Part shown: positions 1-57,405 of the stretch, one piece after another
How positions within the stretch are numbered: the stretch's first letter is position 1
Layout: each line of letters opens with the position of its first letter
Origin: Candidatus Hermodarchaeota archaeon
GTDB taxonomy: Archaea; Asgardarchaeota; Hermodarchaeia; Hermodarchaeales; Hermodarchaeaceae
Reading direction: 5' to 3'
DNA length: 57,405 bases
NCBI GenBank assembly: GCA_016839365.1
Contig: JAEOUH010000010.1
Location: 1-57,405 of the forward strand
Position numbers and translations under genes: made by a program
The notes under the pieces: model-generated
What the model saw: the letters and a program-made list of their open reading frames with translations, nothing else
What the model was told of the DNA's origin: nothing
Databases searched by the model: none

Positions 1-369
1 TGGATAGAGAATCTTACGTTAACATTCCATCGGAGCCATGAACAGCAATACGGATTTGCAGCTTTGGAAGCATCTGTGACTATTGTGAATCTTCGCGTGA
101 TTGCACAAGGACCCATGCCAGTTCTACAGCCTTCGGAAATTTCTCGACAAAGGGGAACCCCACAACCACGAATAAGTAGGGAAGTATATTTTGAAGAAAA
201 TAATCGGTTCGTGAAAACCCCGATTTATGAACGTTCAACCCTAGGTTTAAGAGCCGAGATTACCGGACCCGCGATAATCGAGCAACCTGACTCAACGACT
301 GTCCTTCATCCTGAAACCAAGGCAACCATTGGGAAAGGAGGAAATATTGTTCTGGAGGTGGCCTCTTGA
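1..369 (+). CDS. hyuA: Hydantoinase/oxoprolinase subunit A (HyuA), 3' fragment
   Basis: The last 122 residues of an ATP-dependent hydantoinase / 5-oxoprolinase A subunit. The frame is open to the window edge, so the start lies outside. Seen: a YGFA motif near fragment residues 17-20, a strand IVNLRVIAQG, and a C-terminal segment GPAIIEQPDSTTVLHP of the kind that closes HyuA proteins. In the family, the A subunit has an actin-like ATPase fold and works with the B subunit to open a lactam ring such as hydantoin or 5-oxoproline at the cost of ATP. Its stop codon overlaps the start of the next gene (TTGA), which implies translational coupling. The substrate cannot be told from this fragment; acetone carboxylase subunits share the same fold. 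Confidence 0.85.
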   Translation, partial: WIENLTLTFHRSHEQQYGFAALEASVTIVNLRVIAQGPMPVLQPSEISRQRGTPQPRISREVYFEENNRFVKTPIYERSTLGLRAEITGPAIIEQPDSTTVLHPETKATIGKGGNIVLEVAS

Positions 370-1964
370 AAACGGATCCGATATCCTTTGAAGTGCTTCG
401 TAATGGCTTTATTTCAGTGGCAGAGGAAATGGGAGCGACACTGATACGGACCGCTTATTCCCCCAATATCAAAGAACGACGGGATTGTTCTGCGGCTGTT
501 TTTGATGCAGAAGGACAAATGGTTAGCCAAGCTGAACATATCCCAGTGCATTTAGGAGCCATGCCTGAATCGGTTAAAGCAGCTTTGAACCTGTTTCCAC
601 GCGCTGATTGGGTAGCAGGAGACGCAATTATACTAAATGACCCTTTTGAAGGTGGAACTCACCTTCCAGATATAACACTCATATCTCCAGTCTTATTTGA
701 CGAGGTTGTTGCGGGGTTTGTCGCTAATAGGGCACATCATGCAGACATAGGAGGATCAGCTCCGGGTTCCATGCCTGGAGCAGCAACAGAAATTTACCAA
801 GAGGGCCTTCGTATCCCACCCACGCAGTTGGTAAATGCCGGTAAAGTAAACGACAAGTTATTGCGCTTGATCCTGTCGAATGTCCGGACACCCGTTGAGA
901 GACAAGGTGATCTCCGAGCGCAAATCGCTGCAAATATTACTGGGGCTAATCGATTCAAGTCAATTTTAACGAAATATTCTGAATCCGTCGCTTCAACATT
1001 TCTTCAAGATTTCCAAGAGTATTCACGAAAGAGGATGCTACAGCAGATTCAGCAAATGCCCAAAGGCAACTTTTCTTTTATTGATTACATGGACAACGAT
1101 GGCATTTCATCCAAGCCGGTACAATTGAAGGCCAAAATTTCCATTCACCGTGATAGAATTATCTTTGACTTCTCTGGGACTCAAGACCAGACCCGGGGTA
1201 ATATTAACGCACCTTTAGCTGTCACGCTCTCTTGCTCTTATTATGTTCTCCGATGTGTAACGGATCCGACCATACCTGTTAACGCTGGCTGTTACTCTCC
1301 CTTGACAGTCATCGCTCCCGAAGGATCAGTATTAAATCCACGTCCACCAGCAGCAGTCTCTGCAGGTAACGTTGAGACTTCACAGCGCATTGTGGATGTG
1401 TTATTTGGAGCTTTGAAAAAGGCTCTTCCGGAGTTAATTCCAGCGGCAAGTCAAGGCACGATGAATAACTTGACCATCGGTGGAACTGATCCTAAAACAA
1501 AGCAGGCGTTCACCTTCTATGAAACGATTGGTGGTGGTCTCGGAGCCCGACCAAATAAGGATGGCATCGATGGCATTCATAGCCACATGACGAATACAGC
1601 AAACACACCAATTGAGACCTTAGAAAGCACTTATCCTCTTCGTGTAGAATGTTATCACTTAATACCAGAAAGCGGAGGTAAGGGTCAATATCGAGGAGGC
1701 GGGGGCATCCGTCGGGACATAAAAATCCTAGTGAACGATGCCATCGTATCCATTCAAAGTGAACGTCGACGCTTTGGGCCGTGGGGATTACAAGGGGGCG
1801 CTCCAGGACGTCTTGGTAAAAATCGCCATTGGCATCATGGGAAATGGAAAGAAATTCCAGGGAAAGTGACACTAGCGGTAGAAAATGGAGATATTGTAAG
1901 TATTCAAACGCCGGGAGGAGGCGGATACGGAAAACCCCGTGATAATTTTCACAAGCATAAATAG
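366..1964 (+). CDS. hyuB: Hydantoinase/oxoprolinase subunit B (HyuB)
   Basis: A 532-residue hydantoinase B / 5-oxoprolinase family subunit, near the usual family length. The signature NDPFEGGTHLPDIT lies at about residues 93-106, a HHADIGG segment follows, and the C terminus ends in the glycine-rich TPGGGGYGKP typical of HyuB. It is the partner of the HyuA fragment upstream; together they hydrolyse cyclic amides with ATP in the cytoplasm. The start is a TTG that overlaps the hyuA stop, and a GGAGG stretch lies just before it (about 353-358). The gene ends 8 bases from the convergent MFS gene. Exact substrate unknown. Confidence 0.9.
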   Translation: MKTDPISFEVLRNGFISVAEEMGATLIRTAYSPNIKERRDCSAAVFDAEGQMVSQAEHIPVHLGAMPESVKAALNLFPRADWVAGDAIILNDPFEGGTHLPDITLISPVLFDEVVAGFVANRAHHADIGGSAPGSMPGAATEIYQEGLRIPPTQLVNAGKVNDKLLRLILSNVRTPVERQGDLRAQIAANITGANRFKSILTKYSESVASTFLQDFQEYSRKRMLQQIQQMPKGNFSFIDYMDNDGISSKPVQLKAKISIHRDRIIFDFSGTQDQTRGNINAPLAVTLSCSYYVLRCVTDPTIPVNAGCYSPLTVIAPEGSVLNPRPPAAVSAGNVETSQRIVDVLFGALKKALPELIPAASQGTMNNLTIGGTDPKTKQAFTFYETIGGGLGARPNKDGIDGIHSHMTNTANTPIETLESTYPLRVECYHLIPESGGKGQYRGGGGIRRDIKILVNDAIVSIQSERRRFGPWGLQGGAPGRLGKNRHWHHGKWKEIPGKVTLAVENGDIVSIQTPGGGGYGKPRDNFHKHK

Positions 1965-1972
1965 GCAATTAT

Positions 1973-3292
1973 TCAGTCTAAAGTGTCCATTACAGCGATT
2001 GGTTCATCCTCATATGTGGCAAGGTTCTCTCCTTCCTTATGTTTTGGTTCTTTAATTACCAGCCCAAAGAAGAATGTACCAATGAGAACAAGTCCAGCAG
2101 ATAGGAAGAATGTATCAACAATTGCCTGGGTTGCCGCAAACTCTGGAGGAAATCCAGAACTAAGATAATCATTCAAACGCCATGTCGCATAAACACCACC
2201 AACTGCTGTAGGTGAGGAACCAAAAGAGACGGTCCAAACTGAGTTATACAGACCAAACAGTTCACCACGTCGGGCCTCGGGGATCATATCTGCGGCTAAA
2301 GCATAACCTAGCGTAAAGACCGTTGGACGGACAATCCCGTTTACGCCATTCACCACAAGGATTCCAAGAAGCGAATTGACAAACCCATAGAAAACCGATG
2401 TGATTGCTTGGATGATTAAGGTCCCGATAATGATAGGTTTACGACCAAAGCGATCTCCCAGAACACCAGCCACTGGAGCGGCGATAAGGCCAACCGCTGA
2501 ATTGACATTTCGGACTAGACTAATCTCCAATGAATTGAGATTAAGCCCAACACGAAGGTAGATGGTGAAGAGCGATAGGTAACTAATCCAGCCAATGGTA
2601 ATAAATGCCCAGACACCGAGGAAAATCAGAAAATTCTTGGGATACCGATCTCTCCAACTTAGTTTTGTTTTACTTGGTTGGATTGATGCATCAGGAAAGG
2701 CAGGGACTTTGACCTGCTGCACTTCTGGAACAGTTGCAATGAGAGTGAGGACACTGCCGAACATAATTACAGCTGCAATGGGGAAGACCCAAAAGAACCC
2801 AGCCCCTGGAAGAGGATAGTCATAGAGCAGCCCAATTACTGTTACACCAGAAATGCGACCAATAATTCCTATGGCGTTTATCCGGCCCATCAGAGTTGAT
2901 CGCACATTTGGTTCAGTAAGATCAGCGAAGAGTGCTGACCACCCGGTGTTCGACATAGACCAAATGGCTTCGATGATTGTTAAGCCAATAATTATGGTCC
3001 AAACGGTGATGTTAGTCCATATCAGAAGATAACCTATCCCCGCAGAGGTTTCGCCCACCACGATTAGCAGTCGCCGCTTTTTTATTTTATCACTGACTCG
3101 TCCCCAAACGAAGGCCTGCATCGCCGCATTTGCCAGCATTGGGAGAGTAATAACTAGCCCGATTTGAATGAAATCAGCACCCAGTACTTCAGCCATAAAC
3201 AAGGTGAGAAAGGTGTAGAAAATGGCACGACGAGCATTCACCATAAATTCGAAAGAACCCATACCAACCTGGATTTTTGTCTCCACACCCAA
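1973..3292 (-). CDS. MFS transporter
   Basis: A major facilitator superfamily permease of up to 439 residues with about twelve hydrophobic helices. The conserved cytoplasmic loop between helices 8 and 9 reads GDRFGRKPIIIG, and an equivalent WGRVSDKIKKRR loop lies between helices 2 and 3. It would move a small solute across the cytoplasmic membrane by a proton or other ion gradient; the substrate is not evident. The longest frame opens with TTG, and GTG (3286) or ATG (3262) slightly downstream are equally possible starts. It is convergent with hyuB and may serve uptake of the same substrate, but that rests on proximity only. The C-terminal tail is acidic. Confidence 0.85.
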   Translation of the reverse strand: MGVETKIQVGMGSFEFMVNARRAIFYTFLTLFMAEVLGADFIQIGLVITLPMLANAAMQAFVWGRVSDKIKKRRLLIVVGETSAGIGYLLIWTNITVWTIIIGLTIIEAIWSMSNTGWSALFADLTEPNVRSTLMGRINAIGIIGRISGVTVIGLLYDYPLPGAGFFWVFPIAAVIMFGSVLTLIATVPEVQQVKVPAFPDASIQPSKTKLSWRDRYPKNFLIFLGVWAFITIGWISYLSLFTIYLRVGLNLNSLEISLVRNVNSAVGLIAAPVAGVLGDRFGRKPIIIGTLIIQAITSVFYGFVNSLLGILVVNGVNGIVRPTVFTLGYALAADMIPEARRGELFGLYNSVWTVSFGSSPTAVGGVYATWRLNDYLSSGFPPEFAATQAIVDTFFLSAGLVLIGTFFFGLVIKEPKHKEGENLATYEDEPIAVMDTLD

Positions 3293-3334
3293 GCACCCGG
3301 TAATATTTGACTACAAAGAATTGAAAAGAATGAA

Positions 3335-3355
3335 AGGGCGTTGTTGCCACGCCCT
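3335..3355 (-). terminator. Hairpin terminator after 3-hydroxyacyl-CoA dehydrogenase gene
   Basis: A perfect 6-bp inverted repeat, AGGGCG and CGCCCT, with a 9-base loop. It sits 12 bases past the stop of the minus-strand dehydrogenase gene and is followed on that strand by a T-rich stretch. It separates this gene from the MFS gene that continues in the same direction. Confidence 0.55.
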
Positions 3356-3367
3356 AGTCTTTGAGAG

Positions 3368-4576
3368 CTAGTATTTGAAAAAGCCTTCTTTGGTCTTCAT
3401 CCCTAGCTTGCCATCTTTGACCATCTGCTTGAGTAGAGTGTGTGGTGTATAGAATTCGTTGTATTCCTTGGCTATGAATTCAAGTTTCTGAACGACGGCG
3501 TCGATACCTAGTGAATCGGCGAGTTCGAGGGTGCCAACAGGTTGATTGAATCCTAATTTCATGGTCTTATCGATGTCAGCTGGTGAGGCGACACCGTCAG
3601 CGACTAATTCTGCAGCGCGGTTAATCCCGACGACAACGACGAGTTGGGGATCAAACCTAGCGGCTAGCTCTTGGGACCAGACGGTGGGACGTTGCCAACG
3701 ATTCCCTGGATGTTCATAGAAGCCTTTTCCAGTTTTCACACCGAATTCGCCCTTTTCCACTTTCTCTTCAAGGACCCGAGCCATTCGCATGCCTGGGATT
3801 CTTGTTGCCATGAATTTGAGGATATTATAGACGACGTCGATTCCCACAAAGTCTAGCAGACCAAAGGTGCCCATGGGGAGACCTAGTTTCATGGTGGTTG
3901 CAGAGTCGATTTCTTCAGGCGAAAATTTGCCCATATCAACAAGTTGTCCTACAAAATTCAACGGAAACATTTGGATGCCATTGGCGATGAAGCCTGGCAC
4001 ATCCTTGTTGCACATTACCGGCTCTTTGCCCATCTTCTCTGTCAAGCCATAGATGACTTGGGCAATCTCATCGGTTGTTTTTTCCCCCTTAATGATTTCG
4101 ACTATGTTCATTCGAACAACGGGTGAAAAGAAGTGCATGCCCACGACTTTCTCAGGGTGTTTGGTGGCAGCAGCAACATCAGTGATGGGTAGTGAACTTG
4201 TATTTGTGGCAATAATCGCATGTTTAGGGGCTTTCGCTTCAACATCTGCGAACACTTCCTGTTTGAGCGAAAGAATCTCTGGAATCGCCTCGACAATGAG
4301 GTCAGTATTTTTCACGGCAGCATCACGATCAATAGAGATGGTAATCCGCTTTAGGATGGCGTCATGATCTGCTTGGGTAATTTTACCCTTCTCAAGGAAT
4401 TTCCCCAGACTCCATTGAATGTTGGCGAGGCCCTTATTCACGAATTCATCCTTGATATCGACCATCGTTACATTGAATCCGGCTTGAGCAAAGGATTGAG
4501 TAATACCATGACCCATGAGCCCAGCGCCTAGCACGGTGATGTTTTTCACATCTTCTGCTTTCACATTTATCACCAT
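3368..4576 (-). CDS. 3-hydroxyacyl-CoA dehydrogenase with two C-terminal domains
   Basis: A 402-residue NAD-dependent 3-hydroxyacyl-CoA dehydrogenase that oxidises 3-hydroxyacyl-CoA (for example 3-hydroxybutyryl-CoA) to the 3-oxo form in beta-oxidation or the reverse pathway. Domain order: Rossmann domain with GAGLMGHGI at residues 17-25, the catalytic-region motif HFFSPVVRMNIVEI, then two copies of the 3HCDH C-terminal domain (about 188-285 and 305-402). The two copies show matching ends, KTGKGFYEHPG and KTKEGFFKY. The single-domain bacterial enzyme is about 280 residues, so the second copy explains the length. The start ATG is followed by a short extension before the Rossmann strand. A hairpin terminator follows the gene. 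Confidence 0.93.
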   Translation of the reverse strand: MVINVKAEDVKNITVLGAGLMGHGITQSFAQAGFNVTMVDIKDEFVNKGLANIQWSLGKFLEKGKITQADHDAILKRITISIDRDAAVKNTDLIVEAIPEILSLKQEVFADVEAKAPKHAIIATNTSSLPITDVAAATKHPEKVVGMHFFSPVVRMNIVEIIKGEKTTDEIAQVIYGLTEKMGKEPVMCNKDVPGFIANGIQMFPLNFVGQLVDMGKFSPEEIDSATTMKLGLPMGTFGLLDFVGIDVVYNILKFMATRIPGMRMARVLEEKVEKGEFGVKTGKGFYEHPGNRWQRPTVWSQELAARFDPQLVVVVGINRAAELVADGVASPADIDKTMKLGFNQPVGTLELADSLGIDAVVQKLEFIAKEYNEFYTPHTLLKQMVKDGKLGMKTKEGFFKY

Positions 4577-4663
4577 TAAGTTGGAGAATAGTTTTCGGAA
4601 TGGTAAAGAGGTTGGTGCCTGATGTTCTTAAAGCTTGATGTTGTCGTGTAGGGCTGATTTCTG

Positions 4664-7600
4664 CTAGGGGAAAAGAGATGCGATGAAGCCTAGAATGAAA
4701 TTGCGCGTCTGTGGGATAAGGAACAAGGCGAGGAGCGTTATCAAAATGCCTAGGACACCATAGACAATTTTCACCTTGTGTCGGCTCCAGAAAGATAAAT
4801 GGAGTTTATGCATGTGTTCAGCACTATGTTTGTAACGAGCAAACATCCATGGGAGTTGGTCTGCAAACTCGCCAATGGTTTTTCCTTCTTCGAAATAGGG
4901 AGTAATTGATTGATGGATGGGTGCTCCATCCTTAACCGTGAGGGGTTCAGGAGTATTCCAATTAAAAAGGAAATCAACGATTGGGTTGACACCACTGACT
5001 TTGACGGCGTTTTGATACCATAATTCCCTCCAATGATAGTCTGAGGTGATCCATTCGATTTTACCAGTACGAGCATTGACCCAGATGTCTGCACGTTCCC
5101 AGTCTTCATGCGGGAGGGGAAAAGTGATTTCTAAAGGCCAGAACCAGACATAACGGTAGACCCAATAAGCATCGGCTTCCAGCCAGGTGTTGATGCCGAC
5201 TGAAAGGTTTTCAGGGTGTTGGGTTGGCAGGAAGTTTTGCGGGATTGGAACCCACTTTTTACCATCCCAATATCGAGGTTCAGGAAAGTGAACCCATTGG
5301 TCTTTACCCCGAATACGGGTCTTGAAGTAGGGATTGAGTTGTCGGCGAGTGCTGTAGAAGTAGAGGCTAGTAGTATGGATTTTCGGGGGTCTACCGAAGT
5401 ATTTGGCAATGAAGTTGAATCGACGACTAAAACTTACATGAGGCCGAGTCCACAACTCGATTTTACGAGGATTAACTAGGTTACGTATGATGGTTGGTTC
5501 GCCATCACCTGGAGGAGAAACAACAAGATCACAGCGGTCGTTTTCACGGGCCATAATACCGATTTCATGAGGAAAGGTGCGCTTTCGAAAACCCCGAATG
5601 TATTTCGATTGCCCACCGCTCTGGTCGTTGGTTTTCATTTCATACTGATTGGTGTTCTCTTCCCCTTTCCAATCTTCCCGATAGAGGCCATGTTCATAAC
5701 GTTGACTCCAGTAGTCACGGAACAAGTGTGCTCGTGGGGGCTTGAAGATGACGGGCCCGTCGCGTTTGTTTTTCGCCCAACTAGCACGAATAAGCTCGAT
5801 GAAACCTAGTCGTTGTCCAAGAGCGAATCCAGTGATTTTGAGTGGGGTTGTCTCATCGACATGGAGGGGCGCAAGTGAGTGGCGTATTTCCGATTCGAAG
5901 GCATTAGGGTAAGTGGCAAGGTCAGCTTCGCGATATAGATCAGCAGTTAGTCGTCTGATGCCAAAGAAGGTGGAGCTTGCCGTTCGGAATGTGAAGAGGG
6001 CTTCAACCCATTCGCCCCGCCCATCTTCAAATTTAATGTAATAATCAGTGATAAGCATCCGAGGTTCCCAGGTCTTGGGGTCAAGGAATATGTCAAGGCG
6101 GTGGTTTGTCCAACCTTGGCGATAATTAGCTCCTGGTGCTGGGGTTACTTCGCCTGGTTCGAAACAAATCCATAGACGATAAATGTAGTATTCACCGTCG
6201 TAGTTAGCGTCGCCGATAAATACAGTGCCAAAAAATAATTCTTGGAAATTTATACCATTTCGAAGTCGTGGCATTGCCAGTTCTTCGGTCGTCATGATTC
6301 GTTGAGGGGTTCGGATTCGAAGGAATTCATACTCACCACCGATTCGGCTAGGGACTGGCATCTCTAAAGAGATTCGACTCTCAACAGTATAATTGCTACC
6401 AGATCGTAATTCCCGTTTGCCCTTATACCGGAGTGTAAATTGGTACGGGACTTGTTTGAGGTATTTGGTGAGATTAACTGCATCAGAGCCCAAAGTAATA
6501 GTCGGAGTGAGTGTTTGAGGATTGACATAGTCTTTGACCTCGTATTCGGGGGCAAACCGAGGAACATAGACTGGGAGTTGAGCTCCTTCTTCGAAGGTTA
6601 TTGTAAAGGTTTCTTCCCATTGGTCTCCGATGTCTTTTTCCCAGTTGGTTTCGGCTTTGAGGATTTTTGGACGGCTTGCAATTTTGAAGAATACAGTTTG
6701 TATTGCGAGGAGATCACCTGTACCGCGACGATAGATGCCAAAACTCACGGGAAACACTTGGCCTGGAAGGATGTTGCCTTCTCGGGCAGATTTTGTAAAG
6801 ACAGTAAAGAAAGCCGGTTGGGTTAGATCATCGATGGTCGGGATGATGGTTTCGGGGCTGGGAGGTTCTTCAGTGGCTCCACCAAGTGTGCCTAATGGTG
6901 TGCCCCTATAGTCGCCCGTCCACATGATTCCAAGCCAGGGTTGTTCACCGGTTATTTGTTCGGATGGTGAATCAGGCTCTAAGTCGAGTGATGGTGCTGC
7001 AGCTAGTACAACAGGCACAGGCCGGGGAGGACCAAAAGCATCTGCAGGTTTTTCATAATAGATTTGCTCATCGATTTCGAAGGCATCATCGTCTGTACCA
7101 ATGTAGAAATTTTTCATCGTAATCTGAGATTGGTCACGGGCAGCGTGCCAGGGTTGTGTGGCACTGGGAGTGAGATGAGGGAGCAGACCTAGGGGACGGA
7201 TGGTGAGATCAGCCATTTCTTCGTTGGCAATATTGAGAACGCTGAGTTTCACTGGAGTTTCGGCCTCAAAATAGATGGTGGCTTCTGTGTCGAAGTTCGG
7301 ATATATTCCAATGGCAAAATCACCATTTAAGAAATCCTTAACTTCCTCTCTTAGAAATCGAAGCTTTTCTTGAGCAGATTCAGGAGTACCCAGTGCGAGA
7401 CCAATTTTAAGCGCTTCACGTGTATATTCTAGGGCACGAAGATATACAGTGAGAGTCCAATTTTCCAATCCCACTTGACCTTGAAGGAACCCAACAGTAT
7501 CAAGAATATCACTGATGGCGTCAGCTGTCATTCGACGCACGGAATAGAGTCCAACCAGTTCATCACATACATTCAAGACTTCTTGGAGTCGTGCCTGAGT

Positions 7601-9526
7601 AGGTCGGGCTCCAAGACCTTCCTCTTCACTAATACCTTTGACCAGTTGCTCCAACCATACTTCGAGACAAGAGATGGCCTCATGGTGGCGATCCAGTAAT
7701 TCGTAGGCGTTCTTCGCCCGGAAAAGCTCGCGTCCACCTTCTTCGATATTCCCTTCTTCTAGATGGGCGAGCCCAGCCAACCAGCTACTATATGCAGCCC
7801 GTCGTCGAATGTCCTCAGAATCACGATATGGAATCCAGGTTCTTTTTCTCTCTTCTGGAAGGTCTTCTTCAACGCCTCTTTGGAGTCGATACGCTTGCGA
7901 AAATAGATCAGCTGCAATGCGAAAGTCCTCAGAGGGGGCCGCGCCCCAGAAAGGTAATCCCTGTGTCACTTTTGCAGCTTCTACAGCATCCTCAGCGGGT
8001 TCAATCGGAGGAGCCGTTTCTACTTCAGCTTCAATAAAGGTTAGACACTGGCGAAGCTGTCCTTGGTTGAGCTTGCAAATAGCTGCAACCCAGTAAAGGT
8101 TGAGGCTTTTGAATAAATCAACAACATCATCAAATTCCACCTCAGTGTTTACCAAGATGTCGAACAATTCATCTTCATCAGGTACCACTAACAAGTCAAA
8201 GATGTTCTTTTTTAGTTCCTCTTTTGAACCGACATCTAAAACATCACTAATGACTCCTATGCGGTAGAGATCTGCCAGGAGTTTTAGGCAAATGACATAC
8301 AATCCACGAGCAGCCCCTTCGCAAAGCCAGCGATATACCATTGCTAAGTCGATAACGACTTGATCCTGGCGATGCTGTGCTTGCACGAGAATAGATGCTG
8401 CTTGCTTAGCTAGTTCTTGGAAAGCCTGTGAGCCTTCATAACCACGCTTCACCATGTTAAAGATGGCTATTAGGCCTTTGACAGCTTTCGTTGGGTCCTC
8501 CACAATTGCCACTCGTTGATATCCCAACCGCTCTAACAGGGTTAGGATGAAATCAGTGGCATATTGCGTTAACGAGAAACTTTTTTCTCTTGCTTCCTGC
8601 TGGGTAAAGCCATCAAGGTCCCCTGTAACCCGAAGATAAGCAAAGGAACCTTCCATGTGACTGGCCACAAACCGTTGAATTGAGGGATTTGGTTTGGCTA
8701 GTTCTTCCTTTCCTATTTGTTCAAAAAATTCACCAAGGGCTCGGAAGCGATTCAAAGCCGTCTCATCATTGGGACCGCCGATAAGGGCAAGTGCCTCGGC
8801 TTCATTCCATAAAAAAATCGCAGCCAAGGGAATATTGAGGTCTGGATCTTTTTTCCGATTCGAAATTGCATTCATGGCAGTTTTTCGGAAAAATTCTGTG
8901 GCTTCAGTTACCATATCTCTGTCTTCATCCGAGAGTTCAGGGCTAACCCCACTTAGCAGCTGCTGGATGGCACGACCAATTACCAATACATTCGAAGCAT
9001 CTTCTAATTCCTCATAGCAGCGGTATTCCCGGATTAGTGGAGGCAGCGCAGCTAGGTGTAAATCTTCAGCTTTACGAGCTTGGACTACGGTACTAAAGCA
9101 TTTGGCTGCACGTCGCCATTCACGAGCTACTCCAAACATGGTTCCAGCCGCATCCAATGCTTGGAGGGTTTGGTCGTGGATGATTTTCATGGCTTTTTCG
9201 GCAGCTTCAGCACGATCTTCATCGGAGCGGTACACATAGTCATCATAGTGGATTTGATCAGCAAAATATTGTTCAAGCTCTTGCCACCGTTGCGCGATGG
9301 TATCAAAGTCTCTAGCAATTGATCGGGCAACTTCAAGTTCAAGTTGTGGAGTATCAGATGCTGATTCGATGCGTTGAAGCAATTCAGCAATCTGTTCGAG
9401 GATATCGAGTATTCCTTGCCCCTTTGTTTTGGTTAAGTGCTTGGCAATTTCTTCAAGGTCATCTCGAGCAATTTGGAAGAGCGCTTTATAGGCTTTCACC
9501 AAGGTTTCATAATCTAAGGCAGCCAT
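4664..9526 (-). CDS. Giant tail-anchored protein, helical repeats plus duplicated aromatic domain, unknown function
   Basis: A protein of 1620 residues that I do not recognise. Residues 1-735 are almost all amphipathic helices resembling TPR/SNAP-like solenoids. Residues 736-1090 look beta-rich, with a proline-rich linker near 825-900. Two similar aromatic domains follow: about 1098-1169 (core LDIFLDPKTWEPRMLITDYY) and about 1440-1503 (core ADIWVNARTGKIEWITSDYH), each preceded by a Tyr/Trp-rich strand. A single membrane helix (about 1587-1604) lies at the very C terminus, so most of the protein should face the cytoplasm. The frame is open 64 codons further upstream, but ATG 9526 has AAGGAG 9 bases before it and is chosen. 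A terminator and a TATA-like box upstream suggest its own transcript. No enzyme motif is visible. Confidence 0.85.
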   Translation of the reverse strand: MAALDYETLVKAYKALFQIARDDLEEIAKHLTKTKGQGILDILEQIAELLQRIESASDTPQLELEVARSIARDFDTIAQRWQELEQYFADQIHYDDYVYRSDEDRAEAAEKAMKIIHDQTLQALDAAGTMFGVAREWRRAAKCFSTVVQARKAEDLHLAALPPLIREYRCYEELEDASNVLVIGRAIQQLLSGVSPELSDEDRDMVTEATEFFRKTAMNAISNRKKDPDLNIPLAAIFLWNEAEALALIGGPNDETALNRFRALGEFFEQIGKEELAKPNPSIQRFVASHMEGSFAYLRVTGDLDGFTQQEAREKSFSLTQYATDFILTLLERLGYQRVAIVEDPTKAVKGLIAIFNMVKRGYEGSQAFQELAKQAASILVQAQHRQDQVVIDLAMVYRWLCEGAARGLYVICLKLLADLYRIGVISDVLDVGSKEELKKNIFDLLVVPDEDELFDILVNTEVEFDDVVDLFKSLNLYWVAAICKLNQGQLRQCLTFIEAEVETAPPIEPAEDAVEAAKVTQGLPFWGAAPSEDFRIAADLFSQAYRLQRGVEEDLPEERKRTWIPYRDSEDIRRRAAYSSWLAGLAHLEEGNIEEGGRELFRAKNAYELLDRHHEAISCLEVWLEQLVKGISEEEGLGARPTQARLQEVLNVCDELVGLYSVRRMTADAISDILDTVGFLQGQVGLENWTLTVYLRALEYTREALKIGLALGTPESAQEKLRFLREEVKDFLNGDFAIGIYPNFDTEATIYFEAETPVKLSVLNIANEEMADLTIRPLGLLPHLTPSATQPWHAARDQSQITMKNFYIGTDDDAFEIDEQIYYEKPADAFGPPRPVPVVLAAAPSLDLEPDSPSEQITGEQPWLGIMWTGDYRGTPLGTLGGATEEPPSPETIIPTIDDLTQPAFFTVFTKSAREGNILPGQVFPVSFGIYRRGTGDLLAIQTVFFKIASRPKILKAETNWEKDIGDQWEETFTITFEEGAQLPVYVPRFAPEYEVKDYVNPQTLTPTITLGSDAVNLTKYLKQVPYQFTLRYKGKRELRSGSNYTVESRISLEMPVPSRIGGEYEFLRIRTPQRIMTTEELAMPRLRNGINFQELFFGTVFIGDANYDGEYYIYRLWICFEPGEVTPAPGANYRQGWTNHRLDIFLDPKTWEPRMLITDYYIKFEDGRGEWVEALFTFRTASSTFFGIRRLTADLYREADLATYPNAFESEIRHSLAPLHVDETTPLKITGFALGQRLGFIELIRASWAKNKRDGPVIFKPPRAHLFRDYWSQRYEHGLYREDWKGEENTNQYEMKTNDQSGGQSKYIRGFRKRTFPHEIGIMARENDRCDLVVSPPGDGEPTIIRNLVNPRKIELWTRPHVSFSRRFNFIAKYFGRPPKIHTTSLYFYSTRRQLNPYFKTRIRGKDQWVHFPEPRYWDGKKWVPIPQNFLPTQHPENLSVGINTWLEADAYWVYRYVWFWPLEITFPLPHEDWERADIWVNARTGKIEWITSDYHWRELWYQNAVKVSGVNPIVDFLFNWNTPEPLTVKDGAPIHQSITPYFEEGKTIGEFADQLPWMFARYKHSAEHMHKLHLSFWSRHKVKIVYGVLGILITLLALFLIPQTRNFILGFIASLFP

Positions 9527-9540
9527 CGTGCTATACTCCT

Positions 9541-9600
9541 TCAAGTCCAACTCGCCAACACCATAGGAGAGAGAGGCGCCGACGAAATTCGTCTTTTCAT
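9541..9600 (-). CDS. Possible 19-residue leader peptide upstream of the giant gene
   Basis: A short frame of 19 codons plus stop, out of frame with the giant gene. Its ATG has GAGGAG 8 bases upstream, a better ribosome site than many genes here. Its TGA lies 14 bases before the giant gene's ATG and overlaps the start of that gene's ribosome site, an arrangement that suits translational coupling or attenuation. The peptide begins MKRRISSAPL. It falls downstream of the TATA-like box at 9641-9651. This is inference from layout; no expression evidence. Confidence 0.4.
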   Translation of the reverse strand: MKRRISSAPLSPMVLASWT

Positions 9601-9640
9601 GTACGTTTCTCCTCAAAAGCTCTTCCACTCTAAGTTGAGG

Positions 9641-9651
9641 ATAAATATTTG
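9641..9651 (-). promoter_or_regulatory. TATA-like box for the giant gene
   Basis: On the minus strand the sequence reads AAATATTTATCC, an archaeal TATA-like element. Transcription would begin about 25 bases further on, near 9615, leaving a leader of about 90 bases that contains the possible leader peptide. Confidence 0.4.
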
Positions 9652-9692
9652 GGACTTGTCTGAAAAGTAAATCAAAAAAGAAAAATGAGGAA

Positions 9693-9705
9693 GAGCGGTC
9701 CGCTC
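9693..9705 (-). terminator. Hairpin plus T-tracts after the 212-residue gene
   Basis: GAGCGG and CCGCTC form a perfect 6-bp inverted repeat around one central base, 15 bases after the stop at 9721. On the minus strand it is followed by runs of 5 and 6 T. This looks like an intrinsic terminator and implies that the giant gene downstream has its own promoter. Confidence 0.6.
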
Positions 9706-9720
9706 CGGGCCTACGCATGA

Positions 9721-10359
9721 TTATCCAAAGCGGACAATTTTACCCGCTCTTCCAGCGACAAAGACTTTCTTACGACCTTCGGTTTGTACTAGCTTATTAC
9801 CACTAAGCACAACTTTCAAATCGCCTTTCTTGAAGACCAACCGATCCTCACTAGCGATAATTCCACATTTCCCAAATTGGGTATCCAGAATCGTTGCGAC
9901 CCAGCCTTTCTGTCGTTGAATAAAGGTGTTAGTAAACCAGTTTCGATTGTAATCAAAGAATCGATTGAATATTTCCTGTGCCCTCTCAAAGGCCTCCTCT
10001 GCTGAACCCAAATGCAATTGCTTCAATTCATTCTCACTAACATGCGAGGTGCTGGGTGGTGTCCAGTCACCATCTTGGCTTAATAAGAGGAGGCTGCCAT
10101 TCCAATCGAAGTTATGACTTTTCCCAACTGCCCCGCGATGGGTTTCTGCAATCGCATCGATAATCGCCTGCCCATAGCCGATGAAGACTCCACCCACTTC
10201 CAGCTTATGATAAAAGATGGGAAAATAGATGGTGCCCTCGTTCACGCTTAGCAGCGTCTTCTCTGATCGGGCTATATCTGTGGGATGGCTGACTTTTCCA
10301 GCCAATGCACCCAGGACCAAGTCCCGGTGTTCAAAACCCCAAGTTGAACTTGAACTCAC
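9721..10359 (-). CDS. Conserved-looking hypothetical protein, 212 residues
   Basis: A soluble protein without membrane segments or a signal peptide; I recognise no family. The N-terminal half has strand-rich segments (FPIFYHKLEVGGVFIGYG, about 47-64), the middle is a charged helix (about 117-140), and the C-terminal 60 residues look like an all-beta domain with basic character (KKGDLKVVLSGNKL, KKVFVAGRAGKIVRFG). The GTG start is supported by GGAG 9 bases upstream. It lies 15 bases after the winged-helix regulator gene in the same direction and is followed by a terminator, so the two form a two-gene operon. A role tied to that regulator is possible but unproven. Confidence 0.75.
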   Translation of the reverse strand: MSSSSTWGFEHRDLVLGALAGKVSHPTDIARSEKTLLSVNEGTIYFPIFYHKLEVGGVFIGYGQAIIDAIAETHRGAVGKSHNFDWNGSLLLLSQDGDWTPPSTSHVSENELKQLHLGSAEEAFERAQEIFNRFFDYNRNWFTNTFIQRQKGWVATILDTQFGKCGIIASEDRLVFKKGDLKVVLSGNKLVQTEGRKKVFVAGRAGKIVRFG

Positions 10360-10374
10360 TTTACTTCACTCCCA

Positions 10375-11088
10375 TTATTCTTCTGTGTCTTTTCCAATGC
10401 CTGAAACCATCTGGTTATAGAGGTACTCGGCAAGTGTTAACGCCATGCGCCCGGGAATGGTGATAAGATACCGTCCACGAACCCGTTCCTGGGTAACAAA
10501 ACCAGCCTCTTCAAGTTGCTTCAGGTGATGGGGCAGCGTTCCCGGCTTTAATCCAGACATATCCATGAGATCTTGATGGTAACGTGGTTCTTCTGCGAGT
10601 AGATACAAAATACCAATCCGTTCAGCACTAGCAAGTGGCGCCAGCAACCGTTCTGCCTCTTCAGGCGGAACTTGTCTGGCTCTCTCTGCGGCAGATTTGC
10701 CTACCGCGACACCATTCTCATCTATCTTAATACGGGCACCATCCGGTCCGATGAAGACACTTCGCATCGCCCGGTTTGCACCACGCATAGCGTCAGAGAC
10801 CACTGACTTAATGTATTCACCAAGTTCCTTCCCTGCTGTTCCCATGTGACGCCCGAACTCGGCCATTTCCTCACCAAAAGCTTCATCATCAAAGTCGACC
10901 CGCACAGCTCTTCGAGGACGTGAGGACTCTGAAAATTCTGGAGACTTGACGGATTCATCCCGATAAGCAGTCTTTCCTTCCCGCTCTAGCCGTTCACGGA
11001 GTTCCCGCATCTGCTCTTCCAAGCGGTCCATTTCCTCGCGTAATCCTTCCTTGTCACCTTTATCTTTCTTTCGACCAAACCATGACAT
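10375..11088 (-). CDS. Winged-helix (ArsR-like) regulator with N-terminal coiled coil
   Basis: A 237-residue DNA-binding regulator. Residues 1-45 are a highly charged coiled coil (EEMDRLEEQMRELRERLERE). Residues 70-125 hold a mixed helical region, and the C-terminal 85 residues form an ArsR-type winged helix: SAERIGILYLLAEEPRYHQD, recognition helix around KPGTLPHHLKQLEEAGFV, and the wing RVRGRYLITIPG. Such proteins bind operator DNA as dimers, and the coiled coil would reinforce the dimer. I chose ATG 11088 (MSWFGRKKDK), preceded by a GGAAG stretch, over a longer frame to 11160 that lacks such support. Repeated inverted motifs in the divergent intergenic region (11209-11270) are candidate operators for it. 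No metal-binding Cys/His set is apparent. Confidence 0.85.
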   Translation of the reverse strand: MSWFGRKKDKGDKEGLREEMDRLEEQMRELRERLEREGKTAYRDESVKSPEFSESSRPRRAVRVDFDDEAFGEEMAEFGRHMGTAGKELGEYIKSVVSDAMRGANRAMRSVFIGPDGARIKIDENGVAVGKSAAERARQVPPEEAERLLAPLASAERIGILYLLAEEPRYHQDLMDMSGLKPGTLPHHLKQLEEAGFVTQERVRGRYLITIPGRMALTLAEYLYNQMVSGIGKDTEE

Positions 11089-11387
11089 TTCTTCTTCACT
11101 TCCTAACAAATACGTCGATACCGTAAAATTTGGACCAACATCTTTTCTCGAACACAACAATCAGTTTTGTTCTTTTTCGTCATTTCATCCGACTCCATTC
11201 GTTTTTTTAACGATTGATAACGTTTACGAAACGATAGAAATATTTCGTTCTGATTTAGACTACAATCGTTCACAAATATAAACCTTTCTAATTTAATCAG
11301 AATCGATGAGACCTAATAAAAAATCGGAAAGGCACATTCCGCACACTTAAAGGCATATTTGAGAAAGCACAGGCAGGCGATTCTCTC
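11089..11387. promoter_or_regulatory. Divergent promoter region with nested inverted repeats
   Basis: This 299-base AT-rich gap between divergent genes holds two nested inverted repeats: AACGATT (11209-11215) facing AATCGTT (11264-11270), and ACGAAA (11226-11231) facing TTTCGT (11243-11248). An AT-rich AAATATAAAC stretch follows near 11274. The layout resembles operators for the adjacent winged-helix regulator, possibly controlling both directions. I see no open reading frame of note here. Confidence 0.45.
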
Positions 11388-12341
11388 GTGTCATCTTCCT
11401 TCGCAGTCGTTGGCATGGCGGCATTTCCGCTAAACACCTTTGTTTCAGACATGGTCATTCAAGAGGTCGCTGCCCGATTACGTTCTGAGAACCTAAAAGC
11501 AGCCGAACTCCTCTGCCTCTCCAATGTTCTTGGAAATCCGAGAGGTAGCTTGCCTGGGTACCCATCCAAGGAACGGGCGAAGAGTATTGGAAACCAACTC
11601 CAAGATTTCCAAGTGAGTATACATGGCCCCTATGTGATTTCACTGACAAGTACGGAGAAAGGGGTGTTGCGAACCAGTCGTGCTCACATGACCCGTTGCC
11701 TACGCGTTGCAGACCTGGTTGGCGCAACGCACGTGACCTTCCATGCCGGCTCCCGGCAGCTTAAATCCGCAACAAAGGATCTTGTTTTGCAGCGATTGAA
11801 AGAAATCATGGTAAAGATCGAAAACGATGAAATTAGTGCTCTACCTGCCCCAGAAGTAGCAGGAAAAGTTGCTGGGTTTGGGAGCTTTGAGGAAGTCTGT
11901 GAGGTGGCCGGAGCAGCCGGGTGCCTGTTCTGTTGGGATTTCGCCCATGATTTTGCCCGAGGCGGCGATGTTACAAATGAAGCAGGAATTCTGCGACGGC
12001 TAGAACTCATTGACGACACGATTGACCTGTCCCGGCGGCGGTTGCCAATCCACCTATCGGGTATATTTGCTAATCGCCGAGGAGAAGTCAGCCATACCCC
12101 CTTAAATGGCGGTTCCAATGTTCCCTGGAAACTATTCTTATCTGTATTACAGGAACAGCGATTTCTCGATAAAGTGAGTATTGTATGTGAATCCAAATCT
12201 GATGAACGCAATGGGCTAGATTTCCGTTTTGAACAAGCCCTGCTGATCAAGGAGTTCATCGACAATGGAAGGATTGAAAAGGAATACCATCCCTCACGCC
12301 CATCTCTTACACGATTCTTTAAAAAAGAGGAAGTGGATTAA
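11388..12341 (+). CDS. Endonuclease IV-like AP endonuclease (TIM barrel) with PIP-like tail
   Basis: A 317-residue protein of the xylose isomerase-like TIM-barrel family, most like endonuclease IV (Nfo), which cleaves DNA at abasic sites using a zinc cluster. Visible family features: SIHGPYVISLTS (residues about 78-89), THVTFHAGS with the zinc-site His (about 119-127), and CWDFAHDFARGG (about 184-195), corresponding to the D-x-x-H region. A late IHLSG and a VCESK glutamate segment supply further ligands. The C terminus, RPSLTRFFKK, resembles a PCNA-interacting box (Q-x-x-L-x-x-F-F) except for Arg in place of Gln. Start is GTG. Alternatives are a sugar isomerase-like enzyme of the same fold, but the repair reading fits the tail. 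Its 3' end faces the longin-GTPase gene 12 bases away. Confidence 0.75.
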   Translation: MSSSFAVVGMAAFPLNTFVSDMVIQEVAARLRSENLKAAELLCLSNVLGNPRGSLPGYPSKERAKSIGNQLQDFQVSIHGPYVISLTSTEKGVLRTSRAHMTRCLRVADLVGATHVTFHAGSRQLKSATKDLVLQRLKEIMVKIENDEISALPAPEVAGKVAGFGSFEEVCEVAGAAGCLFCWDFAHDFARGGDVTNEAGILRRLELIDDTIDLSRRRLPIHLSGIFANRRGEVSHTPLNGGSNVPWKLFLSVLQEQRFLDKVSIVCESKSDERNGLDFRFEQALLIKEFIDNGRIEKEYHPSRPSLTRFFKKEEVD

Positions 12342-12353
12342 CCCAATCTCAAT

Positions 12354-13208
12354 TTAGATATCAAAAACCATCTCTGGTTTGGGCGCCACCGGCTCTTCCT
12401 TAGGTGCAGACAACTTCAACGCCTCCTTGATAATGTCCAACGCTTTTTCACGGTTATTCGGGTCGATGGCGACCATGCCATAAGCCTTGATACCTAAAAT
12501 ACGCTGCACCAATTGAGGAGATAAGGCTCCAGGAAGATCCTGTTTATTTGCGATAGCTAATAACTGAGCCGCAATATCCTTTCGTCGGATCAAGTCAATG
12601 ATGTCCTTACTGTTCAAGACGTTCTCTAGCGTCGAATCAGTGACTAGCAAGATGATTCGGCTGCCACGGAAGTAGAGTTCCCACAGCTTCCGGAATCGAT
12701 CTTGCCCCGCAAAATCCCAGGTCGAAACTTCGTATGTTCCTATTCGCGCACCTTCGATTTTTTGGATGTCAATGGCGATGGTGGGAACATAACTAGTAGG
12801 TGGGACACCACCGTTGAGGAGGGTGACGAGGGTAGTTTTGCCAACGCCGCCGTAGCCGATGATGCTGACTTTGAGGGTTGTGGTGACATAGTCGTCGACT
12901 TTTTCCATGAAGGTTTCGTATTCTACTTCGTAGCTGATGACGCGGCGGAATTCGTAGGTGACGCGGTCAAGTTTTTCGCGGAGCGTGTCGTCATCGTCGA
13001 CGCCTTCGGCGCAGAGGACGACGATGCCGCGTCCAAGAGGTTTGCCAATGTATTTGATTGGGCCGATTTCTTCGATGATGGTGTCTCGGGCGACTTTAAC
13101 GCGGCTTGCAAAGTCTTGCATTTCTTTGAGGTTGACTGTGATGATCCAGAATTTCTTCTCGACGACGATTTCGTCGCGTGCATCAATGATGTAAACGTGA
13201 TGTATCAT
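12354..13208 (-). CDS. Longin-domain/Arf-like small GTPase fusion
   Basis: A 284-residue protein with two parts. Residues 1-105 fit a longin-like fold (opening MIHHVYIIDARDEIVVEKKF, then helix and strands). Residues 110-270 are a small GTPase: P-loop GYGGVGKTT (118-126), switch-region Thr (VPTIAID), G3 WDFAGQD (164-170), G4 NKQD (221-224). The WDFAGQD form and the NKQD motif are Arf/Rab-like. The G5 region (AIDPNN) departs from the usual SA motif. No lipid-anchor cysteine is seen at the end. Longin domains serve as platforms for GTPase control in membrane traffic in eukaryotes; in archaea the role is unknown. It lies apart from other GTPase genes and is transcribed alone, divergent from the MBL gene. 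Confidence 0.85.
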   Translation of the reverse strand: MIHHVYIIDARDEIVVEKKFWIITVNLKEMQDFASRVKVARDTIIEEIGPIKYIGKPLGRGIVVLCAEGVDDDDTLREKLDRVTYEFRRVISYEVEYETFMEKVDDYVTTTLKVSIIGYGGVGKTTLVTLLNGGVPPTSYVPTIAIDIQKIEGARIGTYEVSTWDFAGQDRFRKLWELYFRGSRIILLVTDSTLENVLNSKDIIDLIRRKDIAAQLLAIANKQDLPGALSPQLVQRILGIKAYGMVAIDPNNREKALDIIKEALKLSAPKEEPVAPKPEMVFDI

Positions 13209-13360
13209 CCGGATCCCCTGGGGATATCGTCCGCTTATCTTTGTTTTTAGAGTCGAAACTATTTCAACTTTGTGTCGTTACTCTCCATAGATTAAGGTTT
13301 TTTACTTTTGGGTAAAGTTCATAAAAGTAGAGTGTCCTTGGCTGTGTGGGATTGAGATTC

Positions 13361-14116
13361 ATGGAAGTAACGATTCTTGGCAGCGGGGCGTCGCTATTGT
13401 CACCCGACCGTGTGTCGTCTGGATTGATGGTGGAAATAGCCGGTGAACCCCTGATCTTTGATCTAGGTGCAGGTGTGCTCCATCGACTATCATGTAGTTT
13501 GATTGAGATTACCAAGATTGAACACGTGTTCATCAGTCATTTGCACATCGATCATGTATCCGATATGATTGCCTTACTGCAGAGCTTATGGCTGTCAGGG
13601 TATGATAAGACCTTGAATGTGTATGGCCCTTCAGCGCTGATGAAGATGGCTACGAATTTGGGTGAGATTTTTCCTTATCTACAGGGCAAGGTTAAACTTA
13701 AGCATCATCAGGTAGAGCCAGGTTTTCAGGCGAAGTCAAAGAACTGGACGGTGTTAGCGTTCCCAGTAACGCATGGCGATTTTGAAGCGTATGGGTTCCA
13801 CATCGAAGCCGAAGGCAAGCGCGTGGTCTATTCTGGTGATACAACTCCGTGTAAGGAAATGATTCGTGTTGCCAAGGGTGCGGATTTGTTGATTCACGAG
13901 TGTTCTTTCCCTGATGGTATGAAAGAGATTGCGACTACCCATACAACACCGGGTGATCTGGGCAAATTAGCCACTGAAGCAGAAGTGAAGACCTTAGTGT
14001 TGACACATTTATACCCGGAGCTTTTGGAAGAGCTAGGCGAGGCTCTCACAAGTATACGAGCATCGTTTTCAGGGAAGATCATTGTGCCCCGTGATACCCA
14101 AATCATCACCCTATAA
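13361..14116 (+). CDS. Metallo-beta-lactamase fold hydrolase (RNase Z-like)
   Basis: A 251-residue metal-dependent hydrolase. The first metal motif is SHLHIDHVSD (HxHxDH), and later ligands are seen in FPVTHGDFEAYGF, YSGDTTPC (Asp ligand) and the closing LVLTHLYPE. Its opening, MEVTILGSGA, is that of RNase Z and related hydrolases (arylsulfatase/phosphodiesterase type). Family members use two zinc ions to cleave phosphodiesters or esters. It lacks the long flexible arm of genuine tRNase Z, so tRNA 3' processing is not assured. I place the start at ATG 13361; a GTG five codons upstream is also in frame. It is followed 23 bases later by a thioredoxin-like gene in the same direction. Confidence 0.85.
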   Translation: MEVTILGSGASLLSPDRVSSGLMVEIAGEPLIFDLGAGVLHRLSCSLIEITKIEHVFISHLHIDHVSDMIALLQSLWLSGYDKTLNVYGPSALMKMATNLGEIFPYLQGKVKLKHHQVEPGFQAKSKNWTVLAFPVTHGDFEAYGFHIEAEGKRVVYSGDTTPCKEMIRVAKGADLLIHECSFPDGMKEIATTHTTPGDLGKLATEAEVKTLVLTHLYPELLEELGEALTSIRASFSGKIIVPRDTQIITL

Positions 14117-14139
14117 TCCAGTTCAGGAGGATATCCACT

Positions 14140-14619
14140 ATTACGAAATTTGAGTTTGAGGATATGCTCAAACGCGCATCCCACATTGAAAAATACATGC
14201 ATGAGTGTTCCGTTGATTGCAAGCCAAAATACGAAGCTCGTCGAGTAGAATATACACCAAAGGCTGAAACGCTTGAAGCGATTAAGCAGAATGCAGATAA
14301 GTTCATTGTAGTCGCCATTGGAGCTGACTGGTGCAAGGATTGCGTTGCCAATATTCCGGTCCTAGATTTGGTGCATGAAGCCACAGGGCTTCGTGTCTAC
14401 ATCTTAGGTGGTGTGAAAACTGATCCTTTAAACCCTAACCACCAATGGGCAGTTCCGCCCAGTCCACCAGAAGTAGACACGCTCAATATCAAAGCCATTC
14501 CAACAATTCTCCTCTACACTTCTGAGGGTATAGAAGTTGCCCGCATTATTGAAAACCCCCAATTCCTACCAACTCTAGAAGAAGAGCTCCTCTACCACAT
14601 GGAGAATTATCTCGGTTAA
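14140..14619 (+). CDS. Thioredoxin-like protein with WCKDC motif
   Basis: A thioredoxin-fold protein of about 159 residues. The redox motif ADWCKDCVANIPVLD sits after a VVAIG strand, and the cis-proline region reads IKAIPTILLY. Such proteins reduce disulfides or move electrons in the cytoplasm; no signal peptide is present. Start choice is unusual. AGGAGG at 14126-14131 points to ATT at 14140, giving an N terminus (M)TKFEFEDMLKR, while the first ATG in frame (14164) is too far from that ribosome site. If the ATG is used, the protein is 151 residues. It lies just after the MBL hydrolase gene and is probably co-transcribed with it. Confidence 0.85.
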   Translation: MTKFEFEDMLKRASHIEKYMHECSVDCKPKYEARRVEYTPKAETLEAIKQNADKFIVVAIGADWCKDCVANIPVLDLVHEATGLRVYILGGVKTDPLNPNHQWAVPPSPPEVDTLNIKAIPTILLYTSEGIEVARIIENPQFLPTLEEELLYHMENYLG

Positions 14620-14652
14620 ACCTTCGTTACTTTCGAAATAGGCACATTTCTA

Positions 14653-15030
14653 CTAATAATCTTCTTCATCTTTTTGAGGTTTGGTGGGCTCTCCGTCTTC
14701 AAAGGAAATGACTCCTTTTCCATACCCCCCTGCAGGAAAATGAGCACGACGGTCGATATCGCGTCTAATGCGTTGTAAAGACTTTGGAACTCGGTCTCGT
14801 GGAAGAAGCATAAACACGAGAACAAGGGCATAAAAAACAGCGAAAATGGCAGCAAAAGGTGGAAACGTGATTAGAAGGAAAGCAAAAATCAATGTGAGGA
14901 TTAGCACGACGACTAGCGCACAGGTTGTTTGCCGTTTTTGTTCCTGACTTAGGCTAGGCTTTTTCTTTCTTTTGAGTTCTGAAATCCCAATCACCCTATG
15001 AGATAATTCTAGCACCAGCAGGTTAAACAT
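14653..15030 (-). CDS. Small membrane protein, two helices
   Basis: A protein of up to 125 residues with no recognised family. After a basic N terminus (KRKKKPSLSQEQKRQ) come two adjacent membrane helices, TCALVVVLILTLIFAFLLIT and a following AAIFAVFYALVLVFMLLP, then a charged cytoplasmic tail of about 45 residues ending in KDEEDY. The ATG at 15030 is the longest start; a GTG at 14994 would remove 12 residues. It is divergent from the helicase gene, with the thioredoxin gene convergent on its other side. Function unknown. Confidence 0.65.
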   Translation of the reverse strand: MFNLLVLELSHRVIGISELKRKKKPSLSQEQKRQTTCALVVVLILTLIFAFLLITFPPFAAIFAVFYALVLVFMLLPRDRVPKSLQRIRRDIDRRAHFPAGGYGKGVISFEDGEPTKPQKDEEDY

Positions 15031-15116
15031 TTCGAATGGTTTTCAATTTACTTTTGACTTGGGCTCTCCTAAAGGCTTTAAATCGTTTGACTGGAATTCG
15101 ATGGTGGGAGCAAACG

Positions 15117-17768
15117 ATGTCTTACCGTATCTGTCCACGTTGCTCAGGGTTTGTTGAGGTGCGACACTTAGGTAAGCATTTCAAGGTCATTTGTTCGCAA
15201 TGTGGAGCTAGCTACCAGACTCAACCAGGGGAGGTGAATGATCAAATAGCCGCCTATTTTCGTTTCATGGATGTCATGGAGGGCGGAGAGCCCTCCCAAA
15301 AGGCGAAAGTAAAACCAAAAGCACCTCAACGCCGCGAACCGCCTTCAGGTTATACTCCACCACGCTCCAAAGAGGAATGGGAACGGCAAATAAAGCATGC
15401 AGGCGTTCCATCGTTGAAAGCTTTGCCCAAAGTTGTTCAGCGAATACTCGCGGATCCAGCCCATTATTTGGTGAAATACCAGCAGTTTCCCGATACGACC
15501 CCGGACCCAGGTTGTGAAATTGACAATGCACCCTTCGATGATCAACTGAAGGTTGCACTCAAACGGCAAGGTTTGACCCACCTCTTTCAGTTTCAAGAAG
15601 ACGCGGTGCAACAGATACTTGCTGGCAAGGATGTTGTGGTTTCTGCCCCTACTGCAACGGGAAAAACTGAAGCTTTTGCTATTCCAATAATTCAGCAGAT
15701 ACTAGAACGTCAGGTTGGGTGGGGACCCCTACGTGCTGCAGAAAAACGCAGAGTCCAGGCGATTTTCATTTACCCCACCAAGGCACTGGCTCGGGACCAA
15801 TCCGGGAAACTCGCCATCCTAGCATCGAGCGTCGGTTTAGATGTGGCGGTATTGGATGGAGACACCCCCAAGTCGGAACGCGCCGCGATTTTTCGACAAC
15901 CCCCCGATATTTTGATTACGAACCCCGATATGCTCCATATCCACTTGATTCGTCCACGGGATCCGATTCGGCGGCTGGTTCGTACAGCTCAGCACGTTGT
16001 CTTAGATGAGCTTCATGTGTATGTAGGAGCCTTTGGCGCAAATGTCCATTTCTTGCTTCGTCGCTTGCAACGTATTTGCCCCCGCCTTCAATTGATTGGA
16101 GCCTCAGCGACTGTGGCGAATGCCCAAGAATTCGCTGAGTTATTGTTTGGAAGGTCTGTGACTTCCATCTATTGTGACACGGGTAAAAAAGGAGTTATTC
16201 ATTTCCTGATGCTGTATCCTGAGCGGATCAGTCAAAGTACCATGATCGCTAGTGTCGCACGGGAATTAGTTCGTCATGATCTGAAGACATTGGTGTTTGC
16301 TAATACTCACAAAAACGCTGAAGTCATCAATCTCATTGCCCGGCAAACACAGCTGAAGAGTGCCGTCCACAGGGCAGGGCTGCCTATGGTGTATCGTCGA
16401 CGCGTCGAAGACGATTTTCGTCTCGGTGAACTAGACCTACTTGTCTCCACACCCACGCTGGAGCTGGGGATTGACATCGGTGACCTTGAAGGGGTAGTAT
16501 CGATGCTTGTGGGTATTACACGACTCACCCAACGGATTGGCCGTGCAGGAAGAAAGGGACAAGAAAGTGTAGCCGTCTTAGCCTTACGCCCCAACGACGC
16601 CATTAGCACCTACTACCGGGAACACCCGAACGATTACTTCACGGACATCGATCCCGCCTATGTAGAACCACACAATGAAGTCGTGGCTTATCACCAACTG
16701 CTATCTGCGGCCCTAGATTTGCCCATTAAGAAAGAGGAATTCATTGAGTTTCAACCTATCTTAGAGCAACTCCAAACGGAGGGACTCTTGCAAGATGATA
16801 AGGAGATCTTGAAACCGAATATCATCGAAGCTAGACGCACACTAGCCCAGTATTCCATTCGCGGAATCGGTGACAGCGTAAAAATCATTCATGAGGGGAA
16901 GATTATTGGTGAGCGCCAGATGCCAATTGCCATGGGTGAGTTGCATCCCGGTGCATACTATTTACACGGTGGTGCATCCTACGAGGCATTGGAGTTCGAA
17001 TACCGTCACGGGGTGGGCCGGGCGGTTGTGAAGAAATTACCCCGTGGTCATCGGGAGATGACCCAGCCATTACGATATGTGAATCCAAAGATCATTCGGG
17101 TGTCGGATACGCGACAAGTCTACGGCATGACAGTACATTATGCGGATCTTCAAATGACAGAAATCATCACCGGGTATGTAATTAAAGACATTTACTCTGA
17201 CAAGATTTTAAAGACCAAGGAACTGGACAAAGCCTTAGAATTTACCTACCCTACAAAGGGTTTCTTTTTCACAGCACCCCATCCTGTGAAATCCGTGAAA
17301 GCCGCTACTCCTGCGGTACAATCCCAGCCTAGAGCCGAGATTCTTGGCAACGAAAAAGATGTAATCACCGAAGATGAACTGATTGTGGGTGGGTTTCACG
17401 CCCTAGAACATACTCTGATTGAGAGTAGTGACATGTTAACAGGTGGAGGGCGAAATGCGATCGGAGGGGTCTCAATGGGTGCATCGGGACTCATTTTCAT
17501 TTATGATGGAAGCCCAGGTGGAAGTGGATTGTCCAAGCTTCTTTTCGATCGGCTAGAAGAAGCCCTTCGAAGAGTAACTGTGATTTTAGATGAATGCGTT
17601 TGTAAAGCACTTGAAGGGTGTCCGGCTTGTACGTATTCCTATCAGTGTGGCAACAACAATACTCCACTCTTCAAAGATGGAGCCCTAGAAGCGGCCCATC
17701 TCATTCTGAAGGGAGAAAAAGTAGTTACCGATAGCTCACCTGAACTGACGGAGGAACCACTCATTTAG
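15117..17768 (+). CDS. SF2 helicase with N-terminal zinc ribbon and C-terminal DUF1998 (Hrq1/SftH type)
   Basis: An 883-residue ATP-dependent nucleic acid helicase. Numbered from ATG 15117: an N-terminal zinc ribbon (CPRC at about 6-9, CSQC at about 26-29), the Q-like motif FQFQEDAVQ, Walker A APTATGKT (about 177-184), the DELH box (about 297-300), SAT (about 330), motif VI QRIGRAGRKGQ (about 472-482), and a C-terminal DUF1998 region with a cysteine cluster CVCKALEGCPACTYSYQC (about 827-844). This order matches the Hrq1/SftH helicase family, linked to DNA repair. I chose ATG 15117 because GGTGGGAG precedes it by 6 bases and a TTTAAA box lies 35-40 bases upstream; a start at 15036 would add 27 residues without a ribosome site. 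Confidence 0.88.
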   Translation: MSYRICPRCSGFVEVRHLGKHFKVICSQCGASYQTQPGEVNDQIAAYFRFMDVMEGGEPSQKAKVKPKAPQRREPPSGYTPPRSKEEWERQIKHAGVPSLKALPKVVQRILADPAHYLVKYQQFPDTTPDPGCEIDNAPFDDQLKVALKRQGLTHLFQFQEDAVQQILAGKDVVVSAPTATGKTEAFAIPIIQQILERQVGWGPLRAAEKRRVQAIFIYPTKALARDQSGKLAILASSVGLDVAVLDGDTPKSERAAIFRQPPDILITNPDMLHIHLIRPRDPIRRLVRTAQHVVLDELHVYVGAFGANVHFLLRRLQRICPRLQLIGASATVANAQEFAELLFGRSVTSIYCDTGKKGVIHFLMLYPERISQSTMIASVARELVRHDLKTLVFANTHKNAEVINLIARQTQLKSAVHRAGLPMVYRRRVEDDFRLGELDLLVSTPTLELGIDIGDLEGVVSMLVGITRLTQRIGRAGRKGQESVAVLALRPNDAISTYYREHPNDYFTDIDPAYVEPHNEVVAYHQLLSAALDLPIKKEEFIEFQPILEQLQTEGLLQDDKEILKPNIIEARRTLAQYSIRGIGDSVKIIHEGKIIGERQMPIAMGELHPGAYYLHGGASYEALEFEYRHGVGRAVVKKLPRGHREMTQPLRYVNPKIIRVSDTRQVYGMTVHYADLQMTEIITGYVIKDIYSDKILKTKELDKALEFTYPTKGFFFTAPHPVKSVKAATPAVQSQPRAEILGNEKDVITEDELIVGGFHALEHTLIESSDMLTGGGRNAIGGVSMGASGLIFIYDGSPGGSGLSKLLFDRLEEALRRVTVILDECVCKALEGCPACTYSYQCGNNNTPLFKDGALEAAHLILKGEKVVTDSSPELTEEPLI

Positions 17769-17783
17769 CGTGAGAGTATTGCT

Positions 17784-19031
17784 TTAGAATTCAGGGGACC
17801 AGATGGCAGAGAGTTTAGGGAAGATTTGTCGAATGATAGGAGTTTTGGTTGCATTCCCACCAGCATCTGGAAATATTTCGTACAATTCATCGATAGTCCG
17901 GTATCCTAAGAGCAGCTGATAGATGACGGGGAAGGGAACAGCTACATCCATGTCTTTGACTTTGGAACGCGGAATTGGGTTAGTCGCGTGGAGTATTCCG
18001 TCCTTGAACACCAATTCGATACCTTCATGATACCAACTTATTCGAACCGAATCAGTTAACCCCTTGAAATCAGAATTTGCTACGCGTTGTTCAATGACAG
18101 GCTTGATCGTTTCAACGAATCGTTTGATTGAAGGGATTTTAACATACCAAGCATATGGTCTTTCGAATTTTGATCGACTAATACTCTCAAGAGCTTGGGC
18201 AATTCCAGGTCCTGAAGGAAAATAAATGCGAAGGGGTAAGCTTTTGCGTTTTGCCAAAGCTTTCCAGAAACGGAGCAGCGGAATCAGGTATTTGAGATTC
18301 TCAACCCACAATTCAGTCACTTCAAGAGCACCCCAGCCGATATTAAGGGTGAAGATTCCCACGACTTTCTGGTTTTGTCTAACAAGGTTAAACTTATACA
18401 AAGCTTCATCACCAAGCTTTCCAGTTGAGAGATAGAGGTACTCGTCTGTTGTAAGGTCTCGATACAAATCAAGATAGGAAGTGAATTTTTCCCGAGTTTT
18501 CAGGTATTTAACAAAAGTGTTGGTAGTGACTTCCTCTATGAGAATCGGTTCTTTTTCGCTTTTCTTCAAGGGAGGAATCAATTCAAGAGAAAATGTGAGC
18601 GAGCCACCCATTCTAATGGCATATTCATAGCCCAGTTTTCGGTAAAAAAAGGGGATGCCAGCGATAATAACCAGAGGAAGTTTGTATTCTTCGACTCGCT
18701 GTTCGAACGCTTCGTTTATTTTACGAATCAAACCGCGGTTTCGGTATCCTTCGAGAGTCCCTACGATTTCCATTTGGCCCACGGGGATTTTCTGTCCTCC
18801 CAGAACCCCCGTGTTAAGCTTGAGACAATAATAGGCTACAACTTTACCTGTTTTCGTGTCTTCAATCAAGAAATTATCAGGAGGAGAAAAATCGGGGTGG
18901 AGCCGGAACAAGCGGTCAACCATAGGTAGTCCACCTTTCCCATGGACCGCTAGAACATGTTTTTTGATGGCGTTAATATCGGATTCCGTACCTGCGCGTA
19001 GGATAAGACCGTCTTCTAGTTCTTGGAACAT
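17784..19031 (-). CDS. GNAT-family N-acetyltransferase (Eis-like, two-domain)
   Basis: A 415-residue protein opening with a GNAT acetyltransferase domain: LILRAGTESDINAIKKHV at the N terminus and the acetyl-CoA loop region VGTLEGYRNRGLIRKINEAF, a variant of the R/Q-x-x-G-x-G/A loop. The length and a second half with an SCP2-like C-terminal region (AVPFPVIYQLLLGYRTIDEL) resemble the Eis type of acetyltransferase. Such enzymes acetylate amines using acetyl-CoA; the substrate here is not known. I prefer ATG 19031, because 47 further in-frame upstream residues look unlike a conserved start. The gene is convergent with the helicase gene (15 bases apart). Confidence 0.8.
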   Translation of the reverse strand: MFQELEDGLILRAGTESDINAIKKHVLAVHGKGGLPMVDRLFRLHPDFSPPDNFLIEDTKTGKVVAYYCLKLNTGVLGGQKIPVGQMEIVGTLEGYRNRGLIRKINEAFEQRVEEYKLPLVIIAGIPFFYRKLGYEYAIRMGGSLTFSLELIPPLKKSEKEPILIEEVTTNTFVKYLKTREKFTSYLDLYRDLTTDEYLYLSTGKLGDEALYKFNLVRQNQKVVGIFTLNIGWGALEVTELWVENLKYLIPLLRFWKALAKRKSLPLRIYFPSGPGIAQALESISRSKFERPYAWYVKIPSIKRFVETIKPVIEQRVANSDFKGLTDSVRISWYHEGIELVFKDGILHATNPIPRSKVKDMDVAVPFPVIYQLLLGYRTIDELYEIFPDAGGNATKTPIIRQIFPKLSAIWSPEF

Positions 19032-19196
19032 AAAAGTTGCACCCGTAAATTGACTCTTAATCCACCGGAATTCGTTTGAGATTAAAAGCTTATGTAGATC
19101 TCTGCGTAATGAAAGAAACCAAACCCAACAGTTTAAGAAAGCCCGTGTCACCCATTTAGAGGTTAACCTCATTCACCACGATGAGATGGATGATTT

Positions 19197-19442
19197 GTGA
19201 CGCGATTCAAGTACTACACAATTTACCGATGCAAAAATTGTGGAGAACACATTCGGGTTCATGGCAAACTTGCGTCAAAACTCATTTTACCATCAGGCAT
19301 ACAAATGTGCTGCCATCGACCTCGGTTGGTTAGAGAACGGCACGTCCTGATTTCAGAATATAAGCAAGAAGATGTTGCCTCTGATGAGCAGCCTCCTGCA
19401 GAGAAAGGAACGCAGAAACGTTTGGCAGATTATTCAACCTGA
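19197..19442 (+). CDS. Small zinc-finger-like protein
   Basis: An 81-residue protein with CKNCGEH near residue 12 and a CCH near residue 38, enough for one zinc site. The rest is basic, then acidic. The last residues, TQKRLADYST, have the Q-x-x-L-x-x-Tyr spacing of a PCNA-interacting box but lack the second aromatic residue. The start is GTG. It lies between two minus-strand genes with small gaps. I do not recognise the family; the cysteine set and the reading frame between well-defined neighbours suggest it is real. Confidence 0.6.
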   Translation: MTRFKYYTIYRCKNCGEHIRVHGKLASKLILPSGIQMCCHRPRLVRERHVLISEYKQEDVASDEQPPAEKGTQKRLADYST

Positions 19443-19461
19443 ACCCTATACCTACTTTATT

Positions 19462-20412
19462 TTAGAGCACCTTGTAGCGTGGATGAGTTCGTAATTTGGG
19501 AGTGGGAGCAGGATAGGCGCCATCTGGTGAGGTGTAGGCGAGAAGAGCATCAGTGGCAGAAGTGGCTGCGAAAAAGCGAGGAGCCCTACGAAGAGGACCA
19601 GCAAGAATAAAATCAGCCCCATGACATTGGAGATATGTGCAGAGTGCAGAGGCTAGATATCGTTTCGCTGCGGGAGAGATTTCTGAGGCGTGACGCCATA
19701 AAGCCACGCTATTTGCTGACCCAGCCCCGACTGGGAAGCCTAGCTCGTTTTTCACAAACTGCATAGCTGTGGCAGCAATGCTGAGACCCGCAAGGTCCAA
19801 GGCAACAGTATCAATCAGGATTTTTGAAATATGGGCAGTTTCCGCCTTTGCTAACAGACCCTCTTCTTCAGCGGTTCCTTTGAGGGCTTCAAGGCGACCT
19901 TGTGGACGAATATCTAAGGGATTATGGGCAAGGATAATGGCGGCTTCGATTTTTGCGGTTTTCAGGGCTTTAAGTTCCTCAATGGTTGTATGGTGACTAA
20001 TGGCATCATAGATCGCTAGTTGTGTTCTTCCGGTGTCCACAGCGGTGGTGACGCCCGCAAGTCGTGCTTCACGGGAGCTGCTATCAATGAGGAATGGCAG
20101 AGATGGAGCGCTTTTTGCCAAAAAGGTGAGATAATTGGTCATGGCCTCAGGTGTTTCGGCAAGTACATCAAGAATGAGGGGAGTGCCGGTTGTTTCAGTC
20201 AATTTCATGGCTCTGTTGAGGTACCGTTGCGCACGTTTACTGTCAAATAACCCACGAATAGAGTTGGTGACCAACCGGTCTCCCCGATGGAACATCGAGA
20301 GTATAAGAACTGTGGGATATTCACCGTGATATCCGCCTAAAATGACATCACCGATTTGTACAGTCCTAGGTTCAATAGGTTGTGGATTTTGAGTCAAGGA
20401 GCGTGCCTCCAT
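19462..20412 (-). CDS. mtrH: MtrH-type methyltransferase (tetrahydromethanopterin S-methyltransferase subunit H homolog)
   Basis: A 316-residue homolog of MtrH, the subunit that transfers a methyl group between tetrahydromethanopterin and a corrinoid protein. Diagnostic stretches: GDVILGGYHGEYPTVLILS (about 22-40), the DVLAETPEAMTNYLTFL segment and FLIDSSSREARLAG, each near the MtrH pattern. No other Mtr subunit (MtrA-G) is present in the window, so it is an orphan copy, as is known for methyltransferases in non-methanogenic archaea, where MtrH-like proteins are thought to serve methylated-compound use with a separate corrinoid protein. No corrinoid protein gene is adjacent. The start ATG lies 135 bases from the divergent MFS gene. 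Confidence 0.88.
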   Translation of the reverse strand: MEARSLTQNPQPIEPRTVQIGDVILGGYHGEYPTVLILSMFHRGDRLVTNSIRGLFDSKRAQRYLNRAMKLTETTGTPLILDVLAETPEAMTNYLTFLAKSAPSLPFLIDSSSREARLAGVTTAVDTGRTQLAIYDAISHHTTIEELKALKTAKIEAAIILAHNPLDIRPQGRLEALKGTAEEEGLLAKAETAHISKILIDTVALDLAGLSIAATAMQFVKNELGFPVGAGSANSVALWRHASEISPAAKRYLASALCTYLQCHGADFILAGPLRRAPRFFAATSATDALLAYTSPDGAYPAPTPKLRTHPRYKVL

Positions 20413-20547
20413 TATGTATTCGAGGTCTATCTAAAAGGAGGTGGAGTGAGTTTTAAGTCTACTTCGAGGTGAATATCTAATGGTCGAACGCTTTTTAGGA
20501 TACTTGCACCCCAGCTTTGCCTTCCACGAACAGAGGAGCCATTGTGA

Positions 20548-21840
20548 TTGCTATCTGAAGACACTGCCACACCAAAATCCCGATTTTGGGGGCAAGTTTT
20601 GCTTCTTGCGACGGCTCAAGCGATACAGATGTTCGCTTACGGGGCCATTCTTCCCATTCTTCCCTTCTATCTCCACGAGTTTTATGCTGGCGCATTCGAA
20701 TATGGGATCCTAGTGGCCATGTTCTCGATATTTGCTTTTATTTCAGCCGGACCTCTAGGAAGTTTATCCGACCGGATAGGTAGGAAGCCCGTTATTCTCA
20801 TTTCACTTGTAGGATCCAGCATAGCCTTGGTGGTTTTTGGACTAGCAAACTCGTTACTTCTTCTATTCATTGCCCGAGCAGCTGAAGGCTTCTTTACCGC
20901 AGGATTATGGCCAGCTAGTGATGCTTTGGTCTCAGATATCGTTCCTCCAGAGAAACAAGGAACGGCATGGGGTACGCTGCTGGGTGGACGGACAACCGGA
21001 ATGATCTTTGGTCCCACCATGGGTGGGCTTCTTGCCTTTTATTTCGGTGTACGGATCCCCTTCTTAATTAACGCCGCTCTTGCAGTTGTCGCTCTCTTTC
21101 TCTGTTTGACATTCATCATCGAACCGCAACGCAACCAACATACCCTAGTTGCAGCAGAAATAACCGCTGAGAAACCCTCACTTTTCGAAAAACTCCAAGG
21201 TGGAATCAAGGCGTATCGAAGTGTTCTCGTAGTCGGCGGAATGGTGTTAGCCGTAGCCTTGATTATTCGATTCACTCGAATCTTTTCCATTGCCACAGTT
21301 GAACCTATGTTCGCGATTTTTGCATCAGATCCCCGCACCTTCGGATTTTCCCCCTTTGAACTGGGTGCCTTCTTTTTCTTTTTTGCGGGTTCAAATGCAA
21401 TAGGTCAGGTCATTTTTGGGCGGTTATCCGATAGTATTGGACATGAGAGCCCCATGGCAATTTCGGGGCTCGTGACAGCCTCAGGATTGTTTCTGTCGTT
21501 AATAGCAACAAGTCCTGGAGATCTTTACATGGTCGCCATATTGATAGGTGTGGGTGGGGCAATGGCCCTTCCTTCATCAACCGCTGAAGCGGCTAGTGCT
21601 GCGCCGCCGAATCAGCGAGGGCGTGTCATGGGTTTGTTGGGAATGGCAGGAAGCGCTGGGCGAGCCATCGGTCCGATATTGGGCGGATTCTTTTATGCAA
21701 GCATTCTTGCCCTGACTGATTCCCCCTATCAAGCAGCGTTTCCACCTTTGATGATTGCGGTCATTGCTAGTATCATTGGCACGATTGCGGTGCTGCCATT
21801 AATGTTGAAATCAAGAAAAGCCTCAAACACCGTTCAGTAA
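20548..21840 (+). CDS. MFS transporter
   Basis: A 430-residue major facilitator permease with twelve predicted helices. The loop 2-3 motif reads GSLSDRIGRKPVILI, and the repeat in the second half reads GRLSDSIGHESPMA. The pattern suits a drug or metabolite exporter of the TetA/DHA1 type, but the substrate cannot be assigned. The start is a TTG with AGGAG nine bases upstream (20534-20538), the best-supported start here. It is divergent from mtrH; a link is possible but only by position. It is followed by a membrane hydrolase gene in the same direction. Confidence 0.87.
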   Translation: MLSEDTATPKSRFWGQVLLLATAQAIQMFAYGAILPILPFYLHEFYAGAFEYGILVAMFSIFAFISAGPLGSLSDRIGRKPVILISLVGSSIALVVFGLANSLLLLFIARAAEGFFTAGLWPASDALVSDIVPPEKQGTAWGTLLGGRTTGMIFGPTMGGLLAFYFGVRIPFLINAALAVVALFLCLTFIIEPQRNQHTLVAAEITAEKPSLFEKLQGGIKAYRSVLVVGGMVLAVALIIRFTRIFSIATVEPMFAIFASDPRTFGFSPFELGAFFFFFAGSNAIGQVIFGRLSDSIGHESPMAISGLVTASGLFLSLIATSPGDLYMVAILIGVGGAMALPSSTAEAASAAPPNQRGRVMGLLGMAGSAGRAIGPILGGFFYASILALTDSPYQAAFPPLMIAVIASIIGTIAVLPLMLKSRKASNTVQ

Positions 21841-21908
21841 GGGTTAGATCCACTAGATGTTGAACATTTTTAGGGAAGTTCATTTCCGGAGTGGGGCGGT
21901 GTAAACTT

Positions 21909-22460
21909 ATGAATGGTTGGGACCATGTGTTCTTGACTACCGTCGGCTTCATGGTTGTTTGGTTGATTATTGGATGGATTGTTCCCTTGATGGGGTGGGT
22001 TTTCCCCTTCGGTCTAAGCCTCTGGTTATTTCTGGTTGCTTGGGTCGGGGGGATTTTTCCAGATTTCGATACGCATTGGAAACCACTCCTTGGACACCGT
22101 TCAATCGTGACCCACAGCATCTTTGCCCCTCTCTTAATTGTTGGTATTTCCGCCACCCCTGTCTTTCTACTAGGTTGGTGGACCCCGATTGACCGCTATC
22201 TCATCATGGTGTTCTTGCTTGCTGTTGCAGGTCATTTCTTTCTTGACCTGGCGCCTAGTACGCGGTCCGTGCTTAACCGTTTCATGAAAAATCCATTTGA
22301 GGCTCTCGTGTACATAGAAAAGGGAATGAAAGCTCCACCTGGGAATATAACCTATGTTCCAAAGCAGTATGAGCGAGCCTGGCTCATTGGAAATGGGCTA
22401 ACTTTGGTTGTGATAGTTGTGTTATTGCAGCTTATCATCTTCCCGTTGTTCGGGCTTTAA
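21909..22460 (+). CDS. Membrane-bound metal-dependent hydrolase-like protein (YdjM/DUF457 type)
   Basis: A 183-residue membrane protein with about four helices. The motif FPDFDTHWKPLLGHRSIVTHS carries the Asp and His residues typical of the YdjM/DUF457 family of membrane metal-dependent hydrolases. A second His/Asp set, GHFFLDLAPS, follows. The reaction is not known for the family. I start at ATG 21909; an in-frame GTG at 21891 would add six residues. Its last 26 bases overlap the 3' end of the convergent Fe-S oxidoreductase gene. Confidence 0.75.
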   Translation: MNGWDHVFLTTVGFMVVWLIIGWIVPLMGWVFPFGLSLWLFLVAWVGGIFPDFDTHWKPLLGHRSIVTHSIFAPLLIVGISATPVFLLGWWTPIDRYLIMVFLLAVAGHFFLDLAPSTRSVLNRFMKNPFEALVYIEKGMKAPPGNITYVPKQYERAWLIGNGLTLVVIVVLLQLIIFPLFGL

Positions 22461-23646
22461 TAACCTTAGCTAGCATCTCCATGATATCCAAGATTTGCAG
22501 CGTTTGCCCATGTGATGGAAGAGTCGCGGTGAAGTGACGTTTGCAGTTAGGGCAAGCAGACAATAGGTATTCGGCGGAAGTGTCAGCTGTAGCCGCAAGG
22601 CGGCGTTGGGTGATTTTCTCGGTGAGTACAGAGAAGGTTTTTGGCAAGGCCCCTCCACCTCCACAGCAGTCAGCGTATTCCTTATGATGTAAAAATTCTA
22701 ACAACTGACTATTAGGGATGAGTCTTAGCAGCTGACGGGGTTGCTCGTATACCCCAAGTTCCCGTCCTAGATGGCATGGATCATGGTATACGAAAGATGT
22801 TGGGGCAGATTCTGCTACCGCGTTAAGCATTGGAACTAACTGTTTTTGATGTTTGATGAGAAACTCGGTGATGTGATATACACGAACCTTCTTTGGGAGC
22901 GAGAGGCCCAACCGAGGGTAATCATCTCGAAATGCCCGGGCACAGCCAGGACAGGTTGTGAGAACTGTTTTGGCATTGGATTCTACAATAGCTTGGATGT
23001 TTTGCTCAGCTAGGGTTTTCGCTGTCTTAGTGAAACCCGCGCGCATGAGTGGGGACCCGCAGCACACCTCTCCTTCTGGTCCTGAGAGGAACTTGTGTTC
23101 AATATCTAATGCTAGGAGGACTTGTTGCGTAGCTTGAGCGATTTCAGGGTGACGGTAGGCAGTTGTGCATCCCACATAATAAGCGATGTCCGCATTTTTT
23201 GTAGTGTGTGTAAGCGCTTTCTCCAGCTTCGCAAACCTCGTTTCATGTGATTCTCCATAGACATTAGAGGATGCTGTTACGTTTTCATCCAATTCAAGGA
23301 CTCCCATGGGAGCCCGGTTTTCTTTAACCACTCTCGCCCTAGCTAGTTCAATGATATAAGGAAGCTCATGTCGAGGTTTACACCAGGCCTTACAAGCCCC
23401 ACAGAGATTGCACTGGTACAGGCGGTCAACAGCAGCTTCGGTGAGGGCACTCTTTTTCCCTCGATACAATTCGATAATCAGAGCGCGACCGATGGGGCTA
23501 CACGCGTCTGAGCCGGTGATTAGGTGGGTAGGGCAGGAATGGCGGCACATGCGGTTACATAGGCTGCAAAGGCGACTGATTTTGGCGTAATCGTCTAGCG
23601 ATGAGGGGAGATGCTGAGGTCTAGGTGCTGTCAATGGTGTTTTCAC
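22435..23646 (-). CDS. Fe-S oxidoreductase, GlcF/HdrD-like (CCG domains)
   Basis: A 403-residue iron-sulfur subunit. Two [4Fe-4S] ferredoxin motifs lie near the N terminus, CSLCNRMCRHSCP and CNLCGACKAWCKP, followed by two CCG cysteine-rich domains (CCGSPLM and CCGGGGALP). This order matches GlcF of glycolate oxidase and the HdrD-like partners of FAD-dependent lactate or glycolate dehydrogenases. It would carry electrons from the flavin subunit encoded just upstream to a membrane or soluble carrier. The GTG start overlaps the upstream stop (GTGA), so the pair is translationally coupled. The final acceptor is unknown. Confidence 0.9.
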   Translation of the reverse strand: MKTPLTAPRPQHLPSSLDDYAKISRLCSLCNRMCRHSCPTHLITGSDACSPIGRALIIELYRGKKSALTEAAVDRLYQCNLCGACKAWCKPRHELPYIIELARARVVKENRAPMGVLELDENVTASSNVYGESHETRFAKLEKALTHTTKNADIAYYVGCTTAYRHPEIAQATQQVLLALDIEHKFLSGPEGEVCCGSPLMRAGFTKTAKTLAEQNIQAIVESNAKTVLTTCPGCARAFRDDYPRLGLSLPKKVRVYHITEFLIKHQKQLVPMLNAVAESAPTSFVYHDPCHLGRELGVYEQPRQLLRLIPNSQLLEFLHHKEYADCCGGGGALPKTFSVLTEKITQRRLAATADTSAEYLLSACPNCKRHFTATLPSHGQTLQILDIMEMLAKVIKARTTGR

Positions 23647-25109
23647 TCCTTTCTTGGTGTGGTCGATTTCTCTCCGAGTCCAAGTTTTCCAGGATTCAAA
23701 ATGTTGTTGGGGTCAAGATGCGCTTTGATGGCTTTGAGGAGGGCGAAACCGGATGGTCCGTGTTCGATGGGCATCCATGGAGCCTTGAGTAGACCTACAC
23801 CGTGTTGGTGGCTGAGGGTGCCTCCCGCTTGATGGGCGGCTTCGAGTCCAACTTGCCAAACCTCTTCGTATTTGGTTTCAACCTCTTCGGGTGTTCTTGC
23901 ATGCCCGATGAAGATGACATAGATATTCCCTCCATCTGGATAGAAGTGAGAGAAGTGACTCATAGTGCTGACTCCCGTGGCTTCAATGGCTTCGCGCATA
24001 GCCCAGTACATTTTTTCAAGATTGGCGTAATTAGCTGCGACATCCAATACATCATAGAGCATACCTGGACCCATATTCAGACTTGAAGGGTAATAGAGAT
24101 CGAATCGGTTTTCCCACCAGTGCTTTGAAGGCCCAGGTCCCAGATTTTCGCCTCCTTCATCAATACAAACCCGTTTGATAGTGCGAGATTCAAGCCTGAC
24201 GAGTTCTTTGGTGGCACTGTACATTAGATTGAGGGCACAGGCATCCTTCGGTGGCGACTTGAAGCGCCCTAACACAAATCGGGTTTCGTTCTCATCATAA
24301 AGTCGTATAAGTGCGGGTTTCAGATCATGGCGAAAAATTTGTTTTACCGCGGCCATTCCTGAGGTGAGATCAGGAAAAAGATATGACGCAAACTGGGTGG
24401 CTTGGGATTGCGGTGCAACACGTAAAGTGATTTCGGTGATGATGCCAAAGGCGCCTTCGGATCCAATGAAAAGGTGTTTCAGATCTGGTCCCATGGACGA
24501 ACGTGGAACAGCTTTTGTTCGGAGTAATTCACTAGTTGGCAGAACGACTTCTAGCCCGGTAATCACGTCTTCAATCTTCCCATACTTAGAAGAGAGAACC
24601 CCAGCTGAGCGGGTAGCGGCAAACCCCCCGTAGGCGGAGCTGTAGATCGAAGATGGGAAATGCCCAGAAGTGTATCCCCGGGCCTGAAGATATTCTTCCA
24701 GTTCTTGACCAAGGATACCTGGTTGAACGGTGACGGTTAATGAGTTAGTATCAAATTGGAGGACCCTATTCATTTTTTTAAGATCGATTACGATGCCACC
24801 AGTTATAGCAAGTGTACCTCCTGCAACTCCACCTGCTCCCGAGACCGGGATTAACGGTATTCTTTCTTGATTTGCCAGCAGGACGATTTTCTGTATCTGC
24901 TCAACGGTTTGTGGCCAAACGATTAGATCCGGTTGGGATTCAAGCACTAAGCGCCCCAGGCGGATTAGCCTTAGGGGCCAAGCATCCCGTGAATAGCAGA
25001 TTCTATCTACCTCTGCGGCAGATACGTTTTCCTTTCCTAGCCACACTTCGAGTTGTCGTTTCACACGATTGACATTGAATGCTATGGACGACTTGGACAC
25101 ACTAACCAC
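23643..25109 (-). CDS. FAD-linked oxidase, GlcD/D-lactate dehydrogenase-like
   Basis: A 488-residue FAD-binding oxidase of the vanillyl-alcohol oxidase fold. The FAD-binding stretch IPLISVSGAGG-like region reads IPVSGAGGVAGGTLAI in part, with FPSSIYSSAYGGFAATRSAG following, and the C terminus holds the histidine-rich HQHGVGLLKAPW near the substrate site. Such enzymes oxidise 2-hydroxy acids (glycolate, D-lactate) or alkyl-glycerone phosphate relatives. The neighbouring GlcF-like gene overlaps by four bases and supplies the Fe-S subunit. GTG is the start. The substrate is inferred only from family. Confidence 0.87.
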   Translation of the reverse strand: MVSVSKSSIAFNVNRVKRQLEVWLGKENVSAAEVDRICYSRDAWPLRLIRLGRLVLESQPDLIVWPQTVEQIQKIVLLANQERIPLIPVSGAGGVAGGTLAITGGIVIDLKKMNRVLQFDTNSLTVTVQPGILGQELEEYLQARGYTSGHFPSSIYSSAYGGFAATRSAGVLSSKYGKIEDVITGLEVVLPTSELLRTKAVPRSSMGPDLKHLFIGSEGAFGIITEITLRVAPQSQATQFASYLFPDLTSGMAAVKQIFRHDLKPALIRLYDENETRFVLGRFKSPPKDACALNLMYSATKELVRLESRTIKRVCIDEGGENLGPGPSKHWWENRFDLYYPSSLNMGPGMLYDVLDVAANYANLEKMYWAMREAIEATGVSTMSHFSHFYPDGGNIYVIFIGHARTPEEVETKYEEVWQVGLEAAHQAGGTLSHQHGVGLLKAPWMPIEHGPSGFALLKAIKAHLDPNNILNPGKLGLGEKSTTPRKE

Positions 25110-25263
25110 CTACGCTTCCTTAATCCCAATGAAACAGGTTATAGTAGGTTTCTATTCATAAAAGGCACCTTGACCAACCAAAACTCCGTTGTGATGATGA
25201 AGGAGTAAGGCTTAGAACCAGAAAGTACGGAGATACTTCAACTCCTAAACTTGGGCTGAAAAG

Positions 25264-25449
25264 ATGGTTGTACTCTCTCCTCTAGCAGCAATCCTCACCA
25301 TCGTCGGAATCTTATTAATCCTTGCGAGTTGGACTTACCTTTATTAATAGGCACACGGGGACCCCAAAACTGCACTGGTTCACTTCCTTGAGAAAGGACT
25401 GCTTTTCATCGGACTTGCGATGATAATAATCGCGATTGTATTTCTATAA
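25264..25449 (+). pseudogene. Tiny two-helix membrane protein gene split by two in-frame stops
   Basis: A 62-codon frame interrupted in the middle by TAA TAG (25345-25350). The first half, from ATG 25264, is a hydrophobic helix of 27 residues (LAAILTIVGILLILASWTYL). Past the two stops the same frame continues with AHGDPKTALVHFLEKG and a second helix LLFIGLAMIIIAIVFL, ending in TAA. The second half has no start codon before its helix. The terminator at 25472-25498 lies after the second half, which argues that the whole stretch was one gene. It may be a decayed gene, a sequencing problem, or a readthrough case; the first half alone could also be a functional single-helix peptide. Confidence 0.45.
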
Positions 25450-25471
25450 GTGCAACAAATCACGTTTCACT

Positions 25472-25498
25472 AGACTCGGAGTCGGCTGAGTTTTTTTT
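25472..25498 (+). terminator. Intrinsic terminator with eight-T run
   Basis: ACTCGG and CTGAGT pair across a 6-base loop (with one G-U pair) and are followed at once by eight T residues (25491-25498). It lies 23 bases past the last codon of the split membrane gene and close to the end of the convergent methyltransferase gene. Confidence 0.65.
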
Positions 25499-25517
25499 GC
25501 CATTATGAGTGGATATG

Positions 25518-26270
25518 CTAAATCGGCTCAGCAACAAAGATTGCACGATCAGATTCTGGCGTCCAAGGTTTCCGAGTGAAAGTTGAATAGAGGGTTTCAA
25601 CTTGAAAGAGAGATTCAGCCAACAGAAATTTGACGTCTTCAACGGTTAATAAAGCAAGTTGAGACCAATCATAGAAAGTATCAGTGATTCGCCCATCTTC
25701 TGTATGAACATCGAATCGCAGCACCGTATCAATAAGCTTCTCAGATTCCTGGACTCGTGTGGAAATGGATCGGGTAACGGCACCACCTTCTGGTAATGAT
25801 ACTGTTTCTAACCGGCGCCAAGTGCCGCTAGTATCAGATTCGCCCACCCAGATATCAAAGACAAAGGACCCCTCTTTATGCAGATGCGCTTTGACACTGC
25901 GTAGACAGCCCAACTGGTGTTTCCGCGTATTGAGGCATTGGAAACTACCAGAAGGAACATAGACAATTCGAAATTCTTGATCCAGCTGAAAATCACTCAT
26001 ATCCCCTGCGATGAAAAGGAGGCGACGGGCGATTTCAGGAGGGGCTTTTTGGAGTTTCTTTCGTGCTTCTTGTAGCATCTCTCGTGATTGCTCAAGGCCC
26101 ACCACAGTGATGCCATCTTCGGCTAGCGCAAAGGCGAAAGTCCCTGTTCCAACTCCCAGCTCCAGTGCGGGAGACCCCGCTTCTTGTGCTAGGTTTCGGT
26201 AGAAGGCTAGTTCCTCCTCTTTTCCCAATGCAAACAGGTCATAAAACTGTGCACTCGCTCGATACGCCAT
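25518..26270 (-). CDS. SAM-dependent methyltransferase (class I)
   Basis: A 250-residue Rossmann-fold methyltransferase. Motif I reads ALELGVGTGTFAFALA, motif II has VVGLEQSREML, and FIAGDMSDFQL supplies the acidic motif III. The first residues, YRASAQFYDLFALGKEEE, match the usual cap of the family. It transfers a methyl group from S-adenosylmethionine to an unknown small molecule. ATG 26270 is preferred; five more in-frame residues upstream are possible. It is divergent from the RecA-like gene and convergent with the split membrane gene. Confidence 0.88.
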   Translation of the reverse strand: MAYRASAQFYDLFALGKEEELAFYRNLAQEAGSPALELGVGTGTFAFALAEDGITVVGLEQSREMLQEARKKLQKAPPEIARRLLFIAGDMSDFQLDQEFRIVYVPSGSFQCLNTRKHQLGCLRSVKAHLHKEGSFVFDIWVGESDTSGTWRRLETVSLPEGGAVTRSISTRVQESEKLIDTVLRFDVHTEDGRITDTFYDWSQLALLTVEDVKFLLAESLFQVETLYSTFTRKPWTPESDRAIFVAEPI

Positions 26271-26384
26271 ACAAACCCACCACACTCAAGTGAGTAGGTT
26301 TGCATGTTTTTGAGGGTTTTTGTCACTAGTCCAATAGCACATTTTCACCTAAGCACTCAAATCTCTACCACCTTACGGAAGATA

Positions 26385-27155
26385 ATGACGATGTTTGAAA
26401 CCGCTCTCTCGATGGCGCAGCACCACGGAACACGATGTCCAACCGGCGTCCTCCTTCTGGATGAGCTCTTAGGAGGCGGTTATGAAGGCGGGCTCAGCCA
26501 TCTCCTTTATGGAAGCCCCGACTGCACTAAGTTGTTACAACAATCCATTGCCACCGCACTCCTCCATTACGGCCCCCACAGAAGTGTTGCCGTAATTGAT
26601 GCAAACAATGGAATCCGGCCAGACACAATCCTCAATCACCTGCGGGCAGCCTCTGTACCCTCACCGCCTGACAGCCATCTACAACGCCTTAACGTGGCAC
26701 GTGCCTTCACCACTGACCAGTTGCTCTCACTCCTCAATGAGGCCCCTGACACTATTCGCGAACTACACGCGCCGATCCTCTTTGTCAACGGTCTCATGCA
26801 CCTTCTCCAAGAAGAAGAAGATATACCTCAACCTCCAGCACCTGGCGCTCCAATTGACCCCCGGGTCTTCCGTCGAGGCCAACTCGCTTCGCACTTGAAA
26901 CAACTTGCCTTCACTCAACAGGTGGCCGTCATCGTCAGCGCGGATGCGCCGAAACGAGCCACAAAACCGCCACTGCGAATTGGTCAAGCCGCACGTCACC
27001 GGTTTCATGTCCTCATACAGCATACCCATCAAGACCTAGTGGAAACCTTCACGTTAGAAAAACATCCCAGCCGTCCATGGATGCAGAGAAGTACGGTGAC
27101 ATCCCACCCCCGTCGTCGTCTCAGCTCCTACCAGACAACCCTCTTCGCCGAATAA
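26385..27155 (+). CDS. RecA/KaiC-like protein with degenerate ATP site
   Basis: A 256-residue protein resembling the RecA core (RadB/KaiC class): RCPTGVLLLDELLGGGYEGG matches the lead-in of these ATPases and LEKHPSRPW the late basic motif. The Walker A position reads GSPDCTKL (about 43-50), lacking the second Gly and the Thr/Ser after Lys; the Walker B position reads APILFVNG with Asn instead of Asp. ATP hydrolysis is therefore doubtful. The C terminus ends in YQTTLFAE, like a sliding-clamp binding tail (Q-x-x-L-F). By analogy with bacterial ImuA, a RecA-like protein without ATPase, a repair accessory role is plausible but unproven. ATG 26385 is preceded by GGAAG; the frame is open further upstream to 26304. 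Confidence 0.65.
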   Translation: MTMFETALSMAQHHGTRCPTGVLLLDELLGGGYEGGLSHLLYGSPDCTKLLQQSIATALLHYGPHRSVAVIDANNGIRPDTILNHLRAASVPSPPDSHLQRLNVARAFTTDQLLSLLNEAPDTIRELHAPILFVNGLMHLLQEEEDIPQPPAPGAPIDPRVFRRGQLASHLKQLAFTQQVAVIVSADAPKRATKPPLRIGQAARHRFHVLIQHTHQDLVETFTLEKHPSRPWMQRSTVTSHPRRRLSSYQTTLFAE

Positions 27156-27260
27156 CACCAAGTCCACGAACCTTCTTTCAAGCCAATGATAGTTGACGAA
27201 TACATTCATTTTTAGCTCTTCAAGTGAAGGAGGGCTTCTCTGAATAGGAGCCACTGATTG

Positions 27261-28190
27261 ATGAAGTTCACCACCCTCAAATACTATATTTTGCTGATTC
27301 TCGCGATGATATTTTGGGGGGGTAGCTGGGTATCAGCCCAAGTTGTTGTCTCGGTAGCACCACCCTTTACGGTAGGTTTCTTTCGGTTTCTGACCGCCAG
27401 CCTCATCCTTCTCCCGTTGCTGCTGGCTAGCCAACGCAAATCCGTCCGCAGTTATTCTCGCCGTGATCTTGCGCTCTTTTTTGTTCTTGGTTTAATCGGT
27501 GTCTTTGGGTATGGCATCCTTTTCTTGATTGGGATGCAGTTTACCACTGCTGCCCAAGGATCCATCATCGCCGGCATTAATCCAGTGACAGTTAGCCTAT
27601 TGGCGTTTCTCATCCTCCAAGAAAGATTAGCACCAAAATGGCGTTACATCGGGTTTCTGTTCAGTTTCTTAGGCATTGTTTTTGTTGTAGGCATTCAGGC
27701 ATTCTTGGATTTTCAACTTGAGTATCTCATTGGCAACCTGATTCTAATCTGTGCGATGTTCACATGGGGTTTGTACTCCATCCTCGGAAAATCTCTAATG
27801 AAGAGCCGATCTTCTCTCGAAACGACAGGGATGGGCATTTTCTTTGGTACCTTACTCTTTTTCATTGGAGCAGTATTTGAACAATTTTGGATTCTACCGT
27901 TGATGTATGACCCTATCTTTTGGCTCAACATCCTGTATATGGGCATCTTTGTAACAGTTTTTGGATTTCTCTTCTATTTTCTTGGCATCAAGAACATAGG
28001 AGCAAGTAAATCCGCTGTATTCATTTCACTTGTCCCTGTGTTTGGTACGCTGTTCTCTTTCTTATTACTGAATGAACCAATTTACCTTACTTTTATTATT
28101 GGTTTAGTTCTGGTCATTTTAGGCATCCTATCAATTAATTATCCTCGAAAAAGCCGCTTCGCAGAAGCTGATATAACCTTAGAATCCTAA
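27261..28190 (+). CDS. EamA/DMT-family transporter
   Basis: A 309-residue membrane protein with ten predicted helices in two EamA halves. The first half begins ILLILAMIFWGGSWVSA, the usual DMT opening; the second half begins at about residue 155 (NLILICAMFTWGLYSILGK). Such permeases export amino acids or metabolites. The start is ATG 27261, with GGAG about 12 bases upstream. Its final residues are basic and acidic, facing the cytoplasm. Substrate unknown. Confidence 0.88.
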   Translation: MKFTTLKYYILLILAMIFWGGSWVSAQVVVSVAPPFTVGFFRFLTASLILLPLLLASQRKSVRSYSRRDLALFFVLGLIGVFGYGILFLIGMQFTTAAQGSIIAGINPVTVSLLAFLILQERLAPKWRYIGFLFSFLGIVFVVGIQAFLDFQLEYLIGNLILICAMFTWGLYSILGKSLMKSRSSLETTGMGIFFGTLLFFIGAVFEQFWILPLMYDPIFWLNILYMGIFVTVFGFLFYFLGIKNIGASKSAVFISLVPVFGTLFSFLLLNEPIYLTFIIGLVLVILGILSINYPRKSRFAEADITLES

Positions 28191-28202
28191 TGGCCTTGAT
28201 TA

Positions 28203-28916
28203 TCAAGCTACTCTATGGGATTTCCCATAGGGGCATTTCTTGATAAGAGGACAAATTTGGCAGGATGGTTTTTTAGATGTGCATTGGAGAGCACCAAAGT
28301 CAAGAATCGCTTGATTGAAAAGATAGGCTTTTCCAAGGGGTATAACAAGCTCAGCAAGGTACCAGAGCTGGTTTTTTGCTGGAGCACGCATCGGATCACC
28401 AGTGACTTCGAAATACCGTTGGAGGACTCGTTGGGCGTTGGTGTCGAGGATAGGAGCATCTTTATGGAATGCGAAACTAAGAATTGCTCCAGCTGTGTAC
28501 CGACCAATACCAGGCAGAGCCATGAGCTCTTTTATCGTTGTAGGAAGTTGACTGTTATAATTCGCTACAACATTTTGAGCAATTTGGTGGAGCCGACCTG
28601 GTCGGAAATTATAACCAAGTGGACGCCAAAGTTGTTGTACTTCCTCAACTGGAGCGGCCGCCAAAGCCTCGAATGTGGGATATGCTGCGAGAAATTCATG
28701 GTATTTGGGAATTACACGATCAACCTGGGTTTGATGAAGCATGATTTCGGAGACAAGAATGCGATAAGGATCCCTTGTGTGACGCCAGGGTAAATCGCGT
28801 CCATTTTCTTCATACCATTTGAGAAGAGCTCGCTGAAATAGTTGAATACGTTGAGGATTAGCAAGATGAAGCGCTTCACGATGTTGATTTTTTTTGATCT
28901 GAGAAGGATCGTTCAC
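28203..28916 (-). CDS. mutY: A/G-specific adenine glycosylase (MutY-like), lacking the C-terminal domain
   Basis: A 237-residue base-excision repair glycosylase. Seen: catalytic Glu in SEIMLHQTQVDRVIPKYHEF, helix-hairpin-helix LPGIGRYTAGAI, catalytic Asp in DTNAQRV, and the four-cysteine [4Fe-4S] motif CTSKKPSCQICPLIKKC (C-x6-C-x2-C-x5-C). MutY removes adenine opposite 8-oxoguanine. The protein ends just after the cluster and lacks the NUDIX-like C-terminal domain that recognises 8-oxoG in about 350-residue MutY. The Tyr in GRYTAG is found in human MUTYH and in archaeal T/G mismatch glycosylase (Mig), so a T/G specificity cannot be excluded. The start is GTG. It is convergent with the DMT transporter gene. 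Confidence 0.85.
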   Translation of the reverse strand: MNDPSQIKKNQHREALHLANPQRIQLFQRALLKWYEENGRDLPWRHTRDPYRILVSEIMLHQTQVDRVIPKYHEFLAAYPTFEALAAAPVEEVQQLWRPLGYNFRPGRLHQIAQNVVANYNSQLPTTIKELMALPGIGRYTAGAILSFAFHKDAPILDTNAQRVLQRYFEVTGDPMRAPAKNQLWYLAELVIPLGKAYLFNQAILDFGALQCTSKKPSCQICPLIKKCPYGKSHRVA

Positions 28917-29023
28917 AGGATGAAGCAGGAAGCAGGTGATAAAAAATCATTGGAAATTAAAATTACCTCGGGTTTTTGTCCCCAGGCATTAGCTTTTTGA
29001 ACAGGTGACAAACAAGACTGCTT

Positions 29024-30262
29024 ATGGCAGTGCCAGAAGGGGATATTGAAAGACCATCGGAGCCCATCGTACCACGGCGTTTCATCTGGGGGATACTGCT
29101 AGGATTCGCCTTTTTCCACTTCTCAGCATCGATTTTCTGGCAATTTGGAAGCTTTTACCTATTCGCTGGAATTGGTGAAACTGCTTTTCTGCTAATAGGT
29201 CTAATTGGCGGGCTACCCATACTTGTTGGACTAGCCGGTGTCTACTTATGGGGTTCGCTTTCTGATCGCTGGCACCGACGACTACCCTTTATAATAATTG
29301 GATTCTTCGCACAGTCGGTTAGCTTCTTCCTATATATCTTCATCCAAGATAGCTTGACATTCCTCATCGTAACCTGTGCCGCTTATCTATTTTCCCTTGC
29401 TGCAGTGCCCATGGCTAATGCCTATCTTACCGAAGCGAGAACCTTCAAGGGCGGAGCAGTTGGGATCCTTTTAGCCACCAGTAGTGTCGGTTGGTCAGTG
29501 GGCGCGTTTACTGGTGGATTTCTGTTTGCTATGATTGGAATGACAGGATTGTTCTTCCTCGGTGGCATCGCACTGGTAGTCGCAGCATTGGTCATCATTG
29601 TTTTAGTGCGGGAAATTCCCCAAGAGAAGGAATCTGCTCTTTCACAAGTGAATGAACAAGATTCAAAGCCTTCACCAAACCCCTGGTGGAAATCAAAAAT
29701 GTGGATTCTACTTGTATTAGCCTTGGCTGTCGCGATAGGAAGCCTTGGAGTCAACGGGTTTGCGTATTTCTTTGGTGTGTATTTGGTGTCAGAAATCGGT
29801 GGAACGCCTTTAATGGTTGGAATCGCTAATGGGTTCGCTTCTCTTTTTGGATTAGGTGTCACGTTAGCGGCAGGACATGGGAGTGATCGTATTGGGCGAA
29901 AACCCATCATTTTACTCGGGTTTGCAGGGTATGGTGTGTTCATGTTAGTCTACTTGTTTGTGTTTAATCCGTGGATTGCCATGCTGCTTTGGTTCATTCC
30001 CCTCTATCCTCTTATTTCAACAGCAAGTTATGCAGCAGCAGCAGATTTGAGTTCAGTCAAAGAAAGAGGGCGGGCGATGTCCACGATTGCCACTGCCAAT
30101 TCCCTCGGTCAAGCGATTGGCCCAATCATTGGAGGTGCACTGGTTCAATTTGTACTTTTTACATTGCGAGGTAACCTGCTATTTGCATTAGTGACAAGCA
30201 TAATTGCATTTAGTATTGTATTGGTATTGGTTCCAGAAACTCTTCATCAAAGAAAGAAATGA
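29024..30262 (+). CDS. MFS transporter
   Basis: A 412-residue permease with twelve hydrophobic helices. Loop motifs are GSLSDRWHRRLPFIIIG (2-3) and GHGSDRIGRKPIILLG (8-9). The central loop (PQEKESALSQVNEQDSKPS) separates two six-helix halves. It is a sugar- or drug-type major facilitator of unknown substrate. The start ATG leaves a 107-base gap to the divergent mutY start. It is one of three MFS genes in the window; the three are not adjacent and are not close copies by eye. Confidence 0.87.
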   Translation: MAVPEGDIERPSEPIVPRRFIWGILLGFAFFHFSASIFWQFGSFYLFAGIGETAFLLIGLIGGLPILVGLAGVYLWGSLSDRWHRRLPFIIIGFFAQSVSFFLYIFIQDSLTFLIVTCAAYLFSLAAVPMANAYLTEARTFKGGAVGILLATSSVGWSVGAFTGGFLFAMIGMTGLFFLGGIALVVAALVIIVLVREIPQEKESALSQVNEQDSKPSPNPWWKSKMWILLVLALAVAIGSLGVNGFAYFFGVYLVSEIGGTPLMVGIANGFASLFGLGVTLAAGHGSDRIGRKPIILLGFAGYGVFMLVYLFVFNPWIAMLLWFIPLYPLISTASYAAAADLSSVKERGRAMSTIATANSLGQAIGPIIGGALVQFVLFTLRGNLLFALVTSIIAFSIVLVLVPETLHQRKK

Positions 30263-30276
30263 GTTGAACCTGGAAG

Positions 30277-30768
30277 CTACGCTCCACTTGTATCTGGATA
30301 GGATGCAGGCTTCTTCTTCTTTCGCCCAGCTCCAATGAAGTCTCCAATAAAAATCATCGTTACACCAACAATACCAAATCCTGGACCCAAAAAATAGGCG
30401 ATTATGACGCCAATTGGTTGACTAAATAGCCCTGAACCGAGTATTCCAAGGATTTGAGTAACTAAATAGAAGAGAGCAGCGAAGGTAGCTACTGCCACAA
30501 TTATTCGACCAATTAAGGCAAACGTACCGGATCCCGCAGCATACCATAAAATTGCCCCGATGATGACGAGAATCCCACCGATGCTAGTTACAAAGGTAAG
30601 TGCAAATACTATCTGGTCTCCAATTGGAGGTCCAAGTAGTGTATTGATAAAATTAGCAAGAAGCATTCCATAAGCAGGGTCAAGGGCAATCGATGTGCCT
30701 GAATACAATACGATACAACCGCCGATGACTAGAAGTAGAAAGCCAAATAAACCCATGAAAGTCGACAT
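30277..30768 (-). CDS. Four-helix membrane protein, unknown
   Basis: A 163-residue protein that is almost wholly hydrophobic, with four predicted membrane helices (GLFGFLLLVIGGCIVLYSG near the N terminus, then a central pair, then GFGIVGVTMIFIGDFIGAG). The C-terminal tail is basic (RKKKKPASYPD) and should be cytoplasmic. No family recognised. The stop lies 14 bases from the convergent MFS gene end. Confidence 0.75.
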   Translation of the reverse strand: MSTFMGLFGFLLLVIGGCIVLYSGTSIALDPAYGMLLANFINTLLGPPIGDQIVFALTFVTSIGGILVIIGAILWYAAGSGTFALIGRIIVAVATFAALFYLVTQILGILGSGLFSQPIGVIIAYFLGPGFGIVGVTMIFIGDFIGAGRKKKKPASYPDTSGA

Positions 30769-30941
30769 CCGTGAGTGCTGTACTTATTTCCGCTGAAACT
30801 GTGCCCTTATAGTTTACGTTTTTCCCTGGTTGGCACCAGATTTCCTCTAATTTCTTAAATCTGTGATTGGACTACCCTTTTATCGCCTCTTCTCGGAAAT
30901 AAGGAATAATCCAGTTCATTGGTATATCTTGGTGAGTGAAA

Positions 30942-31574
30942 ATGGATGCTGAACTAGTCGGAGCGATTGAAAAGTTCGCACATAACGCCATAAAAGTAGG
31001 GATACGGGGTGCACATTCTTATGAACATACTTTGCGAGTGCGCCAATTATGTTTGCTCATTGGGAAAAAAGAAGGTGCGGATTTAGAGGTTCTTGAAGCA
31101 GCCGCGTTATTGCATGACATTGGACGTCCAGAAGAAGAAGTCACTGGTGAGTCACATGCCAAGGTGGGAGCCAACATGGCAGTCGCATTCCTCGCAACGA
31201 CTCCATTTCCCAAAGAGAAATTACCAATAGTTGCCAGTGCCATTCGGACCCATAGGTTCAGTGAGTACAAAAGACCTGAATCGCTTGAGGGGGAAATCCT
31301 TAGTGATGCAGATAAACTTGATGCGATGGGTGCCTTAGGACTTGCACGAACCATCGCAGAGAGCCTGATGCAGAAACGGGGTCTCCATGGCACAATTGAG
31401 CACATGGATCAAAAGTTATTGAAACTGCTGCATCGAATTCTCACCAAGACAGGTAAACGACTCGCAGAACCTAGACACCAACTGCTTGTCACCTTCATGC
31501 AAACGTTAGCATCAGAGTTTCAGACCATTGGTGAACCACTACCAGCTGAACTGCGTCCCTATTTACCCAAATAA
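30942..31574 (+). CDS. HD-domain phosphohydrolase
   Basis: A 210-residue metal-dependent HD protein. Metal ligands are seen as SYEHTLRVRQL (His), ALLHDIGRPEE (HD) and the late ILSDADKLDAMGALGLAR (Asp). This pattern matches the uncharacterised HDIG-like hydrolases that act on nucleotides or phosphates. The ATG at 30942 has GGTGA upstream; a GTG two codons earlier is an alternative. It stands alone between divergent and tandem membrane protein genes. Substrate unknown. Confidence 0.87.
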   Translation: MDAELVGAIEKFAHNAIKVGIRGAHSYEHTLRVRQLCLLIGKKEGADLEVLEAAALLHDIGRPEEEVTGESHAKVGANMAVAFLATTPFPKEKLPIVASAIRTHRFSEYKRPESLEGEILSDADKLDAMGALGLARTIAESLMQKRGLHGTIEHMDQKLLKLLHRILTKTGKRLAEPRHQLLVTFMQTLASEFQTIGEPLPAELRPYLPK

Positions 31575-31765
31575 ACGTGTCCTAGTGTGGCTCTACCATA
31601 AATCATGTTGGTGAGTTCTGGGCATATTTGGATCCTTGCCATGGCTATCCGATTGTATCGGTTCGGTTACGAGATGTGATGTCTTCGAAAATACATCGGG
31701 CACAAGTCTTATCTCTATCCTCAATCCTACACGGGTAATAACTTGTAACAAAGAGGGTAACTTAG

Positions 31766-32443
31766 GTGAACGAATCAGTGGAGCAAAAAACTTTACATCC
31801 AGTAGTCGAATTCCTCATTTCATCCCGCTTTTCAGGTCTCTGTGGAATAATCGGTCCAGTAATCGCGTTGATTGGGATTGCCCTTGCAATCTGGGTTTCT
31901 CCTTGGTTTAATTGGTTTAATAACGCACTCAGTGATTTGGGTCACCCTACTATGTTGGGTGGATCGAATGGCGTACCAGGGCTGAATCCTGCCGCACCAA
32001 TCTTTAACACCAGCCTCATTCTCACTGGTCTCATCACGTTGATTCTAACGGTCTGGTTAATCCGCTACCAGGTCTTTGAAAGATCAATTATCGGGGTCAT
32101 TGCCGCGATTTTGCTAACTATCTCACAGTTCTTCCTAATTGGCATCGGTGTTTTTCACGAGGGATTTGGATACACCCATTTCATCGTGTCTGTGGGATTC
32201 TTTTTGACACTTCTAATAGCCGGAATGATTTACGGCGTTCGTCTGATACAAGAGAAGCACCTACGCATTATAGGGATAATGGCATTCATCTTAGCTTTGA
32301 TTAGTGCCCTAATCTGGGTTGCATACTATTTGACTCTCCTTCCCTTCACTGGCGTCGCCATTCCCGAAATCATCTCAGCGGTCACCGCTATGGTGTGGGT
32401 ATTTCCACTCTGTGTTCTCTTGATACTTGGAAAGAGAATGTAG
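31766..32443 (+). CDS. DUF998-like membrane protein
   Basis: A 225-residue membrane protein with about six helices. The motif WFNWFNNALSDLGHP (about residues 47-61) is that of the DUF998 family, whose function is unknown. The GTG start sits after an in-frame gap of 190 bases that holds nothing I can identify. It ends 2 bases before the convergent nitroreductase gene. Confidence 0.8.
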   Translation: MNESVEQKTLHPVVEFLISSRFSGLCGIIGPVIALIGIALAIWVSPWFNWFNNALSDLGHPTMLGGSNGVPGLNPAAPIFNTSLILTGLITLILTVWLIRYQVFERSIIGVIAAILLTISQFFLIGIGVFHEGFGYTHFIVSVGFFLTLLIAGMIYGVRLIQEKHLRIIGIMAFILALISALIWVAYYLTLLPFTGVAIPEIISAVTAMVWVFPLCVLLILGKRM

Positions 32444-32444
32444 A

Positions 32445-32975
32445 CTAGCCAAGGTCCGGTGGAAAAAAGAGGACCACAGAATCAACTGACCTGCGCGCTC
32501 GACGTGGTGGTGATTCAGCTGGATAACCAACTGGCACAATAGCAACTGGTAGCACACCCTGTGGGCATTCCAAAGTAGCGGCGATGGAACTATCGTTGAA
32601 TGCCCCCACCCAACAAGAACCCAACCCTAGCGAATGGGCAGCGAGTAAAAGGTTCTGCGTCATAGCGGCTGTGTCTTGGATTGAGTAGAAACTCCGTCCG
32701 CGATTACTGTATCGCGCGCCGGACTCCTCTGGAACACGACATATAACAAAAACAACCGGAGCCTTTTCAATAAAGCCTTGGTCATGTGCTCCAATGGCTA
32801 GTTTCCGCTTGATCTTTTCGTCTCGAATAACATAGATTCGCCATGGTTGCTGATTTCCTGCGCTTGGACTAGCAATCATTGCCTCCAACAAAAGCGAAAC
32901 CTGGTCCGATGACACGTCATTCCCTGTGAATGTTCGGATTGAACGTCTTGTAGTAATTACTTCTAGAGTATCCAT
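32445..32975 (-). CDS. Nitroreductase-family flavoprotein
   Basis: A 176-residue FMN-dependent oxidoreductase. FMN-binding motifs RRSIRTF (residues 10-16) and SPSAGNQQPW (about 36-45) are typical, as is the late LGLGSCWVGAF. Family members reduce nitro groups, quinones or flavins with NAD(P)H; the physiological substrate is not known. A purine-rich GGAAGTGAG precedes the ATG. It follows the FGGY kinase gene by 17 bases on the same strand and is probably co-transcribed. Confidence 0.88.
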   Translation of the reverse strand: MDTLEVITTRRSIRTFTGNDVSSDQVSLLLEAMIASPSAGNQQPWRIYVIRDEKIKRKLAIGAHDQGFIEKAPVVFVICRVPEESGARYSNRGRSFYSIQDTAAMTQNLLLAAHSLGLGSCWVGAFNDSSIAATLECPQGVLPVAIVPVGYPAESPPRRARRSVDSVVLFFPPDLG

Positions 32976-32992
32976 TTTCTCACTTCCATCTG

Positions 32993-34456
32993 TCAGACAT
33001 GTTTAAGAATTTCTTGGATATTGTTCATGAGGGTTTGCTGGAACCTAGAGTAACCTTGATTATAAGCTTCAGCATTTTCTGTGTTTGGTGACAAGATTTC
33101 ACGTTGATGAACCATCGCTTTGACGGATTCCTCAACGGATGGAAACAATTTGAGACCAAGCGAGGCTAATATCGCTGCACCGAGAGCTGTTCCTTCATCC
33201 ACGTGAGTATAGATGCATGGCTTGTTAGTTACATCACAAAGGATTTGTCGCCAGAGCCCTGATCGTGCCCCACCCCCATCAAGACGGAGTTCATTTAATG
33301 TGACTCCGATAGAGAACATGGTATCAATTGAGAAGCGGGCAGCATATGCTACGCTTTCGAGAATGGCTCGCGCGAGATGTGCTCGAGAATGATGGAATCC
33401 TAGCCCTTGAATTGTTCCCATACTCCACGTAAGGAAAGGAAAGAGAGATAACCCGTCACTTCCCGGAGGAGCTTGAGCTGCTTGGTCCATGATGTAATCA
33501 TAAGGATCTGCACCGAGTCGGGCAGCTACAGCGACTTCCACGTGACCAAATTGATCTCGGAACCATCGGAGAATCGTTCCCGTATCTGGAATAACACCTT
33601 CCAACACCCGTTGATTGGGAAGAACATGTGGATGGTTAAACAGAACACCCAATGGATCCTTGAGGATTTTTTCTACCGGTGTAATAATGAATGTTCCCGT
33701 TCCAATTGTGAGTTTCGCCTCACCTTGGTTTAGGACTCCTAACCCTAAAGTAGCGCATTGTTGGTCACCACCGCCAACAACGACGGGTATGCCCGCGGGT
33801 AACCCGGTGGTAGTTTCAGCTTCCTTTGTGATCTCGCCCACAATCGTACCTGAATGAACGAGTTTTGGCCATAGTGAAATCGGTAACTCCAATTCTTCGG
33901 CAAGCTTTTCATCGAGTTTGAACGTTTCAGTATCAAGGATGCCAAAATCATGGTTTGTTAAATCTGATGCCAACATCCCTGTAAGCCGGTGATACAAGAA
34001 GGCATCAGGGGTGGCGAATGTCGATGTTTTGCTGAAAACCTCTGGATGCATATCTTTGAACCAGAGGGCACGACGAAGACTTGTTCGTTGTTTAACCAGT
34101 TCCTCATATTTTTTCGCGGAGGGTGAAATGCGCATATCAATCCAGGTAATGGCCCTAGCCAATGGGCTTCCTGTGTTATCCAAAGGAAGGAGTGTGGCAC
34201 GCTGAGTTACTACAGATACAGCGCTGATAGTTTTAGGATCGACTGATTTGCGACTAGTCACTTCTCTCATTGTTTCCTGTGTTGTCCGCCACCAGTCATG
34301 AGCATCTTGTTCAGCCTGTTCAGGTTCTTCGGTTACAGTAGGAAATTCACGATATGCTTTAGCAACTTCATGTCCCTGTGTGTTGAACAGCACTGACCGG
34401 TTTCCTGTTGTGCCAAGGTCTATTACCGCGATGAGTTGATCGGTTTTCTTGGACAT
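32993..34456 (-). CDS. FGGY-family carbohydrate kinase (glycerol kinase/xylulokinase-like)
   Basis: A 487-residue sugar kinase of the FGGY family. The N-terminal ATP-binding strand reads AVIDLGTTGNRSVLFN, the domain-I QAEQDAHDWW segment is typical of glycerol kinase and xylulokinase, GGGDQQCATLGLG marks the second domain, and LDGGGARSGLWRQI the C-terminal ATP site. It phosphorylates a polyol or sugar such as glycerol or xylulose; length and motifs do not settle which. The gene is followed closely by the nitroreductase gene and preceded by the M14 peptidase gene on the same strand. Confidence 0.88.
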   Translation of the reverse strand: MSKKTDQLIAVIDLGTTGNRSVLFNTQGHEVAKAYREFPTVTEEPEQAEQDAHDWWRTTQETMREVTSRKSVDPKTISAVSVVTQRATLLPLDNTGSPLARAITWIDMRISPSAKKYEELVKQRTSLRRALWFKDMHPEVFSKTSTFATPDAFLYHRLTGMLASDLTNHDFGILDTETFKLDEKLAEELELPISLWPKLVHSGTIVGEITKEAETTTGLPAGIPVVVGGGDQQCATLGLGVLNQGEAKLTIGTGTFIITPVEKILKDPLGVLFNHPHVLPNQRVLEGVIPDTGTILRWFRDQFGHVEVAVAARLGADPYDYIMDQAAQAPPGSDGLSLFPFLTWSMGTIQGLGFHHSRAHLARAILESVAYAARFSIDTMFSIGVTLNELRLDGGGARSGLWRQILCDVTNKPCIYTHVDEGTALGAAILASLGLKLFPSVEESVKAMVHQREILSPNTENAEAYNQGYSRFQQTLMNNIQEILKHV

Positions 34457-34531
34457 CTTTACACCTCCATGAGCCTGACGAGTATTACCTGATGGCTGTA
34501 TATCCCCAAAAAGCCTTACTTTCCGATGATT

Positions 34532-36289
34532 CTAGGTCCTTTGGTGCCGTCGTCGACGTACTACTAGTATCACGATAACAACTACAACGATAACGAGAAC
34601 GATGACAGCAATGATTTGTCCCAAGAATAGCACAGCGGAAATTGTATAGAATACTGAGTCGGAATAGATTGTATGACCAGCGAAATCTCTGCCATAAACA
34701 TGAAGCTCCATGAGCCCACCCATGGCAGGTGCTGGCACCAAGGCATCGTAGCGATTACCACCTTGATAGATGAGAGGTAAACCCACCCAATTCCGGTTTT
34801 GCAATGGGTCAAAACGATATTCTATGAAAAGTAGGTCAAAACCGCTTAGACTTTGATCTATATAAACCGAAACTAAAGTCGATATTCCACTTGAGACCAC
34901 ACCAGGAACTAGAATGAGGGGTTCTCCAGGTTCATCTAAGAGCACATCAGCCATAGCGAAGATGGCGACTCGAACCTTTTCGCAATTAGCCAAGACTTGG
35001 TCAGCGTTTGGATTGAAGTAATCCCAGATGCTATGGCCCCAAGCAGATTCGTTACCATAGACTTCTAGGGTAACTGCGGGGATGTGGTAATCACCATAAA
35101 GCCAATCATCCCAAGTACCATAGGAAGGATATAGTTGAGTTGCACTCCACCATTCGAATCCAGAAGCAGCTTGTACTGCTGCACCAAGATTAGCAAAAAA
35201 GGGCTCATGATAGCTGGGTTCACTGGTATGACTCCAAGGCGTTAACAATACATCAATGCCACTGTGGAGAGACACACCGAAGGCAAGGTTAGGGTAATGA
35301 TGCAAGGTGAAGTTTAGCATTGCCTGAGTTTCGGGTTCACTGAATGGAGCTGTACCCTGGTAAATTTCTGAGCGGGGATCGCTGCTGCCTGCACTAAAGG
35401 CAACTGGGTAATTACGATTAATGTCAATTCCACCCGGTAAATCTTCACCAGTTTGACCATCACCATCAAGATCTATTCCTTCGTAGGTGTAGTAGTATTC
35501 GTCTGGATCTTCAAAGAAGGCAATGGTGAAGTCCCCGTTAACATCTTGGATCTCCCATTCATCAGCTAGCCCATCACCATCTTCGTCAGTGGGACGAAGG
35601 TTTTTCCGTTGCCAGGGGTTGATATGAAGCATTCCGAGTACATCTGGATTGAGTGTGGGAATGATATAGAGAACAAATTGTTCTAGCATTCGTTGTACTT
35701 CAGGGTCGTCAGTATGAGCAAGTAAATAGTCAAAGAAGTAGAGGGCGTTTTCAACGGTGATTGCTTCACGACCATGATGATGAGCTACAATGAGGAATCC
35801 CCGTCGTTGTGAAATGTCTCCGGGCGCTGTTATCTGGATACAAGGAATTGAGAGTCCGTTATAACTCACCCCAATGGTAAACACTTCAATAAGATCAGAG
35901 AAGTCGGTTAATCGATCAGCGATATGGGCAAGGACTTCTGAGTAGTTGTGAAAGGGACCTAGTGTGGGACCCCAATGGAGTACATCATCACCTTGTAGTG
36001 GACCAGGTGCCCCTGTATACTGATCCCATATCCAGGCGATTGTTCCTGGACTCCTTTTGAGGCTTCTGTCATACACGAAGGGTGCAGGTTTTGTTATATG
36101 CCAAATTTCCTCAGGAGTAGGTTCCAATGACATTGGTAGGGCAATTTGGAGTGAAAAAAACTGGGTTGAAAGAAAAGTGCAAATTAGTAAAAAAGCGATT
36201 ATCCGTGAAGCTCCCAATGTGATCAGCCTAATGGAAGCAAGGGTCGAATAGTCGAAAAGGCTTGCGTTTCCAGCAAAACGTTGGAGCAA
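34532..36289 (-). CDS. Membrane-anchored M14 carboxypeptidase
   Basis: A 585-residue zinc carboxypeptidase of the M14 family. An N-terminal hydrophobic segment (IIAFLLICTFLSTQFFSLQIA) is a signal or anchor. The metal site reads AHHHGREAITVEN (H-x-x-E), the later ligand is in SLHSGID, and catalytic Glu is in TLEVYGNE. An aspartate-rich insertion (DEDGDGLADEWE, DLDGDGQTGED) resembles calcium-binding loops. A C-terminal helix (LGQIIAVIVLVIVVVVIVIL) and basic tail RRRRHQRT anchor it, so the catalytic domain should lie outside the cell. It removes C-terminal residues from peptides. The start is uncertain: the longest frame opens with TTG and no ribosome site is visible. Confidence 0.85.
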   Translation of the reverse strand: MLQRFAGNASLFDYSTLASIRLITLGASRIIAFLLICTFLSTQFFSLQIALPMSLEPTPEEIWHITKPAPFVYDRSLKRSPGTIAWIWDQYTGAPGPLQGDDVLHWGPTLGPFHNYSEVLAHIADRLTDFSDLIEVFTIGVSYNGLSIPCIQITAPGDISQRRGFLIVAHHHGREAITVENALYFFDYLLAHTDDPEVQRMLEQFVLYIIPTLNPDVLGMLHINPWQRKNLRPTDEDGDGLADEWEIQDVNGDFTIAFFEDPDEYYYTYEGIDLDGDGQTGEDLPGGIDINRNYPVAFSAGSSDPRSEIYQGTAPFSEPETQAMLNFTLHHYPNLAFGVSLHSGIDVLLTPWSHTSEPSYHEPFFANLGAAVQAASGFEWWSATQLYPSYGTWDDWLYGDYHIPAVTLEVYGNESAWGHSIWDYFNPNADQVLANCEKVRVAIFAMADVLLDEPGEPLILVPGVVSSGISTLVSVYIDQSLSGFDLLFIEYRFDPLQNRNWVGLPLIYQGGNRYDALVPAPAMGGLMELHVYGRDFAGHTIYSDSVFYTISAVLFLGQIIAVIVLVIVVVVIVILVVRRRRHQRT

Positions 36290-36307
36290 GTTAAAGACAA
36301 AAACGGT

Positions 36308-36982
36308 TTAGAGAGCCTTGTATTTCTTCATCTGTTCTGTGGTAATGTGTTTGAGGATATGGTTCTTGTGTGCCATGACAAAGCGGCAGCACGGATCCCC
36401 CATGGCCCGGCAGCTTATTTCACGCGCTTGCAAGGGTATGCCAAAGCTCTCTTCACACCATCCTGCTGAATAGCCAGCATTGAAGAAACATCGGGGTGAA
36501 TGAGTTATCTCGTTTTTCTTCTCAGCGGCTTCAACTTCAAAGGAATTGAGGTGGTCATAAACGAGCAGGTAATCTTCATCGGGAGTAGGGTTGCTGATGG
36601 GGAAGATGTTAACATGCGCAAAGCCACGAAAGCTAAACTGGATTGGTCCTGCTGAGAGCATTCCAACTGGATCTTGTACATTCATGCGTTGCTGATAGTC
36701 TCGGGCATCTAATTGCCCAAAATATTTCGCTACCTCATATATGATTAAATCAGCTAGTTCTCCGCTTCCCGAGAGGGCGATTCGTTCCCGCATAGTGGTT
36801 AAAAATTCTGCAGGAAGAGCGACATAACGTTGGTTTCCAATGAGGTACTTACCTTCTTTAGGGAGATGCTGGGAGGTTTCAAAATACTTGGTGACAAAAT
36901 CCTCTGCTTTGATAAATTCATCAAGCATGTTTTTGGGAACCGTTACGGATTCTGGCTCCTTCTTATACGTAGAAGTTTGCAA
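36308..36982 (-). CDS. V4R-domain (XylR-N-like) sensor protein
   Basis: A 224-residue protein whose C-terminal part fits the V4R (4-vinyl reductase) small-molecule binding domain: a Cys/His-rich stretch with ISCRAMGDPCCRFVMAH near residues 188-204, preceded by NAGYSAGWCEESFG. The N-terminal part contains an unrelated helical segment. V4R domains bind hydrocarbons or heme-like ligands and act as sensors in archaea and in XylR. The protein has no DNA-binding domain that I can see, so it would act through a partner. The start TTG is the longest option, with GGTAGG about 6 bases upstream. Confidence 0.75.
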   Translation of the reverse strand: MQTSTYKKEPESVTVPKNMLDEFIKAEDFVTKYFETSQHLPKEGKYLIGNQRYVALPAEFLTTMRERIALSGSGELADLIIYEVAKYFGQLDARDYQQRMNVQDPVGMLSAGPIQFSFRGFAHVNIFPISNPTPDEDYLLVYDHLNSFEVEAAEKKNEITHSPRCFFNAGYSAGWCEESFGIPLQAREISCRAMGDPCCRFVMAHKNHILKHITTEQMKKYKAL

Positions 36983-37117
36983 CCTAGACGCCTACCCAGC
37001 AATTAAATTCCAGCAGTGTTGATTCTTAAAACTTTATTACCCTAGAATTCAGAGCAATTCCGTTTGCGAAAAAACCAAACCCATTAGAACTGTCTGATGA
37101 CAATCCCAGACCCTTTG

Positions 37118-37136
37118 GAAGCCATATTATGGCTTC
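37118..37136 (-). terminator. Hairpin after the MIP18-family gene
   Basis: GAAGCCA and TGGCTTC form a perfect 7-bp stem with a 5-base loop, 18 bases past the stop at 37155. No long T-run follows on the minus strand, so it may be a processing or stability element rather than a full terminator. Confidence 0.45.
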
Positions 37137-37154
37137 AGAAATATCTATGGTTGC

Positions 37155-37514
37155 CTATTCTTTGAGAATTAGTCGATCGAGAGCTCCTGAAGCATTGAGT
37201 TTCTCGATAGCAGAATTGTATTGTTCATTATTGTTAATCATGGTGTTGCAGGCATCTTCCCGCATATGGGTGCCGGGTTTCACTTGAACCGAGACTTTGC
37301 TCTTAGGAAATTCATCTTCTACCGCTTTACGAATGATGATACCAATCACTGCCCCCATGGGGCATTGAGGAACAGTAGGAGCGAATTGGATATGGATTTC
37401 ATCACCGTTGATGGTAACATCTTCTTCTGTGACAAGACCCATTTCGACGACGTTGACTGGGTGTTCAGGATCCAGAACCCGCCGCAGAACCTGTAATACA
37501 TCTTTAGTTTCCAT
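37155..37514 (-). CDS. MIP18/DUF59-family protein (SufT-like, Fe-S assembly)
   Basis: A 119-residue protein of the MIP18/DUF59 (PaaD/SufT) family. VLDPEHPVNVVEMGLVTEED at the N terminus corresponds to the D-P-E-x-x-x-x-I-x-x-L-G-L-V pattern, and the conserved cysteine appears in PTVPQCPMGAV. Family members assist assembly of iron-sulfur clusters. It lies divergent from the coiled-coil/E1 operon, next to a SufS-like desulfurase 2.5 kb away, which suggests a sulfur-handling neighbourhood. A hairpin lies past its stop. Confidence 0.85.
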   Translation of the reverse strand: METKDVLQVLRRVLDPEHPVNVVEMGLVTEEDVTINGDEIHIQFAPTVPQCPMGAVIGIIIRKAVEDEFPKSKVSVQVKPGTHMREDACNTMINNNEQYNSAIEKLNASGALDRLILKE

Positions 37515-37702
37515 GGCAACCAGCTTCCTTTTGGATTGAGGATTCGATATGAAGATTGCCTTTAAAAGCTATGGTTTCTTGAAATTAAAAAAACTGTGTA
37601 GGTTTTAGCTACGAAGTGAGATTTTTCTAATCTGCAGCAAACCTTATCTAGGTTCGATAGCTCAACTAAGGCTAGAAGGGTTCCGCAAAAAAGGTTGGTT
37701 AA

Positions 37703-39214
37703 ATGACACAAGAAGCTCCTTTTCAACGTTCAGAAGAACTTAAGCGCCAAATCGAAGCATTGACCACAAGTCTCGTTGATGCGATCGATGTCTTGGTTCG
37801 GGATCTTCAGCGTAGCCTGATGATGATAGCTGACCGTGTAGAACAACGGATGGAACAGATTGGTTTTGGACGCCTGAGTGGACCAATCGTCAACGATGTA
37901 CGGGAAGGTGTCACCTCCGAGTCGAAAAGATTCAGCGAACAGGCTCGGGCTAAGATTCAAGAGGTTACACAGGCCAAAGCTGGACTGTCGGGTGCAGCAG
38001 ACCAATTAGGTGCGTTAGCTTCAATGACTGAGGCGGAACGTGAGGAGCTTCGAAAACGACTAAGCGAAGAGATTGCCGCATCACAAAAGACCCGTGGAGA
38101 ACTGGAGAAGGAATTAGCTGATGCCCGGGTTAAGATTGCTGATTTAGAGAAGCAAATGCAGTCACGGTCCACCCGCGATGCACGACGGATCGATAAGCTC
38201 CAAGAAACGAACAAGCAGTTATCTGAATCCTTGAAAAAAGCCGAAGCGGAATTACTGAAGATTCAAGAGGAGAGCAAAAAAGCACTTAGTGAACGCCAAG
38301 CCGCTGTCACGCAGGTCGATGAATTGAATGCGAAGCTGGCTGCAGCCACGGCTGCTGCGTCTACAGCTGCTGCAGCAGCAACTGCTTCAAAGAAAAAGCT
38401 TCAAGATGAAATCACCTCACTGAAATCAGAACTTCAAAAGGCTCAGGATTTCAAAGGTAAGCTTGAACAACAAATACAGGAACAGGGTCAAAAGCTTCAA
38501 GCCTCTGAAGCGAAATTAGAAACCGCAGAACAACAAGTTGTTGAGCTCAAACAATCTGTCACAAAGCTGGACGAAGTGACAGCCCAAGCTGAATTAGATA
38601 CAGAAAAATTCGCTACTGTCCAAAAAGAATTGAAAGCCGCCAAGACTGAAACTGCTGAAGCGAATAAACAAATCGCAGACTTGGAGAGCCAACTGCAAGA
38701 AATGAGTAGCCTGAAAGAAGCACACGAAGCTAAAATAGCAGACCTTGAAGAACGGCAAAAGGGTCTTCAGGCAGTATCCAAAGACCGTGATGCGCTTAGT
38801 AAGGATAAGGAAGATTTAGAGAAACAACTCGAAAAAGCTCTAGCAGAAATCGAGAAGATGAAAGAGGAATATGCACGATTCGCTGAGGTTCGAGACCGCT
38901 TACAAGCATTGGAGGCGCGGAGCAGAATTCAGGATATTCTACTTAAAAAGGATCAGCACTACATTGTACTGACTACATTTGCTACGAAAATAGTAGAAGG
39001 CAAATACAACGTTTCAGCTAAGGACCTTGGATTCAGTCCATCCTTGGGCATTTCCCTAGCTGCTTGGCTTGACAAATTCTTCCTTGACCTCCAAGAAGAA
39101 GAGTTAGTCACCATTCACCGAACAGTTGGACGGGGACTACCCTCAGCAAATGTTGAGGTCAATAAAAAAGGTCGACAGCTTTTTGAAGAGGCAAAACAGA
39201 TGGCAGCCCTCTAA
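37703..39214 (+). CDS. Long coiled-coil protein with C-terminal globular domain
   Basis: A 503-residue protein. Residues 10-60 are a helical head, residues about 100-405 are an uninterrupted coiled coil rich in Glu, Lys, Ala and Gln with an Ala/Thr block (AAATAAASTAAAAATASKKK), and residues 410-503 form a compact domain with alternating helices and strands (KKDQHYIVLTTFATKIVEGK to the end), possibly winged-helix. It resembles SMC or tropomyosin-like rods but lacks a nucleotide-binding head. The gene is followed 20 bases later by the E1-like gene, with a GAGGAGG ribosome site, so the two are one operon. Function unknown; a scaffold role is an inference. Confidence 0.85.
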   Translation: MTQEAPFQRSEELKRQIEALTTSLVDAIDVLVRDLQRSLMMIADRVEQRMEQIGFGRLSGPIVNDVREGVTSESKRFSEQARAKIQEVTQAKAGLSGAADQLGALASMTEAEREELRKRLSEEIAASQKTRGELEKELADARVKIADLEKQMQSRSTRDARRIDKLQETNKQLSESLKKAEAELLKIQEESKKALSERQAAVTQVDELNAKLAAATAAASTAAAAATASKKKLQDEITSLKSELQKAQDFKGKLEQQIQEQGQKLQASEAKLETAEQQVVELKQSVTKLDEVTAQAELDTEKFATVQKELKAAKTETAEANKQIADLESQLQEMSSLKEAHEAKIADLEERQKGLQAVSKDRDALSKDKEDLEKQLEKALAEIEKMKEEYARFAEVRDRLQALEARSRIQDILLKKDQHYIVLTTFATKIVEGKYNVSAKDLGFSPSLGISLAAWLDKFFLDLQEEELVTIHRTVGRGLPSANVEVNKKGRQLFEEAKQMAAL

Positions 39215-39234
39215 TCCTATTTGAGGAGGCTTTT

Positions 39235-39987
39235 ATGCCAAAGATTCCTGACCGGTATTCCCGATTTGTCGTTCTTCGTGATGTTGGACCTAAAGGATTC
39301 CAGAAAATCCGGAATGCCAAAGTCGCTGTTATTGGTATTGGAGGGCTGGGAAGTATATCTTCTACCAAATTGGTTACACTAGGTATTGGGTCCCTTCGGA
39401 TGATTGATCCTGATACTGTTGATGCCACTAATCTTCAGCGCCAATTTCTCTACAGAGAAAAAGATGTGGGTAACCCTAAGGTACATCTGGCTGCCCGCCG
39501 TTTACAACCACTCAATCCAAATGTGAAAATCGAACCAATTAAACAACAACTCACCGCAGACACTGTTGATGAACTCATAAAAGGCGTCGAAGTCGTTGTG
39601 GATGGGCTTGATCGATTTGCCCCACGCTACTTACTTAACCAGGCTTGCTGTAGACAAGGGATTCCATATGTGTTCGCTGGAGCATTAGGAGCTACAGGAA
39701 ACATTAGCACCATTCTTCCGGGGAAAACTGCTTGTTTGGAATGCATCTACGGTGGTGTTGATGATGCCCAACAACCTACTTGTGAAACAATCGGTGTGTA
39801 CCCCACGCTACTCGGGGTGGTAGCAAATATCCAGGTTCATGAAGCGCTTCACCTCATCCTAGGATTACCCCCGCGCTTGGCGGGACACATCCTTTTCATT
39901 GATCTCAATGAGCTCAGGTTTGATCAATTTCCAATCGCACGTCACGATGATTGTCCTGTTTGTGGAGATTGTCAAGCCCCTAAGTGA
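39235..39987 (+). CDS. E1-like adenylating enzyme (MoeB/ThiF family)
   Basis: A 250-residue ThiF/MoeB/E1-type enzyme. Seen: ATP-binding VAVIGIGGLGS (about 30-40), the NLQRQFLY motif (about 66-73), the Asp-containing DGLDRFAPRYLLNQACC region, and two zinc Cys pairs, CLEC (about 163) and CPVCGDC (about 240). A conserved CETIGVYPTLLGV segment covers the usual catalytic-loop position. Such enzymes adenylate the C terminus of ubiquitin-like proteins (MoaD, ThiS, SAMP) for sulfur transfer or protein tagging. GAGGAGG lies 8 bases before ATG 39235. It shares an operon with the coiled-coil gene and ends 2 bases from the convergent desulfurase gene. Confidence 0.9.
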   Translation: MPKIPDRYSRFVVLRDVGPKGFQKIRNAKVAVIGIGGLGSISSTKLVTLGIGSLRMIDPDTVDATNLQRQFLYREKDVGNPKVHLAARRLQPLNPNVKIEPIKQQLTADTVDELIKGVEVVVDGLDRFAPRYLLNQACCRQGIPYVFAGALGATGNISTILPGKTACLECIYGGVDDAQQPTCETIGVYPTLLGVVANIQVHEALHLILGLPPRLAGHILFIDLNELRFDQFPIARHDDCPVCGDCQAPK

Positions 39988-39989
39988 AT

Positions 39990-41264
39990 CTAAGCTGCCA
40001 AAGTTTTGATAGCTTCAATCAGGGTGTCAACTTCCTCAATCAGGTTGTAATAGTGGAAGCTGGAGCGGACATTGCCATTGTACTGGTCGAGGACAGCGAG
40101 AAGTCGCATGAGGGGTTGACAGCAATGGTGTCCTGCACGAGTTAGGATCTTCCACTGGGAATCTAGCGCTAGGCTTACATCATGTGAGATCCAGCCATTG
40201 ATGTTGAAGCAGACAGCCCCCACTTTCCAGGTCATATCCTCTTTGGGACCATAGACAATTACATTGGGGATGTCTCGGATACCTTCAAGAAGATGCTTTG
40301 TCAGTTTTTGCTCGTGTGCTGCAACTCTTTCAACACCTATGCGATTCAGATACTTGACTGCTGCACCAAGAGCAATTAATCCGATGATATTTGGAGTACC
40401 CGCATCCCAACGTCGGGCACGATGATCACTCCGTAACATGTAATCGTCTGCAGTTACCGTAGCAATTACTCCTCCACCCACTTCGGTGGGGGCCATACGT
40501 CGTAGCAATTCATCTCGAACGTAGAGTCCTCCGGTTCCTGGTGGTCCGAGTGGACCCTTATGACCTGAGAAGGAGTAGAAATCACACCCTAAGGCTTTGA
40601 CATTAAGGGGTAGATGGCCTGCGCCTTGTGCCCCATCAATGAAAACTAGACAACTGGGATTGGCGGACTTTATGGTTCGAATGATAGCGGGGACATCATG
40701 TTTGGTGCCCATGGCATTGGAGGCATGTTGAAACGCCACAAGCTTTGTGTGTTCATCCACTGCTTCAGCAAACATGTCTGGTGTTAGGCGTCCTTCCATT
40801 GTTGGGGGGATAGTTTGGAATTGAGCGTTGACATGTTTCGCTAACCGCATCCAAGGCAAGAAATTCGAATGGTGCTCTAAGAGTGTAGTCAGAATTTTGC
40901 TCTCAGTGGTCCACTTCACCAAGGGAGGGGCGAATTTAAAACCGGTGCTCCATCGATTGAGGAACTGATGTTCTAAGGCGTAAGCGACATGGTTTGCAGC
41001 TTGGGTCTGATTTCTTGTGAAGATGAACTCTTCAACATCGCAATGTAATAGATTGGTTGCGATTTCCTCTCGGGCAGCATCACAAACGTCAGAGGCTTTT
41101 GCGGCAATGGAGTAAGCCCCCCTTTCCACATTTGCACAATACTCTTCAAAATACTCAATAGTGGCATCGATGACAGGACTTGGAACAGGGGTCGTGGCAG
41201 CATTGTCGAAATAAATGTACTGCTGTGTAATGGGTAGATCCCTACGCATGTCTTCAGGTTTCAT
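39990..41264 (-). CDS. Cysteine desulfurase (SufS-like)
   Basis: A 424-residue class V aminotransferase-fold desulfurase that takes sulfur from L-cysteine onto an active-site cysteine as persulfide. The PLP-lysine region reads FYSFSGHKGPLGPPGTGGLY, the N terminus shows YIYFDNAATTPVPSPV, and the catalytic cysteine sits in the C-terminal AGHHCCQPLMRL, as in SufS. It supplies sulfur for Fe-S clusters, thiolated tRNA or ubiquitin-like carriers. It is convergent with the E1-like gene 2 bases away and divergent from a Cys-rich HTH regulator, so a shared sulfur pathway is likely. Confidence 0.9.
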   Translation of the reverse strand: MKPEDMRRDLPITQQYIYFDNAATTPVPSPVIDATIEYFEEYCANVERGAYSIAAKASDVCDAAREEIATNLLHCDVEEFIFTRNQTQAANHVAYALEHQFLNRWSTGFKFAPPLVKWTTESKILTTLLEHHSNFLPWMRLAKHVNAQFQTIPPTMEGRLTPDMFAEAVDEHTKLVAFQHASNAMGTKHDVPAIIRTIKSANPSCLVFIDGAQGAGHLPLNVKALGCDFYSFSGHKGPLGPPGTGGLYVRDELLRRMAPTEVGGGVIATVTADDYMLRSDHRARRWDAGTPNIIGLIALGAAVKYLNRIGVERVAAHEQKLTKHLLEGIRDIPNVIVYGPKEDMTWKVGAVCFNINGWISHDVSLALDSQWKILTRAGHHCCQPLMRLLAVLDQYNGNVRSSFHYYNLIEEVDTLIEAIKTLAA

Positions 41265-41442
41265 ACAAGGCCTCCAGAGATTACATCTTAATGACTAATA
41301 TAATACCTGACTTAATTGAGATTACCCTTGAAAATATTCGTATTATAATTACATTTCTTCTTCACATAAACAAGTGAAAAAATTGCCAATGCGAGAGGAT
41401 TAGTGAGTGCCCAAGACTTAAATTGGATATCATAAGCATGAC

Positions 41443-41455
41443 TTAACAATGTTAA
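41443..41455. promoter_or_regulatory. Palindrome upstream of the Cys-rich HTH gene
   Basis: TTAAC-AAT-GTTAA, a perfect 5-bp inverted repeat with a 3-base centre, lies 35 bases before the ATG of the HTH regulator and in the divergent region with the desulfurase gene. It is a candidate operator for autoregulation and for control of the desulfurase gene. Confidence 0.4.
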
Positions 41456-41489
41456 TATGAATACCTAGTGGATATGGAGGTTTTGGATC

Positions 41490-41840
41490 ATGGCATTTCC
41501 TTGTGAAAATGTTGTATGGAAAGCGCTGCCAGCGATTAAGTCGGCGTTAGCAAGAGTGCTAGTTAAAGAGGGAATGACTCAGGTCCAGGTCTCCAAAGTG
41601 TTGGGAACTACAGAGGCTACTATCTCCCATTATATGAAAGGCGAAAGGGGTTCATCCGTTGTGTTAGGCCAACATGTCCAAGAGATGGTTGATGATTTGG
41701 CGAAGAAAATCAGTAACGGCTCCCTTTCTGAAGAGCAGATAACCAAGGGTGTGTGCAGTATCTGCCAGCTAGTACGTGAGTCTTGTGCGGTATGCGGTGC
41801 TGAGACAGCAGCAGATTGCTCGCATTGTGCGCATACGTAA
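41490..41840 (+). CDS. HTH regulator with C-terminal cysteine cluster
   Basis: A 116-residue DNA-binding protein. Residues 12-60 form a helix-turn-helix of the XRE/Cro type (EGMTQVQVSKVLGTTEATIS), and the C-terminal quarter carries CSICQLVRESCAVCGAETA followed by CSHC, three CxxC pairs suited to zinc or an Fe-S cluster. The ribosome site GGAGG lies 9 bases before the ATG. It is divergent from the SufS-like gene, so sensing of Fe-S or redox state is an attractive guess. Archaeal relatives with a similar C-terminal cluster are known but uncharacterised. Confidence 0.82.
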   Translation: MAFPCENVVWKALPAIKSALARVLVKEGMTQVQVSKVLGTTEATISHYMKGERGSSVVLGQHVQEMVDDLAKKISNGSLSEEQITKGVCSICQLVRESCAVCGAETAADCSHCAHT

Positions 41841-41920
41841 CGCTAGCTAAACCGAAGTCTTTTGAGTAGTTACCGAACAAGTAAAGGAGAATGATAATTC
41901 GGGTTAGGTGACCCTTTTTC

Positions 41921-43135
41921 GTGCCATCCTTACGAGAACTTCTCCGTCATGAAGGTGTTGCAGCCTTCGTTGTCTTCTTGGCATTTTGTAGTATTGTGTG
42001 GATCATTTTTCTTTCGTATTCGTGGGGGGTCGACTTCGTACCTCGTCTTGCATTGGATGATGATACGATGCACAAAACCGTCATTTATTATATGCTGCAT
42101 GGAGAGGATTTCTATACGGCATGGCGGCATGCAGCTCTTGTCACAGGAGACTTGGGGGATCTGAGGATTTATCGGACGCCATTAATCTTTTATCCAGTAG
42201 TCTTTCTAACGGGATGGGCGGGATCCAGCTTTATTTTTCCACTCAGCGTTCTTTGTGTCCTAGTGGCAGCGCTTAATCTAATTCTAACCTTTTGGGTTGT
42301 CCGGAACATCACTGGATCAGGTTGGGCAGCTTTAGCGGCGACTTTCATTCAATATGCCTTTTTCTTCAATGTCATCCCACTATTTCAAATTGCATTATTT
42401 GCGATGCCCTTTGTGATATTAGCCGTGTATTGGGCATGGACCGAGCATCCATGGCTTGCTGGCGGATTCATTGCCATCGCTTTTCTCATCAAGGAAACTT
42501 TTCTTTTTGCCCTTCCGGCGATTCTCATTTTCTTCGCGTTGCGGCGACAGGGACGTTCAGTAGGAATTATGATTATGATTTTCATAGCCGCTGTAGGTCT
42601 CTACTTGGTCCACACACTCATCGCCCAGCCCATCCCTGATCCCTCGATGATGTTGACAGCTAGTCCACCTGAATTCTTCATCAATTTAGCTGGATTTCTC
42701 TGGTTTGGATTCGGTGTAATCTATTATAATGTCATTGCCCCAGCCGCTTTCCAAGGCTACTATCCTTCGAATCCAGTCCCAGCGTTTTTACCATTACCCC
42801 TTTTCAATGGTATCTTAATGCTTCAAGTTATTCTTGTCTGGGGAACTATCAGCTGGTGGTTTATCCGAGTTATTCGTAAGCATGTGCGCCCTCCCATTCC
42901 TCTCCTGTTCCTAGCTCTGTTACTGTGGCTCGTTCCGGTTATTTTCGCTGCCACGACGCATGTGAGTGATTTTGCCTTGTATTGGGTTGATTACGCGATA
43001 TGGCGGTGGTTCGGGGCATCTTATGTGGGATTTTCACTCCTTGTGGGTCTAAGTTGGACGGATATACGATCAATCTTCACCAAACCCTCGGAACACACTT
43101 CAACTAACCATCCTGTGACTGGTGATTTGGGATGA
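41921..43135 (+). CDS. GT-C-type multi-spanning membrane protein
   Basis: A 404-residue membrane protein with about ten helices. An acidic motif ALDDDTMHKTVIYYMLHG lies in the first outer loop, as in GT-C glycosyltransferases such as the PMT/DUF2029-like enzymes that use lipid-linked sugars. The substrate and acceptor are unknown. The start is GTG 41921, a weak site. It follows the HTH gene by about 80 bases and ends 278 bases before the convergent WD40 gene; that gap contains the candidate RNA described below. Confidence 0.75.
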   Translation: MPSLRELLRHEGVAAFVVFLAFCSIVWIIFLSYSWGVDFVPRLALDDDTMHKTVIYYMLHGEDFYTAWRHAALVTGDLGDLRIYRTPLIFYPVVFLTGWAGSSFIFPLSVLCVLVAALNLILTFWVVRNITGSGWAALAATFIQYAFFFNVIPLFQIALFAMPFVILAVYWAWTEHPWLAGGFIAIAFLIKETFLFALPAILIFFALRRQGRSVGIMIMIFIAAVGLYLVHTLIAQPIPDPSMMLTASPPEFFINLAGFLWFGFGVIYYNVIAPAAFQGYYPSNPVPAFLPLPLFNGILMLQVILVWGTISWWFIRVIRKHVRPPIPLLFLALLLWLVPVIFAATTHVSDFALYWVDYAIWRWFGASYVGFSLLVGLSWTDIRSIFTKPSEHTSTNHPVTGDLG

Positions 43136-43175
43136 AAATGGCTCAAGACCGTTGTGCCTTCATTTACACAAGTAG

Positions 43176-43184
43176 TATAAAAAG
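43176..43184 (+). promoter_or_regulatory. TATA box of the candidate RNA gene
   Basis: TATAAAAAG lies in the gap between two convergent genes, about 26 bases before the base-paired start of the candidate RNA. No protein gene on the plus strand follows closely. Confidence 0.5.
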
Positions 43185-43205
43185 TAGCCAACGACCATAA
43201 GAATC

Positions 43206-43307
43206 TGTTACTAACGATTCCAGATTAGGCATTACTCTTGGCGTTTGCCTCTTGACCGAGGGCGGCGTTTGACCTCCGGCGCCCTCGCTCCTTTTGGTTT
43301 AGTAACG
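43206..43307 (+). ncRNA. Candidate structured RNA with a three-way junction
   Basis: A GC-rich segment in the gap between convergent gene ends. An 8-bp closing stem pairs GTTACTAA (43207-43214) with TTAGTAAC (43299-43306), plus one G-U pair. Inside are a 5-bp hairpin, AGGCA/TGCCT (43227-43231/43246-43250), and an 8-bp hairpin, CGAGGGCG/CGCCCTCG (43257-43264/43280-43287). The element starts about 26 bases after TATAAAAAG, the distance of an archaeal start site. It does not match 5S rRNA, tRNA, SRP RNA or RNase P RNA motifs known to me. The 3' end is uncertain: further hairpins (43313-43329, 43330-43350) follow up to the WD40 stop. Function unknown. Confidence 0.45.
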
Positions 43308-43413
43308 CAGCAGATGCATGGGAAGCATCAGGGGATTACCGATGACCCCTCCGGCTTCGTGGCCTTGGATGGCGAGGCATTCCATCATTTTAAACCGGCA
43401 GAGCGAAGAAGAT

Positions 43414-44310
43414 TCAATGAGATTTTTGGTGAGGCTTGCGAATTTCCCACACACGGGCTTTCCCATCTGCGGAACCGACGGCTAACCAACGTCGCTTGGG
43501 AGAAACGCTTACAGAATATACTCCTTTTATTGGTAATTCGTACTGTTTATCGATGTCACCAGACCGTAGATTCCACATTCGCACCCCGTAATCGATGGCG
43601 GCAGCCACCTTTTTGCTATCTGCGGTAAATGTTAGATCCATAGCTCGAGATTCGAGGGCTAGCGAATAGACTTGTTCCCAATTCCGTGTATCCCATATTA
43701 CCAGAGTCTCTTCATACCCAATTGATCCAAGTAATTCACCATTCGGTGAAAACTTCACTGCGTTGACAGCCGTTTCATGGCCTTGGAGTCGTTGAATGAG
43801 TTCGCATGAAGGGAAGGTCCAAAGATAGATATTCTCCCCAAGGCCAGCACCAATAAGATATTTGCCATCAGGGGAAAAATCAACGGAACTAACATTACGG
43901 CCGATTTCTGTTAAAGTTAAAAGCTCTTTACCTGTCTGAAGGTTCCAGATTTTTACTTCTCCATCGTAGGAGCCTGAAGCAATGTATTCACCCGTCGGGG
44001 ACACAGCTACTGTGGCTACGGTTTTTTTGTGCCCACTAAGTGTGTATTCAACATCTCCTGAAGAGTAATTCCAGATTTTAACTGTGTTATCTGTCGAACC
44101 TGTGACCAAAAATTCCATGGTTGGAGTTAATGCAATCGCATTGACACTATTCGTATGACCAAAGAAGGTGTGTTGTTGTGTCCACTCCTGAACTGTCCAT
44201 GCATGGACAAGGTTATCCTGTCCAGAGGTTAATAAAACGGAGTTGTCTGGTGAAAACAGGACTTTGGTGGTGTGACGCGTATGGGCATCGATGACAATTG
44301 GTGATTCCAT
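43414..44310 (-). CDS. WD40-repeat protein
   Basis: A 298-residue protein of seven WD40 repeats, enough for one beta-propeller. Repeat ends are seen as VHAWTVQEW, VKIWNYSSGD, VKIWNLQTGK, IYLWTFPSCE, LVIWDTRNWE, VRMWNLRSGD and ARVWEIRKPH. Such propellers act as protein-binding platforms in cytoplasmic complexes; no other domain is present. ATG 44310 has GGTGA upstream, which makes it the better start than a GTG seven codons earlier. It has no close partner gene except geranylgeranyl reductase upstream on the same strand, 112 bases away. Confidence 0.85.
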   Translation of the reverse strand: MESPIVIDAHTRHTTKVLFSPDNSVLLTSGQDNLVHAWTVQEWTQQHTFFGHTNSVNAIALTPTMEFLVTGSTDNTVKIWNYSSGDVEYTLSGHKKTVATVAVSPTGEYIASGSYDGEVKIWNLQTGKELLTLTEIGRNVSSVDFSPDGKYLIGAGLGENIYLWTFPSCELIQRLQGHETAVNAVKFSPNGELLGSIGYEETLVIWDTRNWEQVYSLALESRAMDLTFTADSKKVAAAIDYGVRMWNLRSGDIDKQYELPIKGVYSVSVSPKRRWLAVGSADGKARVWEIRKPHQKSH

Positions 44311-44421
44311 AACCTTCACCAAAGTAACCATTCCAAGCTTCTAGGAATGGAAACTAGTCTACCATTGTTCTGAGCCCAGTAAAAAGCATAACTAAAGACT
44401 ATTTTATTATCTGGTTGGAGT

Positions 44422-45786
44422 TCAGGGTTGGTATCCTAGGTCCTGATAAAGTTGTATGACCTGTAATTTCCATGGGTCGAACTGAGCAGGAGATTCAGGA
44501 AAGGTCTGGTAAAGAGCGAGCATCTTGGCCATGGCTCTAGAAACACTTTGTATTCGTCGAAGTAGCCCGAGTTTACGTAATCCCCGCAGTAGTCGGCCAG
44601 CTTTATCAATAGCAGAGAGCTCTAATCCTTCACCAGCATTAGCCCGTAATAAATCTTCGGTGGTTAGAATCCGGTTATTAATCACAAATTCGAACTCCTC
44701 ATTGCCCACCTCCTGTAGTAGATGGCGCATGAGGTCCAAGGAGGCAATCTTCTGTCCGTAACCCTTCTGATTATAATCTACATTAAACTGCCAGAGCCCC
44801 GCAGTTGAAATATCACCGGCTTCGATAGCCTGTTTGATAACTGGTGCCGCGACATGTCCTGCTTCTATGGCTGAACCAATTCCGCCTCCATGGATTGGAT
44901 TGACGTGGCAGCCGGTATCCCCGACGAAAACGATACCGTTGGCAACATAACTCCAGAGAGGGCGGCGAATCGGTGCAGCTCCTCCACCTCCATGAATAAC
45001 CTTAGCACCCTTGAAGATTGGATTCGTGGTTAGGAAATGCTTGAAGAGTTCTTTGGGTCGATGACCTTGCCCACCTTGTGTACCCAAACCCACGTTAACG
45101 ACGTTCCCTCCTCGGGGAAATATCCAGATATAACCACCGGGGCTGAACTGGTCGTCCATGATTATCCAGCAACGGTCCGCTGGTTCGAAGGGTGCTCGAA
45201 GCTCTAAGATTTCCCGGTAACAGACCGCTTGGTCTCGGAGAGCTATTTTCTGCTCAATATTTGGGTCCTTCATTTTTCGTCGCAGACTAGCGGACATGCC
45301 ACTAGCATCCACGGTGACCTTTGCATGGGCTTCATGTAGAGCGTTGGTTTTGGTATCTTTGTATTTGACCCCGATTACGGTACCATTATCAAAAATGGGG
45401 TCCAAAACGTTGGCATGATCTTGAATATGAGCTCCCGCTTTTTCTGCATAGCCGAGGAGGCGTTGTCCAAAATAGATGCGGTCGATGGTCCAACCATCAC
45501 AGGGCTCTCCCTCTAGCCGTTGACTGACAGTGATGTAATTTTTCATGCTTGGGGGGTAGATGTCGATACTATTGATGGTGTTGCCAAGTTCTTTACCAGT
45601 TGGATAGGGGATGCCTGCATTCTTGAGATGGTGAAGAGCGATACCTTCGCCACAGACTTTATCTCCGACACGATTGCGGGATAACCGTTCTAATACCAGG
45701 ACATCGAGTCCCAGTTGAGCAGCTTCTTTTGCTAGATGGGCACCACCTGGTCCTGCGCCAACGACAATCAGATCATGTTGAGACAC
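44422..45786 (-). CDS. Geranylgeranyl reductase family FAD protein
   Basis: A 454-residue flavoprotein that saturates the isoprenoid chains of archaeal membrane lipids. The FAD motif GAGPGGAHLAKEAA is at residues 9-22, the conserved KVCGEGIALH region at about 43-52, and FVGDTGCHVNPIHGGGIGSA near 290. Length matches archaeal geranylgeranyl reductases. It is the last gene of the minus-strand run that includes the QueG-like ferredoxin and HdrBCA genes, which could supply reducing power. The ATG at 45786 is followed at once by the FAD-binding strand. Confidence 0.88.
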   Translation of the reverse strand: MSQHDLIVVGAGPGGAHLAKEAAQLGLDVLVLERLSRNRVGDKVCGEGIALHHLKNAGIPYPTGKELGNTINSIDIYPPSMKNYITVSQRLEGEPCDGWTIDRIYFGQRLLGYAEKAGAHIQDHANVLDPIFDNGTVIGVKYKDTKTNALHEAHAKVTVDASGMSASLRRKMKDPNIEQKIALRDQAVCYREILELRAPFEPADRCWIIMDDQFSPGGYIWIFPRGGNVVNVGLGTQGGQGHRPKELFKHFLTTNPIFKGAKVIHGGGGAAPIRRPLWSYVANGIVFVGDTGCHVNPIHGGGIGSAIEAGHVAAPVIKQAIEAGDISTAGLWQFNVDYNQKGYGQKIASLDLMRHLLQEVGNEEFEFVINNRILTTEDLLRANAGEGLELSAIDKAGRLLRGLRKLGLLRRIQSVSRAMAKMLALYQTFPESPAQFDPWKLQVIQLYQDLGYQP

Positions 45787-45838
45787 AAAGATTCCTCCAG
45801 GATGTATTGTTTCTTCCCTAGATGGGGTACTTAAAACC

Positions 45839-46573
45839 TCACTTATTCAATGAACGTACCTGAATTTGGAGGGTATCATCACAGGGAACACGAGCCCCCA
45901 CAGGGCAGACACAGCTGCATCTAGTGCACCAAAGTTGGGCGGCTGGAGAAAGGGGACGTTTATGTAACGAACAAGATAGACAGCGGTCTCTGTCGTATCT
46001 TCCCCCCTTAAGAGCATTCACTGGGCAGGCTTGAATACATTGTTCGCATTCTGCACACCAGGGATTGTCAGTGATGATCGGACTTGGAGGTATTATTTCA
46101 GAAATTGCGACTGCACGAAGACGAATTCGTGGTCCAAAATCAGGAGTCACCAACAGATTGTTCTTTCCAATGACCCCCAACCCAGCTAATACTCCCGCCT
46201 CTTTCAAATAGATAAAACCCGAATTTTCCTCGTCAGATGAAGGTCCATAGGGAAGCACCTTCGCTTCGATGTTGCGTTTGAACATATCTAACGCTAGCCG
46301 ATAGGAAACTGCTCGCAGGATCTCATCCTCGAATGCTCGACCCGTTGTTGACCGACCAGCACCGCTAGTAGGCGGGGCATGTAGCCACAAATCAAGGAGG
46401 GGATCAACCATATGCAGGGCTAAGACGATAACGGTTTTCACTGAGGGTAAACTAAAGGTGGGTCGATTTTCAGGGGGATAGCGGTCGAATCGATCGATTG
46501 ATGCGAATCCCACGAGGTCAGCACCCCATCTCAGGACATTGTTCCGTATTTCTACAACTAAAGATGTTAACAT
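45839..46573 (-). CDS. QueG-like protein with [4Fe-4S] ferredoxin domain
   Basis: A 244-residue protein similar to epoxyqueuosine reductase (QueG), of which the ferredoxin domain is clear: CAECEQCIQACPVNAL and a later CTRCSCVCPVG. The N-terminal half matches the QueG-type flavin/cobalamin-binding part (GADLVGFASIDRF, IYLKEAGVLAGLGVIGKNNL). It is shorter than the 350-380-residue QueG and may not act on tRNA; relatives in archaea are often paired with Hdr genes as redox proteins. The ATG 46573 has AAAGGAG nine bases upstream. It lies between hdrB and the geranylgeranyl reductase gene. Confidence 0.7.
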   Translation of the reverse strand: MLTSLVVEIRNNVLRWGADLVGFASIDRFDRYPPENRPTFSLPSVKTVIVLALHMVDPLLDLWLHAPPTSGAGRSTTGRAFEDEILRAVSYRLALDMFKRNIEAKVLPYGPSSDEENSGFIYLKEAGVLAGLGVIGKNNLLVTPDFGPRIRLRAVAISEIIPPSPIITDNPWCAECEQCIQACPVNALKGGRYDRDRCLSCSLHKRPLSPAAQLWCTRCSCVCPVGARVPCDDTLQIQVRSLNK

Positions 46574-46649
46574 TGGAATTACTCCTTTTGAAGATCTGAA
46601 ACTAGTGTGCACTGCAAATAGAAAAAAGTGCTTTTGATAACATCGAGGT

Positions 46650-47534
46650 TTAAAGCAGCTTGGCTAGAACTGGATCCACCTTGACCCGATGCTGTTCGAA
46701 TCCGAGTTTCTGAGGAGGCGTTCCTACAGCTAAGTTGAGTAGTTCGGGATAATAAAAAACGGGAAGCGGTGTCTTATCTTCAACGTCTCGTAAGGCAAGG
46801 CGTTGCATCAAGTCGAATTGAAGGGTACAGGCGGGGCAGATTAGCACTAAAGCTTCAGCCCCTGCTCGTTTCATGTTTTCCAGTTTTATCCCTGTCATCT
46901 TCAAGGCAAGGTCCCGATCAGCAGGACGTGTTCCATACCCACAACAATCCATCTCATCGGGAAACTGGACAGTCTTAGCTCCTAGCGCACGAACAAGTTG
47001 ATGTAAAATTGTGGGTCGTTGGGCATCATCAACGTTTAGCAGATTGCTGGGACGAAGGATGTGGCATCCAACATGCACTGCGACGGTCAGATCCTTGAGA
47101 GGATAAATGACTGACTCAGCAATGGTTCCAAATCCGATATCTTCGAAGAGTAGTTGAATGAAGTGCTTCACTTTAACGGTGCCCTTGTACTCATGACCAG
47201 TTTGGGCTAGAATCGTGTTGACTTCTTCACGAAGTTCCTTATCATCATGTAAACATACGGCGGAGCCTTTCAGCATCTCGAAGCACCCGTTACAGGGAGT
47301 AAGAATGTCCATTCCCTGCTTTTCTGCCACGGCAAGGTTACGAGCAGAAATTACCAGAGCAGCATGATGATCAATATGGGGCAAGGTCAAGGGATTGGGG
47401 CAACAACTAAACCCGTCGATATCATGGGCATCGATTTCAAAATACTGTAAGGTCTCTCGCACCGCCACTTCCATGTAAGGGAGACGATTTGGAATCACAC
47501 ACCCCATATATAGGGCCCAGCTCGAATTGCTCAT
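46650..47534 (-). CDS. hdrB: Heterodisulfide reductase subunit B (HdrB)
   Basis: A 294-residue HdrB-type protein with two CCG domains: FSCCPNPLTLPHID (about 42-55) and DCCGYGTRPAD (about 199-209), further cysteines CNGCF in the middle and CPAC late. HdrB carries the noncubane [4Fe-4S] clusters that reduce heterodisulfides. The start overlaps the hdrC stop by four bases. In organisms without coenzyme M/B the physiological electron acceptor is unknown. Confidence 0.9.
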   Translation of the reverse strand: MSNSSWALYMGCVIPNRLPYMEVAVRETLQYFEIDAHDIDGFSCCPNPLTLPHIDHHAALVISARNLAVAEKQGMDILTPCNGCFEMLKGSAVCLHDDKELREEVNTILAQTGHEYKGTVKVKHFIQLLFEDIGFGTIAESVIYPLKDLTVAVHVGCHILRPSNLLNVDDAQRPTILHQLVRALGAKTVQFPDEMDCCGYGTRPADRDLALKMTGIKLENMKRAGAEALVLICPACTLQFDLMQRLALRDVEDKTPLPVFYYPELLNLAVGTPPQKLGFEQHRVKVDPVLAKLL

Positions 47535-48091
47535 GACATTCCGCCTCCTTCTTCAGTGACTGAGAGTGCTTGTTCCTCCTCTGCCTTTCGCTGTTTCACC
47601 TTCTCAAGGCGTTCTTGAAGGTTGGTAGCTTTTGCGATTTTCTGTAGGTCTTTCGCCCCATGGTTATCTATGGGGATGGGTGGTAAGCCGAGTTCAGACC
47701 GTTTTTTATTCGCCTGTTCACTCGGTGCAAGAGCCCAACCAGTGGTCAAGATATTCTCAACTTCTGCGACAATATCTTCTGGAGTGATTCCCATCGAGCT
47801 AGCAAGGTTTTGCAGATCTTTAATCAGCTCAGATACTGGCACCTTCTGGGGACAGTGTTCTAAACACGCATGACAACTCGTACACAACCATAGAGTTGGT
47901 TCTGCAAGTAAAGTCGCGGCTTCGCCTTCAAGGGTGGCTTTCACAACGCGTCGGGGATGATAAGTTTCAGGTCCGGTTAAACGGGAAATCGGACACGCGG
48001 CTACGCAGGTGCCACAGGCAAAACAACTCTTGGTGTCAACGCGCTTTGCTAGTTTCGCCGATATTTCTTCGAGGTGTTTTTCCACGTTCAT
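47531..48091 (-). CDS. hdrC: Heterodisulfide reductase subunit C (HdrC)
   Basis: A 186-residue HdrC with two [4Fe-4S] motifs, CFACGTCVAACP and CTSCHACLEHCP, that link HdrA to HdrB. The C terminus is a charged helix. The genes hdrA-hdrC-hdrB overlap by four bases each, in the standard order. The start is ATG 48091. Confidence 0.9.
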   Translation of the reverse strand: MNVEKHLEEISAKLAKRVDTKSCFACGTCVAACPISRLTGPETYHPRRVVKATLEGEAATLLAEPTLWLCTSCHACLEHCPQKVPVSELIKDLQNLASSMGITPEDIVAEVENILTTGWALAPSEQANKKRSELGLPPIPIDNHGAKDLQKIAKATNLQERLEKVKQRKAEEEQALSVTEEGGGMS

Positions 48092-50640
48092 TTCACCTTC
48101 ACCTTAGTAGCCTTCGGCTCTGCCTTTGCCTTATTTTTTGTAGCAGGTTTTTCCTTTTTCATTAGCTTCTGGAGCCGGGCCTCAATCTCGGGTAGGATTC
48201 GTTTGTTTTCTTCAATTATGAAATCACGACCCATCTCTTTGAGCTGTTCTGCCATTTCAGTTGTCACAGCCGCCCATTTATCACCTTCCGCGGCTGACAC
48301 CCATTCCAACCTGAAACGACGTGAATCCATACCAATCCGCTCTAGGTAGGCAGACATACGTTTCGCCCGTTTCTCTGCCCAAACGTTTCCACTGATGTAG
48401 TGGCAGTCACTGCCTGTTTCAGTGAGTCGACACCCAGACATAAGTACCATACCGGCACCCAATCGAAACGCCTCGAGAATGAACTGGTCCGACATCCGCC
48501 CGGAACACATCACGCGGATTCCCCGGACATTGGTGGGGTAGTTATAGCGACTGATTCCAGCTAAATCAGCTCCAGCATAACTGCACCAGTTACATAGCAT
48601 AGCGAATATTTTGTCTTCAGGATTCTCTTTCAAAAGAGCACGAATTTGATCCATAATCTGGGCATCTGTGAAGTGCATTTGAGTAATGGCATTTGCGGGA
48701 CATTCAGCAACGCAGGTTCCGCAACCGTGACATTTTGCAGGAGTAACAAAGGCTGCTTTTCCGGGTTCAGCAGTTATTGCTCCGTAGGCACAACGAGAGA
48801 CACAGATGCCACATTTACCAGTGGCGCTACGGCAGAGTTCCGGGTCGACAATTGCTACGATGGGTTCGATTTCCCATTCATCCTGGGTAATAATACGAAG
48901 GGCGCGGGATGCGGCAGCGCTGCCTTGCGCGACGCTGGCAGGGATATCTTTGGGACCTTGGGCAGACCCACAGAAGAAGACACCTTCTGTGGCGGCATCG
49001 ACTGGTTTGAGTTTGGGATGAGCCTCCATGTAGAAGCCTGAGGGTCCGAGAGGTACATTTAGGACACGGGCGAGGTCTTCGGTGCCTTTGCTTGGAACTG
49101 CGGCCGTGCTAAGGATAACCATTTCATATTCTCGTTTGGTGAATTTTCCGGTGGCCATGTCCTCCGCTTGCACAAAGAGGTTGCGTGTTTGGGGATCTTC
49201 TGTTATATTTGCGGGGCGACCTTGTTGGAAGCGGATGCCCGCGCGGCGAGCGCGTTGGTAGAATTCCTCATAATCTTTGAAGTTAGTACGAATATCCATG
49301 TAGTAGATGGTGATTGTAGCATCAGGGTATTTCTCGTGGAGCAAGAGGGCGTTTTTGATTGTGTACATACAGCAGAAGCCAGAACAGTAGATATTGGAGC
49401 GCTCGTCTCGACTTCCGACGCATTGGATGAAAGCGAAGCTGTGGGGCTTTGCTTGGTCGGAGGGGCGAATGACTTTGCCTTCTGTGGGTCCTGCAGCGTT
49501 GATGAGGCGCTCAAGCTCCATGGCTGTGATGACGTTGGGATAGACCCCGTATCCGTATTCAGTGATAGGTGTGGGATCATAGGGCTCGTAGCCGGTAGCG
49601 ACGATGATAGTGCCGATGTCGATTTCTCGGATTTTTTCTGTGTCATCGGGGATGATGGCTTCTTGTCCTGCTTTGTTACAGGCTTCATAGCACATCATAC
49701 ACTCCTTCGGGCTCAACCCAAGGCAGTGATCGGGGTCAATCATATAGGATGCTGGAACAGCTTGGGGATATGGGATGTAAATTGCATGACGCCATCCTAA
49801 ATTCGCGTCAAAGTTATTTGGTACAAGTACGGGGCATACTTGTTGGCAGTCACCACAGCTGTTGCACTTATCGATATCGACATAGCGGGGGCGTTGAGTC
49901 ACCTGGACTTTAAAATTACCTACAAAGCCTTCCACCTTGGTGACTTCAGCATTAGTAATGAGTTCAATATTTGGGTGACGAGCCACCTCAGCCATCTTCG
50001 GACCTAATATACAAATACTACAATCAAGCGTGGGAAATGTCTTATCGAGGAGGGCCATGATGCCACCAACGGTGGGTGATCTTTCTACAAGATACACTTT
50101 GTATCCGGCATCAGCAATATCGAGTGCGGCGTGAATGCCGGAGACGCCTCCTCCAATAACTAGGGTTGTGTGAGTGACGGGGACCTTGAGGACTTCCAGT
50201 GGTTCCAAGTGGTGGGCTTTAGCTACAGCGCTAGCGATGAGGTCAGCAGCTTTTACTTGACAGCCTTCGGGGTCGCTAGCGTGACACCAGGTGCCTTGAT
50301 CCCTGATGTTGGCCATCTCAAAGAAGAATTGATTTAGCCCAGCATCTTCGGTGCACCGTCGGAATGTAGGTTCGTGCATGCGGGGAGTACAAGCTGCGAC
50401 TACGACTCGATCCAGGTTTTCTTCTTTGACGATACGTTTGATTTCTTCTTGACCTGGGTCAGCACATGTAAATTTGTTAACCTTGGTCGCTACGACGCCA
50501 TCCAGTTTTGCTGCGCCTTCAGCGAGAGAATGGCAATCGACAACACCGGCGATGTTGCGTCCGCATTCGCAGACGAACACACCAATACGGGGTTTTTCTT
50601 CTCTGGGTTGTTTGGTTTTTGCGATGGCGGCCACCACCAT
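48088..50640 (-). CDS. hdrA: Heterodisulfide reductase subunit A fused to an MvhD-like domain
   Basis: An 850-residue HdrA, longer than the usual 650. N-terminal domain (GVFVCECGRNIAGV, about 20-33), FAD domain (GGGVSGIHAA, about 163-172), ferredoxin motif CNSCGDCQQVC (259-269), additional cysteines CLGLSPKECMMC, C-terminal ferredoxins CGICVSRCAYG and CHGCGTCVAECP (about 610-650), then an MvhD-like [2Fe-2S] domain starting MLCNWCSYAGADLAG (about 681-695) and a Lys-rich tail. MvhD normally links Hdr to hydrogenase or formate dehydrogenase; the fusion suggests that it receives electrons directly. No hydrogenase gene is in the window. Two palindromes lie upstream. Confidence 0.92.
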   Translation of the reverse strand: MVVAAIAKTKQPREEKPRIGVFVCECGRNIAGVVDCHSLAEGAAKLDGVVATKVNKFTCADPGQEEIKRIVKEENLDRVVVAACTPRMHEPTFRRCTEDAGLNQFFFEMANIRDQGTWCHASDPEGCQVKAADLIASAVAKAHHLEPLEVLKVPVTHTTLVIGGGVSGIHAALDIADAGYKVYLVERSPTVGGIMALLDKTFPTLDCSICILGPKMAEVARHPNIELITNAEVTKVEGFVGNFKVQVTQRPRYVDIDKCNSCGDCQQVCPVLVPNNFDANLGWRHAIYIPYPQAVPASYMIDPDHCLGLSPKECMMCYEACNKAGQEAIIPDDTEKIREIDIGTIIVATGYEPYDPTPITEYGYGVYPNVITAMELERLINAAGPTEGKVIRPSDQAKPHSFAFIQCVGSRDERSNIYCSGFCCMYTIKNALLLHEKYPDATITIYYMDIRTNFKDYEEFYQRARRAGIRFQQGRPANITEDPQTRNLFVQAEDMATGKFTKREYEMVILSTAAVPSKGTEDLARVLNVPLGPSGFYMEAHPKLKPVDAATEGVFFCGSAQGPKDIPASVAQGSAAASRALRIITQDEWEIEPIVAIVDPELCRSATGKCGICVSRCAYGAITAEPGKAAFVTPAKCHGCGTCVAECPANAITQMHFTDAQIMDQIRALLKENPEDKIFAMLCNWCSYAGADLAGISRYNYPTNVRGIRVMCSGRMSDQFILEAFRLGAGMVLMSGCRLTETGSDCHYISGNVWAEKRAKRMSAYLERIGMDSRRFRLEWVSAAEGDKWAAVTTEMAEQLKEMGRDFIIEENKRILPEIEARLQKLMKKEKPATKNKAKAEPKATKVKVK

Positions 50641-50710
50641 TTCTTCTCAAATTCACTCTGCTTACACTAAATATTTTTGCAACTTCCATCATAGGGTTGC
50701 CAAAAAAGAA

Positions 50711-50722
50711 GATAATATTATC
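50711..50722. promoter_or_regulatory. Palindrome upstream of hdrA
   Basis: GATAATATTATC is a perfect 12-base palindrome, 70-82 bases before the hdrA ATG. A second inverted repeat, ATAAT-ATC-ATTAT, lies at 50782-50794. Both are in the hdrA upstream gap and may be operators or simply AT-rich promoter DNA. Confidence 0.35.
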
Positions 50723-50820
50723 AAATGTGTTCAATATACTTGTCACTTTTACTAACTTTGTGAGGAAGGGTCACCTGCATTATAATATCATTATCAGAAA
50801 TTAGTACTTTTCAGAAATTT

Positions 50821-50833
50821 TTTGGAAAAAAAG
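50821..50833 (-). terminator. T-tract past the Rab-like GTPase gene
   Basis: Past the GTPase stop the minus strand shows a run of seven T at about 50826-50832, then another run of six T near 50816-50822, without a clear hairpin. This fits the U-tract type of archaeal termination and separates the GTPase gene from hdrA. Confidence 0.4.
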
Positions 50834-50842
50834 ACTAACACT

Positions 50843-51394
50843 TCAAAATGCCATACCGGCTGCTTCCCGTGTTGGGAATTTTTCAGCAAGGATTTGGGTG
50901 ACGGCATCAAAGACATCTTCTACACCACGCCCTTCTTTGGCTGATGCTTCAATGAAGGGTGCATTGTACTGGGCAGCATATTCGATTCCTTCCTGGAGTG
51001 TGACCAGGGGTCTGCTAGCACCGAGGGTATCCCTTAAATCACATTTATTTCCAACAATGATCAAGGGACAACGAGGAACGGATTGATACAGACTGGTAAT
51101 CCAATCATTCAAGCGTTCCATAGTATAACGACTAGAAATGTCAAAAACCGCAATGGCAAGCCGGGCACCTCTAAAGTAGCTGATGGCTAAGTCGCGAAAC
51201 CGGATTTGACCTCCCAGGTCCCAGATTTGTAGTGTAGCCGCCCATTCGCCTTGTTGCACGTTCTTGGCAGCGAAGTCGACGCCCACGGTGAGTTTCATAT
51301 TTTCATCGAAGGTGTTCCAGGTGTACCGTTTAATGAGACTCGTTTTTCCCACTCCGCCTTCGCCTATGAGAACGATTTTGAGTATCCCTATCAC
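50843..51394 (-). CDS. Rab/Ras-like small GTPase
   Basis: A 183-residue Ras-superfamily GTPase. G1 reads GEGGVGKTS (11-19), switch I holds FDENMKLTVGVDF with the conserved Thr, G3 is WDLGGQIRFRD, G4 NKCD, G5 EASAKEG. These match the Rab/Ras type of eukaryotic GTPases more than the bacterial MglA type. The C terminus ends AAGMAF without a prenylation cysteine, so membrane attachment is not evident. A GTG start is used. The upstream gene is a longin-like small protein, out of frame in this sequence, 18 bases before. Confidence 0.88.
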   Translation of the reverse strand: MIGILKIVLIGEGGVGKTSLIKRYTWNTFDENMKLTVGVDFAAKNVQQGEWAATLQIWDLGGQIRFRDLAISYFRGARLAIAVFDISSRYTMERLNDWITSLYQSVPRCPLIIVGNKCDLRDTLGASRPLVTLQEGIEYAAQYNAPFIEASAKEGRGVEDVFDAVTQILAEKFPTREAAGMAF

Positions 51395-51412
51395 CGTTGC
51401 TGCCTCATGGTT

Positions 51413-51702
51413 TTACGCTGTCACAGGTTCAGTTTTAGCTTTTTCCCTATCAAGGAATCGGTCTAACCACCCAGTTGTTTGTTTTGCGGCAATGACAAGG
51501 ATGTCGTCACCGGCACGTTGCATGAGAAGAAGACAAGGCGCGACAGCGAGTTGGTCGATATATCTTCCAACATTTTAGTTGGCGAAACCTGAATGGCTGA
51601 AATGAATACGCCAACCTTGGCTTCGGAAGATTCGATACTTCCCAGTTTCACGGTAAAGACGGGTTCTCCGCTGGGTGTGATGAGGAAAACGTTGTGGATC
51701 AT
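51413..51702 (-). pseudogene. Longin-like small protein, frame broken at a four-A run
   Basis: From ATG 51702 the frame reads MIHNVFLITPSGEPVFTVKL, like the longin N terminus, and continues to SAIQVSPTK. It then loses frame at a run of four A (51573-51576 on this strand T). Adding one A continues the protein as NVGRYIDQLAVAPCLLLMQR and on to REKAKTEPVTA and TAA at 51413. The whole would be about 97 residues, the size of a longin domain, with coherent hydrophobic pattern on both sides. Either a single-base error or a recent mutation is the cause. It lies next to a Rab-like GTPase gene. Confidence 0.6.
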
Positions 51703-51727
51703 GATCATTCGCCTAGATTCGATTGAG

Positions 51728-51970
51728 TCAACCCTTTCCCTTATCAATAGCAGATTTTTTCGATTTAGTCTCTTGGACGATTGGTTCCGCTTCGCGGATC
51801 TGGAAGTTTCTGTCAACGAAGAGTACGCTTTGATGACCATTCGAGCAAGACGCGGTGATTAGCACGAGAACACGCGATGCGTTGAGAATTGCCTCTTCTT
51901 CGACGGTTATATCCCTGATGAAGGTCCCGCAGGTGTGGCTTGGATGCCGTGGTAGTGCCCGTTGGGTCAT
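51728..51970 (-). CDS. Hypothetical protein, 80 residues
   Basis: A short frame upstream of the longin-like gene on the same strand, with a 25-base gap. It shows a plausible beta/helix pattern (ASRVLVLITASCSNGHQSVL) and a basic tail (KSKKSAIDKGKG). No family recognised. No clear ribosome site precedes the ATG. It could be a genuine part of the GTPase operon or a chance frame. Confidence 0.35.
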   Translation of the reverse strand: MTQRALPRHPSHTCGTFIRDITVEEEAILNASRVLVLITASCSNGHQSVLFVDRNFQIREAEPIVQETKSKKSAIDKGKG

Positions 51971-52126
51971 GGCTGGTCACTTGTGCTTTCGTTCCCCAGA
52001 TGAGTAAGTAATTTCGACTCTGATAGCTTTTGTTTAATACCTTTCTCTCGTTGTTGTCTTCGATTTCGGTTTCTGAAGAATTCGTGGGACCTATTGAAGT
52101 TTTTGTAAATTAAGTAATTATCTTCA

Positions 52127-52142
52127 AGGATTCATGAATCCT
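52127..52142. repeat. 16-base perfect palindrome
   Basis: AGGATTCATGAATCCT, a perfect palindrome, lies 38 bases past the stop of the minus-strand aminotransferase gene and 157 bases before the small hypothetical gene. It could form a 6-bp hairpin with a CATG loop (3' end element) or serve as a dimer binding site. No T-run follows. Confidence 0.5.
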
Positions 52143-52180
52143 GGCGTTTAAGCAAACCCTAGTGAGTACTGGGCTTATAC

Positions 52181-53572
52181 CTATAGAATAGTCAAGTCTT
52201 TCAGTGCAGCCTTGAGTGACTCTTCAAAGACATCCACAGCTTGATCTGCTTGGTCTTCAGAGATTGTCAAAGGAGGTTTGATTTTTACGACGTTTCTTTG
52301 GAAGGTCAGATGGCGCATAAATGGCATACTGAGATCATAGATGACGCCACGCTTCAATCCTTCACGGACGATGGTATCGGCCAGTGAATTGGCGGGTTCT
52401 TTAGTGTCTCGATCCTTGACCATTTCAACGCCAATGAATAGGCCAGGTCCGCGAATATCGCCAATATGATCATTTGCTTTTTGAAGTTCTTGAAGTCGTT
52501 TGGTAATGTGATTCCCTAATTTTTCAGCACGCCTTGGCAAATTTAGGCGTTGGATAATCTCAATGTTGATGAGCGCGGCCGCCATTATAAGGGGGCTACT
52601 TCCGAATGTGCTATGCTCTTCGGCCGGCGTGAAGCTGCCATATTTTTCATCAGCCAAGGTAGCACCGATGGGGAGTCCACCCCCAAGTGCTTTGGTGAGA
52701 GCCATCATGTCTGGTGTGACCTTGTATATTTCGGAGGCAAACATTTTACCAACGCGACCAAAGGCCGTTTGGGATTCATCGAAAATGAGCGCCACTTGCA
52801 TTTCATTGCAGAGTTTTCGGATGCCTTCTATGTATCGTTGGGGGGCAACCACTTGACCGCCGGGTCCTTGCATGGGCTCAATTATAATCCCTGCAATTGG
52901 TGTATTTGTCCCATACATGATTAGATTCTGGAGGTACTGGAGGCATTCGAGGTCACAATTCGCTGGGTCTTGGTTGCCTTGGCACCGGTAGCAATAGGGG
53001 TAGGGAGCTTTCATGAAGTGCTGGAGTCCAATGTTAGGAAACCGAATAAGGGGATTAGGCATCCAGTTGCTTGCCGAGATAGTGGCGAGGGTAGCACCAT
53101 GATAGCCCAGCCAATGAGTGATGAATAAGGATGCACCAGGTTTGTGAATCATTGACAACTTCATGGCAGCTTCGATGGCAGTAGAGCCTCCCTGATTCTG
53201 GATAGATACCTTTTTCAAAGAACCTGGAGCGATTTCGCTGAGCTTATTTACGAGTTTAATACGCGGAATAGTAGGGTATCCGTATCGGACATGTGTGAGA
53301 CGCTCAGCTTGAAATTGGGTGGCGTAGATGACATCGGGATTAACGTAACCGACATTAAGAGTCCAAGCCTGACTCGTGCAATCGAGATACTCATTCCCGT
53401 CTAAATCCTTGACCGTTGCGCCACCTGGTGTCCCACTGAATAGAAGCATTTCTTTAAGGGGGGTAAGGATATGAGAGTTGCATTCTTCGATTTCCTCCTC
53501 GGTGACATTAGTGAGCATTTCAGCAATCTCGTTTTCAGTTAGGACCTTTGGTTTCAATATAACATCACCCAC
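52181..53572 (-). CDS. Class III PLP aminotransferase (4-aminobutyrate/acetylornithine type)
   Basis: A 463-residue PLP-dependent aminotransferase. PLP contacts are in NQGGSTAIEAAMKLS and IFDESQTAFGRVG, and the PLP-lysine in TKALGGGLPIGA. Family members transfer the amino group of GABA, ornithine or similar omega-amino acids to 2-oxoglutarate. A cysteine-rich insert, YCYRCQGNQDPANCDLEC (about residues 196-213), is seen in some archaeal and bacterial 4-aminobutyrate aminotransferase relatives. The start is GTG. It lies between two GTPase gene groups but has no obvious link to them. Confidence 0.88.
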   Translation of the reverse strand: MGDVILKPKVLTENEIAEMLTNVTEEEIEECNSHILTPLKEMLLFSGTPGGATVKDLDGNEYLDCTSQAWTLNVGYVNPDVIYATQFQAERLTHVRYGYPTIPRIKLVNKLSEIAPGSLKKVSIQNQGGSTAIEAAMKLSMIHKPGASLFITHWLGYHGATLATISASNWMPNPLIRFPNIGLQHFMKAPYPYCYRCQGNQDPANCDLECLQYLQNLIMYGTNTPIAGIIIEPMQGPGGQVVAPQRYIEGIRKLCNEMQVALIFDESQTAFGRVGKMFASEIYKVTPDMMALTKALGGGLPIGATLADEKYGSFTPAEEHSTFGSSPLIMAAALINIEIIQRLNLPRRAEKLGNHITKRLQELQKANDHIGDIRGPGLFIGVEMVKDRDTKEPANSLADTIVREGLKRGVIYDLSMPFMRHLTFQRNVVKIKPPLTISEDQADQAVDVFEESLKAALKDLTIL

Positions 53573-53635
53573 GCCGCCTATGTGGAATTCATATTCAAAA
53601 GACTGCGCATTGTTGAAAGTTAGACCTCAAATGTG

Positions 53636-54190
53636 TCACTGGAATATTTGCTGAATTATCGCGGATAACGCTTCGGTGACATTATATCCATTGAGAGCAA
53701 TTGATGGAAACACGTGGATGCCATTGTGCACATCTAATGCATCAGTAATGCGTTGACGATTAAGCACATTAGGAAGATCTGTTTTATTGAGCATGATCAC
53801 TACAGGAAGTTCACGGCCAAGCTTGTTGCCATAGAAGCTCTTCAACTCATTCCAAGACCGGACATTGTCCTCAAGTAAATGTGACTGAATATCCGCGACA
53901 AAGATTATGCCATCAGCGCCAGCAAGCACTGTGGAGCGAGTTTCGGCATAGTAGTCTTGCCCAGTGGCAGACCAAATATACATTCGAAGAGTCCAATCAT
54001 TACGTGTCAATTCAAGGGATCCAAAATCAAAGAAGAGGGTTCGTCCAGTAGTAGTTTCGATGGATTCGATTTTGTCATATTGGTTCAGCTTCTTAAACAA
54101 TGTTTGAATGCTCGTGGTTTTGCCGCTCATGGCAGGACCATAATAGACTATCTTCGATTGGATAACTTTACTACTCCAGTCAATTAACAA
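53636..54190 (-). CDS. MglA/Arf-like small GTPase
   Basis: A 184-residue GTPase. G1 reads YYGPAMSGKTT (16-26), which is the MglA-type loop; the G3 position is WSATGQDYYAE, G4 is NKTD, and the body is close to MglA and Gtr-like proteins. It starts 7 bases after the stop of the tandem roadblock gene, on the same strand, so the two form an operon as MglA and its roadblock regulator MglB do in bacteria. In bacteria MglA sets cell polarity; in Asgard archaea the role is unknown. Confidence 0.88.
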   Translation of the reverse strand: MLIDWSSKVIQSKIVYYGPAMSGKTTSIQTLFKKLNQYDKIESIETTTGRTLFFDFGSLELTRNDWTLRMYIWSATGQDYYAETRSTVLAGADGIIFVADIQSHLLEDNVRSWNELKSFYGNKLGRELPVVIMLNKTDLPNVLNRQRITDALDVHNGIHVFPSIALNGYNVTEALSAIIQQIFQ

Positions 54191-54197
54191 CTTGATA

Positions 54198-55163
54198 TCA
54201 ACCCGTCAAGGTCTGTTGCTTAAAAGTGGAGAAAAAACCATTTAGAAATCGGTTCATTGGTTGTTGTATTTTCGGTTTTTCAAAAGTCTGTGAGGCTTCA
54301 TTCAGGGTTTCTTCTATACGTGTTGTGTATGTTGGAATTAGAAGGCGAAGATACCCCAGGCGACAGTTACCTTTCTGCAGAGTCGTACTGAAAATCCCTG
54401 TCCCAGTGTTATAGATGAAATGGTGTTGTGAACCAATGTCTATGGTGACTTGATTAATGCTAGTGCGTTTGGTTATCCATGCAACTTTTTCACAAGTATC
54501 ATAAAGGGCATAGGTGAATGCACTTAAGCTACTGGTCGAGAATTCAAGCTGATTTTCAGGAGCAATTGGATAACCACCATTGAGCGAGATGAAAGTGGGA
54601 TGGGCGCCATCCATAAGATTGGTAAAATCCGCCATGAGCGCTCGAAGCTTAACCATCATAGGTTTCGTTAGCACAAGCGAGAGGGAACGGAGTGAAGGAC
54701 TTTGCGCATGGATGGGTTGTTCTTGTGCTTGGAATCGAGCCATGATCGAGGTTTCCTGGACCTTGGAGTAGCTTCGGAGCGGGGTGAGCGACCCTGCATT
54801 GAGAAGATGAGGATATATTCTTTGAATGCAGTGGTTGAGGGACTGGAGGATGACGCCCAAATTCGCTTGGGTTCGGGTGGTAAGCGATAAGAAGAACGCA
54901 TCATTTTCCGGGATGGCTACTACAAGGAATTTGGCCTGATCGCCTTCCACAAGTATATAGTTGAGGGTGCTGTAGAGACGTCGAGCCACAGCATTGATGG
55001 CAGATGCAGCGGCTGCAATTCCGAAGATTTCATCTTCAGACAACCAGAGGCCCGCGCTGGTTATAGGGTATCCATCTCGTTGGGCGAGAAAGCAGTTTTC
55101 TACACCTCTAATATTGCGAAGCTGCTCTAGCTCTGTTTGAATTTTACATACAGCATCCATCAT
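54198..55163 (-). CDS. Tandem roadblock/LC7-like domain protein
   Basis: A 321-residue protein with two roadblock-like halves. The first (about 1-120) has the classic pattern IRGVENCFLAQRDGYPITSA followed by helix and KFLVVAIPENDAFFLSLTT; the second (about 160-290) repeats the sequence order with LNGGYPIAPE at its start. Roadblock domains form homo- or heterodimers that bind and control small GTPases. The gene lies directly upstream of the MglA-like GTPase (7-base gap), which points to a single GTPase/regulator unit. Two domains in one chain would replace the MglB dimer. Confidence 0.75.
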   Translation of the reverse strand: MMDAVCKIQTELEQLRNIRGVENCFLAQRDGYPITSAGLWLSEDEIFGIAAAASAINAVARRLYSTLNYILVEGDQAKFLVVAIPENDAFFLSLTTRTQANLGVILQSLNHCIQRIYPHLLNAGSLTPLRSYSKVQETSIMARFQAQEQPIHAQSPSLRSLSLVLTKPMMVKLRALMADFTNLMDGAHPTFISLNGGYPIAPENQLEFSTSSLSAFTYALYDTCEKVAWITKRTSINQVTIDIGSQHHFIYNTGTGIFSTTLQKGNCRLGYLRLLIPTYTTRIEETLNEASQTFEKPKIQQPMNRFLNGFFSTFKQQTLTG

Positions 55164-55353
55164 GATTTACCCCGTTGGCTAGTAACTGTAGAACAACTCG
55201 GGTTAGTCTACTTAAAGGTCCAAAGCAAAGCTGAAGAAATGTCCCAGAAAATAGGTGAGGGAAGGGAATTCTTTGCACTAATAACACAAGTACGTTCTGG
55301 AGGAATCCTGAAATATCTCAGCATCGAACAGAAGGGGTATGGGCGTGAGCAAT

Positions 55354-56154
55354 ATGAAGATAGCTGCAGTACAAATGCAACCCAGGTTCGCTCAACCGGA
55401 GAAAAACCGGATTCTCATCAGACGATATTGTGAGAGAGCAGCCAAACAAGATGTTGACCTGCTTGTATATCCCGAATTATGCGTATCGGGATATAACTTC
55501 GTTTCAAAGGATCAGGTCTTTAACCTAGCTGAATCGATCCCCGATGGCCCCACTACAACATCTCTAATCAACCTTGCTGATCAATATCAATTAACCGTGG
55601 TCATAGGAATCGCCGAAAGGGAAGGTTTGAACAAGGTGTTCAATTCCTCTGCGATAGTTAACCCCCGGGGGTTTGTAGGAAAGTATCGAAAGATACATCT
55701 TTTTGCCCGAGAAAAGGAATGGTTTCAAGCTGGTAACAACCCACCCAAGGTTTGGAGCCTTGGCAAGGCAATCATAGGGGTTTTGGTATGTTTTGATTGG
55801 GCATTTCCTGAGGCTACACGCATCCTAATGTTGGAAGGTTGTGAAATATTATGCTTGCCTGCGAATCTGGTCCTTCCATACGCACAACTAGCCATGATAT
55901 CTCGGAGCATCGAGAATCGCCTTTTCACAATCCTTGCCAACCGAATTGGAACGGAAAGAACCTTGACGTTCACCGGACGAAGTCAAATCACTGATACCCA
56001 TGGCAAGATACTCGCCCGAAGTGGTAAAGATCGCACAGGGCTTATAGTTGCAGAAATTGACCCACGTCAGGCCCGAAACAAAATGCTAACACCTACAAAT
56101 AATATCATCACAGATCGACGTGTGGATTTATACCACCGTCTTTTGCAGCCTTAG
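55354..56154 (+). CDS. Carbon-nitrogen hydrolase (nitrilase family)
   Basis: A 266-residue nitrilase-superfamily amidase. The catalytic triad is visible: Glu in LLVYPELCVSGYNF, Lys in GKYRKIHLF, and Cys in GVLVCFDWAFPE. It hydrolyses amides or nitriles, e.g. omega-amidase or N-carbamoyl substrates; which one is not known. The start ATG 55354 is followed by the family opening MKIAAVQMQP; five residues upstream are in frame. It is divergent from the roadblock gene. Confidence 0.9.
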   Translation: MKIAAVQMQPRFAQPEKNRILIRRYCERAAKQDVDLLVYPELCVSGYNFVSKDQVFNLAESIPDGPTTTSLINLADQYQLTVVIGIAEREGLNKVFNSSAIVNPRGFVGKYRKIHLFAREKEWFQAGNNPPKVWSLGKAIIGVLVCFDWAFPEATRILMLEGCEILCLPANLVLPYAQLAMISRSIENRLFTILANRIGTERTLTFTGRSQITDTHGKILARSGKDRTGLIVAEIDPRQARNKMLTPTNNIITDRRVDLYHRLLQP

Positions 56155-56170
56155 ATAAAGACCGTAGTTA

Positions 56171-56827
56171 TTAGACCAAGGTGAAGGACTGACCTGGAGT
56201 TAAGGACACGGGGATGACACTCGAATTCTGTTCTGCTAGTAAAGCCAAGAACTGATGAATTTGTGTTTCTGATCCACTTATGGGGAAAGCGTACCGAGGA
56301 TGGATAGCAGAGGTTGCCTTTACCGCTTCCTCGGGAGAAAGGGTTCCATGTTTTTTACCAGCAACGGGGACGCATAATAGGTCGGGTTTCAAACCCTCCA
56401 GCGCCCCTACACCCTTAGGATGTCCCATATGCAACACTGATCCCTGTTTACTCTTGACTAAATATGCTGTATTTTGAGGGGCTAGGAATCCTCCCCGTGG
56501 TGCGTTGTATCCTATGATTAGGATGTTTGCCCCGATTTCTAGCGGTGAGTTCATTGTTATTTCCGTGAAAGCATACCCAAAGATGCCTGCTTTTCGTGCG
56601 TGGTCGCACACGCTACTGTTTCCGATGAGTATGCTTCCCTTTTGGTTGGCAAACTCGACCGCATTCCCAAAGTGCTCATCGGGTTCGTGTGTAACAACGA
56701 CATATGATGTTTTGACCTTGTTAACTGCAACTAAGGGAGTGGTACCAATGATGCCAGGATCAAAGAGTAAGTGTTTTTCGAATTGTACTAGGATAGCTGC
56801 GTACCCGAAATAGGTAAATGAAAACAT
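56171..56827 (-). CDS. Metallo-beta-lactamase-like protein (UlaG type) with altered metal motif
   Basis: A 218-residue MBL-fold protein of the UlaG type. Opening strands TYFGYAAILVQFEKHLLFDPG fit the family in part, but the metal motif reads THEPDEHFGNA rather than HxHxDH: the second His is Pro and the Asp is Glu. HMGHPKGVG near residue 133 supplies further His. Metal binding may be weak or changed, so the enzyme may be inactive or use one metal. Last residues SFTLV. The gene is convergent with the nitrilase gene (16 bases apart). Confidence 0.8.
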   Translation of the reverse strand: MFSFTYFGYAAILVQFEKHLLFDPGIIGTTPLVAVNKVKTSYVVVTHEPDEHFGNAVEFANQKGSILIGNSSVCDHARKAGIFGYAFTEITMNSPLEIGANILIIGYNAPRGGFLAPQNTAYLVKSKQGSVLHMGHPKGVGALEGLKPDLLCVPVAGKKHGTLSPEEAVKATSAIHPRYAFPISGSETQIHQFLALLAEQNSSVIPVSLTPGQSFTLV

Positions 56828-56872
56828 ATCACATCAGACCTTCTAGAACCTTTTCTAAGACCAGATTGATTA

Positions 56873-57405
56873 TTACTTCTGTTTGAGAGGAGTGTACGAG
56901 GTTTTACTGTGACGAAGCCGGGTTGCTGGAACAGGTTTCCCTGATAGGATTCGATTCAGGGTTCCAGGCCTACGGATATCGGTAATAATGACCTCGCAGC
57001 CCTTTGGAAGGCCTTTGAAAATCTCTGTGAGTTTGCCTCGCATGCCTTCGGTAACATCGGCTGCGTTCTGGGCAGCGCCCACAGCAATTTGATCGAAGAC
57101 GTGATTAAGGGTTTCAGGTGTGATGAGATCAATTCGGCGCGCCTTGGGATCTACCTTTGGATCCGCGGTGTATAACCCATCGACATCAGTAGCAAAAATG
57201 ACCGTTTGCGAATCCAATAAACGAGCTAAATACATGGAGATTTGATCGCCACTAATGATGGTGAATCCTTTTACTGTATCGGCAGCAACATCCCCCGCGA
57301 GGATCGGAATGAACCCCTGCCGTAAGAATTCTTGCATGGACTGAAGATCCATATGAGAAATGCGTCCTTCAAGTGTGACAATGATGGAAGAGGAGCGAAT
57401 AGGAA
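56873..57405 (-). CDS. Isopentenyl phosphate kinase, 5'-truncated
   Basis: The C-terminal 176 residues of an amino acid kinase-fold protein; the frame is open to the window edge. Motifs TIISGDQISMYLARLL, IFATDVDGLYTADPK and DVTEGMRGK are those of isopentenyl phosphate kinase, which makes isopentenyl diphosphate in the archaeal mevalonate pathway. Upstream the frame carries PIRSSSIIVTLEG. N-acetylglutamate kinase is the closest alternative fold. The Gly-rich N-terminal motif and active-site His lie outside the window. It would supply precursors for lipids reduced by the geranylgeranyl reductase. Confidence 0.85.
   Translation of the reverse strand, partial: PIRSSSIIVTLEGRISHMDLQSMQEFLRQGFIPILAGDVAADTVKGFTIISGDQISMYLARLLDSQTVIFATDVDGLYTADPKVDPKARRIDLITPETLNHVFDQIAVGAAQNAADVTEGMRGKLTEIFKGLPKGCEVIITDIRRPGTLNRILSGKPVPATRLRHSKTSYTPLKQK

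Follow-up and report, generated by a model that had tools for sequence, protein, structure and literature searches.

Does the gap between two convergent genes in a Candidatus Hermodarchaeota genome encode a structured RNA with a promoter of its own? The window, which is the whole stretch of 57,405 nucleotides analysed, is contig C24 of a genome (G000) that is 83.7% complete, and apart from the gap at 43136-43413 no convergent gap within it reaches 75 bases. A preliminary description had placed a candidate new RNA gene here, at 43176-43307, with a TATA box of its own. Comparison with related genomes indicates that positions 43207 to about 43347, or perhaps to about 43391, very probably encode an independently transcribed, structured, non-coding RNA on the plus strand, present as a single-copy gene.

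Conservation and distribution of the convergent gap

Gene calls on both sides agree with the earlier claim that the gap lies between two 3′ gene ends. The upstream gene (41921-43135, plus strand) encodes a membrane protein resembling glycosyltransferase family 87, with a match to Pfam GT87 just under the cut-off, and the downstream gene (43414-44331, minus strand) encodes a WD40 repeat protein and is followed by a geranylgeranyl-reductase-like gene. Both convergent genes are considered here as context only. A DNA search of 99 relatives recovered the gap in G002 (81% over approximately 183 bases), G004 (72%), G001 (70%) and G007 (73% over approximately 100 bases), while G005 was brought in through synteny rather than by DNA search. 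Together with G000, these are the six genomes compared, all from Hermodarchaeota and representing two genera. Two other genomes were uninformative: a search of the G003 assembly did not recover the neighbour genes, and in G006 the contig stops before the RNA.

Among relatives that share the locus, the neighbouring proteins are 51-83% identical. The gap itself scores 190, 119, 96, 65 and 56 in G002, G004, G001, G007 and G005, respectively. As a control, all window gaps of at least 75 bases were compared against the same relatives, and in the same genomes the gaps located up to about 10 kb away in either direction score 14-87. Conservation is far higher in the convergent gap than in the gaps around it; two more distant gaps in the window are well conserved too, in one genome each.

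In G005 and G007 (loci L012 and L059), no WD40 gene was found in this position, and the RNA directly faces the geranylgeranyl-reductase-like gene. Because the element keeps its position in both genomes even though no WD40 gene adjoins it, the RNA is not tied to that gene. Each genome carries one copy of the RNA at one syntenic place, and a mobile or repeated element, for which several copies would be expected, was rejected.

Two covariance models searched against 228 genomes of the phylum yielded credible matches only in this RNA family, although distant relatives may be missed because the models derive from few, close sequences and the filters are strict. No homologues were found near the geranylgeranyl-reductase-like gene in other Asgard genomes. 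A candidate paralogue on contig C37 of G000 (E 0.01) was discarded, as it lies within an alaS-like coding sequence and only the 3′ block matches. Weak matches in G011 and G051 likewise fall in coding sequence and were attributed to chance.

Predicted promoter and transcript ends, and conserved helices

The TATA box reported at 43176-43184 on the plus strand, TATAAAAAG, is present and is invariant in all six genomes. The bases that separate it from the closing stem are variable; the spacing, 30-33 nucleotides upstream of that stem, is nearly fixed, an arrangement that points to a promoter belonging to the RNA itself. An upstream block on the same strand, TGTGCC...TTACACAAG (43153-43172), is largely conserved in the six-genome alignment and is a probable promoter-proximal element. 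In G004, the open reading frame of the upstream membrane protein enters the TATA box (locus L010, where the frame ends at 1528 and the box occupies 1524-1532).

Archaeal TATA boxes stand at a usual distance from the transcription start, and this distance would place the start of the predicted transcript within a few bases of 43207. Model matches in six genomes delimit a conserved RNA body at 43207-43347 on the plus strand. The first T-run downstream (43388-43391, plus strand) is a weak candidate for the 3′ end, and a scan for terminators found none; the 3′ end is uncertain, from 43347 to about 43391. The interval first proposed contains the TATA box and the closing stem but stops short of the end of the RNA, whose conserved part continues to about 43347. 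Indeed, the strongest conservation, in the invariant blocks CAGCA-NN-TGC-N-TGGGAA and GGGGA, lies 3′ of that interval.

Three helices of the plus-strand RNA recur among the relatives. The 8-bp closing stem that had been described, P1, pairs GTTACTAA (43207-43214) perfectly with TTAGTAAC (43299-43306) and is supported by covariation. It carries compensatory changes in G004 (GTTACTGG/CCAGTAAT) and G001 (GTTACCGG/CCGGTAAC) and wobble changes in G005 and G007 (GTTATTAG/TTAGTAAC). Inside P1, the predicted fold of G000 contains an 8-bp hairpin, CGAGGGCG (43257-43264) with CGCCCTCG (43280-43287). The P3 hairpin (43258-43286; GAGGGCG at 43258-43264 with CGCCCTC at 43280-43286) shows a C-G to U-G to U-A series at one pair as well as several G-U changes. 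P4 (43313-43329; GATGC at 43313-43317 with GCATC at 43325-43329) bears a conserved NTGGGAA loop; within it, G-C is replaced by U-A in both G005 and G007, and A-U by U-G in G005.

Of the two hairpins said to lie within the closing stem, both appear in the predicted fold, but only the 8-bp one is conserved. The 5-bp hairpin (43227-43250; AGGCA at 43227-43231 with TGCCT at 43246-43250) is variable, being unformed in G001 and missing in G005 and G007, where about 25 bases are absent. The three-way junction predicted for G000 is therefore not a constant feature and would form in some members only. The segment CCTCTTG (43248-43254, plus strand), by comparison, is invariant in six genomes and mostly unpaired. 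Further hairpins had been noted up to 43350, and these correspond to P4 and to the 3′ element GGGGA...GATGACC (43330-43350, plus strand), which can form AGGGG/CCCCT. The GATGA that comes after GGGGA is found in five of the six genomes, with a longer hairpin in its place in G002. A pseudoknot joining the P4 loop to the strand that follows P3 was dropped, since visual inspection allowed it in five genomes but not in G001.

The single-sequence fold of G000 is no better than chance (z -1.37, with 19 of 200 shuffles folding equally well), so that the reasons first given for an RNA are not proof by themselves and the case rests on comparison. The alignment used for covariation was fitted to a model, R2, built from four sequences with G001 and G004 left out. 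Across P1, P3 and P4, seven pairs have changed on both sides, although these represent few independent changes, about five or six, because the six sequences come from only two genera. Alignment of the homologous gaps, the check that the preliminary description had proposed, supports P1, P3 and P4 in this way. Overall, 94.7% of cells pair, whereas slid controls pair in 34-56% of cells, and none of 500 shuffles reached the number of doubly changed pairs, the covariation score or the percentage paired. R2 also retrieves the two left-out sequences, G001 at E 3e-19 and G004 at E 6e-24, with new compensatory pairs in P1.

RNAalifold, compared with column-shuffled controls, gave z -6.0 for a hand-made block alignment and z -5.0 for a plain MAFFT alignment (0 of 500 controls each); the latter value is the fairer one, since the hand alignment was built with knowledge of the stems. 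Alignment A9 places P3 of G001 out of register, and all seven P3 pairs form once the register is set by hand. In the hand alignment, G-U cells on the plus strand outnumber A-C cells by 12 to 1. An A-C cell on this strand would be a G-U on the opposite one, and the imbalance therefore argues for an RNA read from the plus strand and against an element that acts at the DNA level.

Taken together, the comparisons support a conserved promoter, a conserved fold (P1, P3 and P4), the assignment of the transcribed strand and non-coding status. The proposal of a structured RNA gene that carries a TATA box of its own is borne out by the invariant box, compensatory stems, strand-specific wobble pairs and the absence of both a shared reading frame and a matching Rfam family.

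Function and alternative explanations

Our best reading is a lineage-specific RNA of about 145-190 nucleotides that would act in trans. Transcription would proceed from the RNA's own TATA promoter, starting near the closing stem, and the product could act as a stable folded molecule. Stems P1, P3 and P4 might then hold exposed segments of invariant sequence (CCTCTTG, the TGGGAA loop and GGGGA) in position for partner binding. We tentatively favor a base-pairing regulatory small RNA, with something under an even chance, which is somewhat likelier than a scaffold for a dedicated RNA-protein particle, a function that we consider possible. That the RNA is specifically the core of a Hermodarchaeota-specific RNA-protein particle, as opposed to a guide RNA or a small RNA that pairs with mRNA, seems rather improbable. 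When 51 start regions in the window were searched for duplexes, none surpassed the shuffles. Anti-Shine-Dalgarno pairing of CTCCTTTT was rejected, because G001 does not conserve that strand and the duplex energies are no better than those of shuffles.

The location between two 3′ ends and the hairpins themselves would also suit a cis-acting 3′ UTR or termination structure, common to both convergent genes and lacking a transcript of its own, and in G002 the block ends in a long hairpin followed by TATTTT. We nevertheless judge this explanation quite unlikely. The invariant TATA box points into the element at a spacing of 30-33 nucleotides, no terminator-like site emerged from the scan, the G-U pattern suits one strand only, and the element is conserved even where it faces a different convergent gene.

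Guide RNAs of the H/ACA and C/D types are numerous in archaeal genomes, a point in favor of an atypical H/ACA-like or C/D-like guide for rRNA or tRNA modification. Like archaeal H/ACA RNAs, the candidate has a long hairpin with an internal loop; ACA follows P1 in G005, a CACA stretch follows it in G004, and a GATGA motif resembling box C occurs in five genomes. However, ACA stands directly after the stem only in G005, and because GCA follows P1 in G000, G007 and G001, there is no conserved ANA box. Inspection of the six sequences reveals no kink-turn above the pocket, and the P3 loops differ and are without conserved tandem GA. Moreover, one strand of the internal loop, at 15-40 nucleotides, is oversized. 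With respect to C/D guides, inspection finds no box D (CUGA) and only a partial box C (RUGAUGA), the GATGA being absent in G002. Since no Rfam guide family matches either, we give this assignment very little weight.

Weakest of all is a short protein-coding gene, for example one read from the ATG in P4, which we consider highly unlikely: in the four genomes that belong to one genus this frame stays open over some distance, but it is broken in G005 and G007 by a one-base insertion and stops, predicted peptides lose all similarity where conservation of the RNA ends, P4 pairs change in a compensating manner, and a search for a conserved coding frame, as had been suggested, found none open across all six genomes.

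Relation to known RNAs

No Rfam family matches in the gap at gathering score, and the one sub-threshold match seen at a relaxed threshold, to an insect element, was set aside as chance. The initial failure to recognize tRNA, 5S, SRP or RNase P motifs agrees with covariance-model searches, in which the tRNA, RNase P RNA, SRP RNA and 5S rRNA models have no match in the window; RNase P RNA, SRP RNA and 5S rRNA were found on other contigs. The candidate is similar in size to 5S rRNA and likewise has a closing stem that encloses hairpins, but it gives no 5S match, and these genomes encode their true 5S rRNA at another site.

Intergenic small regulatory RNAs of archaea include sRNA154 and sRNA162 of Methanosarcina mazei and sRNA132 of Haloferax volcanii (PMC3510493, PMC6560208, PMC5867862). 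The RNA described here resembles them as a single intergenic gene for a small non-coding RNA that could base-pair in trans. It differs in belonging to an Asgard lineage, and comparison through Rfam shows no sequence relation to them.

A search of a literature library returned no paper that describes novel structured RNA genes from Asgard archaea. From the sequence comparisons, we take the predicted RNA gene to be real, new and lineage-restricted, and to represent a new family within the independently transcribed structured RNAs of archaea; on present evidence it is not a new kind of system. The family is characterized by a promoter, by three helices with covariation support and by a covariance model that can be used in searches, which makes a direct search of metatranscriptomes feasible. 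If expressed, the RNA would join a short list of lineage-specific RNA genes reported from the archaea that stand closest to eukaryotes. Should it prove to be the core of a particle, it would constitute, in that group, a functional class new to archaeal non-coding RNA.

Two other intergenic regions of the window were noted for their conservation. The divergent region at 11161-11387 shows unusual conservation in the comparison with G001 (145 of 178 aligned bases). It carries repeated AACGA/TCGTT palindromic halves, which makes an operator region for the neighbouring winged-helix-like regulator the probable explanation, in preference to an RNA. The 340-base gap at 51841-52180, between two same-strand genes, is identical to its G002 counterpart at 181 of 232 aligned bases.
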